64,000 bases of DNA from an uncultured Pelagibacteraceae bacterium (GTDB taxonomy: Bacteria > Pseudomonadota > Alphaproteobacteria > Pelagibacterales > Pelagibacteraceae): assembly GCA_902570125.1 (NCBI GenBank), contig CACFXK010000003.1, positions 1 through 64,000 on the forward strand. Reading direction: 5' to 3'. The notes beneath the pieces are model-generated. The model made no database searches. It was not told the DNA's origin and worked only from the letters and a program-made list of their open reading frames with translations. The position numbers were made by a program, and so were the translations under genes. The first letter of the stretch is position 1; each line of letters begins with the position of its first letter. Below, one piece after another: positions 1-64,000 of this stretch.

Positions 1-3000
1 TTGAGTAAAATTTTAACAATTGTATTTGTTATTTTGTTTTTTATAACATCTAAATCCTATTCAATAGAAGAAATAACTGAATTAACTGATGCTATTAATG
101 ATGCTAGAGAAGAATTTAATAATGCTTCAGAAGCTTCGACAGAACAATCAAAAATAATTGATCAAGCTTTAAAAGAAATTGATAAAGCAACCGAGTATGT
201 TCAGGAAGCTATAAATAACAACAATACTAAGGATGCGATAAAGACTTTAGAGTTTATAGAAAAATCTTTATCTGATGTCGAAAGTATAATTCCTCAAGAG
301 TTTGGGACAGATATGTCTAATATGGATGTTTCTGCAATATCAAAAGACGATATGGATATTGTAAATGAAATAACATCACAAATGAATGTTGCTAAAGAGG
401 AAAAGCTAAACAAATTTATGTCAGAACTAGTTGATCTAAATCAAAAAGGAATTGATACAGTTTCTATCTCTGAGAATTTAAACAGTATGGGAATTGATAC
501 TATAAAAATAGCTATCAATTTAAATAAAAACAAGCAAATAGAAACATGGACAAAAGAAGAATGGGCAGAGTCTTATAATGGTTCTATTTTAACATCTGCT
601 GGCTCAGAAGTAGTTGTCGATAAAGAAATTTCTTCAAAAGTTGATGATTTAGAGCAAAAATTACAAGTAAATAATATTAAAATATTGGAAAAAAGAAATT
701 CACTGACAGAACTACAAACAAAAATTGATCCTATATCAAATCAAATCACAGATCTTCAAACACAAAAATCTAATCTTTTAGCAAAATATAATGAAGAAAT
801 ATTAAAACAATCTTCAACAGTTTTATCTAGCGATGAGATAAGTCAAAGCAAAGAGTTGGCTGACCAATTTAATAATCAAATGAATGAAATTTCAAATGAG
901 ATCAAATTTGCAGAAGAACAATCAAGTTCGCTTCAGCAACAAGTTCAAGGTTTAAATTTAGAGTTAACTAATGAAATTGCTAATAAAACACAACTTCAAA
1001 ATAATATTAGAGATCTAAACAACCAACTTTCAGCAAATCAAGATATTTTATCTCAAAAAAATTTTGAGCTTGACCGTCTAAAAAATACAGATTTAAACAC
1101 AAAGGTAAATTCATTAAATGAACAATTACAATATGCATCTCGTGAAAGAGATTTTATTGAAAGCAATTTTGAAAAATCAATAGATTTAGAAGTAGATGCA
1201 CTTGCAAGGTATCATTCAGCGTTAGGAGACGTTGATAGTAAAGACTTTGATAAACAAATAGATTTTTCCATGAGAGAAGTTGGCGTAATAATGGATGCTG
1301 ATCCTAGAAAACATAGAGCATTTGAAATAGAAAAATACGCAACTTATGCTGGTTTTTCAGAGGACTATATTCAAAAAAGCATTCAAGCAGTTAATAGTGA
1401 TGATTGGGTAAGACAAAAAGAAATTTACAAAGAGGTTTCAAAAAAACTATCTAAAAATCCAGAATGGGTTGTTGATATACCATCTGATGCTGAACTCAAT
1501 GTTATGATCGAAGAAGATAAGGCAATACAAGCTGCTGCTCTTGCATCTATGGAGGTAGAAGGGATTAAGTCTGCATGGAATAAAAAAATTAATGAGCAAG
1601 CAAAAGAATTCCAACCTTTAGCAGGATTAAATACAACGTGGATTAAATATTCAAGCCTTCAGTCAAATGTGGTTGAAACAGACTTGGTAGCTAAAGAACT
1701 AGATAAAATTTTAAATTCTGATTCTGAATTAAAAAATCTTACAGCAACATTAGAAGAAAAACAAAAACAATTGAAAGATATACAAGAGTTTCAAAGATTA
1801 AAAACTGAAGAAATAAATGAACAAATAAAACCACTTCAAGGTCAGCTATCTAGTGAATACGCTAAGATGAATGATTTTAATCAACAATATATGCAAAAAT
1901 CATTAGAAAAAAATTCATTTATAAATTCAATTGGTGGATATGCTGCCCTGCAAAGAGATAAAGGCAACATTAATTATGGTGAGTGGACAAGAACTATTAA
2001 TGATTTAGATCAGCAACTCTCAGATATAAATAACAAAGCTCAAAACCAAATGATGGAAGCACAAAAAATTTCAAGTGAAATTTATAAAATTCAGATTGAT
2101 AAGAGCACATCAAATACTGAAATTAACAATTTGATAAATTTACAACGTGAAGTAGGGAATTTATCACTAGAACATAGTCGAAAACTTGGTGACGCTGCAG
2201 AACAAGCTAGATCAAATCTAATAGCACAAGTAGAAGAAGCTACAGCAAAGTATAATGAAATTATTTCACAAGAAAATCCAGATCTTAAAGCTGTTGAAGA
2301 AAAAGTTATAAAAATTTTAAAAGGTGTTCCAACTTTTGCAGATGACGCAGAAAATCTTGCAGGACTTGATCCAGCAACTTTAAGAGCAAAATTAATTGAT
2401 ATAACAGTAGGAACCAATAATGAGACAGCAGCCTTAAACGCAGCAAGGGATGCAGTTGCAAAAATAGGGAAGGATCCTGTAGGAAATTTGACAGGTCCTA
2501 TATGGGAAATGACCAACATTAAAGCTGCCGCAATTGTAAGATCAAAAAAATATGATTATGTAGATGATTACGCCTACATAACAGCAACTTATGGCGATCC
2601 CCTTAGTTTGAATTCGTCACAAAGAGAAGAGATTGAAGGTGAATTAAAAAATTTATTAGGAAAAGATAATATCAAATTAAAAACACTAAATACTAAAGTT
2701 TCAGAACTATCTAATGAATTAAATTTAACTAAAGAACAAAGTCAGAATTTAACAATGGAGATATCAAAATTAGAAAGTGAGTTATCTTCTTTAAAAAACT
2801 CAGAAAGTGAAATTCAAGCTCAGATAAGTAATTTATCAAATCAATTTAATTCTAAGGAAAGTTTAATTGCAGAAAAGACTCAAAATTTAGCTTCTCTTCA
2901 AGAACAATTAAATCCTATCAGCAATAGAATGAATGTTTTACAAGAACAAAGAGCTGAATTAGATACTAAGCTCAATGATCAATTAAATACTATCGCTAAC

Positions 3001-4602
3001 CAAATTGAAAGTCAGGGCCAAGGTACAGAGGAAGCAAATGCATTAAAAACTCAATTTGAAAACCAAATTGCTGAATTAGATAATCAACTAAAAGACTATG
3101 AAAATCAAACTGTTGAAATTAACAATCAATTAACTTCGCTTACAACTGAATTAAGTACTCTAGAAACTGAAAACCCAGAAATAGCAAGTCAAATTGAAAG
3201 CTTGAATCAGGATCTTAAAAATTTTGTAAACATAAAAGCTGACTTAGCTATGGCTACTGCAAAAAAAATGGGATTAGATGTTGATGAACAAGCATTAAAA
3301 TCAGTTGAAATACTTGATGGCAAAGTAGTAGTTACAATTAAAGGAACAGAATTAGTCAGAGTTGTTGATGAAAAAATGTTAACAGATCAAGCTGCAAAAT
3401 TTATTGATCCAATTTCTGAACTTTCTATCAATTCCAAAATATATTCCTCAAACGCTTTAAAACCAGAATTATTAACACAAGAATTAGTAACAGGTACATA
3501 CGAAGTAGCTAAAGAGGCAAGGGAAAAAGCTACTAAACGTTTAAGTGATTTAGAAGCAACACCAGGAGCAAGCAAAGCAGAAATACAAGCTGCAAAAGCT
3601 GCAAGTGATGCAGCAAAATATGCAGAAATTGCTGCTGGTCAATCTTTAGTTTCTAATGCAAATATAGCCTCAGCATCAATATCATCTAAGCAACAAACTT
3701 TAGAAGCATTAAGAAAAGTAGCAAGCACACCAGGTATGAATAAATTTGATGTACGTCGAGCAAATGCAGCGGTAAAAGCAGCAGAGGCACAAATTGCAGG
3801 TGGAAATTATAATTATATTGATGCGATAAGCAAAATCGCAAATGATGAACAAGATTTCAATCAATTTCGAGCAGATTTATATAGAAAAGATATAGAAGCA
3901 GCAAAGATAGCAGGAAATTTTCGTGAAGCTAATGAACTTCAAAAAGATTTGACAAGATTTCAAGAAAGATTAGTTGATGAAAGGAAAGCATTTGAAGCAG
4001 CTACAGCTAGAACAGAATATTTTGATGCAATAAGTGAAATAATAGGAAATAATACTGTAGGTATTTCAAGCTCATCGGTTCAAGAGTCAGTTAAAGCTGC
4101 TTCCAAAGGAGTAAATCAAACAAACGAATTTACAACTGCGTACGACTCGGCAAAATCAGCAAGAGAAGAAATTGATAAAAATTTAGCTTCACTAAGACAA
4201 GCAAGTGGAGGAACAACAACAGAAGCGATAAAGGCTGCAGAGGCAGCAAGAAGTGCAGCTCTTCAAGCTGAAATTGCAGCCGCTAATGTTGTAGCCTCAA
4301 ACAGTACAGCTGTTCATGAGGCCGCTCAAACGGCAGCTGCGGCAGCTCAAGAAGTAGCTCAAGAAGTAGCCCAAGCAGCTCAAACAGCTCAAGAGGCTGC
4401 TCAATCTGCAGCGGAGACAACCTTAGCAACATTAAAAGAAGTAGCGAGCACACCAGGAATGAATAAGTGGGATGTGCGTCGTGCAAATGCTGCAGTAAAG
4501 GCACAAGAGGCAAAAATGAGTGGATCAAGTTATGATTATCAGGGGGCGGTTGATAAAATTAACAACGACGAAAAAGCATGGAATGCAGCACGAGGAAATT
4601 AA
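1..4602 (+). CDS. Large exported coiled-coil/Ala-rich repeat protein, function unknown
   Basis: I do not recognise this 1533-residue protein. Residues 1-21 form a typical Sec signal peptide (Lys near the N-terminus, hydrophobic core, SYS before an acidic mature part), so it should be exported. Residues ~215-400, ~580-740 and ~890-1090 are Gln/Asn/Leu/Glu-rich with heptad-like spacing, as in long coiled coils. The C-terminal ~370 residues are Ala-rich and hold two copies of a module with the shared motif VASTPGMNK (from residues ~1240 and ~1481). No enzyme motif, membrane anchor or C-terminal sorting signal is visible. The reading frame is open at the left edge of the window: a TTG at base 1 gives a complete-looking signal peptide, but an upstream start cannot be excluded. 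It stands alone, 188 nt before tRNA-Leu. A structural or cell-surface/periplasmic role is a guess from composition only. Confidence 0.75.
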   Translation: MSKILTIVFVILFFITSKSYSIEEITELTDAINDAREEFNNASEASTEQSKIIDQALKEIDKATEYVQEAINNNNTKDAIKTLEFIEKSLSDVESIIPQEFGTDMSNMDVSAISKDDMDIVNEITSQMNVAKEEKLNKFMSELVDLNQKGIDTVSISENLNSMGIDTIKIAINLNKNKQIETWTKEEWAESYNGSILTSAGSEVVVDKEISSKVDDLEQKLQVNNIKILEKRNSLTELQTKIDPISNQITDLQTQKSNLLAKYNEEILKQSSTVLSSDEISQSKELADQFNNQMNEISNEIKFAEEQSSSLQQQVQGLNLELTNEIANKTQLQNNIRDLNNQLSANQDILSQKNFELDRLKNTDLNTKVNSLNEQLQYASRERDFIESNFEKSIDLEVDALARYHSALGDVDSKDFDKQIDFSMREVGVIMDADPRKHRAFEIEKYATYAGFSEDYIQKSIQAVNSDDWVRQKEIYKEVSKKLSKNPEWVVDIPSDAELNVMIEEDKAIQAAALASMEVEGIKSAWNKKINEQAKEFQPLAGLNTTWIKYSSLQSNVVETDLVAKELDKILNSDSELKNLTATLEEKQKQLKDIQEFQRLKTEEINEQIKPLQGQLSSEYAKMNDFNQQYMQKSLEKNSFINSIGGYAALQRDKGNINYGEWTRTINDLDQQLSDINNKAQNQMMEAQKISSEIYKIQIDKSTSNTEINNLINLQREVGNLSLEHSRKLGDAAEQARSNLIAQVEEATAKYNEIISQENPDLKAVEEKVIKILKGVPTFADDAENLAGLDPATLRAKLIDITVGTNNETAALNAARDAVAKIGKDPVGNLTGPIWEMTNIKAAAIVRSKKYDYVDDYAYITATYGDPLSLNSSQREEIEGELKNLLGKDNIKLKTLNTKVSELSNELNLTKEQSQNLTMEISKLESELSSLKNSESEIQAQISNLSNQFNSKESLIAEKTQNLASLQEQLNPISNRMNVLQEQRAELDTKLNDQLNTIANQIESQGQGTEEANALKTQFENQIAELDNQLKDYENQTVEINNQLTSLTTELSTLETENPEIASQIESLNQDLKNFVNIKADLAMATAKKMGLDVDEQALKSVEILDGKVVVTIKGTELVRVVDEKMLTDQAAKFIDPISELSINSKIYSSNALKPELLTQELVTGTYEVAKEAREKATKRLSDLEATPGASKAEIQAAKAASDAAKYAEIAAGQSLVSNANIASASISSKQQTLEALRKVASTPGMNKFDVRRANAAVKAAEAQIAGGNYNYIDAISKIANDEQDFNQFRADLYRKDIEAAKIAGNFREANELQKDLTRFQERLVDERKAFEAATARTEYFDAISEIIGNNTVGISSSSVQESVKAASKGVNQTNEFTTAYDSAKSAREEIDKNLASLRQASGGTTTEAIKAAEAARSAALQAEIAAANVVASNSTAVHEAAQTAAAAAQEVAQEVAQAAQTAQEAAQSAAETTLATLKEVASTPGMNKWDVRRANAAVKAQEAKMSGSSYDYQGAVDKINNDEKAWNAARGN
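3481..3870 (+). repeat. C-terminal duplicated module, copy 1 (protein-level repeat)
   Basis: This part encodes residues ~1161-1290 of the large coiled-coil protein. It starts with an AKEAREKA-type helix and an Ala-rich segment (KAEIQAAKAASDAAK). It ends in a block carrying ASTPGMNKFDVRRANAAVKA and NYNYIDAISKIANDEQ. The same order of segments recurs at 4123-4599. The final ~57 residues are the most alike, also at DNA level. Confidence 0.8.
4123..4599 (+). repeat. C-terminal duplicated module, copy 2 (protein-level repeat)
   Basis: This part encodes residues ~1375-1533 and repeats the order seen at 3481-3870: an AKSAREEIDKNLASL helix, an Ala-rich segment (here lengthened by AQE/AQT-type short repeats), then ASTPGMNKWDVRRANAAVKA and SYDYQGAVDKINNDEKAWN at the very C-terminus. 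The final block is near-identical to copy 1, whereas the linker is expanded with low-complexity Ala/Gln codons. Confidence 0.8.
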
Positions 4603-4690
4603 TATTTAGTTAAAACTCTTTTTAAAAAAATTTTAAGCACTATTGATTGTAAAATCTTTTAAATATTCTCGTATATTTTATAGGATAACC

Positions 4691-4707
4691 TGTACACAAC
4701 ATGTACA
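4691..4707. repeat. Pair of TGTACA palindromes in the intergenic region
   Basis: TGTACA occurs at 4691-4696 and again at 4702-4707, 11 nt apart (one helical turn), inside the 188-nt gap between the coiled-coil gene and tRNA-Leu. Each half is self-complementary. The spacing would suit a dimeric DNA-binding protein, but nothing else supports a regulatory role. The rest of the gap is A+T-rich without a clear terminator or gene. Confidence 0.3.
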
Positions 4708-4790
4708 TGGAGAGATAAAATAAAAAAATTTTACTTATTCCTCTTGTTCAATTATAAATATTAGCATAAATACTCATGAAATTCATTAAT

Positions 4791-4876
4791 GCCCTCGTGG
4801 TGAAATTGGTAGACACAAAGGACTTAAAATCCTTGCCATTTATGGAGTGCCAGTTCGAGTCTGGCCGAGGGCACCA
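4791..4876 (+). tRNA. tRNA-Leu (anticodon UAA)
   Basis: The 7-bp acceptor stem GCCCTCG/CGAGGGC, the anticodon loop CTTAAAA with TAA in the centre, a long variable arm, the T-arm GTTCGAGTC and an encoded CCA end give an 86-nt class II tRNA. The next gene, nadK, begins only 4 nt after the CCA. Confidence 0.97.
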
Positions 4877-4880
4877 CTAA

Positions 4881-5651
4881 ATGTTAAAGCCACACATACT
4901 TTTTGATCATACAAAAACATCAAAAAAAATTAAAAATTTTCTAGATCATAAAATTAAAAATATATCATTAGCTAAATGCAATCTAATAATTGTTGTTGGA
5001 GGTGATGGTTTTATGCTTTCGTCATTGAAAAAGTATAATAAATACAAAAAACCTTTCTATGGAATAAATGCTGGCAGTTATGGTTTTTTAATGAATAAGT
5101 TTTCGTCAAAAAATACTATTAGAAATTTATCTAAAGCAAAACAAGTTTCGATTTCGCCTTTAGAAATGAGTGTAAGGAATAAGTTTAATAAAACCAAAAA
5201 GTCTATTGCTATCAATGAAGTCTCAATTTTAAGACAAAGTAGACAAACTGCATCACTTGAAATTTCTAACGGTTCGCAAAAAATTATTAAAAAACTAGTT
5301 TCTGATGGTGTATTGATATCAACACCCGCAGGGAGCACTGCATATAATATGTCAGTTTATGGACCAATATTAAACTTAGACTCTAAAAAACTTTCTATTA
5401 GACCTATTAGTGCTTTCAGACCCAGAAGATGGAAGGGAAGAATTGTGAGCGATAAATCAAAAATTACAATTAAAAATCTAAATATTAATAAAAGACCAAT
5501 AAGTGCGGTTGCTGACAATTACGAAGTTAGAAATGCAAAGACAATATCTATCAAGATTAATAAAAAAGTTAAATTTAATCTTTTATATGATTCAAATAGA
5601 AGTCTTCAAAAAAAAATTAAAATAGAGCAAATTAGAAAAGAAACAAATTAA
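4881..5651 (+). CDS. nadK: NAD kinase
   Basis: This 256-residue cytoplasmic enzyme phosphorylates NAD to NADP using ATP. The diagnostic GGDG motif is at residues 40-43, followed by the NAGSYGFLMN segment and the C-terminal STPAGSTAYNMS motif (family form STPTGSTAY). The length is normal for alphaproteobacterial NAD kinases. The ATG at 4881 is the only start that keeps GGDG at the proper distance from the N-terminus. It lies 4 nt after tRNA-Leu, so the purine run of the tRNA acceptor stem (GAGG, 4868-4871) would be the only Shine-Dalgarno-like sequence. The stop overlaps the start of the next gene by one base, so the two are probably co-transcribed. Confidence 0.95.
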   Translation: MLKPHILFDHTKTSKKIKNFLDHKIKNISLAKCNLIIVVGGDGFMLSSLKKYNKYKKPFYGINAGSYGFLMNKFSSKNTIRNLSKAKQVSISPLEMSVRNKFNKTKKSIAINEVSILRQSRQTASLEISNGSQKIIKKLVSDGVLISTPAGSTAYNMSVYGPILNLDSKKLSIRPISAFRPRRWKGRIVSDKSKITIKNLNINKRPISAVADNYEVRNAKTISIKINKKVKFNLLYDSNRSLQKKIKIEQIRKETN

Positions 5652-6799
5652 TGAGTAATAAAAACTTTGGGTTTGGAACTCAAATAAGAAAATCTCCATA
5701 TTTTGATGCAACAGTCAGGTGGGGTGCAACAGGTTTTTCTGTTTATAACCATATGTATATACCTCGTGATTTTGGTGATCCTGAACAAAACTTTTGGAAC
5801 TTAATTGAAACAGCAATCTTATGTGACGTTGCTGTTGAAAGACAAGTTGAAATTACTGGACCAGATGCTTTTAAATTTATACAATTATTAACCCCAAGAG
5901 ATTTATCAAAATTATCTGTTGGTCAATGTAAATATGTTTTAATTACAAACGTAGAAGGTGGGGTGCTAAATGACCCAGTTCTCTTACGCTTAGGAGAAAA
6001 TCATTTTTGGTTATCTTTAGGTGATAGTGATATTTTATTATGGGCTCAAGGAGTTGCAATTAACTCTGGATTAGATGTGAAAATAACTGAGCCAGATGTT
6101 TCGCCATTACAATTACAAGGACCAAAGTCTGCTGAAATAATGATTAAATTATTTGGAGAAGACATTAAAGATTTAAAATATTATTGGTTTAGAGAATTAT
6201 ATTTAGACGGAATACCATTAATTGTTTCAAGAACTGGCTGGTCGAGTGAATTTGGTTATGAATTATTTTTAAGAGATGGTTCAAAAGGAAATGAACTATA
6301 TGAAAAAATTATGTTAGCTGGGAAGGAATTTGGACTTAAACCAGGTCATACTTCTTCTATAAGAAGAATAGAAGGTGGGATGCTCTCTTACCATGCGGAT
6401 GCTGATATAAATACAAATCCATTTGAATTAGGTTTAGATCGATTAATTAACTTAGATGGGAATATTAATTTTATAGGCAAAGATGCACTTAAAAAAATTA
6501 AAGCAGAAGGGGTTAAAAGATTACAAGTTGGTTTAGAAATTAAATGTGAAAAGTTAAGTGGACCCAATACTACATTTTGGCCCTTAATAGTTAATAATAA
6601 TACTATAGGAAAGATTACATCAGCCGTTTATTCTCCACGCTTGAAAAAGAATATTGCTTTAGCTATGGTTGACATTCAATATTCTAAAATTGGTTTAGAA
6701 ATTGAAGTTTCAATTCAGGAAAACAATTTTAAATGTGAAGTTATTGAAAAACCTTTTTTTGATCCAAAAAAACAAATTACATCTAAATCTTTAAAATAG
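5651..6799 (+). CDS. DmdA/GcvT-like folate-dependent aminomethyltransferase family protein, substrate unknown
   Basis: This 382-residue protein belongs to the GcvT family, whose members bind tetrahydrofolate and accept a one-carbon unit from a methylated substrate. Blocks shared with DMSP demethylase (DmdA) as I recall that family are VYNHM (31-35), VERQVEI (62-68), TPRDLS (81-86), NDPVLLRL (107-114) and QGPKSAE. Asp108 aligns with the catalytic Asp of T-protein (inference). A typical short GcvT of the glycine cleavage operon is unlikely, since no gcvH or gcvP is nearby. The sequence is not what I remember of characterised SAR11 DmdA, so I call it a DmdA-like paralogue. It overlaps nadK by one base, which suggests an operon; tRNA-Thr follows in convergent orientation 3 nt downstream. 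Confidence 0.85.
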   Translation: MSNKNFGFGTQIRKSPYFDATVRWGATGFSVYNHMYIPRDFGDPEQNFWNLIETAILCDVAVERQVEITGPDAFKFIQLLTPRDLSKLSVGQCKYVLITNVEGGVLNDPVLLRLGENHFWLSLGDSDILLWAQGVAINSGLDVKITEPDVSPLQLQGPKSAEIMIKLFGEDIKDLKYYWFRELYLDGIPLIVSRTGWSSEFGYELFLRDGSKGNELYEKIMLAGKEFGLKPGHTSSIRRIEGGMLSYHADADINTNPFELGLDRLINLDGNINFIGKDALKKIKAEGVKRLQVGLEIKCEKLSGPNTTFWPLIVNNNTIGKITSAVYSPRLKKNIALAMVDIQYSKIGLEIEVSIQENNFKCEVIEKPFFDPKKQITSKSLK

Positions 6800-6802
6800 A
6801 AG

Positions 6803-6878
6803 TGGTGCCCCCGCACGGATTCGAACCGCGGACCTATTGATTACAAATCAATTGCTCTACCAACTGAGCTACAAGGGC
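6803..6878 (-). tRNA. tRNA-Thr (anticodon UGU)
   Basis: On the minus strand the acceptor stem GCCCTTG/CGGGGGC (two G-U pairs), the D-arm AGCTCAGTTGGTAGAGC, the anticodon TGT in the loop ATTTGTAAT, the T-loop GGTTCGAATCC and an encoded CCA give a 76-nt tRNA. It lies 41 nt downstream of rlmB on the same strand and may share its transcript. Confidence 0.97.
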
Positions 6879-6919
6879 GTAAGAGGTTTTTTAATAGTAT
6901 TTAATATATTATCAAGAAA

Positions 6920-7657
6920 TTATTTTTGTTGATTTATATGATGAAAAACTATTGCTGCACTATTAGATATATTTAAACTTTCAACATTTTTGTTAATATT
7001 AATCTTTACTGAAAAATCTGTATACTTTTCTGTATGTTTATTTAAACCATGTCCTTCAGAACCAAAAAGTAAAATATTATTTCCATTCCAATTGACATCA
7101 GTAAAATTTTTGTCACTGTTTGCTGTAAATCCATAAACCCAAAAATTTTTATCTCTTAAATATTTTAACGTAGTATTTATATTTGATACTTGAAAAATAT
7201 TTAAGTATTCAACACAGCCACTTGCAGATTTATACAATAATTTACTTTCACTTGGAAAATGTCTCTCTTTCACAATAAGTCCGTCAATATTAAATGAAGT
7301 TGCGCTCCTAATTAACGAGCCAATATTTCTGGGATCTGTCACTTCATCCAAACAAACAAAAGTTAAATTATTCTTGCCTCTAATGAACTCTTTCAGTTCT
7401 GGATTTTCTAAATGTTCTATTTCAGCAACATACCCCTGATGTAGTATATCTTCGCTTCTGCAGTATTTATCTAATTCTTTTTTTGTTTTAAAAAAAACTT
7501 TTATATCTTTTAATAAATTTTTATGAGGGCTTTGTTTGTGAATGTTTTTTTTACTTTCCTCTGTTAAAAATATTTTTATTATTCGTCGTTTAGGGTTTCT
7601 CAATGCCTCAATAACTGCATGACGTCCTGCTATAAAAAAGGATGATTTTTGAGTCAT
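6920..7657 (-). CDS. rlmB: 23S rRNA (guanosine-2'-O)-methyltransferase RlmB (TrmH/SpoU family)
   Basis: This 245-residue SPOUT-class methyltransferase uses S-adenosylmethionine to 2'-O-methylate a conserved G in domain V of 23S rRNA (G2251 in E. coli, by family assignment). An N-terminal substrate-binding domain (residues ~5-75, beginning FIAGRHAVIEALRN) precedes the SpoU domain with motif 1 (DEVTDPRNIGSLIRSA), motif 2 (LLFGSEGHGLN) and motif 3 (LNISNSAAIVFHHI), which build the knotted cofactor site. The length is normal. Its place beside the tRNA/tuf cluster fits translation-related genes. The closely related TrmH is the main alternative, but the N-terminal domain favours RlmB. Confidence 0.93.
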   Translation of the reverse strand: MTQKSSFFIAGRHAVIEALRNPKRRIIKIFLTEESKKNIHKQSPHKNLLKDIKVFFKTKKELDKYCRSEDILHQGYVAEIEHLENPELKEFIRGKNNLTFVCLDEVTDPRNIGSLIRSATSFNIDGLIVKERHFPSESKLLYKSASGCVEYLNIFQVSNINTTLKYLRDKNFWVYGFTANSDKNFTDVNWNGNNILLFGSEGHGLNKHTEKYTDFSVKININKNVESLNISNSAAIVFHHINQQK

Positions 7658-7707
7658 ATTTTATGGATTTATAGGCTTTTTATACTATTTTTCATGAAAT
7701 TCACGTA

Positions 7708-7735
7708 TTGCATTTGTACAATAAAAATATATAAA
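7708..7735 (+). promoter_or_regulatory. Candidate promoter for tRNA-Tyr/tRNA-Gly/tuf
   Basis: TTGCAT (7708-7713), a 16-nt spacer and TATAAA (7730-7735) resemble a sigma-70 promoter and stand 53 nt before tRNA-Tyr. It is the best match in the 131-nt gap between rlmB and the tRNAs. Confidence 0.45.
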
Positions 7736-7764
7736 ACGCATGTTGTTTAAAGCTTTATTGAACA

Positions 7765-7780
7765 AGGGGACGCTTCCCCT
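7765..7780 (+). promoter_or_regulatory. G+C-rich hairpin just before tRNA-Tyr
   Basis: AGGGGA (7765-7770) and TCCCCT (7775-7780) form a perfect 6-bp stem with a CGCT loop, 8 nt before tRNA-Tyr. It stands out in this A+T-rich gap. There is no T-run after it, so it is not a normal terminator; it could guide 5' processing of the tRNA precursor. Confidence 0.4.
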
Positions 7781-7788
7781 GCTACTAG

Positions 7789-7874
<86 letters not shown>

Positions 7875-7916
7875 TTCAATAAATATTTAAATAATTAAGG
7901 AGTGTACTTGGGTGAT

Positions 7917-7990
7917 GCGGGTGTAGTTCAATGGTAGAACGCTAGCCTTCCAAGCTGGATGTAAGGGTTCGATTCCCTTTACCCGCTCCA
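7917..7990 (+). tRNA. tRNA-Gly (anticodon UCC)
   Basis: The acceptor stem GCGGGTG/TACCCGC (one G-U pair), the D-arm AGTTCAATGGTAGAAC, the anticodon loop CTTCCAA with TCC, the T-loop GGTTCGATTCC and an encoded CCA give 74 nt. It lies 41 nt before the tuf start and is probably cut from a tRNA-tuf transcript. Confidence 0.97.
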
Positions 7991-8031
7991 AAATAAAAAA
8001 AAGAAAAAAAAGAAAAAGAGGTAAAAAAGTA

Positions 8032-9222
8032 ATGTCAAAAGAAAAGTTTGTAAGAAATAAACCGCACTGTAATATTGGAACTATAGGTCATGTTGACCAT
8101 GGTAAAACAACATTAACTGCTGCGATAACAAAAGTTTTAGCTGAGTCCGGTGGTGCACAATTTACTGCGTATGATCAAATTGATAAGGCTCCAGAGGAAA
8201 AAGAGAGAGGTATAACAATTTCAACGGCACACGTAGAATATGAAACTGCAAACAGACATTACGCACACGTTGACTGCCCAGGTCATGCTGACTATGTAAA
8301 AAATATGATTACGGGTGCTGCACAAATGGATGGTGCAATTTTAGTTGTGAATGCAGCAGATGGTCCAATGCCACAAACAAGAGAGCACATTCTTTTAGCT
8401 CGTCAAGTTGGAGTTCCAGCAATAGTTGTATATTTAAATAAAGTAGACCAAGTTGATGATAAAGAGATGATAGATTTGGTTGAAGAAGAAATTAAAGATT
8501 TATTAACATCTTATAAATTCCCAGGAGATAAAACTCCAATTGTAAAAGGTTCTGCCTTAGCTGCTGTTGAGGGTAAAGATGATGAAATTGGAAAAAATTC
8601 TATTATGGAGTTAATGAAAGCTGTTGATGAATTTATTCCACAACCAGATAGACCTAAGGATAAAGATTTCCTTATGCCAGTTGAAGATGTCTTTTCAATT
8701 TCCGGTAGAGGAACTGTTGTAACTGGAAGAGTAGAATCTGGTGTAATCAAAACTGGAGAAGAAATTGAAATAGTTGGTATCAGAGAAACAAAAAAATCTG
8801 TTTGTACTGGAGTAGAAATGTTTAGAAAACTTTTAGACTCAGGTGAAGCCGGAGACAATATTGGAGCGCTTCTAAGAGGAGTTGAGAGAACTGATGTTGA
8901 AAGAGGTCAGGTTTTATGTAAACCTGGATCTATTAAACCACATACTAAATTTGAAGCTCAAGCATATGTTTTGAAAAAAGAGGAAGGTGGCAGACATACA
9001 CCATTTTTTACTAAATACAGACCTCAATTTTACTTTAGAACGACCGATGTTACTGGTGAAGTAGAATTACCATCTGGCACTGAAATGGTTATGCCAGGTG
9101 ACGATGCAAAGTTTACGGTAAAATTAATTACACCGATTGCAATGGATGAAAAACTTAATTTTGCAATTAGAGAAGGTGGTAGAACAGTAGGAGCTGGAGT
9201 AGTAACTAAGATTATAGAGTAA
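8032..9222 (+). CDS. tuf: Elongation factor Tu
   Basis: This 396-residue GTPase brings aminoacyl-tRNA to the ribosomal A site. The P-loop GHVDHGKT is at residues 19-26, the switch II segment is [12 protein letters not shown], the NKVD guanine-specificity motif follows, and domains 2 and 3 continue at normal length and end in VTKIIE. AGAGGT (8017-8022) is a good ribosome-binding site 9 nt before the ATG. The gene sits between tRNA-Gly and tRNA-Trp upstream of secE, whereas the usual second position after fusA is empty here, so this is the only tuf in the window. Confidence 0.99.
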
Positions 9223-9232
9223 ACTCAATAAT

Positions 9233-9308
9233 AGGAGTGTAGCTCAATTGGTAGAGCGCCGGTCTCCAAAACCGGAGGTTGGGGGTTCGATTCCCTTCGC
9301 TCCTGCCA
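9233..9308 (+). tRNA. tRNA-Trp (anticodon CCA)
   Basis: The acceptor stem AGGAGTG/CGCTCCT (one G-U pair), the D-arm AGCTCAATTGGTAGAGC, the anticodon loop CTCCAAA, the T-loop GGTTCGATTCC and an encoded CCA give 76 nt. It lies between tuf and secE, as in other alphaproteobacteria. Confidence 0.97.
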
Positions 9309-9323
9309 CATTGAGATTAAATT

Positions 9324-9515
9324 ATGAAAAACCCTTTAAAATTTATTCAGGAAGTAAAACAAGAGGCTTTTAAAGTTACTTGGCCTACCGCAAAGGAGAC
9401 AGTTCAAGGTGCTCTCATGGTTTTTGCGATGGCCGTATTAGCTTCTTTATTTTTTTTGTTATTAGATCAGATATTGAAATTTTTTTTAGAAATTATTCTA
9501 AAGGTAAGCATATAA
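9324..9515 (+). CDS. secE: Preprotein translocase subunit SecE
   Basis: This 63-residue single-span inner-membrane protein clamps SecY in the translocon. It has the short form with an amphipathic helix carrying the family signature (FIQEVKQEAFKVTWPTAKET, residues ~7-26) and one membrane segment (~28-55). Position between tRNA-Trp and nusG confirms the identity. Its stop overlaps the nusG start by one base (TAATG). Confidence 0.97.
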   Translation: MKNPLKFIQEVKQEAFKVTWPTAKETVQGALMVFAMAVLASLFFLLLDQILKFFLEIILKVSI

Positions 9516-10045
9516 TGAAGAATTGGTATATTGTTCAATCTCACTCAAGTTTTGAAAATAAAGTAGCACAATTAATAAGAGAAGAGGCAGAGAAAGCAAA
9601 AATTGCTGATAAATTTGAGGAAATTATTGTTCCTACTCATGATATTACAGAAGTTAAAAGAGGTAAAAGAGTTCAAAGAAAAAAAAAGTATTTTCCTGGT
9701 TACATTTTAATTAAAAGCGAAATGGATAACGGGATATACCATATGATTAAAAACCTAAAAAAAGTAAGTGGGTTTCTTGGGTCCAAAGGTTCACCAATAC
9801 CAGTTTCTGATAAAGAGATTGAAAAGATTTTAGGTGAAATAAAAGATGGTGTTGCCCAACCAAAGTCTGGAGTTGAATACAATATTGGTGAGAAGGTTCA
9901 AGTTATAGATGGACCTTTTGCATCGTTTAGTGGTTTAGTAGAAGATATAGATGAGGAAAAATTAAGATTAAAAGTATCTGTGTCAATATTTGGAAGACCA
10001 ACACCGGTAGATTTAGAATACAACCAAGTAGAAAAGGCAAGTTAA
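9515..10045 (+). CDS. nusG: Transcription termination/antitermination factor NusG
   Basis: This 176-residue factor binds RNA polymerase, suppresses pausing and couples to Rho or ribosomal protein S10. The NGN domain (residues ~1-100, beginning [14 protein letters not shown], with FPGYILI) is followed by a KOW domain (~120-176, with [11 protein letters not shown]). The start at 9515 is chosen because it matches the conserved NusG N-terminus and overlaps the secE stop; the same frame is open further upstream inside secE but that extension is not family-like. It overlaps rplK by one base. Confidence 0.97.
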
Positions 10046-10473
10046 TGGCAAAAAAAGAGATAAGTGGATATGTTAAATTACAGATTAAAGGTGGACAAGC
10101 TAATCCCGCTCCACCAGTTGGACCTGCTCTTGGGCAAAGAGGAATAAACATTATGGAATTTTGCAAGGCATTTAATGATAAAACGAAAGCATTTGCTGGA
10201 AAGCCTGTACCTGTTATAATTACTGTTTACAAAGATAAAAAATTTGATTTTGTAATAAAATCTCCACCAGCATCGCACTTTATTAAAGAAGTAATGAAAC
10301 TGAAAAGTGGTTCCAAAGAACCAGGAAGAAGTATTATTGGTTCGATCACAAAACAACAATTAAAAAATATCGCAGAAAAAAAGATGGAGGATCTAAATGC
10401 ACATGATTTAGATGAAGCAGCTAAAATTATAGCCGGTTCTGCTAGATCTATGGGTATAGAGATAAAAGAATAA
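10045..10473 (+). CDS. rplK: 50S ribosomal protein L11
   Basis: This 142-residue protein binds the GTPase-associated region of 23S rRNA. The N-terminal proline-rich motif ([20 protein letters not shown], residues ~22-41) and the C-terminal rRNA-binding domain ending in [13 protein letters not shown] are intact. It starts inside the nusG stop and overlaps the rplA start by one base, so secE-nusG-rplK-rplA form one tight operon. Confidence 0.98.
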
Positions 10474-11162
10474 TGAAATCAAAACGATACAAAAAATTGC
10501 CAGAGAAAACTAATGAATTACCTTCTGCCAAAATTGATAGTCTTATTAGCTTGATTAAGTCTAATTGCACAACAAAATTTGATGAGTCAGTCGACCTAAG
10601 TTTTAGAATCAATAATAAGCAAAAAAAAAATGAAGTTAACCTAAGAACAGTTGTAAATTTACCAGGAGGAACAGGTAAATCAATAAAAGTTGCTGTGGTA
10701 TGCGAGGAAAGTAAAACAAATGAGGCTAAAGATGCAAATGCAGACATAATAGGAGGAGACGACTTAGTTGAAAAAATTAAAAATGGAATTATAAATTTTG
10801 AAAAACTCATATGTACACCATCGATGATGATTAAGCTTTCAAAGTTAGGGAAAGTTCTAGGACCCAAGGGATTAATGCCAAACCCTAAATTAGGTACTGT
10901 AACTAATGATATATCTAAAGCAGTAAAAGATGCTAAAGCTGGTCAAGTAGAAATCAGAAATGATAAGGATGGAAATATTGGTGTAAGTATTGGAAAAAAA
11001 TCTTTTGAAGATGACAAACTAATTAAAAATTATACAGCAGTTATCGATTCTTTAGAAAAAGAAAAATCTAATTTAACTCTAAAGGGAGATTTAATTAAAC
11101 AAGTATTTATAACTTCAAGTATGGGAGTATCCTATAAATTAAAGTTGGATAAGAGTATTTAA
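10473..11162 (+). CDS. rplA: 50S ribosomal protein L1
   Basis: This 229-residue protein builds the L1 stalk, which moves deacylated tRNA out of the E site. The family signature LGKVLGPKGLMPNPKLGTVT is present at residues ~127-146. The length is normal and no domain is missing. It follows rplK with a one-base overlap, and only 2 nt separate it from rplJ. Confidence 0.98.
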   Translation: MKSKRYKKLPEKTNELPSAKIDSLISLIKSNCTTKFDESVDLSFRINNKQKKNEVNLRTVVNLPGGTGKSIKVAVVCEESKTNEAKDANADIIGGDDLVEKIKNGIINFEKLICTPSMMIKLSKLGKVLGPKGLMPNPKLGTVTNDISKAVKDAKAGQVEIRNDKDGNIGVSIGKKSFEDDKLIKNYTAVIDSLEKEKSNLTLKGDLIKQVFITSSMGVSYKLKLDKSI

Positions 11163-11164
11163 TT

Positions 11165-11674
11165 ATGATGAATAAAGAACAAAAAAAACAGTACATAAGT
11201 GATATGACAACCCAGTTTGATAAAACTGAAGCAGTTATTGTTACTCATTACCAAGGGTTAACTGTTAATCAATTAGATGATCTACGAAAAAAAATGCGAG
11301 AACATGGCATAAAGTTTAAAATTACAAATAATAGAATTACAAAACTTGCTTTGGAAAAAACAAAATGCAAGGAATTATCAGATTTATTTTCTGGCCCTAC
11401 AGCAGTCGCTTTATCAGAAGATGCGATTGCATCTGCAAAAATTCTAACCAAATTTTCAAAAGAAAATGAAAACTTAAAAATTTTAGGTGGAATCATGGGT
11501 ACAGACATTTTGGATGTAGCTGGAGTTAAAAATGTTGCAACATTACCTTCATTAGAAGAGGCAAGAGCCAAAATTGTAGGTATTTTAAGGTCTCCTGCTC
11601 AAAAAATAGCAAGTATTTTACTTGCACCCGCTTCAAAAATCGCTATTTTAGCGCTCGAAAAATCAAAAAAATAA
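11165..11674 (+). CDS. rplJ: 50S ribosomal protein L10
   Basis: This 169-residue protein anchors the L7/L12 stalk. The N-terminal rRNA-binding domain contains the typical VTHYQGLTVNQLDDLRKKMR segment, and a C-terminal helix carries the L12-binding sites. Two consecutive ATG codons are possible starts (11165 or 11168). Only 2 nt separate it from rplA, so the long leader that carries L10 autoregulation in E. coli is absent at this place. Confidence 0.97.
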   Translation: MMNKEQKKQYISDMTTQFDKTEAVIVTHYQGLTVNQLDDLRKKMREHGIKFKITNNRITKLALEKTKCKELSDLFSGPTAVALSEDAIASAKILTKFSKENENLKILGGIMGTDILDVAGVKNVATLPSLEEARAKIVGILRSPAQKIASILLAPASKIAILALEKSKK

Positions 11675-11698
11675 CCAGGGATAAAATAAATTATTATT

Positions 11699-12070
11699 AT
11701 GGCTGACTTAAATAAAATTATAGAAGATTTATCAAGCTTAACTGTTGTTGAAGCAGCTGAGCTTTCAAAGCAATTGGAAGAAAAATGGGGAGTATCAGCG
11801 GCGGCAGCAGTTGCTGCAGCACCAGCTGCTGGAGCAGGAGATGCACCTGTAGAAGAAAAAGATGAATTTACGATCATGTTAACTGCCGCAGGAGATAAAA
11901 AAATTAACGTAATTAAGGAAGTTAGAGCTGTGACAGAACTAGGATTGAAAGAAGCAAAGGATTTAGTTGAAGGTGCACCTAAAGAAGTCAAATCAGGTGT
12001 TAATAAAAAAGATGCTGAAGAAATTAAAGCTAAATTAGAAGCAGCAGGCGCAACAGTAGAACTTAAGTAA
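11699..12070 (+). CDS. rplL: 50S ribosomal protein L7/L12
   Basis: This 123-residue stalk protein recruits translation GTPases. An N-terminal dimerisation domain (~1-32), an Ala/Gly-rich hinge (~33-50) and the globular C-terminal domain with the conserved [14 protein letters not shown] helix are all present. It lies 24 nt after rplJ. A 48-nt gap with a hairpin separates it from the TTG that precedes rpoB. Confidence 0.98.
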
Positions 12071-12092
12071 AAACAAACTAGAAAGAATTTAA

Positions 12093-12116
12093 TTACTGAA
12101 ATAAAAATTCAGTAGT
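12093..12116 (+). promoter_or_regulatory. Hairpin in the rplL-rpoB gap, next to the rpoB start
   Basis: TACTGAA (12094-12100) and TTCAGTA (12108-12114) pair perfectly around an A-rich 7-nt loop. Two more outer pairs (one T-G) extend the stem to 12092/12116. The hairpin ends 8 nt before the rpoB ATG and no Shine-Dalgarno sequence is visible, so it could control rpoB translation or partial termination before rpoBC. There is no T-run after it. Confidence 0.5.
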
Positions 12117-12124
12117 ACTTGCAT

Positions 12125-15100
12125 ATGCAATTATCTTTTACTAAGAAAAAAAATATTAGAAAAAGTTTTGGTAAACTTAAAGAAAGTTTGTCAATTCCAA
12201 ATTTAATTGAAGTTCAAAAAAACTCTTATAAAGAATTAACAGAATTTAAAGGTGATGTAGAACAACATTTAGTTAAAGGTTTTCATAGAGTATTTAAAAG
12301 TATTTTTCCAATTGAAGATTTAAATGACAAAGCAACACTTGAATATATATCTTATAGACTTGAGAAACCTAAATTTGATGTGGATGAATGTATCACAAGA
12401 GGTCTTACTTACTCTGCTGCATTAAAATGCACATTAAGATTAGTTGTTTATGAGATAGATCAAGAGAACAACACTAAAGATATATTATCCGCAAAAGAAC
12501 AAGAGGTATATATGGGCGAAGTACCAATGATGACAAATAGCGGAACTTTTATAACAAACGGTGTCCAAAGAGTTGTAGTAAACCAAATGCACAGGAGTCC
12601 AGGAGTATTTTTTGATCATGACAAAGGTAAATCACACGCGAGTGGAAAACTTTTATTCAATTGCCGAGTCATTCCAAATAGAGGATCATGGTTAGATTTT
12701 GAATACGATGTAAAAGATTTTTTATATTTCAGAATTGATAGAAAGAAAAAAATATTTGTTTCAACATTACTTCAAGCATTGGGCTTTTCCAAATCCGATA
12801 TTGTTAACGAGTTTTATAATAAAGAAACATATAGTTATGATCAAAATTCAAACATGTGGAAAACTGTATTTGATCCAGAAAATTATAAATCAAAAAATTT
12901 TTCTGAGGAGGTAATAAATGCAAAGAATGGAAAAATTTTAGTTAAAATTGGTGAAAAAATAAACTTTTTGTCAGCAAAAAAGCTTCAAAATGAGGGTTTA
13001 AAAGAAATTTTAGTTTCAAACGAGGCCCTATATGGAAAATTTTTACATGAAGACATTAAAATTGGTGATGATAACTTTAAAATTGGAACAGAGTTAAATG
13101 AGACAATAATCCAAAAAATTTTAGAAGAAAAAATTAAAACAATAAATATTTCAAAGACAAATTCGATATCTAAAGGTCCTTATTTACTTCAGACTATTTT
13201 AAATGATAAGAATGATAATAAAAATGATGCTATTACTGAAATCTACAAAATTTTAAGACCTGGTGAGCCACCAACAATTGAAATAGCTACTCAAATTTTC
13301 AATAATTTATTTTTTAGCTCTGACAGGTATGACCTTTCTGATGTGGGTAGAGTAAAAATGAATTCTAGATTAGAACTAAATTGTTCTGATAAGATAACAA
13401 TTTTGAGAAATGATGATATTTTAGCAATTATAAAAAAAATGCTAGACCTAAGAGATGGTAAAGATGAAGTAGATGACATTGATCATCTAGGGAATAGGAG
13501 AGTAAGATCTGTAGGCGAACTTGTTGAAAACCAAGCTAGAATAGGTGTTTATAGAATGGAAAGAGCAATTAAGGAAAAAATGACTACACTAGACGTAGAG
13601 TCAGCCATGCCACAAGATTTAATTAACGCAAAACCATTAACCATTTCATTAAAAGATTTTTTTGCTACATCTCAATTATCTCAATTTATGGATCAAACAA
13701 ATCCATTATCTGAAATAACTCATAAAAGAAGAGTTTCAGCACTAGGCCCAGGAGGATTAACGAGAGAAAGAGCAGGTTTTGAAGTGAGAGATGTTCACCC
13801 AACTCATTATGGTCGTATCTGTCCTATTGAAACACCCGAAGGACCTAATATCGGTTTAATCAATAGCCTATCAACTTATTCTAAAATAAATAAATATGGC
13901 TTTATAGAAAGCCCATATAAAAAAGTAGAAAACGGAGTTGTACAAGACAAAATAGAATATTTGTCAGCAATGGAAGAAACAAAATTTACAATTGCCCAAG
14001 CTAATTCGGTTCTGGATAAAAATGGAAAATTTGTTGAGGAATTAATATCTAGTAGAGCAAATTTGGACTTTATTTTATCAAAACCAGAGAATATTGATTA
14101 TATAGATGTGTCTCCAAAACAATTAGTATCAGTTGCAGCATCATTAATTCCATTTTTAGAAAATGATGATGCTAACAGAGCATTAATGGGTTCCAATATG
14201 ATGAGACAAGCCGTTCCACTTCTTAAGCCAGAGGCACCATTAGTAGGAACTGGGATAGAAAGTGATGTGGCTTTAGATTCAGGGGTAACAATTGTTGCTA
14301 AAAGGGACGGTATAGTTGATAAAATTGATGGAAAAAGAATTGTCATAAAAATATCAAATGAAAAAGATTATTCCCAGTCTGGAGTTGATATTTATAATTT
14401 ACAAAAATTTAAAAGATCAAATCAAAATACATGTATAAATCAAAAACCATTAGTGAGAGTGGGAGATAAAGTAAAGTCAGGAGACATCATTGCTGATGGA
14501 CCATCAACAAAAACTGGAGAATTGGCTTTAGGAAAAAATGTAACTGTAGCCTTTATGCCTTGGCAAGGGTACAATTTTGAGGACTCAATTTTAATTTCAG
14601 AGAGATGTGTGACAGATGATGTTTTCACCTCAATACATATAGAAGAATATGAAGTAATGGCTAGAGATACAAAACTTGGAGAGGAAGATATTACAAGAGA
14701 TATACCAAATATTAATGAGGAGTCTTTAAAAAATCTTGATGAATCAGGAATAGTTTATATAGGAGCAGAGGTGAAACCTGGAGACATATTAGTTGGAAAA
14801 GTTACTCCTAAGGGAGATTCTGCATCAGGTCCAGAGGAAAAACTTTTAAGATCAATATTTGGTGAAAAAGCAATCGATGTTACAGATACTTCTTTAAAAA
14901 TGCCAAGTGGTAGCGGAGGAATTGTTGTAGATGTTAGAGTATTTAACAGACATGGAATAGAAAAAGATGAAAGATCTATAACTATTGAGAGAGCTGAAAT
15001 TGAGAGCGTTCAGCAAGACAAGAATGTTGAGGAAGATATTTTAGAAAGAAGCATTAAACAAAGAGCTTCATCTATTTTAACAAATAGCAAACTATTAAAA

Positions 15101-16207
15101 AAAGTAAAAGGTTATGATGCTGGATCTGATTTAGATGAAGAAATAATTTTTGATTTATCCGTATCAGACTTATTTAAAATTACAGTTGAAGATGTAAAAA
15201 AAAGTGAAACATTGTCTCAATTAAAATCTCAGTATGATAATGCAAAAAAAGATATCCAAGAAAGATTTGAAGATAAAGTTTTAAAAATTAGACAGGGTGA
15301 TGATTTACTTCCAAGTGTAATGAAAATGGTAAAAGTTTTTGTAGCGATTAAAAGAAGATTAAGACCAGGAGATAAAATGTCAGGAAGACATGGAAACAAA
15401 GGTGTCGTTAGTAAAATAGTACCAGTTGAAGATATGCCGTATAGAGAAAATGGAAAACCAGTAGATATTGTTTTAAATCCATTAGGTGTTCCAAGTAGAA
15501 TGAATGTAGGTCAAATACTAGAGACGCATTTAGGGTGGTCATGTAAAGAACTTGGTGAACAATTGACTGACATAATTAATAAAAACCAAAAAAAAATTGA
15601 AAAAGATGAAAAAACTTCAAAATTCTTAAAATCTGTCTATGGCAATGATGTATTTTCTGAAGATATAGATACTTTATCAAATACAGAATTTAAGGATTTA
15701 TGCCAAAATATTCAAAATGGAGTGCCAATTTCAACTCCTGTTTTTGATGGTGCAAAAGAAAATGATGTAACAAAAATGTTAGATTTAGCAAATTTGCCAA
15801 ATTCAGGTCAAACTACTTTATGGGATGGCAGAACAGGTGAAAAATTTGATAGACCAGTAACAGTTGGAATTATATACATGCTTAAACTGCATCATTTAGT
15901 TGAAGATAAAATCCATGCAAGATCCACAGGACCATACAGTTTAGTAACACAACAACCATTAGGTGGAAAAGCTCAATTAGGTGGCCAAAGATTTGGAGAA
16001 ATGGAAGTATGGGCTCTAGAGGCCTATGGAGCTTCTTATACACTTCAAGAAATTTTAACTGTAAAATCAGATGATGTGGCGGGTAGAGTAAAAGTGTACG
16101 AGACGATTGTAAAAGGCGAAGAAAATTTTGAGTCAGGTATTCCAGAGTCCTTTAATGTTTTAGTTAAGGAAATTAAATCTTTGGCATTAAATGTGGAGTT
16201 AAATTAG
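12125..16207 (+). CDS. rpoB: DNA-directed RNA polymerase subunit beta
   Basis: This 1360-residue core subunit forms one jaw of the polymerase and part of the active site. The rifampicin region is at residues ~515-585 ([20 protein letters not shown], then [20 protein letters not shown]). The C-terminal clamp segment with [16 protein letters not shown] and a tail ending in LNVELN are complete. I prefer the ATG at 12125 over a TTG two codons upstream. It is separated from rpoC by 3 nt. The length is normal and I see no frameshift. Confidence 0.98.
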
Positions 16208-16210
16208 TAA

Positions 16211-19200
16211 ATGAGTAAAGAATTATCAGATTTATTCAAATCTTCAGAGATATCAGAAGCACAGAATTTTAATAGTATTAAAATTACATTAGCAAGTCCT
16301 GAAAAAATAAAATCATGGACGTATGGGGAAATTAAGAAACCTGAAACAATAAATTACAGAACGTTTAGACCAGAAAAAGATGGTCTTTTCTGCGCAAGAA
16401 TTTTTGGTCCAATTAAAGATTACGAGTGCTTATGTGGAAAATACAAAAGAATGAAGTTTAGAGGAATTATATGCGAAAAGTGTGGCGTAGAGGTTACTAA
16501 ATCAAACGTTAGAAGAGAAAGAATGGGTCATATAAATCTAGCAACACCAGTAGCACATATTTGGTTTCTTAAATCATTACCTAGTAGAATTTCTTTAGTT
16601 GTAGATATGAAATTAAAAGAAGTTGAGAGAGTTCTATACTTTGAAAACTTCATTGTAATTGAGCCAGGTTTAACAGGATTACAAAAAAATCAATTACTAG
16701 GTGAAGAGGAATTAATAAAATATCAGGATGATTATGGCGAGGAGGCATTTACAGCAGGAATTGGTGCTGAAGCTATATTAGAAATACTTAAATCTATTAA
16801 CTTGGAAGAGGAAAGAGAATTATTAATCAAAAATATTAAGGAAACAAAATCAAAGGTAAATGAAGAACGATCTATAAAAAGATTAAAATTAATAGAGTCA
16901 TTTATTGAAACAGGGAATAAACCAGAATGGATGATTTTAACAACAGTTCCAGTAATACCACCTGAGTTAAGGCCATTAGTACCACTTGATGGGGGTCGTT
17001 TTGCAACATCTGATTTGAATGATTTATATAGAAGAGTAATAAATAGAAATAATAGATTAAAGAGGTTAATAGATTTAAAGGCTCCAGATATTATTGTTAG
17101 AAATGAAAAACGAATGTTACAAGAGTCCGTTGATGCACTATTTGACAATGGCCGTAGAGGAAGAGTAATAACAGGAACAGGAAAAAGACCACTAAAATCC
17201 CTTGCCGAAATGTTGAAAGGAAAACAAGGAAGATTTAGACAAAATTTACTTGGAAAGAGAGTTGATTACTCTGGTAGGTCAGTAATTGTTGTAGGTCCAG
17301 ACTTAAAGTTACATGAGTGTGGCTTACCAAAGAAAATGGCATTAGAGTTATTCAAACCGTTTTTATATGCTAGATTAAATAAATTAGGCTTAGCCTCAAC
17401 TATTAAACAAGCAAAAAAATTAGTTGAAAGAGAAAGAACTGAAGTCTGGGATGCATTAGAATTAATTGTAAGAGAACATCCAGTAATATTGAATAGAGCT
17501 CCTACTTTGCACAGATTAGGTGTTCAAGCTTTTGAGCCAAAACTTATAGAAGGTAATGCAATAGAACTTCACCCACTAACCTGTGCAGCATTTAATGCTG
17601 ACTTTGATGGAGACCAAATGGCTGTTCACGTGCCATTAAGTTTAGAAGCACAGCTAGAAGCAAGAGTTTTAATGATGTCTACCAACAATATTTTAAGTCC
17701 ATCGAATGGTAAACCAATAATTGTACCAAGTCAGGATATGATCCTTGGAATTTATTATTTATCACAACCTCCAATTCAAACTGAAAAAGTTGATGGATAT
17801 TTTGTAAATACTTCTGAAATAGAACATGCATTAGAAACAGGACAAATCAAAGTACACTCAAGAATAGTATCAAGATTTGAAACTTTAGATGACAAAGGAA
17901 ATACTAAATTTGAAAAACATATTAGTACAGCAGGGAGATTTTTGTTATCTAATTTAATACCAAAAAATATAAATAATAAATTTTCACTAATAGATAGATT
18001 GCTACCCAAAAAAATAGTTTCTGAAGTTATAGATCATGTATTTAGGTTTTCTGGGCAAAAAAGTACTGTAATATTTTGTGACAAACTAAAAGATATTGGA
18101 TTTAAGCACGCTTTCAAAGCTGGAATTTCATTTGGTAAAGATGATCTTTTGATACCAGATAATAAAGAACAATTAATTGATGAGACTAAAAAACTAATAG
18201 CAGATTATGAAGGACAATATGCAGAAGGTCTTATAACAAGAGGTGAAAAGTATAACAAAGTTATTGATGCTTGGTCTAAATGCACTGATAGAGTTGCGTC
18301 AGAAATGATGAAAAGAATTTCAGCTACAGATGTAACAGATCAGGGATTAAAAATTAATTCTGTATTTATGATGGCAGACAGTGGTGCCAGAGGTTCGGCA
18401 GCACAAATGAAACAATTAGCAGGAATGAGAGGTTTAATAGCCAAACCATCAGGTGAAATTATTGAAACACCAATTACATCTAATTTTAAAGAAGGTCTTA
18501 CAGCACTAGAATATTTCAATTCAACCCACGGAGCCAGAAAAGGTTTAGCCGATACAGCGCTTAAGACAGCAAGCTCAGGATATTTGACTAGAAGATTATG
18601 TGATGTTGCCCAGGATTTAACAATTACCAAACCTAAATGTGATATGAAGTGTGGTTCAATAAAACTTACAGAAGTTCTAGAAGGTGGTAATATTATGGTA
18701 AGTCTATCTGAAAGAGCTTTAGGAAGAGTTGCTGCAAAAGAAATAAAAAATCCATTAACAGGTGATGTTTTAATAAAAAAAGATGAAATGATTGATGAAG
18801 CAGGATGTGAGAAAATTGATGCAGCTGGAGTTAAAAGTATAAATGTATATTCAGTAATGACATGTGGCGCAAAAGAAGGTGTGTGTGCAACTTCATATGG
18901 AAGAGATTTATCTAGAGGAAAAATGGTGCATGTAGGAGAAGCTATTGGAATGATATCTGCACAATCAATTGGAGAACCAGGTACCCAATTAACTATGAGA
19001 ACTTTTCACGTTGGTGGTACAGCATCAGTAAAACAAGAGTCTCAAATTGTGTCAAATTCTGAAGGTACTCTTAAAATTGTTAACACTAACTTAATTAAAG
19101 ATTCTAAAAATAACCAAATTGTAATGGGTAGAAATACTGAGATATCAATTGAGGATGATAATGGACTTCAAGTTGCTTCATACAAAGTTCCTTATGGATC

Positions 19201-20377
19201 AAAACTATTTTTTGAAAATGACCAAAAAGTTAAAAAAGGAGCAAAAATTTGCGAATGGGATCCATACACAACACCAGTTATTGCTGAAAAAGATGGTATA
19301 GCGAATTATGTTGACTTAATTGATGGTGTCTCAATTGCTGAAACTGTTGATGATGCAACAGGCATTTCTACTAAAGCTGTAGTCGATTGGAAAACTCAAT
19401 CAAAAAATACTGACTTAAAACCAAGAATTACTTTAAGAGATGCAAAAGGTAACGTTATTAAAAAGGCTGATGACAATGAAGCTAGATACTATTTAGTTCC
19501 AGATTCAATTCTATCAGTTAAAGATGGAGCTAAAATTTCAGCAGGTGACGTTATCGCCAGATTGCCTAAGGAAACTACTAAAACAAAAGACATAACAGGT
19601 GGATTACCTAGAGTTGCAGAATTATTTGAAGCAAGAAAAGCCAAAGATAGTGCAATTATTGCTGAAAATGATGGAAGTGTTATTTTTGGCAAAGAAGTAA
19701 GAGGCAAACAAAGAGTTACAATCCAAGCTGAAAATGGTGATACATCAAGTTACTTAATTCCAAAGGGTAAACATATAAACTTTAACCAAGGTGAAAAAAT
19801 TAAAAAAGGCGAATATTTATTAGATGGACAACCTTTGCCACATGATATTTTAAGAATATTAGGGATAGAAGAATTAACTGAGTATTTTGTTAACCAAGTT
19901 CAGGATGTTTATAGACTCCAGGGTGTTATTATTAATGACAAGCATATTGAAACTATCTTAAGGCAAATGTTGAAAAAAATTGAAGTAAAAGAAACTGGTG
20001 ATAGTAAATTGTTACCTGGAGAAATAGTAGATAGAATTAAATTTGAAACTATGAATGAAGAATTAGTTGCGGATGGTAAAAAACCAGCTATTGGTGAAAG
20101 AGTGCTGATGGGAATAACGAAAGCTTCATTACAAACTGAGTCATTTATATCAGCTGCATCTTTTCAAGAAACGACTAGAGTTCTTACAGATGCAGCTATT
20201 AAAGGTAAAGTTGATAAACTTACAGGCTTAAAGGAAAATGTTATTGTCGGAAGACTTGTACCAGCTGGAACTGGATCAATTAAGAATTCTTGGAATAAAA
20301 AAGCTATTAATGATGATCAAAAATTCTTGTCTGAACAAGAAAGCTCTGAAGCTCCAGAAGCCCAAATAAATCAATAA
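16211..20377 (+). CDS. rpoC: DNA-directed RNA polymerase subunit beta'
   Basis: This 1388-residue core subunit carries the catalytic Mg-binding loop NADFDGDQ (residues ~460-467). The N-terminal zinc ribbon (CLCGKYKRM...CEKCG, ~73-91) and the second Cys cluster (CDMKCG ... CGAKEGVC) are intact, as are the bridge helix and trigger loop ([20 protein letters not shown]). It is the last gene of the secE-rpoC cluster and is followed by a 159-nt gap with the presumed rpsL promoter. Confidence 0.98.
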
Positions 20378-20406
20378 TTTTAGAAGCTTTTAAGTTTTTA
20401 TTTAGT

Positions 20407-20434
20407 TTGACAAATAAAATTTCTAATGTATTTT
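20407..20434 (+). promoter_or_regulatory. Candidate promoter for the str/S10/spc ribosomal cluster
   Basis: A perfect -35 box TTGACA (20407-20412), a 16-nt spacer and TATTTT (20429-20434) lie in the rpoC-rpsL gap. Transcription would begin near 20441 and give a leader of about 95 nt before rpsL. It is the largest gap inside the plus-strand cluster. Confidence 0.6.
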
Positions 20435-20456
20435 GGCCATATTTTTGGTTGGAATG

Positions 20457-20473
20457 TAGTGACTAGATCACTA
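20457..20473 (+). promoter_or_regulatory. rpsL leader hairpin 1
   Basis: TAGTGA (20457-20462) and TCACTA (20468-20473) form a perfect 6-bp stem with the loop CTAGA, close to the 5' end of the predicted rpsL leader. Confidence 0.45.
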
Positions 20474-20484
20474 AACGCTGCCAC

Positions 20485-20504
20485 AAATAACATGACAGTT
20501 ATTT
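20485..20504 (+). promoter_or_regulatory. rpsL leader hairpin 2
   Basis: AAATAAC (20485-20491) and GTTATTT (20498-20504) form a 7-bp stem with the loop ATGACA, 32 nt before the rpsL ATG. With hairpin 1 it could form a ribosomal-protein autoregulatory leader; this is inference from position only. Confidence 0.4.
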
Positions 20505-20536
20505 TCATCAAAAATATAAATATTAAATTTAATTTT

Positions 20537-20908
20537 ATGCCAACTATAAACCAGTTAGTAAGAAAAAGTAGAGATAAACAGATAACAAGGAACAAAGTTC
20601 CAGCATTACAAAAACAACCTCTTAAAAGAGGTGTCTGCGTTAAAGTTTATACTACAACGCCAAAAAAACCAAACTCAGCATTAAGAAAAGTAGCACGTGT
20701 TCGTTTGTCAAATGGTTTTGAGGTGACAGCATATATACCTGGCGAAGGTCATAACCTACAAGAACACTCAGTAGTTTTAATAAGAGGTGGAAGAGTTAAA
20801 GATTTGCCAGGAGTTAGATATCATATTTTAAGAGGAAATTTAGATACCCAAGGCGTTGCAAATAGAAAACAAAGACGTTCGTTATATGGAACCAAAAAAG
20901 GTAAATAA
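20537..20908 (+). CDS. rpsL: 30S ribosomal protein S12
   Basis: This 123-residue decoding-centre protein contains the streptomycin-relevant loop [15 protein letters not shown] (Lys rather than Arg after TPK) and the conserved [12 protein letters not shown] segment. The ATG at 20537 gives the conserved [12 protein letters not shown] start; a longer open frame from 20426 runs through the leader and is not conserved-looking. It is first in the str cluster, 2 nt before rpsG. Confidence 0.98.
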
Positions 20909-20910
20909 TA

Positions 20911-21381
20911 ATGTCTAGAAAAAGAAAAGCTCCAAAGAAATTACCTGTAATAGATCCCAAATATAAATCTACAATAATTCCTAAATTAATAAATTCAATT
21001 ATGTATGACGGAAAAAAAACAATTGCTGAAAAGATAATTTATGATGCAATTGATAAAATCAAAAGCAAATCAAAAGATGAACCATTAAACATTTTTAATG
21101 ATGCTATTAACAATATCAGACCTACAGTTGAAGTAAGATCAAGGAGAGTAGGAGGTGCAACTTATCAAGTTCCTGTCGAAGTTAAATCTAAAAGATCACA
21201 AGCTTTAGCTTTAAGATGGTTAGTTGATGCTTCAAGAAAACGTAAAGATAAAAAAATGTCAGATAAAATATTTAACGAAATTTATGATGCGTATCAAAAT
21301 AAAGGTTCGGCTATCAAAAAAAAGGAAGACACTCATAAAATGGCTGAGTCAAATAAAGCTTTCGCTCATTTTAGATGGTAA
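20911..21381 (+). CDS. rpsG: 30S ribosomal protein S7
   Basis: This 156-residue primary binder of the 3' major domain of 16S rRNA has normal length, with the signature stretch NIRPTVEVRSRRVGGATYQV at residues ~69-88 and an intact C-terminal helix ending AFAHFRW. In E. coli S7 represses its own operon through the rpsL-rpsG spacer; here that spacer is only 2 nt, so such a site would have to be elsewhere. Confidence 0.98.
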   Translation: MSRKRKAPKKLPVIDPKYKSTIIPKLINSIMYDGKKTIAEKIIYDAIDKIKSKSKDEPLNIFNDAINNIRPTVEVRSRRVGGATYQVPVEVKSKRSQALALRWLVDASRKRKDKKMSDKIFNEIYDAYQNKGSAIKKKEDTHKMAESNKAFAHFRW

Positions 21382-21387
21382 TAATTT

Positions 21388-23463
21388 ATGTCAAGAACTC
21401 ATACTTTAGATAAATACAGAAACATTGGAATTATGGCTCATATAGATGCTGGCAAAACCACTACTACAGAAAGAATATTATATTACACAGGAAAAAGTCA
21501 TAAAATTGGTGAGGTGCATGATGGTGCTGCAACTATGGATTGGATGGAACAAGAACAGGAAAGAGGTATTACAATTACATCTGCTGCAACTACTTGCTTT
21601 TGGAACGATCACAGAATTAATATTATAGATACACCAGGTCATGTTGACTTTACGATTGAAGTTGAAAGATCCCTAAAGGTTTTAGATGGTGCAGTTGCTG
21701 TTTTTGATGGTGTGGCAGGTGTCGAACCGCAATCAGAAACTGTTTGGAGACAGGCAGATAAGTACAAAGTACCAAGAATTTGTTTCGTAAACAAATTAGA
21801 TAGAACTGGTGCAGATTTTTTTAGATGCGTAGGCATGATAAAAGATCGTCTTGGTGCTAAGCCTTTAGTAATGCAAGTACCAATTGGAGTAGAATCTTCT
21901 TTAAAGGGTGTTGTGGATTTAATTAAAATGAAAGCAATAGTATGGAAAAATGAGGACCTTGGTGCAGCCTGGGAACTAATAGACATACCTGAGGATTTAA
22001 AAGAAATTTCAAAAAAATATCGACAAGAATTAGTTGAAACAGCAGTTGAACAGGATGAAAAGCTAATGGAAGAATATCTTTCTGGTAATGATATATCAGA
22101 GGAGAATTTAATTAAATGTATTAGAAAAGGATGTTTAGGTTTTGATTTTGTTCCAGTCCTAACGGGTTCCGCATTTAAAAATAAAGGAGTTCAGCCACTC
22201 TTAGATGCAGTAGTAAATTACTTACCTAGTCCTGAAGATATTGGGTCAATAAAGGGAACAAAACAAGGTTCAGATGAAGAGATCGAAATGAAATTTGAAG
22301 ACAGTGCCCCATTCTCAGCACTAGCTTTTAAAGTAGCTAACGATCCATTTGTGGGAAGTTTAACATTCATAAGAATTTATTCCGGTACAGTTAAATCAGG
22401 AACAGGTATCTATAATACATCAAAAGATAAAGAGGAAAGAGTTGGACGAATGTTATTGATGCATGCTAATTCTAGAGAAGATATTAAAGAAGCTAACACA
22501 GGAGATATAGTTGCTCTTGCAGGTTTAAAAAATACAATTACAGGACATACGCTTGCAGATAAAGAAACTCCAGTTTTACTTGAACCAATGGAATTTCCTG
22601 ATCCTGTTATTGAAATTGCAGTTGAACCTAAAACAAAAGCTGATCAAGAAAAAATGGGAGAAGCATTAGGGCGATTGGCCAAGGAAGACCCATCCTTTAG
22701 GGTTACATCTGATGAGGAATCAGGTCAGACTATAATTAAGGGAATGGGTGAGTTGCATCTAGATATAATTGTAGATCGAATGAAAAGAGAATTTAAAGTT
22801 GAAGCAAATGTTGGCGCTCCTCAGGTTGCATACAGAGAAACAATTTTGTCACCTGCTGAAAATGATTATACTCACAAAAAGCAAAGTGGTGGCGCAGGTC
22901 AATTTGCTAGAGTAAAGTTAACGGTGGAACCACTTGAACCTGGCAAAGGAAGAGAAATAGAAAGTAAAATTAAGGGAGGCGCAATACCCAAGGAGTTTAT
23001 TCCTGGAGTTGAAAAAGGTGTTGAGACAGTCGCAGATAGTGGAATTCTAGCAGGATTCCCATTAATTGATTACAAGGTTACCATAGTTGATGGACTTCAT
23101 CATGATGTAGACTCTAGTGTTTTAGCTTTTGAATTAGCATCAAGGCAATGTTTTAAAGAAGCATGTACGAAAGCAACTCTAAAATTATTAGAACCAATAA
23201 TGCGTGTTGAAGTAGTAACACCAGAAGATTATATGGGTGATGTTATTGGAGATTTAAATAGTAGAAGAGGTCAAATAAACACACAAGAACAAAGAGGAAA
23301 TGCAACTGTTATTACTGCAATGGTTCCATTAGCAAATATGTTTGGTTATATAAATAATTTAAGATCAATGTCTCAAGGAAGAGCTCAATACTCAATGTTT
23401 TTTGATCATTATGATAAAGTTCCACAGAATGTTCAAGACGAAGTAACAAAAAAAACGGGATAG
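21388..23463 (+). CDS. fusA: Elongation factor G
   Basis: This 691-residue translocase GTPase drives tRNA-mRNA movement and, with RRF, ribosome recycling. The P-loop [15 protein letters not shown] (~17-31), DTPGHVDF and [10 protein letters not shown] motifs define the G domain, and domains II-V follow at full length, with the tip-of-domain-IV region around AYRETILSP and the GLHHDVDSS segment. It is followed directly by rpsJ (2 nt), with no tuf between them. Confidence 0.98.
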
Positions 23464-23465
23464 AA

Positions 23466-23774
23466 ATGGAAAAACAAAACATTAGAATTAAATTACGAGC
23501 TTACGACAATAAGGTATTAGATCAATCAACTGAAGAAATTGTTAATACTGTAAAAAGAACCGGTGCAAACGTTAAAGGTCCAATACCTTTACCAACAAAG
23601 AAAGAAAGATATACTGTTTTAAGATCTCCTCATATAGATAAAAAAAGTAGAGAACAATTTGAAACAAGAACTCACAAAAGACTTATAGATATTATAGAGC
23701 CTACACCAGCAACAGTCGAGGCATTGATGAAGCTAGATTTAGCTTCAGGTGTGGATGTGGAGATAAAAATATAA
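23466..23774 (+). CDS. rpsJ: 30S ribosomal protein S10
   Basis: This 102-residue protein lies at the head of the 30S subunit and is also the NusE partner in antitermination with NusG. Conserved [19 protein letters not shown] is at residues ~39-57. It begins the S10 operon but has no promoter-sized gap before it, so fusA and the S10 genes are probably read as one transcript. It overlaps rplC by one base. Confidence 0.98.
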
Positions 23775-24481
23775 TGAGTGAAATAGGTTTAATAGGAAAA
23801 AAAATTGGAATGACCAGAGAGTTTTTTAAAACAGGCCAATCTGTTCCAGTTACTGTGTTAAGAGTTGAAAAAGGAAGAATTGTGCAATTAATTAATAAGG
23901 AACAAAGAGGTTATAATGCAATTCAACTTGGTTTTGGAAATATTAAAAACTCAAAACTTTCTAAGGCAATGAAAGGGTACTTCTCTAAACGGAATACAGA
24001 GGCAAGAAGAGTATTAAAAGAATTTAGAGTTAAAGATCTAAATCAATATAAAGAAGGTAATGAATTTGGAATAGAGATTTTTAAAGATACAAAATTCATA
24101 GATGTAAGATCAAAAACTATTGGAAAAGGATTCGCAGGCGCAATGAAAAGACATAATTTTGGTGGATTAAGAGCGTCTCACGGAGTATCAGTATCACACA
24201 GAGCACATGGCTCTACAGGACAGAATCAAGATCCTGGAAAAGTTTTTAAAGGAAAAAAAATGGCTGGTCATATGGGTGATAAAATGAGATCAATGCAAAA
24301 TCTAGAAATAATTAAAGCAGATTTAAACAATAATTTATTATATCTAAAGGGTTCAATACCAGGATCAAAAAACTCTGAAGTGCTGCTAAAAAAAGCTATT
24401 AAAAATATCTCCAAATTAACTATTTCTGAAAAAATTGAAATATTAGAAAAATCAAAAAAAACAAAAGAGAAAAAAAAATAA
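23774..24481 (+). CDS. rplC: 50S ribosomal protein L3
   Basis: This 235-residue protein nucleates the 50S subunit, with its long central loop reaching the peptidyl-transferase centre. The signature GGLRASHGVSVSHRAHGSTG is at residues ~132-151 and the Gln of GQNQDPGKVFKGKKMAGHMG is the family's methylated position. A Lys-rich C-terminal tail of ~20 residues extends beyond the core. The gap to rplD is 3 nt. Confidence 0.98.
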   Translation: MSEIGLIGKKIGMTREFFKTGQSVPVTVLRVEKGRIVQLINKEQRGYNAIQLGFGNIKNSKLSKAMKGYFSKRNTEARRVLKEFRVKDLNQYKEGNEFGIEIFKDTKFIDVRSKTIGKGFAGAMKRHNFGGLRASHGVSVSHRAHGSTGQNQDPGKVFKGKKMAGHMGDKMRSMQNLEIIKADLNNNLLYLKGSIPGSKNSEVLLKKAIKNISKLTISEKIEILEKSKKTKEKKK

Positions 24482-24484
24482 TTT

Positions 24485-25105
24485 ATGAAAATTGATAAAA
24501 TAAGTCTAGATGGTGTAAAAGATTCAATTGAAATCTCAGAAAAAATTATTGGAGCTAAGATTAATGAGAAATTGATAAGCAACGTGCTATACAAAACAAA
24601 TGCTAATTACAAAGGCAGAAAAGGAAAAACAAAACAAAAAAATGAAATTACTGGTTCTACAGCAAAAATTTATGCACAAAAAGGAACAGGTAACGCAAGA
24701 CACGCAAGTAAAAAAGCACCAATATTTGTTGGTGGAGGTATAGCACATGGTCCTAAAGGGGAGACTAGTTATAAAAAAAGAAAACTAAACAAAAGTGAAA
24801 AAAAATTGAGCATTGCATCGTTATTAACAAAAAAAAATAATTTAAAAGACTTAATGATTTTAAATGATTTTGAAAAAGAAATTTTAAAAACAAAAGATAT
24901 GAATAGTATATTAATTAAATTTGAAGCTAAAAATTCTTTAATAATTGCAGATAAAAAATCAAAAGAAAATATTTTTAAATCAATAAAAAATATACCAAAC
25001 GTGAAAATTACTGATGTAAATCATTTTAGTGCTTACGATTTGGCTAAATTTAAAAAAATTATATTTACCGAAACTTCAATAAAAGAACTAGAAAAAAGAT
25101 ATTAA
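24485..25105 (+). CDS. rplD: 50S ribosomal protein L4
   Basis: This 206-residue protein lines the exit tunnel with an extended loop (GTGNARHASKKAPIFVGGG, residues ~64-82). In E. coli it also represses the S10 operon, but no S10-type leader fits the 2-nt gap before rpsJ here. The size is normal and no segment is missing. It lies one base before rplW. Confidence 0.97.
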   Translation: MKIDKISLDGVKDSIEISEKIIGAKINEKLISNVLYKTNANYKGRKGKTKQKNEITGSTAKIYAQKGTGNARHASKKAPIFVGGGIAHGPKGETSYKKRKLNKSEKKLSIASLLTKKNNLKDLMILNDFEKEILKTKDMNSILIKFEAKNSLIIADKKSKENIFKSIKNIPNVKITDVNHFSAYDLAKFKKIIFTETSIKELEKRY

Positions 25106-25106
25106 T

Positions 25107-25400
25107 ATGGAAAAGCTGCATTTGTACGATAAAATCTTGTCTCCTTTGGTTACTGAAAAATCAACAAATCTATCCGAGCAGAATAAAATTATTTTTAAAG
25201 TTCATCAAAAAGCTAATAAAAAAAACTTGAAAAGCAACATAGAGAAGATTTTTAAAGTTAATGTAACTAAAGTTAATATAATAAATAAAAAAACAGGAAT
25301 TAAGACTACTAGAGGAAAAAAGGTAAGAGTTAAAGGTTTCAAGAAAGCAATAATAACATTAAAAAAAGGTCAAAATATTGATCTGACAACAGGAATTTAA
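25107..25400 (+). CDS. rplW: 50S ribosomal protein L23
   Basis: This 97-residue protein sits at the tunnel exit, where trigger factor and SRP dock. The conserved start LYDKILSPLVTEKSTNLSE (residues ~5-23) and the loop with KKTGIKTTRGKKVRVKGFKK are clear. It lies between rplD and rplB as in all S10 operons. Confidence 0.97.
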   Translation: MEKLHLYDKILSPLVTEKSTNLSEQNKIIFKVHQKANKKNLKSNIEKIFKVNVTKVNIINKKTGIKTTRGKKVRVKGFKKAIITLKKGQNIDLTTGI

Positions 25401-25401
25401 A

Positions 25402-26235
25402 ATGGCATTAAAAACATTTAAACCCTACACAAAGAGTACTAGAGGCACTATCTTAGTAAGTAGAGAAGGTCTTTGGAAGGGAAAACCGTTTAAATCACTC
25501 ACATCACCGAATAATTCATCTAAGGGAAGAAATAATTATGGAAGAATAACTTCTAGGAATCATGGTGGTGGCCATAAACACAAATATAGACAAATAGATT
25601 TTTACAGAAAAAAATTTGACATAAGTGCAGAAGTTGAGAGGATTGAATACGATCCAAATAGGTCTTGTCATATTATGCTTGTTAAATTTGAAGATGGTGA
25701 AAGATTTTATTATTTAGCTCCAAAGGATATAAAAGTAGGTGATAAAATCCAGAATGGCTCTAATTCAGAGATTAAAGTAGGTAATTGTTTACCAATAAAA
25801 GATATTCCTGTTGGAATAGATATTCATAATGTCGAAATTAATCCTGGTGGTGGTGGTAAAATTGCAAGATCAGCTGGAACATCAGTATCTATATCAGGTA
25901 TAGATGGAAATTATTCGATTATCAAAATGACATCAGGAGAGGTTAGAAAAATAAACTCAAATGCAATGGCTACAATTGGCGTGTTATCTAATCCAGACCA
26001 AAAAAATATTAAAATTGGTAAAGCTGGAAGATCAAGGTGGTTAGGAATTAGACCACACACTAGGGGTGTAGTTAAAAATCCAGTTGATCACCCTCATGGA
26101 GGTGGAGAAGGTAAATCTGCAGGTGGTAGACACCCTGTTTCTCCCACAGGTCAATCAGCAAAAGGATTGAAAACAAGAGATAATAAAAGAACAGATAAAT
26201 TTATAATTAGAAGAAGAAAGAAAAAAAGAGCATAA
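25402..26235 (+). CDS. rplB: 50S ribosomal protein L2
   Basis: This 277-residue protein bridges the subunits near the peptidyl-transferase centre. The signature VVKNPVDHPHGGGEGKS, including the functionally important His of the PHGGG segment (~residue 230), and the basic C-terminal tail KFIIRRRKKKRA are intact. The gap to rpsS is 3 nt. Confidence 0.98.
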   Translation: MALKTFKPYTKSTRGTILVSREGLWKGKPFKSLTSPNNSSKGRNNYGRITSRNHGGGHKHKYRQIDFYRKKFDISAEVERIEYDPNRSCHIMLVKFEDGERFYYLAPKDIKVGDKIQNGSNSEIKVGNCLPIKDIPVGIDIHNVEINPGGGGKIARSAGTSVSISGIDGNYSIIKMTSGEVRKINSNAMATIGVLSNPDQKNIKIGKAGRSRWLGIRPHTRGVVKNPVDHPHGGGEGKSAGGRHPVSPTGQSAKGLKTRDNKRTDKFIIRRRKKKRA

Positions 26236-26238
26236 ATT

Positions 26239-26535
26239 ATGGCTAGATCAATTTGGAAAGGACCATTTGTAGAGGAAAGCTTGATAAAAAAAGTTGAGAA
26301 ACTAAAGAACGACACTATAAAAAAACCAATTAAAACATGGTCTAGAAAATCTACTATACTCCCAGACTTTGTTGGCGTAAGTTTTTTAATTTATAACGGT
26401 AAAAAATTTATTCCAATAACTGTATCAGAAGACATGGTTGGACATAAATTAGGTGAATTTGCACCAACTAGACAATTTTTTGGTCACACACCAGCAGATA
26501 AAAAAGCAAAGGTAGAAGGTGGAGCTAAGAAATAA
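26239..26535 (+). CDS. rpsS: 30S ribosomal protein S19
   Basis: This 98-residue protein of the 30S head, which contacts A-site tRNA through its tail, starts [18 protein letters not shown] and contains [18 protein letters not shown] (residues ~75-92). It overlaps rplV by one base. Confidence 0.98.
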
Positions 26536-26930
26536 TGTCAAAATTAAAAAAAATTGTAGACACAAAAATTGTAAAAGCAGTCAATAAAAATGTCAGATCA
26601 AGTACAAGAAAATTGAGTCCTATATTAAAGTCAATTGTTGGAAAAAAAGTTGATATTGCGATTAGAGATTTATCATTCTCAGATAAAAGAATATCAAAAG
26701 ATATTCGAAAAACAATTTCATCAGCAATAGCTAATGCAGAAAATAATTATCAGTATGATATTGATAAATTAATAGTTAAAGAAGCATATTGTGGAAAACA
26801 AGTAGTTATGAAGAGATTTAGGGCTAGAGCTAAGGGGAGAGCTGCAGAAATAATGAAACCTTATTCAAATTTAACAATAACTTTAACTGAACAAGTAAAG
26901 AAAACGGAGAGTCATGGGACAAAAAGTTAA
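26535..26930 (+). CDS. rplV: 50S ribosomal protein L22
   Basis: This 131-residue protein has a beta-hairpin that reaches into the exit tunnel; the conserved hairpin and C-terminal part read [20 protein letters not shown] (residues ~93-112). About ten residues at the C-terminus are encoded in the 17-nt overlap with rpsC and the bases just before it, a dense arrangement typical of this window. Confidence 0.97.
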
Positions 26931-27573
26931 TCCAGTTGGTTTAAGATTAGGCATTAATAGAGGATGGGATTCTGTTTGGTATGCTAAGAAAAAAGACTTT
27001 GGAAATAATTTAATCGAGGATTTTAAAATCAGAGAATATATAAAGAAAAACGTCGTTAATTCAGGGGTTTCAAAAGTAATGATAGAAAGAACAACAAAAA
27101 AGTGTTTTGTTACTATCTATACCTCAAGACCTGGTTTTGTGATCGGTAAAAAAGGATCAGATATTGAAAAAATCAAAGGAAACTTATCTAAATTAACTTC
27201 TAATGAGGTGGTTTTAAATATTAAGGAAGTAAAGAAACCAGAGACTAACAGTTACTTAGTAGCTGAGAATATAGCTCAGCAACTAGTCAAAAGGGTTTCT
27301 TATAGAAGAGCAATGAAAAGAGCAATGCAATCCGCTTTAAGACTAGGTGCTAAGGGTATAAAAGTTTCTATCAGTGGCAGATTAGGTGGAAATGAAATAG
27401 CAAGGACAGAATGGTTGAGAGAAGGCAGTATACCTTCGCATACTCTTAGAGCAGATATTGACTATTCTGAGGCAGAAGCATTAACAACATACGGAATAAT
27501 AGGTATTAAAATTTGGATATATAAGGGTGAAATATTTACAAGAGAATTTAGTCAGGAAAGGAACAAAGCTTAA
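26914..27573 (+). CDS. rpsC: 30S ribosomal protein S3
   Basis: This 219-residue protein forms part of the mRNA entry channel and its helicase. The start [20 protein letters not shown], the KH domain with [17 protein letters not shown], and the C-terminal segment with [17 protein letters not shown] are present. It starts 17 nt inside rplV in another frame. The gap to rplP is 2 nt. Confidence 0.98.
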
Positions 27574-27575
27574 AA

Positions 27576-27983
27576 ATGCTGCAGCCAACAAGAACAAAAT
27601 TTAGAAAAGCTCATAAAGGAAGAATTCATGGCAGTGCATCCAGATGTAATGTTATGAATTATGGTTCTTTTGGATTAAAAGCAGTGCAACCAGAAAGAGT
27701 TATTTCAAGACAAATAGAAGCTGCAAGAGTAGCTTTAACTAGACACATGAAAAGACAAGGAAGGGTATGGACAAGAATGTTCCCCAATATTCCTGTTTCT
27801 AAAAAACCAACTGAGGTTAGGATGGGAAAAGGGAAGGGATCACCTGAATTTTGGGCATGTAGAGTTAAACCAGGAAGAATATTATTTGAGGTAGATGGAG
27901 TATCGGAAGAAATTGCAAAAGAAGCATTATATAAAGCATCAGCAAAATTACCTATCAAGTGTAAATTTATAAAAAGAATTTAA
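27576..27983 (+). CDS. rplP: 50S ribosomal protein L16
   Basis: This 135-residue protein at the A-tRNA site of the 50S subunit begins [16 protein letters not shown]. It carries the signature [19 protein letters not shown] (residues ~77-95), whose conserved Arg is the hydroxylated residue in some bacteria. It lies one base before rpmC. Confidence 0.98.
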
Positions 27984-27984
27984 A

Positions 27985-28173
27985 ATGAAAAAAAAAGATA
28001 TTAAGAAATTAACTAAAAAACAGATGATAGAAAATCTAGAAAAATATAAAAAAGATTTATTTAATTTTAGATTTCAAAAGGTTAATGGTCAAATTAAAAG
28101 TCCATCAAAAATAACTGAAACTAAAAAAAATATTGCAAGATTAAAAACATTAATAGAGGTTAAAAATGCCTAA
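27985..28173 (+). CDS. rpmC: 50S ribosomal protein L29
   Basis: This 62-residue two-helix protein near the tunnel exit has the family segment [19 protein letters not shown] (~25-43). It is found between rplP and rpsQ, as expected, and overlaps rpsQ by 8 nt. Confidence 0.96.
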
Positions 28174-28402
28174 GAAAATACTAAATGGAATAGTAGTAAG
28201 CGATAAACCAAATAAAACTGTAACAGTTCTAGTTGAAAGAAAATATCAACATCCAGTTTTAAAAAAAGTAATGAAAGCAAGAAAAAAATATAATGCTCAT
28301 GACGAAGAAAATAAGTTTAAGTTAGGTGATAAAGTATCTATTAGAGAGAGCAAACCGTATTCCAAAAATAAGAAATTTGAAGTTTTAGGAGATGCAAAAT
28401 GA
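28166..28402 (+). CDS. rpsQ: 30S ribosomal protein S17
   Basis: This 78-residue OB-fold 16S rRNA-binding protein has the conserved [20 protein letters not shown] start region and [20 protein letters not shown] near the C-terminus. It overlaps rpmC by 8 nt and rplN by 4 nt. Confidence 0.97.
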
Positions 28403-28767
28403 TACAGGTCCAAACTGAATTAATGGTTGCAGATAATACTGGAGCAAAAAAAATAGAGTGTATTAAGGTCTTGGGTGGATCAAAAAGGAGATATGCTAGT
28501 ATTGGAGATATAATAGTAGTTGCTGTAAAAGAAGCTATCCCAAAAGGTAAGGTTAAGAAAGGTTCAGTTCACAAAGCAGTTGTTGTAAGAGTTAAAAAAG
28601 GTATTCATAGAAATGATGGATCCAAAGTTAGATTTGATAACAATGCTGCAGTTTTGACAGATGAAAAAGGCGAACCTATAGGTACTAGAATTTTTGGTCC
28701 CGTCACTAGAGAACTTAGAAATAGAGGGCAAATGAAAATTATTTCATTAGCACCAGAGGTTTTGTGA
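28399..28767 (+). CDS. rplN: 50S ribosomal protein L14
   Basis: This 122-residue protein forms an intersubunit bridge and is a docking site for ribosome silencing factors. It begins [20 protein letters not shown] and contains [20 protein letters not shown] and the C-terminal FGPVTRELR. Overlaps of 4 nt on both sides link it to rpsQ and rplX. Confidence 0.98.
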
Positions 28768-29006
28768 TGATTAAAAAAGGCATGAAAGTAAAAATTATGA
28801 CAGGAAAAGATAAAAAAAAAGAAGGTGAAGTAATTGAAATTGATAGAAAAAATAATAGGGCTAAAATAAAGGGTATAAATATAGTTAAAAGACACGTGAA
28901 AACGACAAAAGAAAAAAAAGGTGGAATAGTTTCAAAGGAGAATTTTATTCATATTTCAAATCTAAAAAACATAGGAAAGGACAAAAAAGAAGAGGCTAAA
29001 AAATAA
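28764..29006 (+). CDS. rplX: 50S ribosomal protein L24
   Basis: This 80-residue protein has a KOW motif at its N-terminus ([20 protein letters not shown]) and initiates 50S assembly. It is shorter than the ~104 residues of E. coli L24, which is in keeping with other streamlined genomes. It overlaps rplN by 4 nt and rplE by one base. Confidence 0.96.
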
Positions 29007-29560
29007 TGGAACCAAGACTAAAAACAATAATAATCAACGAGATTAACCCAAGTCTAAAAGAAATGTTTGGATATAAAAATTTGTACATGGGCCCTAGAAT
29101 TGAAAAAGTTGTACTTAATATGGGCTTAGGGCTAGACGGGAATGATTCTAAGATTGTAAACTCATGTCTTGAAGATTTAGCCAGTATTACTGGTCAAAAA
29201 CCAATAATTACAAAATTTAGAAAATCTATAGCTAATTTTAAAACAAGAAAAAATACTAACTCAGGACTTAAAGTGACATTAAGAAAAAATAAAATGTATG
29301 AGTTTATTGATAGATTGGTAAATATAGCACTTCCTAGAATAAAAGATTTTAGAGGATTAAGTCCAAAAGGATTTGACAATTTTGGTAATTATACTTTTGG
29401 AATTAAAGAGCAAATTGTTTTTCCGGAAGTAAATTTCGATAAAGTAGACAAAATTAGAGGATTAGACATCACAATTGTTATCAAAGCGATGAATAAAAAA
29501 CACAGTTATGAACTTTTAAAAAAATTAAATTTTCCATTCAAAGAAAGTAGGGACAACTAA
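29006..29560 (+). CDS. rplE: 50S ribosomal protein L5
   Basis: This 184-residue protein binds 5S rRNA and contacts P-site tRNA. Conserved blocks are [11 protein letters not shown] (~32-42), [20 protein letters not shown] (~62-81) and the [16 protein letters not shown] segment. It overlaps rplX and rpsN by one base each. Confidence 0.98.
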
Positions 29561-29865
29561 TGGCTAAACTAAGTGCGATTAACAAAAACAATAAAAGAAT
29601 AAAATTGGCTGAAAAATTTATAAAGAAAAGAAGAAATCTAAAAATGATAATAATGAATAAGAAATTAACACTTGAAGAAAGATTTAAAGCACAACAAAAA
29701 CTTTCAAAATTACCAAGAAATTCTGCAAAAATAAGAGTAAGAAATAGATGTCAAATAACAGGTAGACCTCACGGTGTTTATCGTAAATTAAAAATATCAA
29801 GAATTGCACTTAGACAGCTAGGATTAGAGGGCAAAATTCCTGGTATGGTAAAATCAAGTTGGTAG
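29560..29865 (+). CDS. rpsN: 30S ribosomal protein S14 (zinc-free type)
   Basis: This 101-residue protein of the 30S head ends in the conserved [20 protein letters not shown] ... [15 protein letters not shown] segment. The CxxC pairs of the zinc-binding short type are absent, so it is the long C-minus type used by most Proteobacteria. It is 10 nt before rpsH. Confidence 0.97.
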
Positions 29866-29875
29866 AAAGGATATT

Positions 29876-30271
29876 ATGAGCTTAAGTGATCCAATAGGTG
29901 ATATGTTAGCAAGATTAAAAAATTCTCAGATGAGAAATCATAAAAAAATTGAACTTCCATCTTCCAAATTTAAAGCTAAAATTGCGGAAATTTTAAAATC
30001 TGAGGGGTATATAATAGATTATAAAGTTACATCAGAAGAAAATAAGTCAAATTTGCATATTAGTTTAAAATATAGCTCTGGTAACCCAGTTATAAGTTCA
30101 ATTGAGAGAGTTTCAAAACCAGGAAGAAGAATCTTTTCAAGTGCAGAAAGTTTGCCTAAAGTGAATAATGGTTTAGGCATTGCAATCATATCAACACCTA
30201 AAGGTGTTATGACTGACATAGACGCAAGAAAACAAAAGGTTGGTGGTGAAATAATTTGTAAGGTATTTTAA
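29876..30271 (+). CDS. rpsH: 30S ribosomal protein S8
   Basis: This 131-residue 16S rRNA-binding protein organises the central domain and represses the spc operon in E. coli. The start MSLSDPIGDMLARLKNSQMR and the end GIAIISTPKGVMTD ... GGEIICKVF match the family. A clear AAGGA ribosome-binding site stands just before the ATG (29866-29875). It overlaps rplF by one base. Confidence 0.98.
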   Translation: MSLSDPIGDMLARLKNSQMRNHKKIELPSSKFKAKIAEILKSEGYIIDYKVTSEENKSNLHISLKYSSGNPVISSIERVSKPGRRIFSSAESLPKVNNGLGIAIISTPKGVMTDIDARKQKVGGEIICKVF

Positions 30272-30810
30272 TGTCAAAAATTGGTAAAATTAATATTTCT
30301 ATTCCAGAAAAAGTAAAAGTCATATTAAATGATAGTATGTTAAATATTGAAGGACCACTTGGAAAAAAATCTCTTAGTATTGACCTAGATATTTTTGATT
30401 TAAATATAACTGAAGGAAAAGAAGTTTCTATTAAACCAAAAAAAAATAATCAAGACTCAAAAAGATTGTGGGGGATGAACAGAAGTTTGATAAATAATGC
30501 AATTATTGGTGCTAGTAAAGGATATGAAAAAATACTTGAACTATCGGGAGTCGGTTATAGAGCAGTATTAAAAGGTAATATTTTAAATCTACAATTGGGA
30601 TTTAGTCACGATATAAATTTTGATATACCAGAAGGTGTTAAAATTCAGGTTGAAAAACAAAATATTCTTAAAATTTCTGGAACAGATAAGCAGCAGGTAG
30701 GAATGGTGACTGCCAAAATCAAAAGTATAAGACCTCCTGAACCTTACAAAGGAAAAGGAATTAAGGAACAGGGTCAGTATATATTAAGAAAAGAAGGTAA
30801 AAAGAAATAA
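30271..30810 (+). CDS. rplF: 50S ribosomal protein L6
   Basis: This 179-residue protein near the sarcin-ricin loop has two related domains. The C-terminal signature [20 protein letters not shown] (residues ~152-171; family form [12 protein letters not shown]) is present. It overlaps rpsH and rplR by one base each. Confidence 0.98.
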
Positions 30811-31163
30811 TGAACTTAACAAAATTAGAAAGAAAAAAATTTAGAGTTAGAAATAAAGTAAAAAAAGTATCTTCAATTGAAAGATTTAGATTAAGTGTTA
30901 GTAGATCTGCAAAAAATATTAGCGTACAGATAATTGATGATGTTAAAAATATAACATTGGTTTCAGCATCATCAAATACTAAAGAAATTAAATCGCAAAA
31001 AAAGAATAAAAAGGAGTTATCAACATTAGTAGCTGAAACGCTAGCAAGAAAAGCCAAAGATCTTAAAATTACAAAGGTTTATTTTGATAGAGGAGTATAC
31101 AAATACCATGGCAGGGTAAAATTATTAGCTGAGGAACTTAGAAAGAACGGAATGGAATTTTAA
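30810..31163 (+). CDS. rplR: 50S ribosomal protein L18
   Basis: This 117-residue 5S rRNA-binding protein has an arginine/lysine-rich N-terminus followed by [20 protein letters not shown] and the C-terminal [20 protein letters not shown] (family form DRGGYKYHGRV). The gap to rpsE is 2 nt. Confidence 0.97.
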
Positions 31164-31165
31164 AT

Positions 31166-31666
31166 ATGGAAAAAAATACAGAATTTGTTGAGAAATTAGT
31201 TCACATTAACAGAATTACAAAAGTTGTTAAAGGTGGAAGGAGATTTGGTTTCTCAGCACTAGTAGTTGTAGGCAATCAGAATGGAAAAATCGGTGTAGCT
31301 CATGCAAAAGCTAAACAGGTTCCAGATGCAATTAAAAAAGCCAATGATTTAGCAAGAAGAAATCTTGTACAAATACCATTAAGAGAAGGAAGAACTATAC
31401 ACCATGATATATTTGGAAAAGATGGTGCTGGAAAAATTAAACTTAGAGCAGCCCCTAAAGGAACAGGAATTATTGCAGGTGGAGCTGTGAGAGCAGTGTG
31501 TGAAGTATTAGGTATTAAGGATATAGTTGCAAAATCACTTGGGACAGCCAATCCACATAATGTGATAAGAGCCTGCATGAAAGCTTTATCAATGCAAAAC
31601 TCACCAAAAAATATTTCATTATTAAGAAACAAAAAAATATCAGAAATTGTTGAGAAAAGAGGATAA
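31166..31666 (+). CDS. rpsE: 30S ribosomal protein S5
   Basis: This 166-residue fidelity protein (error restriction, mRNA entry) carries the conserved double-stranded-RNA-binding segment [20 protein letters not shown] (~19-38) and the C-terminal domain with [20 protein letters not shown]. Its stop overlaps the rplO start by one base. There is therefore no room for rpmD, which usually stands between them. Confidence 0.98.
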
Positions 31667-32124
31667 TGAACATTTTAAATAACACTTTAAAAGTAAAAAC
31701 TTCAAAAAAAAGACTTGGAAGAGGAATTGGTTCTGGTAAGGGCAAGACCTCAGGTAGAGGAGTAAAAGGACAAAAATCAAGATCAGGTGTAGCAATTAAA
31801 AGTTTTGAGGGTGGACAAATGCCTCTTTATAGAAGACTACCGAAAAGAGGATTTAATCCTATAAATAAAGTTAAAATAGCTAAAATAAATTTAGAACAAC
31901 TCCAGGGTTTTGTTGATAAAAAAAGAATAGATCCAGCAAATTTTATTAATTTAGAAAGCCTAAAAAAAAATAATATTATTAATAAATCTTATTTAAAATT
32001 TAAAATACTTGGGAATGGTAATCTAAAGTCAAAAATCGACATTGAAGCTGATTTTTCATCAATTTCTGCAAAAGAAAAAATTGAAAAACTTGGCGGTATA
32101 TTAAAAATCAAAAAGACCAAATAA
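31666..32124 (+). CDS. rplO: 50S ribosomal protein L15
   Basis: This 152-residue late-assembly protein has the Gly/Lys-rich N-terminal extension [20 protein letters not shown] (~17-36) followed by [15 protein letters not shown] and a globular C-terminal domain. It starts within the rpsE stop codon and lies 2 nt before secY. Confidence 0.98.
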
Positions 32125-32126
32125 TA

Positions 32127-33407
32127 ATGAGTGAATCATCACAAACGAATGATTTGAGAAATAGAATTTTATTTACAGTTTTGATTCTAGCCATCTATAG
32201 ACTAGGAACATTTGTTCCACTTCCAGGAATAGATCCAGAGCAACTTCAAGTAATGATGGATAGTAATCAAAAAGGTTTGCTAGGAATGTTTAATGTATTT
32301 GCAGGAGGTGCAGTAAGCAGAATGGCCATATTTGCTCTGGGTATAATGCCATATATTTCATCTTCAATTATTGTACAGTTGTTAACAGGGGTAACTGACT
32401 ATTTTAAAAATTTGAAATCTCAAGGTGAAATTGGAAGACAAAAAATTACACAAATAACAAGATATGGAACTGTCTTATTAGCCACTGTGCAGGGATATGG
32501 TTTAGCTGTAGGCTTAGAGTCTTCAGCAGATTTAGTAATAAATCCAGGAGTTTTTTTTAAAATTTCGACAGTAACAACCATAGTAGCTGGGACTATATTT
32601 TTAATGTGGTTAGGCGAGCAAATAACTCAAAGAGGTATTGGAAATGGTATATCCCTTATAATTTTTTCAGGTATTGTTGCTGAAATTCCTCGTGCATTAG
32701 TCACAACATTTGAATTGGGTAGAACAGGAGCTATTTCAACATTAATGATAATTTTTATATTTCTACTTCTTATTTTAACAATTTTATTCATTGTATTTAT
32801 GGAGAGAGCTTTAAGAAAAATATTAATAAATTATCCAAAAAGACAAATGGGTAACAAAATGTATGGTGGGGAGTCTTCACACTTGCCACTTAAAATAAAT
32901 TCTGCTGGAGTAATCCCAGCGATATTTGCATCAGCTTTATTGTTATTACCAGTAACGTTTTCAAATTTTAATGTTTCACAAAATGAAACTTTTTTAAATA
33001 TCTCTTCCTATTTCTCACAGGGTCAACCCTTATATATGATCTTATATGCCTCTGGTATTATATTTTTTACTTTTTTTTATACATCAATAACATTTAATCC
33101 AAACGAAACAGCTGAAAATTTAAGAAAATACGGTGGATTTATTCCAGGAATAAGACCTGGTGAAAGCACAGCTCTTTATATTGATACCATTTTAACAAGA
33201 TTAACTACAATTGGAGCTATGTATCTTACACTTGTTTGTTTAATGCCAGAATTCTTAATTGCAAATTATCCTATACCATTTTATCTTGGTGGTGCTTCTG
33301 TATTGATTGTTGTTGTTGTAGCAATTGATACAGTGACACAAGTACAAACTAGATTAATGAGCTCGCAATATGAACAATTAATTAAGAAAACAAAATTTGG
33401 AAGATAA
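32127..33407 (+). CDS. secY: Preprotein translocase subunit SecY
   Basis: This 426-residue inner-membrane channel has ten predicted membrane spans. The start after a short polar segment with the LRNRILFTVLILAIYRLGTF span, the plug-region segment FAGGAVSRMAIFALGIMPYI and the C-terminal segment TQVQTRLMSSQYEQLIKKTK match the family. It works with SecE (9324-9515) and SecA. It lies at the end of the spc operon, 5 nt before adk. Confidence 0.98.
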   Translation: MSESSQTNDLRNRILFTVLILAIYRLGTFVPLPGIDPEQLQVMMDSNQKGLLGMFNVFAGGAVSRMAIFALGIMPYISSSIIVQLLTGVTDYFKNLKSQGEIGRQKITQITRYGTVLLATVQGYGLAVGLESSADLVINPGVFFKISTVTTIVAGTIFLMWLGEQITQRGIGNGISLIIFSGIVAEIPRALVTTFELGRTGAISTLMIIFIFLLLILTILFIVFMERALRKILINYPKRQMGNKMYGGESSHLPLKINSAGVIPAIFASALLLLPVTFSNFNVSQNETFLNISSYFSQGQPLYMILYASGIIFFTFFYTSITFNPNETAENLRKYGGFIPGIRPGESTALYIDTILTRLTTIGAMYLTLVCLMPEFLIANYPIPFYLGGASVLIVVVVAIDTVTQVQTRLMSSQYEQLIKKTKFGR

Positions 33408-33412
33408 TTTTT

Positions 33413-33976
33413 GTGAATGTTATTATATTTGGACCACCTGGTGCAGGTAAAGGAACGCAAGCTTTAAATATTGTTAAAAAATTTAATTTATTCCAAGTTT
33501 CTACAGGTGATTTATTGAGGGATGAAGTAAAAAATCAAACACAAGTGGGAAAAGATATTGAAAATATTATATCTAAAGGTGATTTTGCAACTGATGAAAT
33601 TGTGAACGAGCTTATAAAAAATGTTATATTTGATAATAATAAAAAAAATAAATTAATTTTCGATGGATATCCAAGATCATTAAGTCAAGCCAAGAATCTA
33701 GATTATTTATTAAATAGCTCAAACCAAAAGATAGATTATATTTTTTTTCTTAATGTTAATAAAGATAAGATTATAAAACGAATTGAGAAAAGAAAAATTT
33801 TAGAAAAAAGATCAGATGATAATCTATCAACAATACTTAAGAGATATGAAACCTATATGGAAACAACTAAACCAGTATTAGATTACTATTCAAAAAATCC
33901 AAATTATTATGAAATTGATGGTGGAGGAAAAATCGATGAAATATCTAATAAAATAGAGCAAATTCTATCGGTTTAA
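33413..33976 (+). CDS. adk: Adenylate kinase (short-lid form)
   Basis: This 187-residue cytoplasmic enzyme interconverts ATP, ADP and AMP. The P-loop GPPGAGKGTQ is at residues 7-16, the AMP-binding STGDLLRDE and FDGYPRSLSQA segments follow. The LID is short, without the zinc-finger or ~27-residue insertion of the E. coli-type enzyme. The start codon is GTG. The position after secY is the usual one. Its stop is followed by a 56-nt gap with a promoter for rpsM. Confidence 0.97.
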   Translation: MNVIIFGPPGAGKGTQALNIVKKFNLFQVSTGDLLRDEVKNQTQVGKDIENIISKGDFATDEIVNELIKNVIFDNNKKNKLIFDGYPRSLSQAKNLDYLLNSSNQKIDYIFFLNVNKDKIIKRIEKRKILEKRSDDNLSTILKRYETYMETTKPVLDYYSKNPNYYEIDGGGKIDEISNKIEQILSV

Positions 33977-33980
33977 GACA

Positions 33981-34008
33981 TTGACTTTGAAATAACTTCT
34001 TATATAAA
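33981..34008 (+). promoter_or_regulatory. Candidate promoter for the alpha operon (rpsM-rpsK-rpoA-rplQ)
   Basis: TTGACT (33981-33986), a 16-nt spacer and TATAAA (34003-34008) match sigma-70 boxes at 10 of 12 positions. Transcription would start near 34015, about 18 nt before the rpsM ATG. This gives rpoA and four-gene alpha operon expression independent of the long upstream transcript. Confidence 0.6.
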
Positions 34009-34032
34009 AGGCTAAATTTTTATCTCATTATT

Positions 34033-34416
34033 ATGGCTCGTATAGCAGGTGTAAACATACCACAAAACAAGTTAGTTAGAATTGGTCTAACTTATATATT
34101 TGGCATTGGTGAAAAGAATTCAAATGATATTTGTAAATCACTAAAAATCCCTAACACTAAAAGAGTTAATGAGTTAACAGATGATGAAATCTTAAAAATA
34201 AGAGAATTTATAGATCAGAAATTTACAGTTGAGGGAGATCTTAGAAGAGATACCTCTTTAAACATTAAAAGGTTAATTGACCTTGCTTCCTACAGAGGAT
34301 CTAGACATAGAAAAAAATTACCAGTCAGAGGTCAAAGAACAAGATGTAATGCTCGTACACGTAAAGGAAAAGCTATTGCGATTGCTGGTAAAAAATTAAC
34401 ACCACTAAAGAAATAA
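34033..34416 (+). CDS. rpsM: 30S ribosomal protein S13
   Basis: This 127-residue head protein contacts P-site tRNA through a basic C-terminal tail. Conserved [20 protein letters not shown] at the start and [20 protein letters not shown] near the end are clear. rpmJ (L36), which may precede rpsM elsewhere, is absent. It lies one base before rpsK and has its own upstream promoter candidate. Confidence 0.98.
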
Positions 34417-34417
34417 T

Positions 34418-34861
34418 ATGTCAAAAGATAACATTGATAATAAAGATCAAGTAAAAGAAAGTGCTACCAAGTCCAAAAAGAGTTCTTACTCAAAAAAAAA
34501 AAAGAATAAAAAAAATATTTTAAATGGAATTGCTTACGTACAGTCAACTTTTAATAATACTATTGTTTCAATAGCTGATACTAATGGAAATGTAATATCA
34601 TGGGCTTCTGCAGGCCAAAAGGGATTTAAAGGCTCTAGAAAATCTACTCCATATGCTGCACAAGTAGCAGCAGACTCAGCAGCTGCAAAAGCATTAGAGG
34701 TTGGAATGAAAATATTGTCTGTTGAAGTAAAAGGACCAGGTTCTGGAAGAGAAACTGCTTTAAGAGCATTGCAAGCAAGAGGTTTTAAAATTATATCTAT
34801 CAAAGACACAACACCAATGCCACATAATGGTTCTAGACCACCAAAAAAAAGGAGAGTATAA
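34418..34861 (+). CDS. rpsK: 30S ribosomal protein S11
   Basis: This 147-residue platform protein at the mRNA exit has the core starting near [20 protein letters not shown] and the conserved end [16 protein letters not shown] Lys/Ser-rich N-terminal extension makes it about 18 residues longer than E. coli S11. No base separates its stop from the rpoA ATG. Confidence 0.98.
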
Positions 34862-35890
34862 ATGGAGACAACTGAAGTAAATATTAAAAATTGGAAATCG
34901 CTTATTAAACCACCAAAATTAGATATAAATCTTAGTGAAGATAAATCTTATGCAAAAATAGTAGCAGAACCATTAGAAAAAGGCTACGGTCTAACACTTG
35001 GAAATTCTTTAAGAAGAATACTTCTATCATCAATAAGAGGTACAGCAGTTACTGCTATTCAAATCGATGGTGTTTTGCATGAATTTACGTCAATTAAAGG
35101 AGTAAGAGAGGATGTAACTGATATTGTATTAAATGTGAAATCATTAGCTTTAAAAAGTAATTCTGAAACAACAAATAAATTAATTTTAGACGTAAAAGGA
35201 CCTGGAGAGATAAAGGCCTCAAGTATAACTACCTCCTCTGATATCGAAATTTTAAATCCAGACCTAGTAATATGTAATCTAGATGAAAATACCAATTTTC
35301 ATATGGAAATGACTGTAAGTAATGGAAAAGGCTATGTACCAGCAGACATGAATAAACCTGAGGAACCGCCATTAGGCCTGATAGCTATTGACTCTTTATT
35401 TAGTCCTGTAAAAAAAGTTTCTTATTCAATAAGTACAGCTCGAGAAGGAAAAGCTTTGGATTATGACAAATTAACTATGGAAGTCGAGACAAATGGATCA
35501 ATATCGGCAGAAGACGCTGTAGCATATTCTGCAAGAATTTTTCAAGATCAACTTGGAATGTTTGTAAATTTCGACGAGCCACAAGAAGTGATTATAAGAG
35601 AACAGCCGGCAGAGCCTGAGTTTAATAAGAATTTACTTCGAAAAGTTGATGAATTAGAACTATCAGTTAGATCTATGAATTGCCTTAAAAATGATAATAT
35701 AATTTATATTGGCGATTTAGTCCAGAAGTCTGAAGGTGAGATGTTAAGGACACCTAATTTTGGTAGAAAGTCTCTAAATGAAATAAAAGAAGTTTTAACC
35801 GGTATGTCATTATATTTAGGTATGGAGATACCAAACTGGCCTCCAGATAATATAGCTGAACTTTCTAAAAAGCTTGAGGAAGCAATCTAA
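34862..35890 (+). CDS. rpoA: DNA-directed RNA polymerase subunit alpha
   Basis: This 342-residue subunit dimerises to start polymerase assembly. The N-terminal domain (residues ~1-235) has the signature [20 protein letters not shown]. The C-terminal domain (~265-335, with [20 protein letters not shown]) binds UP elements and activators. It lies between rpsK and rplQ with no gap on either side, and overlaps rplQ by one base. Confidence 0.98.
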
Positions 35891-36336
35891 TGAGACATAA
35901 AATGGGTTATAAAAAGCTCAATAGAACATCTGAGCACAGAAAAGCATTAATTAAGAACATGCTAAATTCACTTGTTAAGTATGAACAAATAACAACAACA
36001 CTACCAAAAGCAAAAGTATTAAAACCCCAAGCTGATAAATTAATTACATTAGGCAAAAAAGATACACTTCAAAATACTAGAACATTGATATCTAAACTTC
36101 AAGACGAGAGCTCAGCAAGCAAAATTAAAAAAACATTATCAAAAAGATATGAAAATAGAAAAGGTGGATATACAAGAATAATTAAGGCAGGTTTTAGATA
36201 CGGAGATAATGCGCCTATGGCAGTAATAGAATTTGTAGATCGTGATATAGAAGCAAAAAAAGTAGATAAAAAGAAAACAGAAAAATCTACAGTAACTGAT
36301 AAAAAAACAGAAACACCTAAAGAAGCTACAGCTTAG
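35890..36336 (+). CDS. rplQ: 50S ribosomal protein L17
   Basis: This 148-residue protein near the tunnel exit starts [20 protein letters not shown], as in the family, and has a core of ~118 residues plus a Lys/Thr-rich low-complexity tail (KKTEKSTVTDKKTETPKEA). It ends the ribosomal cluster that began at rpsL; a 65-nt gap follows. Confidence 0.98.
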   Translation: MRHKMGYKKLNRTSEHRKALIKNMLNSLVKYEQITTTLPKAKVLKPQADKLITLGKKDTLQNTRTLISKLQDESSASKIKKTLSKRYENRKGGYTRIIKAGFRYGDNAPMAVIEFVDRDIEAKKVDKKKTEKSTVTDKKTETPKEATA

Positions 36337-36359
36337 TCTTTAATTCATATTTTATTTAA

Positions 36360-36387
36360 TTGATATTGTAAAACAATTATCTAATAT
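36360..36387 (+). promoter_or_regulatory. Candidate promoter for the polysaccharide-lyase-like gene
   Basis: TTGATA (36360-36365), a 16-nt spacer and TAATAT (36382-36387) stand 15 nt before the ATG at 36402. It is a moderate match in a very A+T-rich gap, so the call is uncertain. Confidence 0.35.
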
Positions 36388-36401
36388 TTTATATTAACAA
36401 A

Positions 36402-37319
36402 ATGAAAAATATAATTTTTCAAATAATTATAATATTTTTTTTTACATCAAATATTTTAAAAGCAAATCCATCAAAAATAGACGGTATAAAATTTTATACG
36501 TTAGGTAATGATAACATGCCTTGGTTTAATTTAGACAATGAAAAAGATTTAATTGACTTGTCAAATATTGACTGCCAATGGAGTCATGGAAAAAAAACTA
36601 AATGCAGAATGCACCTGTCACCTTTATATAACTTTCCCAAAGATGGATTATTAATTCAAAATAAAATTGTTAGATCTGGCAAAATTGCTTGGAAATTTAA
36701 AAATGGTGATGGTGATTGTGGTCAACAAAGAAAATCAGATGAGTGCAATACCTTTAGAGAAAGATCTGAGGTTAGTATGTTAGGATTAAAGTCTAAAAAT
36801 ACATGGTTTAAATTTAGCATTTATATTCCCGAAAATAGTGAATTTACTATTCCTATAAGTAATACTATATGGCAAATACATTCTAAAGCGGGTCCAGTAA
36901 ATTTTATGTTTAGAATTGCTCCAAATGGAGATTTACAATGGACAGATTTTGTAAATCATAGTTTTGGAGGATTTGATACTTATAAAATTTTAGAAGCAAA
37001 TAATGTAAAAGGTAAATGGAATGATTTTGTTATTAATATTGAATTTGTTGATTGGCCAAATAAGAGTTTTATTAAGATTTGGGCTAATAACGAACTTGTA
37101 GTTAATTACAATGGATTAACTAATAATAATATAAGCAAACAGTCGTATATGAAGTTTGGAATATACAAAAGTAATATTAATAGGTTTAATATAATGCATA
37201 AAGGTAATCCTCCAAAAAGAGCAGATACAATTGTATATTATGACTCTATAGCTATAGGTAAAAAGTGCAAAGATCTTAAGTTAGATGAAGAAAATAATAG
37301 TTGCAAAAAATTAAAATAA
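36402..37319 (+). CDS. Secreted polysaccharide-lyase-like (heparin lyase I-like jelly-roll) protein
   Basis: This 305-residue protein has a clear signal peptide (residues 1-20, long hydrophobic run, LKA before NP), so it is exported. Six cysteines fall in close pairs (DCQWSHGKKTKC, DCGQQRKSDEC and the C-terminal KKCKD...SCKK), as expected of an extracytoplasmic protein with disulfides. The order RERSEV, then WQIHSKAG, then GKWNDFVINIEF followed by IKIWANNELVVNYNG resembles the beta-jelly-roll family of heparin lyase I-like polysaccharide lyases (Pfam Polysacc_lyase type). That assignment is from pattern memory; substrate and activity are unknown. It lies directly after the ribosomal cluster, 66 nt past rplQ, and just before a pseudouridine synthase gene. 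A laminin G-like carbohydrate-binding protein without lyase activity is the alternative. Confidence 0.6.
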   Translation: MKNIIFQIIIIFFFTSNILKANPSKIDGIKFYTLGNDNMPWFNLDNEKDLIDLSNIDCQWSHGKKTKCRMHLSPLYNFPKDGLLIQNKIVRSGKIAWKFKNGDGDCGQQRKSDECNTFRERSEVSMLGLKSKNTWFKFSIYIPENSEFTIPISNTIWQIHSKAGPVNFMFRIAPNGDLQWTDFVNHSFGGFDTYKILEANNVKGKWNDFVINIEFVDWPNKSFIKIWANNELVVNYNGLTNNNISKQSYMKFGIYKSNINRFNIMHKGNPPKRADTIVYYDSIAIGKKCKDLKLDEENNSCKKLK

Positions 37320-37321
37320 AA

Positions 37322-38230
37322 ATGAAAAAATCAATTAACGTAGACAAATCTTTTAATGACATGCGCATTGATAGATTTATTCGAAATCATTTAGGAAAAA
37401 TTCCACAAGGACTTATTGAAAAAAACCTCAGAAATGGAAAATTAAAATTAAATCAAAAAAAAATAAAAAGCTCCCAAAAAGTTAAAACTGGTGACAAACT
37501 TAATATTTATAATTTAAATTTTGAGGAAAAAATTGAGCAAATCAAAAAAAAATACAATCCTAGTAATGAAATTATAAAAGAAAATGAAGATTTAATTATT
37601 GAAAATAACGACGATTTTGTTGTTATAAATAAACAATCAGGAATTTCAGTGCAGGGTGGTACAAAATCTAAAAAAAATATAATTGATATATTTGCAAAAA
37701 GTAATTTATTTAAAGACGAGAAACCTTATTCTGTTCACAGATTAGATAAGGATACTTCTGGTGTTTTTATAATTGCAAAGAGTAGGGAAACAGCCCAATT
37801 GCTCACTTCACTTTTTAGATTAAGAAAAGTTTACAAAACGTATTTAGCAATATGCAATGGTGAATTAATTTTAATCGATAAAGGAGTGATAAAAGATGAT
37901 TTAATAAGATTTGAAAATAAAAAAAAAATTATTGAAAAAGCTGAAACAAAATATGAAATCTTAGATAAAAATAATAATGCGACCTTCATTCAGCTAAATC
38001 CAATTACAGGGAGAAAACACCAACTAAGAAAACAATTATTTAATTTAGGTAACTCCATTATTGGTGATAAAAAATATAATTCAACAAATAACTCAAAAAT
38101 AAATAATAAAAACTTAATGTTACATTCTTATGAAATTAAATTTAAAATAAATGAGAAAAAATACACTTTTAGAGCCACTCCTCCAGATTATTTTAGAAAT
38201 ATGTTAAAAACTAAAAGACTTAATTTTTAA
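37322..38230 (+). CDS. rluC: RluA-family 23S rRNA pseudouridine synthase (RluC-like)
   Basis: This 302-residue enzyme isomerises uridine to pseudouridine in RNA. An N-terminal S4 domain (residues ~10-65, [20 protein letters not shown]) precedes the catalytic domain. Its motif HRLDKDTSG contains the catalytic Asp (~residue 142), and [13 protein letters not shown] follows. The ATG at 37322 is preferred over a TTG seven codons upstream that lies within the preceding gene. RluC is the best match because of the S4 domain and length, but RluD cannot be excluded. It overlaps lipB (opposite strand) by 11 nt. Confidence 0.88.
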
Positions 38231-38843
38231 TATTTGATAAAAAATTTTTTATCAAATTATTCTCAATATTTTTATAATTTTGTTTTTTAATCTTATTTAA
38301 ATTTGAAACTCCTCTATCTCTGATTCCACAAGGAACTATCTTTTTATATACATTAAGATCATTAGAAATATTTAATGCAAAACCGTGATAAGCAATCCAT
38401 TTCTTTACTTTTATCCCTATTGCAGCAATTTTATCTATTTTACCAGATTTGTGCTCTAACCAAATTCCAATATTTTTTCTATCAGCAAAACACTTTATAT
38501 TGTAATTTTTTAAAGTATCTACAATTGTCTTTTCGATTGCAGTTATAATTTTTTTTATATTCTTACCTCTTTTGTTTAAGTCAATCACAAAATAAAAAAC
38601 TAATTGACCAGGACCATGATATGTTATTTTTCCACCTCTATTTGTTTTGACTAAATTTATTGATTTATCTAATAATTCATTATCCTTATAACTGGTTCCA
38701 GCCGTGTAAACCTCTTGATGTTCTAAAATCCATATCAGCTCATTTCTTTTTTTTGTATGAATTTCATCCAATCTTTTTTCTAAAAATGTAATAGCATTTT
38801 CATATTTTACTGGTTTTATTGACTTTTTAATCTCTATTATCAT
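38220..38843 (-). CDS. lipB: Octanoyl-[acyl-carrier-protein]:protein N-octanoyltransferase
   Basis: This 207-residue cytoplasmic enzyme transfers octanoyl from ACP to lipoyl domains, the first step of lipoate cofactor synthesis. [17 protein letters not shown] carries the family signature, [19 protein letters not shown] has the catalytic Lys region, and [12 protein letters not shown] has the catalytic Cys at residue 172. Lipoyl proteins include the glycine cleavage H protein and 2-oxoacid dehydrogenases. Its 3' end overlaps the pseudouridine synthase gene; it is divergent from mgtE. Confidence 0.95.
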
Positions 38844-38856
38844 TATAAATTTGTAA

Positions 38857-38877
38857 TATTAATGTTTTGTATTAATA
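38857..38877 (+). promoter_or_regulatory. Inverted repeat between lipB and mgtE
   Basis: TATTAAT (38857-38863) and ATTAATA (38871-38877) form a perfect 7-bp inverted repeat around GTTTTGT in the 60-nt divergent gap, 26 nt before the mgtE ATG. It may be an operator or an mgtE leader hairpin. A+T-rich repeats arise easily by chance, so support is weak. Confidence 0.3.
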
Positions 38878-38903
38878 GTGCCACCTAAATTATAGATAAA
38901 ATT

Positions 38904-40277
38904 ATGACTTTAGTAAAAAAAATTAAAGATAAAAAAGTTAACTTTGAATTCAATAAAGAATTTATCAAAGTAGTGACAGACAAGATTTCTTCAAATGATG
39001 CAGAATTTATCACTAATTCATTTAATGATATGCACCCTGCGGATGCAGCGGATATTATTGAACATTTAAATGAAAACGATAGAGAAAGTTTAATAAAATT
39101 AAATAATTTTAAAGTTGATCCTGAAGTTTTTGTTGAACTGAATGAGTCAATACAATCTGAATTGATTGCATATTTATCATCAGAGTCTATTGTAAATATA
39201 TTAAAAAATCTAGAATCTGATGATGCCATTAAAATTTTAGAAAATGTTGATGAAAAAGATAAGAATAGTATTTTAGGATCTCTTCCACCAAAAGACCGGT
39301 TCGCCTTATTAGAAAGTTTAAGCTACCCAGAAGACTCAGCTGCACGAATAATGCAAAGAGAATTTACTGCCATACCAAGCAATTGGTCGGTTGGTCAGAC
39401 AATAGATTATTTAAGAGAAAATAAAGATTTACCTGAAGAGTTTCTAGAAATTTTTATTGTAGATGAGAACTTTAAGCCTATTGGAACTGTGCCATCTTCA
39501 AAAGTGCTTAGAACTCCAAGAGAAGCAAAGATGATGTCAATAATGTCTGAGTCTCAACTTTTAATACCTGTTGATATGGATAAAGAGGAAGTTGGAAATT
39601 TATTCGAAAATTATAATTTAAGCTCTGCTGCTGTAACTGATAAAAATGATAAATTGGTGGGCATGATAGCTTATGATGATGTTTTAACAGTACTTAAAGA
39701 AGAAGCTGAAGAAGACGCATTAAGACTTGCTGGAGTAGGAGATGAAGAAATAACTGATGGTGTAATTACAAAAACTAAGAGAAGATTCAATTGGCTTTTA
39801 TTAAATTTATTCACAGCCTTTTTAGCCACTTATTGTATTAGTTTATTTGGTGCTACCATAGAACAGATGGTTGTTTTAGCTTTTTTAATGCCTATTGTTG
39901 CATCAATGGGAGGTAATGCTGGTATGCAAACACTAGCTGTAACTGTAAGATCTTTAGCTACACAAGATTTAACAAAAAATAATTTTACTAATAATATAAT
40001 TAAAGAATTTAACATAGGTGTTTTAAATGGAATTATCTTTGCAATTATAAGTTCTTTAATTGTTTATTTCTGGTTTAATGACATTCAACTTGCATTAATA
40101 ATATCAATATCAATGGTTTTAACAATGATAGTAGCTGGACTTTTTGGAATTTTAATACCAGTAACTCTAAATAAGATGAACATAGATCCTGCTATTTCCT
40201 CTAGTGTTTTTGTGACTACCATTACAGATGTAATAGGTTTTGTTTCTTTTTTAGGTGTTGGTGCTTATTTTTTATAA
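38904..40277 (+). CDS. mgtE: Magnesium transporter MgtE
   Basis: This 457-residue inner-membrane Mg2+ channel has the classical order: MgtE N domain (residues ~35-130, with MHPADAADIIEHL), two CBS domains (~135-260) that sense cytosolic Mg2+, a connecting helix and five membrane spans (~290-457). The pore segment with MPIVASMGGNAGMQTLAVTV (family form GNAGxQ) is intact. It is divergent from lipB; its stop abuts the end of panC. Confidence 0.96.
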   Translation: MTLVKKIKDKKVNFEFNKEFIKVVTDKISSNDAEFITNSFNDMHPADAADIIEHLNENDRESLIKLNNFKVDPEVFVELNESIQSELIAYLSSESIVNILKNLESDDAIKILENVDEKDKNSILGSLPPKDRFALLESLSYPEDSAARIMQREFTAIPSNWSVGQTIDYLRENKDLPEEFLEIFIVDENFKPIGTVPSSKVLRTPREAKMMSIMSESQLLIPVDMDKEEVGNLFENYNLSSAAVTDKNDKLVGMIAYDDVLTVLKEEAEEDALRLAGVGDEEITDGVITKTKRRFNWLLLNLFTAFLATYCISLFGATIEQMVVLAFLMPIVASMGGNAGMQTLAVTVRSLATQDLTKNNFTNNIIKEFNIGVLNGIIFAIISSLIVYFWFNDIQLALIISISMVLTMIVAGLFGILIPVTLNKMNIDPAISSSVFVTTITDVIGFVSFLGVGAYFL

Positions 40278-41090
40278 CTAATAATTATCAATTAATCTAA
40301 CATTGTCTATTTTATAAGCTACAAAAAGCCTATATTTATTTTTGAAATTATTAAGCTTTAAATTTTTTTCGTCTCTAAATTCTAGATAATCAATTTTAAT
40401 TTTGTATATTTTTTCTAATTGTTTTTTGTAATCAGGTAAATTTAAAGCTAACTTAGAAGCTTTTGATTTTGATCTATACTTAATTTTTTTCAAAAATGAT
40501 GCAATTTCTGAAGCTTTTTTAAAAGATCTCTTATTTAATAATTTGTTTCGAGTTGATAACGCAATTTTGTTATTTATTCTGACAGTTGGACATGAGTTAA
40601 TACGTACCTTAAATTTTTTTGATAGGAATTTTTTTATTAGATATAACTGCTGATAATCTTTTTCACCCATATATAAATCTTTTGATTTTATAATGGTCAG
40701 CAATCTATTCATAACATTTAGAACACCCTCAAAATGACCAACCCTAAATTTCGCACACAAAATCTTGTCTTTTTTTTTTAAATTAAATTTTTTAGCTTTA
40801 AATTTGTACATATCTTTAGCATTAGGTGTGAATAAATATTCTACATTTAATTTTTTTAATATAGCAATATCATTCTCAATATTTCTTGGATATTTCTTAA
40901 AATCATCTTTTTTATTGAATTGAGTAGGATTTACAAAAATACTTACAATAGTCATTCTTTTTTTATTTTGTGAGGCTTTTATTAAGGATTTGTGACCCTC
41001 ATGTATTCCACCCATAGTAGGTACAAATCCAATATTTTTATAGTTTTTAATCTCTTTATTTAAATCAAAAATGCTTGTAATTATTTTCAT
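40278..41090 (-). CDS. panC: Pantothenate synthetase
   Basis: This 270-residue cytoplasmic ligase joins pantoate and beta-alanine with ATP to make pantothenate, the CoA precursor. GFVPTMGGIHEGHKSLIKAS carries the HxGH nucleotide-binding motif (residues ~22-41), FVNPTQFNKKDDFKKYPR is the pantoate site, and KIALSTRN is the second adenylation motif. It is slightly shorter than the usual ~280. No panB is adjacent. It is divergent from galU across 34 nt. Confidence 0.95.
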   Translation of the reverse strand: MKIITSIFDLNKEIKNYKNIGFVPTMGGIHEGHKSLIKASQNKKRMTIVSIFVNPTQFNKKDDFKKYPRNIENDIAILKKLNVEYLFTPNAKDMYKFKAKKFNLKKKDKILCAKFRVGHFEGVLNVMNRLLTIIKSKDLYMGEKDYQQLYLIKKFLSKKFKVRINSCPTVRINNKIALSTRNKLLNKRSFKKASEIASFLKKIKYRSKSKASKLALNLPDYKKQLEKIYKIKIDYLEFRDEKNLKLNNFKNKYRLFVAYKIDNVRLIDNY

Positions 41091-41124
41091 TTTTTTAATA
41101 TATGTTTATAAATAAATTATCTTT

Positions 41125-41940
41125 ATGATTAAACAAGCCATTATTCCACTAGCTGGATTAGGAACAAGACTTTTGCCTTTGACTAGTGTCTTTGCTAAAG
41201 AGTTACTACCTATAAATGGCAAACCTGGAATTGAATATATTCTTGATGAGTGCATAGATGCTGGAATTACAGAAATAATTTTCATTATTTCCAAAAAAAA
41301 AGAAATGATAAAAAAATATTTTTATAATGATAATTTTTATAAATCATTAATTAAAAAGAAAAAGGATCCAAGAATAATAAAAGAATATAAAAAAATTTTA
41401 AAGTATAAAAAAAAAATCAAATTTGTTTATCAAAATAAACCCTTAGGAACTGGTGATGCTGTCTTTAAAACCAAAAAATTTATTAAAAATAAATATTTTT
41501 TAATGCTCCTTCCAGATGACTTAATTATAAAAAAGAATTGCTCAAAAGATATGATCAAAATACATAAAAAATATAAAGCCTCTGTAATGGCCAGTATGAC
41601 TGTTAGCAAAAATAACGTAAATCGTTGGGGAATATATTCTTCATCCAAAAAAATTAATAATCAGAATTTTATAATTTCAGATGTTATAGAAAAGCCAAGT
41701 ACTAAAGAAGCCCCATCTAACAACGCTGTAATTGGAAGGTATATACTGAACAAGGGTATATTTAAAATTCTTAAAAATCAAAAAAAAGGCAAAGGTGGTG
41801 AGATTCATATCACTGACTCAATTAAAACAATGATTGATAATAAATCATTATTCATTGGTCATAAATTTTCAGGAAAATATTTAGATTGTGGTTCTATGAC
41901 TGGTTATATCAATTCAACGTTAGAAATTGCAAAATTATGA
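41125..41940 (+). CDS. galU: UTP-glucose-1-phosphate uridylyltransferase
   Basis: This 271-residue enzyme makes UDP-glucose from UTP and glucose 1-phosphate. The nucleotidyl-transferase motif GLGTRLLPLTSVFAKELLPI (residues ~10-29) and the sugar-binding NKPLGTGDAV and VIEKPS segments identify it. It overlaps the next gene, UDP-glucose dehydrogenase, by 4 nt (ATGA), so product and user of UDP-glucose are made together. Confidence 0.96.
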   Translation: MIKQAIIPLAGLGTRLLPLTSVFAKELLPINGKPGIEYILDECIDAGITEIIFIISKKKEMIKKYFYNDNFYKSLIKKKKDPRIIKEYKKILKYKKKIKFVYQNKPLGTGDAVFKTKKFIKNKYFLMLLPDDLIIKKNCSKDMIKIHKKYKASVMASMTVSKNNVNRWGIYSSSKKINNQNFIISDVIEKPSTKEAPSNNAVIGRYILNKGIFKILKNQKKGKGGEIHITDSIKTMIDNKSLFIGHKFSGKYLDCGSMTGYINSTLEIAKL

Positions 41941-43232
41941 AAATTTGTATGATTGGATCAGGTTATGTAGGGTTAGTCAGTGGTGCATGTTTTGCTGAAC
42001 TCGGCAACAATGTCACTTGTGTAGACAGCAACTTAAATAAAATAACTAATCTAAAGAAGGGAATAATTCCAATTTACGAGCCAGGGTTAGAAGAATTAAT
42101 TTTAAGAAATTTAAAGCAAAAAAGGCTTCAATTTTCGTCAAATATATCAGAGTCTATTAAAAAAGGAGATCTTATATTTATATGTGTTGGAACTCCCACT
42201 AAAACTAAATCTAACGAAGCGGATCTAAAATATGTATTTCAAGTTGTAAAAGATATAAAAAGGAATCTAAACAAATATAAAATAATCGTTACTAAATCTA
42301 CAGTGCCAGTTACTACTGGTGACAGAATTGAAAAATTATTAACAACTAATAAAAATAAAAAATTATTCGATGTTGCTTCTAACCCTGAATTTCTAAGGGA
42401 AGGTGAGGCTATCAGAGATTTCATGTTTCCTGATCGAGTTGTAGTTGGTACAAATAGCAAAAAGGCTAATAATATTTTAAAAAATTTATATTCTCCAATT
42501 ATTAAAAAGAAGGGTATATATTTCAACACATCAAGACGTGCAGCCGAAGTTATAAAATATGCATCCAATGCATTTCTAGCAACAAAAATTACATTTATAA
42601 ATGAAATTGCAAATTTATGCGAAAAACTTAATGTTGACGTTACCGATGTTTCGTTAGGTATTGGAACTGATGAAAGAATAGGAGCAAGATTTTTAAGAGC
42701 AGGACCAGGTTATGGTGGTTCTTGTTTTCCAAAAGATACACGTGCTTTAATTTCTACTTCAAGAAAATTTAAAACAAATCTTTCTATAGTTAAATCAACA
42801 ATTAACTCTAATGAAAATAGGCACAAATATTTATTATCTAAAATTAGAGAAATATTGAATAATAATCTAAAAAGTAAGAAAATTACTTTTTTAGGCGTTA
42901 CTTTTAAGGCTGGTACTGATGATATGAGAGACTCAGCATCTTTAAAATTAATTCCGTATTTGATCAAAAAAGGATCCAAAGTTTCATATTATGAACCTAC
43001 TGGAATCAAAAATGATTTTGATAAAAAAAAAGTAGCCTATTTTAATAATATTAAAGATGCATGTAAAAATAGTGAACTTCTGATTATACATACAGAATGG
43101 AATGAGTTTAAGCAGTTAAACTTTAAAAAGTTGAATAATAAAAAGAAATTTAAGATTTATGATTTAAGAAATTTATATTCACCCTCAAAAATGAAAAGTA
43201 AAAATATCAAATATTATAGTATAGGTAGATAA
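41937..43232 (+). CDS. ugd: UDP-glucose 6-dehydrogenase
   Basis: This 431-residue enzyme oxidises UDP-glucose to UDP-glucuronate with two NAD+. The N-terminal Rossmann motif GSGYVGLVSGACFAELG begins at residue ~6, the PEFLREG and AFLATKITFINEIANLC central domain follows, and the catalytic Cys lies in GPGYGGSCFPKDT (~residue 262). The ATG overlapping the galU stop is chosen; a longer frame begins inside galU and lacks homology. UDP-glucuronate feeds uronic-acid-containing surface glycans or glycolipids. It converges on the RidA gene with 3 nt between stops. Confidence 0.96.
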   Translation: MKICMIGSGYVGLVSGACFAELGNNVTCVDSNLNKITNLKKGIIPIYEPGLEELILRNLKQKRLQFSSNISESIKKGDLIFICVGTPTKTKSNEADLKYVFQVVKDIKRNLNKYKIIVTKSTVPVTTGDRIEKLLTTNKNKKLFDVASNPEFLREGEAIRDFMFPDRVVVGTNSKKANNILKNLYSPIIKKKGIYFNTSRRAAEVIKYASNAFLATKITFINEIANLCEKLNVDVTDVSLGIGTDERIGARFLRAGPGYGGSCFPKDTRALISTSRKFKTNLSIVKSTINSNENRHKYLLSKIREILNNNLKSKKITFLGVTFKAGTDDMRDSASLKLIPYLIKKGSKVSYYEPTGIKNDFDKKKVAYFNNIKDACKNSELLIIHTEWNEFKQLNFKKLNNKKKFKIYDLRNLYSPSKMKSKNIKYYSIGR

Positions 43233-43235
43233 CTA

Positions 43236-43694
43236 TTAAATCTCGAATATTGCGTCAACTTCAACCGCTACACCTAAAGGCAAACTATTAGTACTTACAG
43301 CAGCACGTGTATGTGTACCCTTATCCCCAAAGAGATCTTTAATTAAATCTGATGCACCATTTATTACTTTTGGTTGTTCAATAAAGTCATCTGTAGAATT
43401 AACAAAACCTGTTAATTTAACGCATGATTTAATTTTTGATAAATCATCTGAACAGGCCTTTTTAGCCTGAGCAATTATATTTAAAGCACATCTTTGTGCA
43501 GCTTTGTAAGCCTCCTCTGTATTAAAGTCTTTTCCAACTTTCCCTCGAATTAATTGTCCATCTGCATCGATTGATATTTGTCCTGAAATATAAAGTAAAT
43601 TGCCAGAAATTTTTGTGGCAACATATGAACCAACTGGATCAGTTGCTTTAGGTAAAACTAAACCCATTTCTTTTAACTTTGTATCAATAGACAT
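43236..43694 (-). CDS. RidA/YjgF family protein
   Basis: This 152-residue protein is of the long RidA subgroup (about 150 residues, against ~128 for classical RidA). It has the fold and the conserved LLYISGQISIDADG and HTRAAVSTNSLPLGVAVEVD segments; the Arg before AAV aligns with the Arg that binds 2-aminoacrylate-type carboxylates in RidA. True RidA removes reactive enamines/imines; function of this subgroup is less certain. It overlaps topA by one base and should be co-transcribed with it. Confidence 0.9.
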   Translation of the reverse strand: MSIDTKLKEMGLVLPKATDPVGSYVATKISGNLLYISGQISIDADGQLIRGKVGKDFNTEEAYKAAQRCALNIIAQAKKACSDDLSKIKSCVKLTGFVNSTDDFIEQPKVINGASDLIKDLFGDKGTHTRAAVSTNSLPLGVAVEVDAIFEI

Positions 43695-46255
43695 TATTTA
43701 CCTTTCTTTTTCTTTTTATTCTTATCGTACTCTTTTCTTTTCTCAATTAAAATAAGAGCTTCTTCCATTGTTAATTCAATTGGGTCTTTTTCCTCAGGTA
43801 TAGTAGCGTTTAATGATTTGTATTTAATATAAGGCCCATATTGACCTTTCATTATTCTTACTGGTTTTTTATCCTCTGGATGTTCACCCAGATCTTTAAT
43901 CAAAGATGATGAAATTCTTCCAGGTTTTGCCTCAGCTATTAGAGTTACGGCTCTATTAAGACCAATGCTAAATATTTCTTCAACATTTTCTAAACGTGCA
44001 GATTTATTTTCACACTTTAAATAAGGCCCAAAACGACCAACATTTACAGTAATATCTTTATCATTTTCTGGATTTTTACCTAAACTAATTGGAAGTGAAC
44101 ATAAATACTTAGCTCTATCTAAATCAATACTTTTAATATCAATTCCCTTGGGGATAGATACATTTTTCATATTATTATCTTCTTTTTTTATTTTTTTCTT
44201 TTTCTTTTTTTCTTCTTCAACATCATCAATTTCTTTTTCATATTGTAGATAGGGACCAAATCTTCCATTTTTTAAATATATGTCTTTACCTATATCATTT
44301 TGACCAATTAATTTTGGTTCTGCTAAAGTTAATTGTTGAGCTGCTTTTGACTTTGAAAGAGGTCGAGTAAATTTACAATCTGGATAATTTGAACATCCAA
44401 TAAAAGCACCACCACGAAAACTATTTTTTAAACTTAATTGACCACTATCACATAATTTGCATTTTCTGTTAATTTTTCCATCTTTATCGACTTCAAATAT
44501 TAATGAGCCTAAACTCTCATTAAGCATATCTAAGACTTCTCTAGTACGTTTCTCTTTAACTTCTGATACATTCAAGTTAAAATCTCTCCAAAATTCCTCC
44601 AAGACTTTAATCCAATTTTCTTTGCCAGCCGTAATATCGTCTAATTGATCTTCCAATTTTGCAGTAAAATCATAATCAACATATTTTGAAAATAATTTTT
44701 CAAGAAAAGCAGAAAGTAACTTACCTCTATCAGTTGGAAAAAATCTTTTGTTTTCTATATCCGCATAACCTCTATTTGAGATTACTGATATGATACTAGC
44801 ATATGTTGAAGGTCGTCCAATTCCTAATTCTTCTAACTTTTTAACTAGACTTGCTTCTGAATATCTTGGTGGTGGCTGAGTGAAATGTTGTTCATCCGTA
44901 AAGTCATTAAACTTTACTTCACCTTTACCAACTTCTGGTAATATATTTTCATCATCTTTATTTTCATCTAATCTTGAAACCTTTAAAAAACCGTCAAATT
45001 TTAAAGTTGAACCACTAGCTTTACATATATTTTTATTATCTTCTGATGTTATTGTTATAGTTTTTCTATCAAATTTTGCTGATTCCATTTGTGAGGATAA
45101 TGATCTTGACCATATTAAGTTGTAAAGTTTGTATTGATCTGTGCTTAGGTATTTTTTCATATCTTCAGGGACTCTACCAATTTCTGTTGGTCTGATAGCT
45201 TCATGAGCTTCTTGCGCATTTTTGGCCTTTTTGCCTGAATAATTTAAAGGGGCTGGTGGCAAATATGTTTCACCATAATTTTGAGTAATGAAATCTCTAA
45301 AAGTAGCTACAGCATCTTTTGATATATTAGTTCCATCTGTACGCATATACGTAATTAATCCAACAGTTTCTCCATCAATATCAATACCTTGATATAGTCT
45401 TTGAGCAATTTGCATTGTTCTAGAGGCTCCAAAACCCAGTTTACTTGATGAAGTTTGCTGTAATGTAGAAGTGGTAAAAGGACCAGATGGGTTTCGTGAA
45501 TAAATTTTAGATATTATATCTGTAATATTATATTTTTTATTTTTAATTAAATCTAAAGCATTATTGATATCTTCTTTATTTCTAAATGAGAATTTTTCAA
45601 TTTTTTTATCATCTAGTTGAGTAATAGATGTATTTATATTCAGATTTTCCTTTGTTAAGAAATTTAAGTTAAGTGTCCAAAACTCATCTGGTTTAAAAAC
45701 TTCAATTTCATGTTCTCTTTCTGTTAATAATCTAAGAGCAACAGACTGAACTCTTCCGGCTGACTTAGATCCTGGTAATTTTGTCCACAAAATCGGTGAT
45801 ATATTAAAACCTACTAAATAGTCTAGCGCTCTTCTTGCCATATAGGCATCAACAAGTTCATTTTCAATATTCCTTGGATTGTCTATACCGTTTGTTACAG
45901 CTGTTTTTGTTATTTCATTAAAAACCACACGTTCTACTTTTTTATCTTTAAGAAGTTTTTTTTCATTTAAAAACTCTTTTACATGCCAAGCTATTGCCTC
46001 ACCTTCTCGATCAGGGTCAGTAGCAAGGATAATTTTTTCTGAGTTTCTAGCAGTATCTGTGATTTCTTTTAAATATTTTTTTGAGAAACTGTCTATTTCC
46101 CAGATCATTTTAAAAGAATTTTCTGGATCAACTGAACCATTTTTTGAAGGTAGGTCTCTAATATGACCATAACTTGCCAAAACCGTGTAATCTGAACCTA
46201 GATATTTATTTATAGTTTTAGCTTTTGCGGGACTTTCAACAATTACAAGATTCAT
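43694..46255 (-). CDS. topA: DNA topoisomerase I
   Basis: This 853-residue type IA enzyme relaxes negative supercoils. The Toprim domain begins MNLVIVESPAKAKTINKYLG, with DPDREGEAIAWH as the Mg-binding motif. The catalytic Tyr is in GLITYMRTDGTNIS (~residue 302). One zinc ribbon (CKLCDSGQ...CSNYPDC, ~600-630) is followed by three C-terminal repeats with GPYLQYE, GPYLKCE and GPYIKYK and a Lys-rich tail. It is flanked by RidA and plsY on the same strand. Confidence 0.98.
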   Translation of the reverse strand: MNLVIVESPAKAKTINKYLGSDYTVLASYGHIRDLPSKNGSVDPENSFKMIWEIDSFSKKYLKEITDTARNSEKIILATDPDREGEAIAWHVKEFLNEKKLLKDKKVERVVFNEITKTAVTNGIDNPRNIENELVDAYMARRALDYLVGFNISPILWTKLPGSKSAGRVQSVALRLLTEREHEIEVFKPDEFWTLNLNFLTKENLNINTSITQLDDKKIEKFSFRNKEDINNALDLIKNKKYNITDIISKIYSRNPSGPFTTSTLQQTSSSKLGFGASRTMQIAQRLYQGIDIDGETVGLITYMRTDGTNISKDAVATFRDFITQNYGETYLPPAPLNYSGKKAKNAQEAHEAIRPTEIGRVPEDMKKYLSTDQYKLYNLIWSRSLSSQMESAKFDRKTITITSEDNKNICKASGSTLKFDGFLKVSRLDENKDDENILPEVGKGEVKFNDFTDEQHFTQPPPRYSEASLVKKLEELGIGRPSTYASIISVISNRGYADIENKRFFPTDRGKLLSAFLEKLFSKYVDYDFTAKLEDQLDDITAGKENWIKVLEEFWRDFNLNVSEVKEKRTREVLDMLNESLGSLIFEVDKDGKINRKCKLCDSGQLSLKNSFRGGAFIGCSNYPDCKFTRPLSKSKAAQQLTLAEPKLIGQNDIGKDIYLKNGRFGPYLQYEKEIDDVEEEKKKKKKIKKEDNNMKNVSIPKGIDIKSIDLDRAKYLCSLPISLGKNPENDKDITVNVGRFGPYLKCENKSARLENVEEIFSIGLNRAVTLIAEAKPGRISSSLIKDLGEHPEDKKPVRIMKGQYGPYIKYKSLNATIPEEKDPIELTMEEALILIEKRKEYDKNKKKKKGK

Positions 46256-46292
46256 TATTAGTCAAACTACTTATAACTATTAATCTGTCAAA

Positions 46293-46868
46293 TTAATAAA
46301 TTTTACTCTTGGTTTCTTCTTTATTTATTAATCTTTTTATATTTTCTCTATGTGTATAAAAAATTAAAACAAACATAATGATGAAAAAAATTATGTTATT
46401 TTGATTAACGATTAGTAGATAGATTGGAATTGAAATTGAAGCAAATAATGATGATAGAGATGAATATCTTGATATTAAAAAAGTTAAAATCCAAATAGTT
46501 CCAAAAACTAGTGCATAATAAATATTTATAGAAATCAAAATCCCAACAAAAGTTGCTACACCTTTGCCACCTTTAAATTTTAGCCAAATTGGGAATAAAT
46601 GTCCTAAAAATGCACAAAGTGCTGATATATATACTAGATCAGGATAATTGAACTTTATATAGATAACAGGCACAACAGCTTTTGCTATATCTAAAACAAG
46701 TGTTAAATATCCCAATGACTTATTGCCAGTTCTCAAAACATTTGTGGCACCAATATTTCCTGATCCTACATTTCTAATATCCGTTTTAAGTAAAATTTTT
46801 GTGAATAGATATCCAAAAGGTATAGAGCCAAATAGATAAGATACCAAAGCTGTTATTATATAATCCAT
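46293..46868 (-). CDS. plsY: Acyl-phosphate:glycerol-3-phosphate acyltransferase
   Basis: This 191-residue inner-membrane enzyme starts phospholipid synthesis by moving the acyl group of acyl-phosphate to glycerol 3-phosphate. The three conserved loops are visible: SYLFGSIPFGYLF, NVGSGNIGATNVLRTGNK and FPIWLKFKGGKGVATFVG. Five membrane segments are expected. It overlaps the dihydroorotase-like gene by one base. Confidence 0.96.
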   Translation of the reverse strand: MDYIITALVSYLFGSIPFGYLFTKILLKTDIRNVGSGNIGATNVLRTGNKSLGYLTLVLDIAKAVVPVIYIKFNYPDLVYISALCAFLGHLFPIWLKFKGGKGVATFVGILISINIYYALVFGTIWILTFLISRYSSLSSLFASISIPIYLLIVNQNNIIFFIIMFVLIFYTHRENIKRLINKEETKSKIY

Positions 46869-48157
46869 TATTCAGATTTAAATAATTCTTCGCCACTAAC
46901 AAATGTACTTATTACTTTGCCTTGAAGTTTTTTGTCTTCAATAGGGGTATTTTTTGATTTTGATATCAATTTCTCTTTTTTAACAACCCAAGGTTTATTT
47001 ATATCTACAATACAAAAATCGGCATCATTTCCTGTTGATAAGCTACCTTTATTTATTTTAAGTATTTCTGCTGGTTTTGATGTTAAAGCTTTTATTATAG
47101 TTTCTAACTCAACCGATCCATTATGATATAATTCTAAACTTAAGGGCAATAAAGTTTCTATTCCAGATGCGCCAGTTTCAGCTTGAGCAAAAGTTAATCT
47201 TTTATTTTCTTCATCTTCGGGTTTATGATCAGAAACAATAACATCAATTGTTTCATCATTTAAACCCTGAACTAAAGCGTTTCTATCAGTTTCAGTTCTT
47301 AAAGGAGGTGATAATTTTAAAAAAGTTTTGAAATCTCCAATATCATTTTCATTTAATGATAAATTGTTTATTGAAACACCACAACTGAAGTTTACTTTAT
47401 TTTTTCTTTCTCTGATTATATCTACAGATTTTGCAGATGAAATCTGAGAAATATGATACCTACAACTATTATATTCTAACAATGTTAAGTCTCTTTCTAT
47501 AATTAACAATTCAGCGCTTATAGGAATTCCTTGTAGACCGAGTTTTGTTGCTATTATGCCATCATTAATCATTCCATCTTTTGATAATTCTGCATCTTCT
47601 GCATGTTGTATAATTAAGGATTTTAAATCTGATGCTGAATTCATAATCCTTTTCATAATTCTAGGATTTTGAATTGTTTTTACTCCATCTGTGAAACCAA
47701 TTATTCCTTTATTCTGTAATAAACCAAATTCAGTCATATTTTCTCCCTCTGCTTTTACTGTTAATGCAGCTGTTGGATAAATATTAATTTTTGATTTATC
47801 TCTTCCTCTTCTTTTAAGAAAATCAACTATAGAAACATTATCAATTACAGGGTTTGTATTAGGCATTGTAACAACTGATGTTACACCACCTGATAAAGCA
47901 GCTTCACTAAGGGTTCTAAAATTCTCTTTATATTCATATCCTGGTTCACCAACAAAAACTCGCATATCTACAATGCCTGGAAATATATATTTTCCATTTA
48001 AATCTATTACTTTTTCTCTAGATGGAATGTTATTTGAATTTACTTTTTTTCCAACAGCTTCGATTTTTCCATTTTCTCCAATTATTATTCCTCCAATTTC
48101 ATTTAAGGAATTATGAGGGTCAATTATATTTGCATTTATAAAGTATTTTTTTTTCAT
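46868..48157 (-). CDS. pyrC: Dihydroorotase-like protein PyrC' (probably non-catalytic partner of PyrB)
   Basis: This 429-residue amidohydrolase-family protein has the class I dihydroorotase layout. However, the metal motif after FPGIVD reads MRVFVGEPG instead of the usual HVHLREPG, so both His ligands of the HxH pair and the substrate-binding Arg are replaced. Other blocks remain ([29 protein letters not shown]). I recall the same 'DMRVF' form from other alphaproteobacterial pyrB partners, and catalytically dead PyrC' proteins that support aspartate transcarbamoylase are known in Pseudomonas. It overlaps pyrB by 4 nt. An active dihydroorotase must then be encoded outside this window. Confidence 0.9.
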
Positions 48158-49098
48158 TTATTCACAAAAACCTTTAAGCAGGCCATCCTTACTGCTACGC
48201 CTAATTCAACTTGTTCTTTTATTACACTTTTGTTTATATCGTCCGCTAAGTTTGTATCAATTTCAATTCCTCTATTCATTGGTCCTGGATGCATTATTAA
48301 AGCATCCTCTTTAGCATATTGAATTTTATCAGGTGTTAAGCCATAATATTCATAGTATTCTCTGTTGGATGATAGAAACGAACTTGTCATTCTTTCATTC
48401 TGTAATCTTAACATCATTACTATGTCGCAATCTTTAACTCCTTTTTTCATATCAGAAAAAATATTTACACCAAATTTTTCAATTTCATTTGGCATCAAAT
48501 TTGTAGGGGCCACGATATTCACTTCTGCACCTAACATGTTTAGAAGATAAATATTTGATCTTGCTACTCTTGAATGTAGTATATCTCCACATATCGCAAT
48601 TTTAAGACCTTCTATTTTTTTTCTTCTATTTATAATTGTTAAAGCATCCAATAATGCTTGTGTTGGATGTTCTCTTCTACCATCACCTGCATTTAGTACT
48701 GCACAATTAACTTTTTGAGATAGGAGGTTACAAGCACCTGAGTCTTGATGTCTTATTACAATAATATCCGGGTGCATTGCATTTAAAGTCATGGCTGTAT
48801 CAATTAACGTTTCTCCTTTTTTGATTGCAGAATTTGTAATATTCATTGACATTACATCTGCACCTAATCTTTTTCCTGCTAATTCGAATGAGCTCTGTGT
48901 CCTTGTTGATGGTTCAAAAAATAAGTTTATTTGAGTTTTCCCTTTTAAAATATCTATTTTTTTATTTTTACTTTTATTCAATTCTATGAATTTAGAGGCT
49001 TCATTTAGAATAGTGGTAACATCACTAACGGATAAATCCTGGATACCTAATAAATGTTTTTGAGATATTTTAATAGCTTTTTTTGATTTAGTTGCCAT
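48154..49098 (-). CDS. pyrB: Aspartate carbamoyltransferase catalytic subunit
   Basis: This 314-residue enzyme joins carbamoyl phosphate and aspartate in the second step of pyrimidine synthesis. The carbamoyl-phosphate site [20 protein letters not shown], the [12 protein letters not shown] block and the C-terminal [13 protein letters not shown] are intact. No pyrI regulatory gene is present. The adjacent overlapping PyrC' gene suggests a PyrB-PyrC' complex of the Pseudomonas type. Confidence 0.97.
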
Positions 49099-49140
49099 TA
49101 AAACTAACTCTATAACTATATAGTATTAACTATGCAACCA

Positions 49141-49596
49141 TTAATTTTGAATAAAGTCTAAAGCTCCTTGTAAAATAAAAGCTGCTGCAAACTTATCAAT
49201 ATCTTTCTCTCTTTTACTTACATTTATATCTAATTCACTTGATAAATTGAAAGCACCAACAGTAGATAATCTCTCATCCCACAAAGACACAGGAATATCA
49301 ATTTTATCTGAAATATTGATTGCTATATCTTTAGCTGATTGCGAAGATTTTCCGTAGGTACCATCCATATTTATTGGATTACCTATAATAATTCCTTTGA
49401 TGTCATATTCTGTAATAATACTTTCTAGCTCATCAATTAATTTAACTTGTTTAGATTTATCTAAGGTTTGAAGGGGAGTGGCAATTTTTTGATTATAATC
49501 ACTTATTGCAATCCCAATCCTTTTTGTGCCTAAATCTATACCTAATAATCTTGAACCACTTGATAATTTGTTTTTGAATTCATTAATTGTGATCAT
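49141..49596 (-). CDS. ruvX: Putative pre-16S rRNA nuclease / Holliday-junction resolvase-like YqgF
   Basis: This 151-residue RNase H-fold protein has the motifs LGIDLGTKRIGIAISD (residues ~18-33), GNPINMDGT and LWDERLST with the acidic active-site residues. YqgF processes the 5' end of 16S rRNA in E. coli; the resolvase role is by older annotation. It lies 42 nt upstream of pyrB on the same strand and is divergent from gatC. Confidence 0.95.
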   Translation of the reverse strand: MITINEFKNKLSSGSRLLGIDLGTKRIGIAISDYNQKIATPLQTLDKSKQVKLIDELESIITEYDIKGIIIGNPINMDGTYGKSSQSAKDIAINISDKIDIPVSLWDERLSTVGAFNLSSELDINVSKREKDIDKFAAAFILQGALDFIQN

Positions 49597-49646
49597 ATTG
49601 TATATTTTTAACTTAAGTGGTACTTTGCGACATTATTTTTTACCAT

Positions 49647-49934
49647 ATGACAATAGATCTTAAAACTGTAAAACACATATCAAAATTAGCAAGGATCTCG
49701 CTTGAGGATAAAAAAGCTGAAAAATTGGCAGATGATATGAATTCTATTTTTGAATTTATTGAAAAATTAAACGAGCTAAAAACTGAGAATATTGAACCAT
49801 TAACCTCTATAGCTGAAACTACTTTAAGATTCAGAGAAGATAAAATAACTAGCAATAATATAAGAGAAAAAATTCTTAAAAATTCTCCTGAAAAAAATGA
49901 TGATTTTTTTATTGTGCCGAAAGTAGTTGAGTAA
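49647..49934 (+). CDS. gatC: Asp/Glu-tRNA amidotransferase subunit C
   Basis: This 95-residue subunit stabilises the GatA-GatB complex. The start [20 protein letters not shown] and the Asn-type linker segment [16 protein letters not shown] are family-like. The ATG at 49647 is chosen because upstream codons in the same frame lie in the divergent promoter region and lack similarity. It overlaps gatA by one base. Confidence 0.95.
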
Positions 49935-51391
49935 TGACAGAAATAACATCTTTAAGCCTTTTTGAATTAATTAAAAATATTAAAGAAAAGAAAATATCAT
50001 CAAATGAAGTTACAAAATCTTTTGTTGATAGATCTGAAAAGTCAAAAAAACTAAATGCTTATGTAACTGAAAATTTTGAAAATTGTCTTAAACTTTCAAA
50101 AGAGTTTGATAATAAACCCAATTTTGATTTAAAACTTCCAGGAATTCCAATTGCTGTAAAAGATCTATTTTGTACAAATGAAGTAAGAACAACAGCTGGA
50201 AGCAATATATTAAATAATTTTGTCCCAAGCTATGAGTCTACTGTAACACAAAACATATGGAATGAAGGTGGAATATTGCTTGGTAAACTTAATTGTGATG
50301 AATTTGCAATGGGCTCATCTAATGAAACAAGTTTTTTTGGTAATGTTCAAAATCCAATTGCAAAAGATTTAGTTCCAGGTGGATCGTCTGGTGGCTCGTC
50401 ATCAGCCTTAGCAGCTAATTTAACACCTGTAACAATAGGTACTGACACTGGTGGATCTATTAGGCAGCCAGCCTCCTTTACTGGAACTGTAGGCCTAAAA
50501 CCTACTTATGGAAGCTGTTCAAGATATGGAATTGTTGCCTTTGCATCGTCTCTAGATCAAGCTGGTCCGATGAGTAAAGATGTCAAAGATAGCTCCATTC
50601 TTTTAGAAGTGGTCTCATCATTTGATAAAAAAGATTCAACTTCAATAGATTTTAAAAGAAATAACTATTCATCAGAACTAACTAGAAATATCAAAGGTAT
50701 AAAAATTGGAATCCCAAAAGAATACAGAGTTGATGGGATGCCAAACGAAATTGAGAATCTTTGGAAAAAAGGCATTGAATATGCAAAAGATTGTGGTGCT
50801 GAAATAATTGATATTTCTTTACCTCACACAAGTTATGCTTTGCCTACTTATTATATTGTAGCGCCAGCTGAAGCATCATCTAATTTAGCTAGATATGATG
50901 GTGTTAAATATGGTCTAAGATCTTCGGGAGAAAGTTTAATTGATATGTATGAAAAAACTAGATCAGAAGGTTTTGGTGAAGAAGTAAAGAGAAGGATAAT
51001 GATAGGTACCTATGTTTTATCTTCTGGATACTATGATGCTTACTATCTCAAAGCTCAAAAGGTTAGACAATTAATTAAACAAGATTTTGATCAAGCTTAT
51101 AATAAAGTTGATGCTATTTTGACACCTTCAACACCTAGTTCTGCATTTAAAATTGGAGAAAAATCTAATGATCCAGTTTCAATGTATTTAAATGATATAT
51201 TTACTGTTCCAGTAAACCTTGCAGGTTTACCTGGAATTTCAATACCAGCAGGCACAGATAAAAATAATTATCCATTAGGTTTACAAATAATAGGTAAACC
51301 CTTTGATGAACAAACAGTTTTAAATATTGCCTATTCAATGGAGGAAAAAATCGGTTATAAAAATAATATAACTGATTGGTGGATGGAATAA
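49934..51391 (+). CDS. gatA: Asp/Glu-tRNA amidotransferase subunit A
   Basis: This 485-residue amidase releases ammonia from glutamine for the conversion of Glu-tRNA-Gln and/or Asp-tRNA-Asn to the amide form. The Lys-Ser-Ser triad is visible in IAVKDLFCT and [16 protein letters not shown] ... [12 protein letters not shown]. The length is normal. One-base overlaps with gatC and gatB give an unusually compact gatCAB operon. Its presence implies that at least one of Gln-tRNA or Asn-tRNA is made indirectly. Confidence 0.98.
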
Positions 51392-52866
51392 TGTCTAAAA
51401 ATAATTCGGAATATTTAATAGAAAGAAATGATAATATCTATGAAGTTGTTATAGGACTTGAAGTTCATGCTCAAGTAACATCAAATTCAAAACTTTTTTC
51501 ATCTTCTTCTACAAAATTTGGGGCTGAACCTAACACTCAAGTAAGTTTAGTTGATGCTGCATTTCCAGGAATGCTTCCAGTAATTAATGAATATTGTGTT
51601 AAACAAGCTATAAAAACTGGCATTGGTTTAAAAGCTAAGATTAATAATAAGTCTGTTTTTGATAGAAAGAATTATTTTTATGCTGATTTACCTCAGGGGT
51701 ATCAAATTTCACAATATAAATACCCAATTGTGGGTGAGGGCAATGTTATTTTGGATATGCCTGAAGGTCAAAAACAAGTTGGAATAGAAAGATTGCACTT
51801 AGAGCAGGATGCAGGAAAAAGTATTCATGATGTTGATCCGAGTAATACGCTAGTTGATCTAAATAGATCAGGTGTAGCTTTAATGGAGATTGTTAGTAAG
51901 CCTGATCTAAGATCACCAGATGAAGTTAATGCTTATATAAAAAAACTTAGATCTATTATGAGATATTTAGGAACTTGCGATGGGAACATGCAAGAAGGAT
52001 CATTGAGAGCAGATGTTAATGTGTCTGTAAGAATAAAAGGCTCAACAGAATTAGGAACAAGATGTGAAATAAAAAATGTTAATTCTATAAAGTTCATGCA
52101 AATGGCAATTATTTATGAAGCAAATAGACAGGTTGATTTAATAGAAGAAGGTGATGAAATAGATCAAGAGACAAGACTTTTTGATACAAAAAAAAATGAA
52201 ACAAGGTCAATGAGATCAAAAGAAGATGCTCATGATTATAGATACTTTCCAGATCCAGATTTACTTCCACTAGAAATTACAGATGAATTTATTGATCAAC
52301 TTAAATCCGAAATTCCTGAATTACCAGATGACAAAAAGAAAAGGTTTATTGATGAGTTTAAAATTTCTCCTTATGAAGCAACTATATTAGTCTCTGACAT
52401 TGATACAGCTAAATATTTTGAAGAAGTTGTTGCTAAAATGGGCAAAAACCGTGATATGAAACTAGCTGTAAATTGGATTACAGGAGAATTATTTGCTGTT
52501 TTAAATAATAAAAATATTGAAATTGCTCAAAGTCCAATAAGTGCAAAAAATTTAGCAATTTTGATAAATTTAATTAAAAACGGAACTATTTCAGGTAAAA
52601 TTGCTAAGACAATATTTGAATTAATGCTGGATGGTGACAAAGACCCTCAAATAATTGTTGAGGAAAAAGGGTTAAAGCAACAAAGTGATCCAAAAGCACT
52701 AGAGGCATTAATTGATAAAATAATTAATGATAACAGAGAAAAAGCCATTGAATATAAACAGGGAAAAGAAAAGTTATTTGGTTTTTTTGTGGGGCAAGCA
52801 ATGAAAGCTTCTAGTGGAAAAGCCAACCCTCAATTAATTAATGAAATATTAAAGAAGAAACTTTAA
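51391..52866 (+). CDS. gatB: Asp/Glu-tRNA amidotransferase subunit B
   Basis: This 491-residue subunit phosphorylates the tRNA-bound acid with ATP and receives ammonia from Gat[41 protein letters not shown] and [19 protein letters not shown]-type segments identify the catalytic cradle, and a C-terminal YqeY-like tail domain (~340-491) binds tRNA. The ATG overlapping the gatA stop is chosen over an in-frame TTG five codons upstream. Confidence 0.98.
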
Positions 52867-52868
52867 TT

Positions 52869-52896
52869 TTAACAAAACCTATAGTCATTATATAAT
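52869..52896 (+). promoter_or_regulatory. Promoter for the O-methyltransferase gene, predicting a leaderless mRNA
   Basis: TTAACA (52869-52874), a 16-nt spacer and a perfect TATAAT (52891-52896) fill most of the 38-nt gatB-methyltransferase gap. The ATG at 52905 is only 8 nt past the -10 box, close to where transcription would start, so the transcript may have almost no leader. Confidence 0.6.
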
Positions 52897-52904
52897 TAAA
52901 ACAG

Positions 52905-53555
52905 ATGGGCAAGAATATTAAAATTTCTGAAAAAATTGAAAAATATATTAATAATCTAAGTTTAAAACTTAGGCCAGTTCAAAAAGAAATCATAGATTAT
53001 AATAATACACTTGGAAATGAAAAGAGAATGCAATTAGCAATATCTCAATGTCATTTTCTTCATTTAATAATAAAAATTTCTAATATAAAAAATGTGCTGG
53101 AGATTGGAACTTTTACTGGTTTAAGTGCACTTTCTATTGCTCTTGCACTTCCAGAGGATGGAAAACTTACTACACTTGATAAAAATAAAGAGACAAGCAA
53201 GATTGCAGTAAGTTTTTTTAAGAAAGCTAAACAAGATAAAAAAATTCAAACGATTGTAAAACCTGCACTAGACAGTTTAGATGAATTAAAAAACCTAAAA
53301 TATGATATGGTTTTAATTGATGCAGATAAGCTCAACTATAAAGAATATTATGAAAAATCAATTAAGATGATTAACAAAGGTGGTTTAATCATCATTGATA
53401 ATGTTTTATGGCATGGTGAAGTCGTAGATGAAGATAAAATGGATAAATTTACATTAAAAATAAAAGAATTAAATGAGTATGTTTCAAGTGATGAAAGAGT
53501 AGAACAAATAATTATCCCATTGGGAGACGGAATGACCGTTTGTAGAGTTTTATAA
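52905..53555 (+). CDS. Class I SAM-dependent O-methyltransferase (caffeoyl-CoA OMT family)
   Basis: This 216-residue cytoplasmic protein has the SAM-binding motif LEIGTFTGLSALSIALALPE (residues ~66-85), the acidic TTLDKNKET segment and the metal-binding VLIDADKLNYKEYYE ... IIIDNVLWHGEVVD blocks of the bacterial caffeoyl-CoA/catechol O-methyltransferase family. Family members act on catechol-type hydroxyls with a divalent metal; the substrate here is unknown. It overlaps the next gene by one base. Confidence 0.88.
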   Translation: MGKNIKISEKIEKYINNLSLKLRPVQKEIIDYNNTLGNEKRMQLAISQCHFLHLIIKISNIKNVLEIGTFTGLSALSIALALPEDGKLTTLDKNKETSKIAVSFFKKAKQDKKIQTIVKPALDSLDELKNLKYDMVLIDADKLNYKEYYEKSIKMINKGGLIIIDNVLWHGEVVDEDKMDKFTLKIKELNEYVSSDERVEQIIIPLGDGMTVCRVL

Positions 53556-54457
53556 TGTTTAATATTTTTGGTTTTTATAAATTTAAAAAAATTAATAATC
53601 TAAAAAAATTAAAAAAAAAGTTAGAGAATAATCTAAAAGATTATGGAATTAGTGGATCAATAATAATTTCATCAGAGGGTGTAAATGGAACAATCTCAGC
53701 CAAAAATAATAACCTTTTAAAATTTAATAAACTTTTAAAAAAAATATTATCTATTAAAAAATATAATTCAGAAAATAATTCTAATAGTAAATTTAATCCT
53801 TTTCATAAACCAAAAGTTAAAATTAAAAAGGAAGTTGTTCCAATGGGTTTTAAAGTTAGAAACTACAAATTTCCCAAGAACAACCTTAATCCAAGAGAAT
53901 GGAATAAAATAATTAAAAAAAAAGATACGGTTTTGATAGATGCACGGAAATCTTTTGAGTATGATGTGGGAACTTTTAAAAAATCTTTAAATCCAAATGT
54001 AGAAAACTTTCGTCAATTTCCTAAATATTTAAATCAATTTAAAAAAAATGAAAATATAGCAATGTTTTGCACTGGTGGTATCAGATGCGAAAAAGCAAAT
54101 ATTTATTTAAAAAAAAAAGGTTTTAAAAATGTATATGTTTTAAAAGGTGGAATTATTAATTATCTGAATAATATTGATAAAAAAAATAGTCAATGGAGTG
54201 GTGAATGTTTTGTTTTTGACAATAGAGTTTCAATAAAACATGGTTTAAAACAGGGCAGTTATTCAGTTTGTAGTGGATGCAGAAAACCTCTTTCTGTTAA
54301 AGAAAAAAAATCTTCTAAATATTTGGAAGGTATTCATTGTCCAAAATGTCACGATCACTTAACAGATGATCAAAAATCAAGATTTGCAATGAGACAAAAA
54401 CAAATAATACTTGCAAAAAAAACTAGCAAGAGACATATCTTTAAAAAAGAATATTAA
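53555..54457 (+). CDS. trhO: tRNA uridine(34) hydroxylase, rhodanese-domain protein TrhO (YceA)
   Basis: This 300-residue protein has the UPF0176/TrhO layout: an acylphosphatase-like N-terminal domain (GISGSIIISSEGVNGTIS), a rhodanese domain (DTVLIDARKSFEYDVGTF) with the active-site loop CTGGIRCEKA (Cys172 and Cys178), and a C-terminal Cys-rich segment (CSGCRKPLS ... CPKCHDHL) that could bind metal. TrhO makes 5-hydroxyuridine at the wobble position of tRNA using oxygen in other bacteria. The Lys/Asn-rich N-terminal part follows the high A+T content. It shares a transcript with the methyltransferase. Confidence 0.9.
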   Translation: MFNIFGFYKFKKINNLKKLKKKLENNLKDYGISGSIIISSEGVNGTISAKNNNLLKFNKLLKKILSIKKYNSENNSNSKFNPFHKPKVKIKKEVVPMGFKVRNYKFPKNNLNPREWNKIIKKKDTVLIDARKSFEYDVGTFKKSLNPNVENFRQFPKYLNQFKKNENIAMFCTGGIRCEKANIYLKKKGFKNVYVLKGGIINYLNNIDKKNSQWSGECFVFDNRVSIKHGLKQGSYSVCSGCRKPLSVKEKKSSKYLEGIHCPKCHDHLTDDQKSRFAMRQKQIILAKKTSKRHIFKKEY

Positions 54458-54472
54458 TTAAATTATAACTCT

Positions 54473-55834
54473 ATGGATTTGCTAAAAGAAAATATACCTT
54501 TACTTGTTAGAAAACTCGCAATACCAGCAAGTGTAGGTACACTTTTTCAAACCTTATACAATATTGTTGATACTTTTTATTCAGGATTAATCTCGCCAGA
54601 AGCACTTTCGGCTCTCAGTAAATCATTTCCAATCTATTTTATAATTGTAGCAACATCTATTGGAGTAACAGTTGGGGGAACCTCATTAATAGGTAATAGT
54701 ATTGGAGAAAAAAATGAAAAAAATGTCTCTTATTATTTTACCCACATTATTATCTATGGACTGATCATATCAGTTTTTATTACAGGCATAGGTTTATATT
54801 TTGCTGAAAGAGTTTTTAACATAATGGGTTCGACTGAAGAAATTACAAATTTAGGGCTTCAATATACAAATATTATGTTTTATGGATCATTTCTTTTTTT
54901 CCTTGTTGTGTCACTTAACTCTTTATTACATGCAGAAGGAGATACTAAAACATACAGAAATGTTTTGGTTTTAAGTTTTCTTCTAAATATAATTTTAAAT
55001 CCAGTACTAATATTTGGTTTTCTATTCATTCCTGCTTTTGGTATGATGGGGATAGGTCTATCAACAATTATAGCCCAATTTATAGCATTCACGATTATTC
55101 TATATAAAGTCTCACAAAATCCTAGAGTAAAAAAAATTACCAAGGAATTTTTTATAATTAAATTAATATTCTTAAAAAATATATTTTTTCAATCAATGCC
55201 AATATCAATTGCAATATGTGGATATGCAGTTGCTGCTACATTTATATTTACTTATGTTGGTCAAACTAGTGAATTGGCAGTAGCTGGTTATGGTGCTGCT
55301 ACGAGAATAGAGCAAGTTGTTTTACTTCCTATATTAGGAATTAATACTGCAATTATCTCAATTATAGCTCAAAATTATGGTGCTAATCACTTCGAAAGAG
55401 TGAAAGAGACTTATTTTGTATCTGTTAAATATGGCCTTTTATTAATGATTTTTTCTGGAATATTAGTTTATTTCACAGCAGATATAATACCGAGGCTTTT
55501 CTCTAATGATGAAACTGTTTTAGAATATGGACGTAGATACTTAAAAATTGCATCATTTATTTTACCCGCATATCCAATTTTCTTTTTATCAAATGGTTTT
55601 TTTATGGGATTAAAAAAATCAAATTATGCAATGATAAATAATATGTTAAGAAATGTTCTTGTTCCAATATGTGTTTTTTATTTAGCCAAATATCTATCTG
55701 CAGATTTTGATAGTTTTTTTTGGTTGTGGTTTATTTTTCAATGGACGCTTTCGATACTATTATTTAGTTATGTAAGTTATTATATAAAAAAAAAATTAGA
55801 TAAACCTAGCGCTATCCTTAATCCACAACCATAA
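54473..55834 (+). CDS. MATE family efflux transporter
   Basis: This 453-residue inner-membrane protein has about twelve hydrophobic spans in two related halves. MATE-type segments include the start of the first span with IPASVGTLFQTLYNIVDTFY, the loop VGGTSLIGNSIGEKNEKNV, and AGYGAATRIEQVVLLPILGI with SIIAQNYGANHFERVKE in the second half. MATE proteins export drugs or metabolites by Na+ or H+ antiport; the substrate is unknown. It lies 15 nt after trhO and its 3' end overlaps soxG on the other strand by 39 nt. Confidence 0.93.
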   Translation: MDLLKENIPLLVRKLAIPASVGTLFQTLYNIVDTFYSGLISPEALSALSKSFPIYFIIVATSIGVTVGGTSLIGNSIGEKNEKNVSYYFTHIIIYGLIISVFITGIGLYFAERVFNIMGSTEEITNLGLQYTNIMFYGSFLFFLVVSLNSLLHAEGDTKTYRNVLVLSFLLNIILNPVLIFGFLFIPAFGMMGIGLSTIIAQFIAFTIILYKVSQNPRVKKITKEFFIIKLIFLKNIFFQSMPISIAICGYAVAATFIFTYVGQTSELAVAGYGAATRIEQVVLLPILGINTAIISIIAQNYGANHFERVKETYFVSVKYGLLLMIFSGILVYFTADIIPRLFSNDETVLEYGRRYLKIASFILPAYPIFFLSNGFFMGLKKSNYAMINNMLRNVLVPICVFYLAKYLSADFDSFFWLWFIFQWTLSILLFSYVSYYIKKKLDKPSAILNPQP

Positions 55835-56341
55835 ATCTTCTGAGAATGATCTTCTCACAAAAAGATTTATTTCATTTATTTCAGTATGATGAATAATTAC
55901 ATCTGTATGATTTAGCAATGTTTGTGTTACAGAGTTTTTAGTATTTTTAAAATTATTGAAGTTAAAAGGAGACCCTGATGAAAGTAAATCAAAAGTCTTT
56001 TTGCCCTTTATATTAATACATATCCATTGATTAGAAACATCAACTATTGAGCCAAAATTTAATCTAGAAATTTCGTTAAAAAGATTATTGTAAACATTGT
56101 TATTCTCTTCATTAAAATATACTAACCATTCATCTGGACTTAGCCAAAGAGCATTAAATTGCTGATTTGATGAACTAGTATTTGGTTCAATTGGCAAGAT
56201 GATTGATAAAATCTTTCCAACTTTTGTAAAAAATTCCTTTTTTTTTCCTCTAATATTTATTTTTTTAATTGGCTCAAATAATACTAAATCAAGATCATCT
56301 AATGTATTTTTTTCAAAGTTAGGATATTCTGGATTAAGCAT
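55796..56341 (-). CDS. soxG: Sarcosine oxidase subunit gamma
   Basis: This 181-residue subunit belongs to the heterotetrameric sarcosine oxidase and has the fold of the GcvT/folate-binding family. SoxG-like features are LWLSPDEWLVYF (residues ~67-78) and VDVSNQWICINIKGKKTFDL. It is the weakest conserved subunit, and the identification rests partly on its place as the last gene of soxBDAG, overlapping soxA by 8 nt. Its 3' end reaches 39 nt into the MATE gene. Confidence 0.92.
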   Translation of the reverse strand: MLNPEYPNFEKNTLDDLDLVLFEPIKKINIRGKKKEFFTKVGKILSIILPIEPNTSSSNQQFNALWLSPDEWLVYFNEENNNVYNNLFNEISRLNFGSIVDVSNQWICINIKGKKTFDLLSSGSPFNFNNFKNTKNSVTQTLLNHTDVIIHHTEINEINLFVRRSFSEDLWLWIKDSARFI

Positions 56342-59336
56342 TGATCCTCTTGTTTTCTTTATCTAAAAAAATAAAATCTGAAACTGTTACATTGATATTT
56401 TTGTTTTCCATAGGAACAAAAAGTTTTTGACCTTTCATCTTTTTTCCGCCTTTAACAACTGCTAGTGCAATCGATTTATTTAAATTAGGGCTAAAATAAC
56501 TTGACGTTACATGTCCAATCATTTCGACAGGATTCTTGTCTAATTCAGAAACTATCTGAGCACCTTCTTCTAATATTTCATTGGGGTCATCTGTAAGCAA
56601 TCCAACAAGCTGTTTTCTATCCTCTCTTATTGTATCACTTCTATAAAGTGATCTTTTTCCTATAAAGTCATATTTTTTTTTGCTAACTATCCAATCCATC
56701 TGAAGATCAATTGGTGTCATAGTTCCGTCTGTATCCTGACCAACTATAATAAATCCCTTTTCGGCCCGCAATAAATGCATTGTTTCTGTTCCATAAGGAG
56801 TAATTTTGTATTCCTCTCCTGCTTTGATGCAGCTTTCCCATAATGATCTACCATATTTTGATTCTATGTTAATTTCGTAACTAAGCTCTCCTGTGAAACT
56901 TATTCTCATTATTCTACATTCAATTTTGTCAATTAGTGCGTCTTGGTAAGACATATGAGGAAAGGCCTCATCACTAAAATCTTTATTAGGAAATAATTTT
57001 TTTAATATTTTTTTTGAATTTGGACCACAAATACTTGTTGTAGAATAGTGATCTGTAACAGAGGTTAAGTAGACATCTAACTCTGGCCATTCTGTTTGTA
57101 AATAGTCTTCAAGTTTAGAAAGTACATTAGCTGCTCCACCAGTTGTTGTGGTCATTAAAAAATGATTTTCACCCAACCTTGTAGTTACACCATCATCGTA
57201 AACCATACCATCTTCATTTAACATTAAACCATATCGGCATTTTCCAATCCCTAATTTTGACCAAGCATTAGTATAAACTCTGTTTAAAAATTCAGATGCA
57301 TCAGATCCCTGAATATCTATTTTTCCTAATGTCGAAGCATCTAAAATTCCAGCACTATTTCTTGCAGCTTTACTTTCTCTTTGTACTGCTTCATAAAGAT
57401 TTTCATTGTTAATAGGGTAGTACCATGGTCTTTTCCATTGTCCAACATTTTCAAACTTTGCATTATTTTGAATGTGCCATTCATGAATTGAAGTTTTTCT
57501 CACAACATCAAAAAATTTTCCAACACTTCTTCCAACTATTGCTCCAAAAGTTAAAGGTGTAAATGGGGGTCTAAAAGTAGTTGTACCTAAAGTACCCATT
57601 TTTACTCCAGCTGTGTCAGCAATAATCCCTAAAGCATGCATATTCGATAATTTACCTTGATCTGTAGCCATTCCAGTTGTTGTATATCTCTTTACATGTT
57701 CTATCGATTTAAAACCTTCTCTAAGTGCTAACTTTATATCTTTCGCTGTTGAATCGTTTTGAAAATCTATAAAAGATTTAGTTTTACTCTCTGAAATAGT
57801 ATTTGGTAACAGCCATATGTTTTTCTTCTCTGACTCTTTTGAACATAAAACTGAAATTTTATCAAAACCACCTTCATTAATGTTTAAAAATGTTTTAACT
57901 TTATTATTTGTATTTTTAACTATTTCTTCTAATTCAAAATCACCGTTACATGATCCAACATTTATATGATTTTCATTTTTTTCACTTGGAACAAACACTT
58001 GATCTATTTCTCTAAAATCTAATTTTCCTCCTGATTGTGTATGCATGTGCACCATAGGTGTCCAGCCTCCACTTATTGCCAAACAATCGCACTGGATCTT
58101 ATTTTTATTTCCAGTAACATTCGATCCATCTTCTGATAAATTCATAATTTCTATTGATTTTATCTTTTTGTAGCCAAAAGTATTTATCACTGTAGAGTTC
58201 CAGTATATTTCAATTCCTAGTTCTTCAGCATTTTTAATAATACTTGATGAAGATTTTTTTCTAATGTCGACAATCTTTACTGATATCCCTTTTTCAAATA
58301 ATGACACTGCAGTTTCATAAGCGCTGTCATTGTTAGTAAAAATAATATTGTTTAATCCACTTGATACACCGTAAAAATCTAAATATTTTTTAACAGAGTG
58401 AGCAAGTATAATTCCTGGCCTATCATTGTTGTTAAATATAAGAGGTCTTTCTATTGCACCTGCGCCAACAATTACCTTATCTGCTCTTATTTTCCATAAT
58501 CTCTGTCTTATGCTGCCATCCTTTTTATCCAAAGGTAGATGATCTGATATATTTTCTTTGGCCAAAAGGTAATTATAACTATGAAAAGCAGCCAAACTTG
58601 TTCTTGTTTTTATTGTTAAATTATCTAGTTTTTGTAATTCCGATATCTCATTCGTTAACCATTCATTTGATTTTTGGCCGTCTATGACAAAATTTTTGTT
58701 ATTTTGATAAATTGTAGATCCACCAAGTATATTTTTATCTTCGATTAATATTGTCTTTAAATTATTTTTTGCGGCTATTTTAGCAGATATAATTCCAGAA
58801 ATTCCACCCCCTATAACTAACACATCACAATGCTCGTGTTTATGGTCATATATTTCTGGGTCTGGTTTTGTAGGTGATTTACCTAAGCCAGCAGACATCC
58901 TTATTAAAGGTTCATAAATTTTTTTCCAGAAACTTTTAGGCCACATAAAAGTTTTATAATAAAAGCCCGCTGGTATTAACGGTGATATAAAATTATTAAC
59001 TCCACCTATATCAAAGTTAAGACTTGGCCAACAATTTTGACTAGAAGCTTTCAAACCCTCATAAATTTCAATTTCAGTGGCTCTTACATTAGGTTCTGTA
59101 TATTCTGTATTATTATTTATTTGACATATTGCATTTGGCTCTTCAGAGCCACATGACATTATTCCTCTTGGACGATGATACTTAAAACTTCTACCAACTA
59201 AATGAATGCCATTTGAAAGAAGTGCAGAGGCTAAGGTGTCTCCTTCAAATCCATGATATGTTTTACCGTCAAAAGTAAAAGAAACATTTTTGGTTTGATC
59301 AATAAATCTTGTTTTATTAATTCTATATTTTGTCAT
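56334..59336 (-). CDS. soxA: Sarcosine oxidase subunit alpha
   Basis: This 1000-residue subunit contains, in order, an N-terminal 2Fe-2S ferredoxin-like fold (residues ~15-95, SFKYHRPRGIMSCGSEEPNA), an NAD-binding Rossmann domain (VLVIGGGISGIISAKIAA, ~174-191), a central electron-transfer region with an FAD/NAD-type disulfide-reductase fold, and a C-terminal GcvT-type folate domain (~600-1000, GILDASTLGKIDIQG). The enzyme oxidises sarcosine to glycine and H2O2 and passes the methylene group to tetrahydrofolate. It abuts soxD without a gap. Confidence 0.97.
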   Translation of the reverse strand: MTKYRINKTRFIDQTKNVSFTFDGKTYHGFEGDTLASALLSNGIHLVGRSFKYHRPRGIMSCGSEEPNAICQINNNTEYTEPNVRATEIEIYEGLKASSQNCWPSLNFDIGGVNNFISPLIPAGFYYKTFMWPKSFWKKIYEPLIRMSAGLGKSPTKPDPEIYDHKHEHCDVLVIGGGISGIISAKIAAKNNLKTILIEDKNILGGSTIYQNNKNFVIDGQKSNEWLTNEISELQKLDNLTIKTRTSLAAFHSYNYLLAKENISDHLPLDKKDGSIRQRLWKIRADKVIVGAGAIERPLIFNNNDRPGIILAHSVKKYLDFYGVSSGLNNIIFTNNDSAYETAVSLFEKGISVKIVDIRKKSSSSIIKNAEELGIEIYWNSTVINTFGYKKIKSIEIMNLSEDGSNVTGNKNKIQCDCLAISGGWTPMVHMHTQSGGKLDFREIDQVFVPSEKNENHINVGSCNGDFELEEIVKNTNNKVKTFLNINEGGFDKISVLCSKESEKKNIWLLPNTISESKTKSFIDFQNDSTAKDIKLALREGFKSIEHVKRYTTTGMATDQGKLSNMHALGIIADTAGVKMGTLGTTTFRPPFTPLTFGAIVGRSVGKFFDVVRKTSIHEWHIQNNAKFENVGQWKRPWYYPINNENLYEAVQRESKAARNSAGILDASTLGKIDIQGSDASEFLNRVYTNAWSKLGIGKCRYGLMLNEDGMVYDDGVTTRLGENHFLMTTTTGGAANVLSKLEDYLQTEWPELDVYLTSVTDHYSTTSICGPNSKKILKKLFPNKDFSDEAFPHMSYQDALIDKIECRIMRISFTGELSYEINIESKYGRSLWESCIKAGEEYKITPYGTETMHLLRAEKGFIIVGQDTDGTMTPIDLQMDWIVSKKKYDFIGKRSLYRSDTIREDRKQLVGLLTDDPNEILEEGAQIVSELDKNPVEMIGHVTSSYFSPNLNKSIALAVVKGGKKMKGQKLFVPMENKNINVTVSDFIFLDKENKRINA

Positions 59337-59612
59337 TTAAATTACCGGAGGTTTTTCGCCCATTTTATAAACCGCGTGTATTTTATCATTCGATGTATCC
59401 CTAACCAAATTAAACCATTTTCTACATCCATGAGCGTGGTTCCATCTTTCAAACTGCACACCTTTAATATTCTTTCTCATGAATAAATATTCTGCCCACT
59501 GATCATCATTTAGTTCTGTAGGTTGTTTAGGTCTTATAATGTGTGCTTCACCACCACATGAAAACTCACTTTGGTCTCTTTCTCCGCAATATGGGCAATT
59601 TATTATAAACAT
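59337..59612 (-). CDS. soxD: Sarcosine oxidase subunit delta
   Basis: This 91-residue subunit binds zinc in known structures. The ligands Cys6 and Cys9 (NCPYCGERDQSEF) and the later HAHGCRKWFNL segment with His and Cys are present, as is the conserved WAEYLFMRKN segment. It overlaps soxB by one base and ends next to soxA. Confidence 0.96.
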   Translation of the reverse strand: MFIINCPYCGERDQSEFSCGGEAHIIRPKQPTELNDDQWAEYLFMRKNIKGVQFERWNHAHGCRKWFNLVRDTSNDKIHAVYKMGEKPPVI

Positions 59613-60865
59613 TAATGTGCCACTGCAGCTGCACCATGTTCATCAACTAGATCTCCACTTACGAATCTGTTTAGATTAAATGCTGCATTTAATTTATGTG
59701 GCTCATCATTAGCAATTGTGTGAGCAAATAAATCACCAGATCCAGGTGTTGCTTTAAAACCTCCTGTACCCCAACCACAGTTGAAGTAAAGCCCTTTTAT
59801 ATTAGTTTTGCTAATGATGGGACTTGCATCTGGGCAAATGTCAACAATACCACCCCATTGTCTTAACATCTTCATCCGACTAAAAATAGGGTATAGCTCC
59901 AATATAGCTTTTAACGTACCTTCTACTACATCATGACTTCCTCTTTGTGTATAAGATATATAAGCGTCCGTTCCAGCTCCAATGACTAATTCACCTTTAT
60001 CAGATTGACTAACATAAGCGTGTACAGCATTAGACATTACAACTGTATCTATTATTGGTTTAACTGGTTCCGATACTAATGCTTGTAACGGTTTGCTTTC
60101 AAGTGGTAATTTTAAACCTGCCATATTTGCAATTACACTTGAATGACCCGCTGCCACAACACCAATTTTTTTTGTTTTAATAAATCCTTTTGTAGTTTCA
60201 AGACCTTCAACTTGGTCTCCATTTCTTTTTATTCCTTTAACTTCACAATTTTGAATTATATCCACACCCATTGCATCTGCACCTCTTGCATAACCCCATG
60301 CAACAGCATCATGTCTTGCAGTGCCAGCTCTTCTTTGTAATGTTCCACCAAGTACTGGATACCTTATGTCTTGAGAAGTATTTATTATTGGACAAAACTC
60401 CTTAACTTGTTTTGTGTCTAACCAAACAGCATCAATTCCATTTAATCTATTTGCATGAGTTCTTCTTTTTAAATCTCTAACGTCTTGAAGGTTATGTGCT
60501 AAATTCATAACCCCTCGTTGACTAAACATTATATTGTAATTTAACTCTTGAGATAAATTTTCCCAAATTTTTAATGCATGGTCATACAATCCAGCACTAG
60601 CATCCCATAAATAATTTGATCTTATGATTGTTGTATTTCTTCCAGTATTACCACCACCAATCCAACCCTTTTCCAAAACTGCAATATTTTTCATGTCGTG
60701 TTTTTTTGCAAGATAGTATGCTGTTGCTAGTCCATGTCCACCACCACCAACAATTACTGCATCATATTCTTTTTTAGGTTCAGGATTGCCCCAAGCTTGT
60801 TTCCAGTTTTCATGCTGCGAAAAAGCATTTTTTACTAGTGAAAAAATAGAGTATTTATTTTTCAT
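59612..60865 (-). CDS. soxB: Sarcosine oxidase subunit beta
   Basis: This 417-residue flavoprotein subunit binds FAD and covalent FMN and oxidises sarcosine. The dinucleotide motif [20 protein letters not shown] is at residues ~37-56. His185 in [17 protein letters not shown] corresponds to the FMN-linked His of the family. The C-terminal [20 protein letters not shown] is the usual end of the FAD site. It is the first gene of the operon and starts 64 nt from tRNA-Ser, downstream of a strong palindrome. Confidence 0.97.
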
Positions 60866-60879
60866 ATTTGCAAGAAATT

Positions 60880-60914
60880 ACTTGATTAATATTGAATATT
60901 CAATGATTTCAAGT
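60880..60914. promoter_or_regulatory. Symmetric operator-like site upstream of soxB
   Basis: A perfect 14-bp palindrome (60891-60904, ATTGAATATTCAAT) is flanked by outer inverted repeats ACTTGA (60880-60885) and TCAAGT (60909-60914) with spacers of 5 and 4 nt. On the minus strand a possible -35 box TTGAAA overlaps the outer repeat and a possible -10 box TATTAA lies after the palindrome, so a protein bound here could block or activate soxBDAG. The site is also upstream of tRNA-Ser on the plus strand. Confidence 0.5.
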
Positions 60915-60929
60915 TACACATGTATCAAC

Positions 60930-61020
60930 GGAAGAGTGGGTGAGTTGGCTTAAACCAGCAGTTTGCTAAATTGCCGAAGGAGCAATCCTTCCAAGGGTTC
61001 GAATCCCTTCTCTTCCGCCA
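60930..61020 (+). tRNA. tRNA-Ser (anticodon GCU)
   Basis: The acceptor stem GGAAGAG/CTCTTCC, the anticodon stem GCAGT/ATTGC with loop TTGCTAA, a long variable arm (class II), the T-loop GGTTCGAATCC and an encoded CCA give 91 nt. It is isolated between soxB (divergent) and slt (convergent, 1 nt away). Confidence 0.96.
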
Positions 61021-61021
61021 T

Positions 61022-63208
61022 TTAATACAGATTCTGATTTTTAAAGAAATCTTTTAGGTAAATTGGCTTTTGAGACAAAATGTACCTGTAAACGTTGTAA
61101 TTTTCTAAAACTCTTTGTACGTAATTTCTGGTCTCTTTAAACTTAATAAGTTCAACCCAATCAACATAGTCAATCTGTTTTTTTTGAGGATCCTTATTTA
61201 TTTTTTTCCAATACTTTACTCGCTTAGGCCCAGCATTATAAGCAGCTGTAGCAAAAGGATAAGATCCTTTATACTGATTAATCAAACCTGCAATATAGTG
61301 AGATCCTAAATTAATATTATATTCAGGATCAGTTGTTAATTTAGATTTAGAGTATCCTAACTTCGCTTGTTTTGACACTGTCTTAGCAGTATAAGGCATA
61401 AGTTGCATTAATCCTTGAGCTCCAACTCTACTCCTGGCCGAGGTATCAAATTCACTTTCTTGCCTGATAATGGATAATATCAAAGCTGGATCAGGAATTT
61501 TTCTTCCACCAACAAATTTTGGTACACTCATTATTGGATAATTAAATTGGTTGTGAAATCTTTTTTGATATGAAGCAATTTTAGAAACTTGTATAGCAAA
61601 ATCAAAGCGTGATATATCTGTAGCTAATTTAGCTGCTAAAGCCTCACTACCTTTTTCAACATTATCATTTGCTAGAAATCTTAATATATGTTTTGTGTAT
61701 TTATCTTTATTTAAATAATCAAGCAAATCAACAATTGCGACAAGTTTTTTTGAATAAAACTCTTGTTCATAATCATCATCTACAAACATTAATTTTTCTA
61801 GTTCAAATTTCTCTTGAGGTTTCACTTTCATATGTGAGAGTTGACCATAGTAGGTTGTTAAATATTTTGACCCTTCCAAGAACCATTTATATGAGCTTTC
61901 TGTATCCCCAATTTTTTCATATGTTTTCCCCAACCAATATGAACCTCTAGATAAGCTGATTGGATAGCTAACATTCCTATAAAAATTTAAAAAATGATTT
62001 TCTGCTTGTTGCGCATCCTTTAAAAAACTAAGTGCTATCCATCCACTCATCCATTCTGCTTCAGCATATTCTGCACCTTCTGTCATTGCGTGATTTGAGA
62101 CAATTCTATAAGCGGTTTTATATTTTTTTTTATAAATTAAAGATCTTCCAATTATTGATCTTTCTATCCACCATTTATCTGGTCTTACTAAATATTCTTC
62201 AGAGTTTTTTATTTTGTTAAGAATTTCTAGAGAGCTGTCTACACGTCCTTTTTTCCTTCTCCATTTTAATCGATCATAATTTAAACCAGGATCATTCCTT
62301 AAATTTTTTGGAACTTTTTTAATCGCTTCATCAACTCCATATCCCCTGCTTATTAATATTTGCCTAGCTGTATAAAGTAATTGATGCTCACTAGGCAGGT
62401 ATCTAATAACTCTTTTAAGATCCCAATGTTTACCCTCCCAAGCATAATAATCAGCCCTATTTATATAATCTGACGTATCTAGAATATTTTTAAATTTTTT
62501 TCTGAAATATTTTAAATTATTTGTATTTAGATCTGCATTTATAAATCCCTCTTTTATTAATCTTATCCCATCACCAGACTTTCCAGTCTTAATTAAACTT
62601 TCTCCTAACATCATTTTACCATATCCACTTAATGGCTTATAATTTTGAAACCAATTAATTATTTCTGTAGGAGAATGGTTTTGCAAATTTATTTTGTGTT
62701 CTGCAAGATATTTAATTCTATCAAATCTTGGATAATCTTTAACTCTTTCGATAAACTTTTTGTACTCAGAAAAGGTTGCTTTGTTTCCCGATGTTAGAAG
62801 ATGCCTCCACTCGATAAAATTATATATTGATTGAGCTCTTGCTTTTTTTGCAGTATTTTTTGCATCTTTCCAATTAGATTTTTCCATAAATCTAATTGCT
62901 TGTTTTGCGAATTCAAAATCTCTTTCACTGTAATATCTTGTTTTTTTAACAGTTCTTAACAATTGTTTTTTTACTATAAGTGGTTTTTTGGGGGGTAGTA
63001 GAATTCCAAAGATCTCTTTAGGTAAATCTTTATCACCCTTTAAACTTTGTTTTTCATTAAATGTTCCAGGTTTAAGGGGAGGTACTACTACCTGACTTTT
63101 AAACGCAGGTTTTTTCTTAGGTATTATTATTTCATTCGAATATGATGATTGAAAAAAGCTTAAAAAAAATATAATTGTTAATAGTAATTTAGATTTTCTA
63201 AAAATCAT
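61022..63208 (-). CDS. slt: Soluble lytic murein transglycosylase (Slt70-like)
   Basis: This 728-residue exported enzyme cleaves peptidoglycan glycan strands to 1,6-anhydro products. Residues 1-24 are a signal peptide; a Pro/Lys-rich linker (~28-75, with VVPPLKPGTFN) leads to a long alpha-helical solenoid (~90-540). The C-terminal catalytic domain has IIRQESEFDTSARS with the catalytic Glu (~residue 584), then GLMQLMPYTAKTVSKQAK and TAAYNAGPKRVKYW. The order of domains matches Slt70. It is divergent from dapA across 27 nt. Confidence 0.93.
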   Translation of the reverse strand: MIFRKSKLLLTIIFFLSFFQSSYSNEIIIPKKKPAFKSQVVVPPLKPGTFNEKQSLKGDKDLPKEIFGILLPPKKPLIVKKQLLRTVKKTRYYSERDFEFAKQAIRFMEKSNWKDAKNTAKKARAQSIYNFIEWRHLLTSGNKATFSEYKKFIERVKDYPRFDRIKYLAEHKINLQNHSPTEIINWFQNYKPLSGYGKMMLGESLIKTGKSGDGIRLIKEGFINADLNTNNLKYFRKKFKNILDTSDYINRADYYAWEGKHWDLKRVIRYLPSEHQLLYTARQILISRGYGVDEAIKKVPKNLRNDPGLNYDRLKWRRKKGRVDSSLEILNKIKNSEEYLVRPDKWWIERSIIGRSLIYKKKYKTAYRIVSNHAMTEGAEYAEAEWMSGWIALSFLKDAQQAENHFLNFYRNVSYPISLSRGSYWLGKTYEKIGDTESSYKWFLEGSKYLTTYYGQLSHMKVKPQEKFELEKLMFVDDDYEQEFYSKKLVAIVDLLDYLNKDKYTKHILRFLANDNVEKGSEALAAKLATDISRFDFAIQVSKIASYQKRFHNQFNYPIMSVPKFVGGRKIPDPALILSIIRQESEFDTSARSRVGAQGLMQLMPYTAKTVSKQAKLGYSKSKLTTDPEYNINLGSHYIAGLINQYKGSYPFATAAYNAGPKRVKYWKKINKDPQKKQIDYVDWVELIKFKETRNYVQRVLENYNVYRYILSQKPIYLKDFFKNQNLY

Positions 63209-63235
63209 TTTTAATAACTTATGATATAAATATTT

Positions 63236-64000
63236 ATGTTTAAAGGTTCAAATGTAGCTTTAGTAACACCATTTAAAGGCGATAGCCTTGATGAGGAAAC
63301 TTATTTAAAAATTATTAATTTTCATTTAGAAAATGGAACAAATGGACTCGTGCCAGCAGGTACAACTGGCGAGTCTCCAACTCTTTCACATAGAGAACAT
63401 GAGAAAGTTATTGAGCTCTGTATACAAGAAGCTAAAGGAAAAATTCCTGTAATTGCAGGCACCGGATCAAATTCTACTACAGAAGCTATATCACTCACAG
63501 AGCACGCTGAAAAAGCTGGAGCAGACGGGGCCTTGATAGTGACACCTTATTATAATAAACCCACTCAGGAGGGCTTATATCAGCATTACAAGGCAATAAA
63601 CGACAAATGTGGCATACCAATCATAATTTATAATATTCCTGGCAGATCAGTTATTGATATGACAGTAGATACTATGGCAAGATTATTTGAGCTTAAGAAC
63701 ATTGTTGGTGTTAAAGATGCAACTGGTGATTTGAACAGAGTAGATGAGACTTTCAAAAAAATTGGCAATGAATTTATCCAACTAACAGGCGAGGATGGTC
63801 TTGCTTATGAATATAATAAAAGAGGTGGCGTAGGGTGCATTTCTGTTACAGCCAACATAGCTCCTAAAATGTGTTCTGATATGCAAAAATTTTCAAAATC
63901 AGAGCATAATGATGAGCAAAAAATGGCTGAAGAGATAGATAAAAAACTTCAGCCTGTTCATAAATCTTTGTTTATTGAGAGCAATCCATCACCAGTTAAA
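63236..64000 (+). CDS. dapA: 4-hydroxy-tetrahydrodipicolinate synthase (3' end outside window)
   Basis: The first 255 codons are present; the usual length is ~290, so about 35 codons lie beyond the window. This aldolase condenses pyruvate and aspartate semialdehyde in lysine and peptidoglycan precursor synthesis. The pyruvate site GLVPAGTTGESPTL (~37-50), the catalytic Tyr in TPYYNKPTQEGLYQHY and the Schiff-base Lys160 in GVKDATGDL are visible. The ATG at 63236 gives the conserved N-terminus MFKGSNVALVTPF. A possible -10 box TATAAA (63225-63230) lies only 5 nt before it. Confidence 0.97.
   Translation, partial: MFKGSNVALVTPFKGDSLDEETYLKIINFHLENGTNGLVPAGTTGESPTLSHREHEKVIELCIQEAKGKIPVIAGTGSNSTTEAISLTEHAEKAGADGALIVTPYYNKPTQEGLYQHYKAINDKCGIPIIIYNIPGRSVIDMTVDTMARLFELKNIVGVKDATGDLNRVDETFKKIGNEFIQLTGEDGLAYEYNKRGGVGCISVTANIAPKMCSDMQKFSKSEHNDEQKMAEEIDKKLQPVHKSLFIESNPSPVK

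Follow-up and report, generated by a model that had tools for sequence, protein, structure and literature searches.

A probably exported coiled-coil protein with differing, often doubled tail modules at a variable site in Pelagibacteraceae

The large protein at the contig edge

The window, by which we mean the whole stretch of 64,000 nucleotides that was analysed, is the start of contig C3 in the genome of an uncultured Pelagibacteraceae bacterium (1.27 Mb in 38 contigs, completeness 86.5%). It opens with a gene for a large coiled-coil protein, followed by a tRNA gene and a gene that marks the site:

1..4602, + strand: large, probably exported coiled-coil protein; 1533-codon open frame, its 5' end cut by the contig edge
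1..63, + strand: probable Sec signal sequence without lipobox (residues 1-21), by inspection of the sequence
1..534, + strand: N-terminal domain conserved in the family (residues 1-178), by alignment A1 and HMM matches
529..675, + strand: W-module (residues 177-225), compared with the repeated terminal module of a paralogue in genome G054
2638..3255, + strand: second coiled-coil stretch (residues 880-1085), by similarity to coiled-coil models
3241..3480, + strand: conserved stretch after which homologues diverge (residues 1081-1160), by sequence comparison
3490..3876, + strand: duplication copy 1 (residues 1164-1292), by self-alignment against shuffles
3505..3666, + strand: weaker hairpin of the block kind within copy 1 (residues 1169-1222)
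3691..3864, + strand: 58-residue block, internal copy (residues 1231-1288), by block profile
4132..4599, + strand: duplication copy 2, at the extreme C-terminus (residues 1378-1533), by self-alignment against shuffles
4234..4413, + strand: Ala/Gln-rich linker ahead of the terminal block (residues 1412-1471), by composition
4414..4587, + strand: 58-residue block, terminal copy (residues 1472-1529), by profile and structure model
4791..4876, + strand: tRNA-Leu(taa), at the variable site, by tRNA call
4881..5651, + strand: NAD kinase-like gene, marker of the site, with matches in 56/58 genomes of the genus

The frame begins with TTG at the first base of the contig. Two named records hold close relatives of the protein, uncultured Pelagibacteraceae AG-390-A21 (L046; best segment identity to the window 88%) and AG-919-F09 (L047; 69%), and since the L046 protein has MKSQ ahead of the same LSKIL, four codons appear to be missing from the window's frame. 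The earlier note had taken the product to be exported, and it probably is: a Sec-type signal sequence is seen on inspection.

Alignment A1 of the N-terminal domain (N-domain) comprises 13 proteins and has 8 invariant columns; the window's protein, itself a row of A1, matches its profile at E 7e-73. Against solved structures the N-domain gave 26 weak matches, E 0.019 or worse, mostly to viral HA2 helices. The W-module may share ancestry with the G054 paralogue's repeated terminal module, its scores against the three repeats being reached by 2, 90 and 0 of 1000 shuffles. Residues 880-1085 resemble SMC, Rad50 and similar models in their coiled-coil parts only, at scores well short of the cut-offs in every case. 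A function in anti-phage defence was considered and rejected, the PADLOC matches (residues 873-1086 or 23-294) being weak, at E 7.8e-6 or worse, and read as coiled-coil similarity. The conserved stretch at residues 1081-1160 scores 106-382 across seven proteins and is predicted, at low confidence, to contain two strands.

Downstream lies the gene at 4881..5651, which we take to be that of NAD kinase. A scan of positions 4300-5000 gave one promoter-like site (2.4 expected) and one terminator-like site on the minus strand (0.3 expected). Further along, the window carries a polysaccharide lyase gene at 36402-37319 (PF14099, E 4.6e-22).

The internal duplication and its age

An internal duplication had been proposed at positions 3481-4599, which are indeed residues 1161-1533 of the frame, and the duplication is real. 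Residues 1164-1292 align with residues 1378-1533 at a score of 253, far above the 55.5 +/- 8.2 obtained with shuffles of the second half (maximum 89, n=500) and above local 20-residue shuffles, which reach at most 83 (n=60). The last block of the two copies had been described as nearly identical. This is true of the core, VASTPGMNKxDVRRANAAVKA, in which one residue differs, but not of the 58-residue block as a whole, which is identical at 35/58 positions, with the same codon at 22 of these 35 shared residues. A profile built from the window's two blocks and both L046 copies scores 117.4 bits at residues 1231-1288 and 119.3 bits at 1472-1529. Within copy 1, the hairpin at residues 1169-1222 (6.8 bits with the block profile) aligns with residues 1231-1288 at a score of 58, reached by 0/1000 shuffles; the corresponding pair within copy 2 is not significant (score 27, 277/1000 shuffles).

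The second copy does contain an Ala/Gln-rich stretch (A+Q 60% of the 60 residues 1412-1471, against 18% for the whole protein), but this was not gained by that copy, as the earlier note had it. A similar linker precedes the terminal module in all eight long homologues described below, at A+Q 42-63% of 60 residues, and we therefore regard it as part of the family plan.

Nor is the duplication recent. The two blocks of the window's protein differ at a dS of 0.85, which is not below the dS between copies of different genomes (0.59-0.84), and on dS both recent duplication and gene conversion are rejected. Between the window and L046 the internal block is identical at 47/58 positions (dS 0.63) and the terminal block at 34/58 (dS 0.84), while residues 1-1100 are identical at 1019/1100 (dS 0.21); the two blocks of L046 are identical to each other at 27/58 (dS 0.71). 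Of the two copies, the terminal one diverges fastest. Given these values, which are rough because the stretches compared are short, and given the presence of both copies in L046, we conclude that the duplication predates the split between the window and L046. In proteins with other module types the inter-copy dS is 2.07 (L047), 1.42 (G073), and 2.06 and 1.40 (two D-type proteins).

The statement that the block belongs to no named domain also stands: above cut-off it matched neither a Pfam nor an NCBIfam family, and it had no counterpart among PHROGs or solved structures, the single match among PDB sequences having an E of 0.91. With a threshold of E<=0.01, a search of 399 genus genomes with the block profile picked out the window's genome alone, and none of 57 high-quality genomes, and the 373-residue tail found 1/101 genomes, again its own; both searches would miss diverged relatives such as the terminal module of G680. 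A structure model of the C-terminal region, made from two sequences, is poor overall (mean pLDDT 56.1, pTM 0.38), and a PDB fold search with it gave 0/89 matches at E<=0.001. Residues 1475-1524 are modelled better, with block means of pLDDT 84-92, as a long helix followed, after a turn at TPGMNKW, by two more helices.

Homologues, partner gene and genomic site

Taking E<1e-15 as a strong match, a cut chosen here, we found that 15 of 143 family genomes, for which 90% completeness was asked, carry a strong N-domain, the window's own genome included. At E<=0.001 the count is 50/143, the weak matches mostly being confined to the opening 60-94 positions of the profile, a part that takes in the signal sequence. 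The strong matches come with a second gene, the partner, whose ORFs are 158 to 300 aa long and whose alignment (A2, 12 sequences) has 16 invariant columns. Its profile matched 17/143 family genomes at E<=0.001, 17/198 genomes of the order at E<=1e-5 (a few partial), and in the class sample, 289 genomes from 223 genera, only the window's own. The family is thus patchy and accessory, and in these samples is found only in SAR11. The partner matched no solved structure at E<=0.1, and its structure model was too poor for use (mean pLDDT 45.1).

The linkage between the two genes is close. Among 27 distinct proteins with a strong N-domain, counted in scanned loci with L003-L045 outside the rescan, the partner lies immediately upstream in 24 and is fused in two, that is, in 26 of the 26 that could be tested; the 27th is the window's own protein, where the contig edge is in the way and beyond which its partner gene would sit. 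One G054 locus (L049), in which the partner is downstream of a large gene whose N-part lies off the contig, is an exception and was excluded from the count. Both the partner and the long coiled-coil protein have signal-like N-termini on inspection, and in L046 the pair occupies about 5.5 kb. The two fusions, L055 5831-8581 and L056 4765-7506, hold partner and N-domain in one protein of 913-916 aa, a hint that the two products may interact.

Five further proteins, of about 575-716 aa, combine a partner-like part with a weak or undetected N-domain. One of them, on contig C16, is the only partner match in the window's genome; this second family member (L102 1968-4118, fused, 716 aa) ends in a C-terminus (..GLGYSSFADAV..GTNYTVDSAKEALGQ) of a kind common to proteins of four other genomes. 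It contains a SHOCT-like stretch (E 3.3e-5, 23.9 bits, under the Pfam cut-off of 27); the L046 partner has no SHOCT match. A separate Met/Gly/Ala-rich branch (L059 4324-6765, L105, L106, L108 and L111; three sequences read, two by their tails only) comprises proteins of 813-840 aa with a collagen-like Gly-Pro tail and a partner gene upstream. In this Met/Gly-rich group and in L104 the partner matches are weak, with a best E per gene of about 1e-8 to 1e-10.

In eight long homologues (the window, L046, L047, G073, G054, G301, G362 and G680) the C-terminus is complete. They share a common plan of N-domain, coiled coils, Ala/Gln linker and terminal module, and most also have an internal module. 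The conserved stretch ends at residues 1039-1235 in the seven homologues compared (1160 in the window); that of G680 was placed by eye only. What follows it differs between proteins: by sequence comparison the PGMNK module appears as one of several unrelated types at these tail positions, which was beyond the reach of the earlier note. Type A (PGMNK) occurs twice in the window and in L046, and a diverged A-like module occurs once, at the terminus, in G680 (score 66 against a maximum of 44 in 2000 shuffles), so that copy number varies among homologues; the best split for a doubling in G680, 68, lay under the null maximum of 72. The Cys-paired type B occurs twice in L047, G073 and G054, and G301 and G362 pair an internal B-like module with an unrelated terminal E module. 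In other subfamilies, type D is doubled in G054 and G363, and type C in a second G054 protein, which has a third copy by motif. In an all-against-all comparison of 13 tail modules that had been picked by eye, 18 of the 78 pairs beat shuffles; each of the 18 joins modules of one group (A, B/B', D or E), and none is an A-B pair; within B/B', 2/15 pairs did not beat shuffles.

Doubling of the same type is therefore common but not universal. It is seen in five of the eight long homologues and in three shorter or partial paralogues, the remaining long homologues being mixed (2/8) or having a single, terminal module (1/8), and it was not found in L050, L051, L057 or L059. Several marginal cases, given here as observed score over null maximum, were left out of this count: L055 (47/44), the type-F tail of short fused forms (57/51, 52/46, 61/46, 46/44 and 40/47), L110 (36/40) and L058 (40/38).

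Cysteine is absent from the window and L046 proteins. In the six long homologues that contain it (L047, L048, L049, L050, L051 and L157) every Cys is in the tail, mostly in C-x4-C pairs whose sequences differ between homologues, an arrangement that suits an oxidising compartment. The incomplete L052 protein has one Cys, at residue 216, and L053 and L054 have a C-x3-C in mid-protein. At the extreme C-terminus, 16/27 family members have a penultimate Gly and 5/27 a terminal Cys, compared with 8.4% and 0.9% in a background of 227 ORFs from these loci; we draw nothing from the Gly excess, as the 27 sequences are related to one another and the background contains mechanical ORFs as well as some members of the family.

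The tails are also mosaic in their divergence. A sliding comparison of the window and L046 proteins shows synonymous divergence that is low in mid-protein, high at the tail and raised to a smaller extent at residues 1-300. Using a max-chi-square test on synonymous changes with 1000 permutations per pair, we found a jump near the tail in three of four homologue pairs, in each case reached by 0/1000 permutations. For the window and L046 the break lies at residue 1251, where divergence rises from 0.111 to 0.353 (84.3, with permutations reaching at most 22.8); for G054 and G363 at 985, from 0.169 to 0.490 (57.9 against 15.2); and for G073 and G054 at 1428, from 0.115 to 0.278, by a narrow margin (21.7 against 20.7). 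The fourth pair, the fused L055 and L056, gave no breakpoint (283/1000 permutations). The large proteins of G073 and G054 (L048 and L049), otherwise close, have a second strongly diverged stretch, central, at about residues 550-750, and because this stretch and residues 1-300 of the window/L046 pair are also raised, the tail is not the sole mosaic part. We read the mosaic tails as a likely result of exchange between strains by homologous recombination, though a locally raised mutation rate may be an alternative source of the jumps. High recombination in marine SAR11 is reported in PMC4053759, which also gives the hypothesis that it serves variability of phage receptors.

Seven of the eight long homologues (the window, L047, G073, G054, G301, G362 and G680, the last placed without a tRNA scan) lie around tRNA-Leu and the NAD kinase gene. 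Gene names at this locus were given by similarity to genes of the window, L046 and L050 and are in part presumed. Where its flanks are in view, the site is bounded by SfsA/CinA on one side and tRNA-Thr/RlmB/Tuf on the other. The pair or the large gene is upstream of NAD kinase in five of these homologues and downstream, ahead of tRNA-Thr, in G073 and G054. The L046 copy lies between lpdA and priA, and a G262 copy runs off its contig on the CinA side. We retrieved the site from 40 genomes, the window's own included, out of the 56 with an NAD kinase match, and its gene content between the anchors varies widely; in the window the stretch from tRNA-Leu/NAD kinase to tRNA-Thr/RlmB, very variable among these 40 sampled genus genomes, is 4791-7657. 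The pair was present in 1/40 of the fetched stretches (G301), several of which stop at contig ends, so that a more distant pair would be missed. Four hypervariable regions (HVR1-4) are described in HTCC1062 (PMC2217521). The present site resembles them in its high gene turnover, in cell-surface genes and genes of unknown function, and in tRNA flanks such as those of HVR4, but we could not assign the tRNA-Leu/NAD kinase/RlmB site to any of the four named regions.

Possible roles of the protein pair

We consider the chances about even that the protein is an exported stalk with recombining, exchangeable tips, whose surface exposure we infer. The window would then hold one half of an exported two-gene system, restricted to SAR11 in our samples and made up of a long coiled-coil rod and the partner, a protein of about 160-300 aa whose gene lies just upstream. 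The rod would have a conserved base, the N-domain, and a tail usually carrying one small module in two places, following the conserved shaft and again at the extreme end, beyond the Ala/Gln linker. Base and partner may anchor or assemble the rod; the tail, probably surface-exposed, would reach the cell surface, and the modules would be the part that meets the outside, where phages, grazers or neighbours could select for exchange of outward modules. The same module at both places might form a two-headed tip or an intrachain pair. In favour of this reading are the partner linkage, the grouping of the modules, their frequent doubling, the mosaic tails, the shared site, the accessory occurrence and the Cys pattern of the tails. 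Against it are the homologues in which the module is not doubled, the pair without a breakpoint, the raised divergence outside the tail, the G054 locus with a downstream partner, the poor model of the region and the tails' lack of relatives in phage records and viral contigs, as detailed below. A further point against the stalk is that Pfam scans matched no outer-membrane anchor or transporter family in the pair: neither a TPS domain nor a TpsB barrel partner was found in the large proteins and partners scanned, and no C-terminal barrel anchor of a trimeric autotransporter. L058 has a weak Trp-ring match (E 0.0096, 16.6 bits against a cut-off of 27.1).

Alternatively, rod and partner may be a periplasmic scaffold or tether, spanning or bracing the periplasm without ever being outside; the modules would then attach to components of the envelope, and their variation would come from drift and the general recombination of SAR11. 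We think this possible, if on the unlikely side. It accords with N-termini that look like signals although neither a secretion partner nor an outer-membrane anchor was matched among known families, with similarities of coiled-coil type only, and with the fused forms, in which the partner is joined to an N-domain that is strong in two proteins and weak in others; yet it would be unusual for a structural tether to have its tail replaced with modules of unrelated type and to be an accessory at a site of variable content. A conserved N-part, a variable C-part and a sharp point of divergence might instead indicate a polymorphic toxin with a swapped C-terminal effector. In CdiA and Rhs proteins, likewise, a long conserved N-part is followed by a C-terminal part that differs between strains. 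Such a toxin is very improbable here, since no toxin family was matched above cut-off and no consistent gene follows. Next come tRNA-Leu then NAD kinase in the window, L047 and L051, priA in L046, tRNA-Thr/RlmB in G054 or unrelated genes elsewhere, and no cognate immunity gene was found directly downstream among ORFs of at least 80 aa, a limit under which a tiny one could be missed. Moreover, the same module stands twice in 5/8 tails, the block is a 58-residue helical module, and the partner, in a further difference from CdiA and Rhs, matches no known transporter family.

Equally little favours a domesticated fibre from a phage or mobile element. The site is flanked by tRNA genes, and a related 1139-aa protein has weak PHROG tail-fibre matches, the best at E 5.6e-11 over an Ala/Lys/Glu-rich stretch (residues 206-314). 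Against this, the window tail and the L046 partner matched no PHROG, four tails found no match in 50,697 phage records, and nothing was found in viral contigs with the tails of the window and L047 or with the partner profile. The reading of the earlier note, a plain recent duplication in a low-complexity surface protein, would account for two clear copies and an Ala/Gln-rich linker, but is hard to credit with a dS of 0.85 between copies that L046 also has, and of 1.4-2.1 in other module types.

A fuller version of the exported stalk, which we regard as speculative and doubtful, would make it a dedicated accessory surface system of SAR11: a partner-assembled coiled-coil stalk at a tRNA-flanked site, with small, usually paired tip modules swapped between strains, acting in recognition (as pelagiphage receptor or decoy, or in recognition of kin or grazers), its diversity kept by high recombination. 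No description of this two-gene family appeared among the papers listed by a literature search. SAR11 genomes are streamlined, yet a minority keep an exported pair with exchanged-looking tails. Should the tail lie at the surface, this family would be a candidate for the variable recognition proteins proposed (PMC4053759) to explain high recombination in SAR11, and it would supply defined modules, types A to E, for binding studies.

In architecture alone, the protein may be likened to better-known ones. Streptococcal M proteins are coiled-coil rods with a hypervariable end; here too a coiled-coil rod ends variably, but at the C-terminus and in a SAR11 bacterium. FIVAR, a small three-helix repeat, consists of short Ala-rich helical hairpins with a turn, which the block resembles, but a Pfam scan of the tail gave no FIVAR match.
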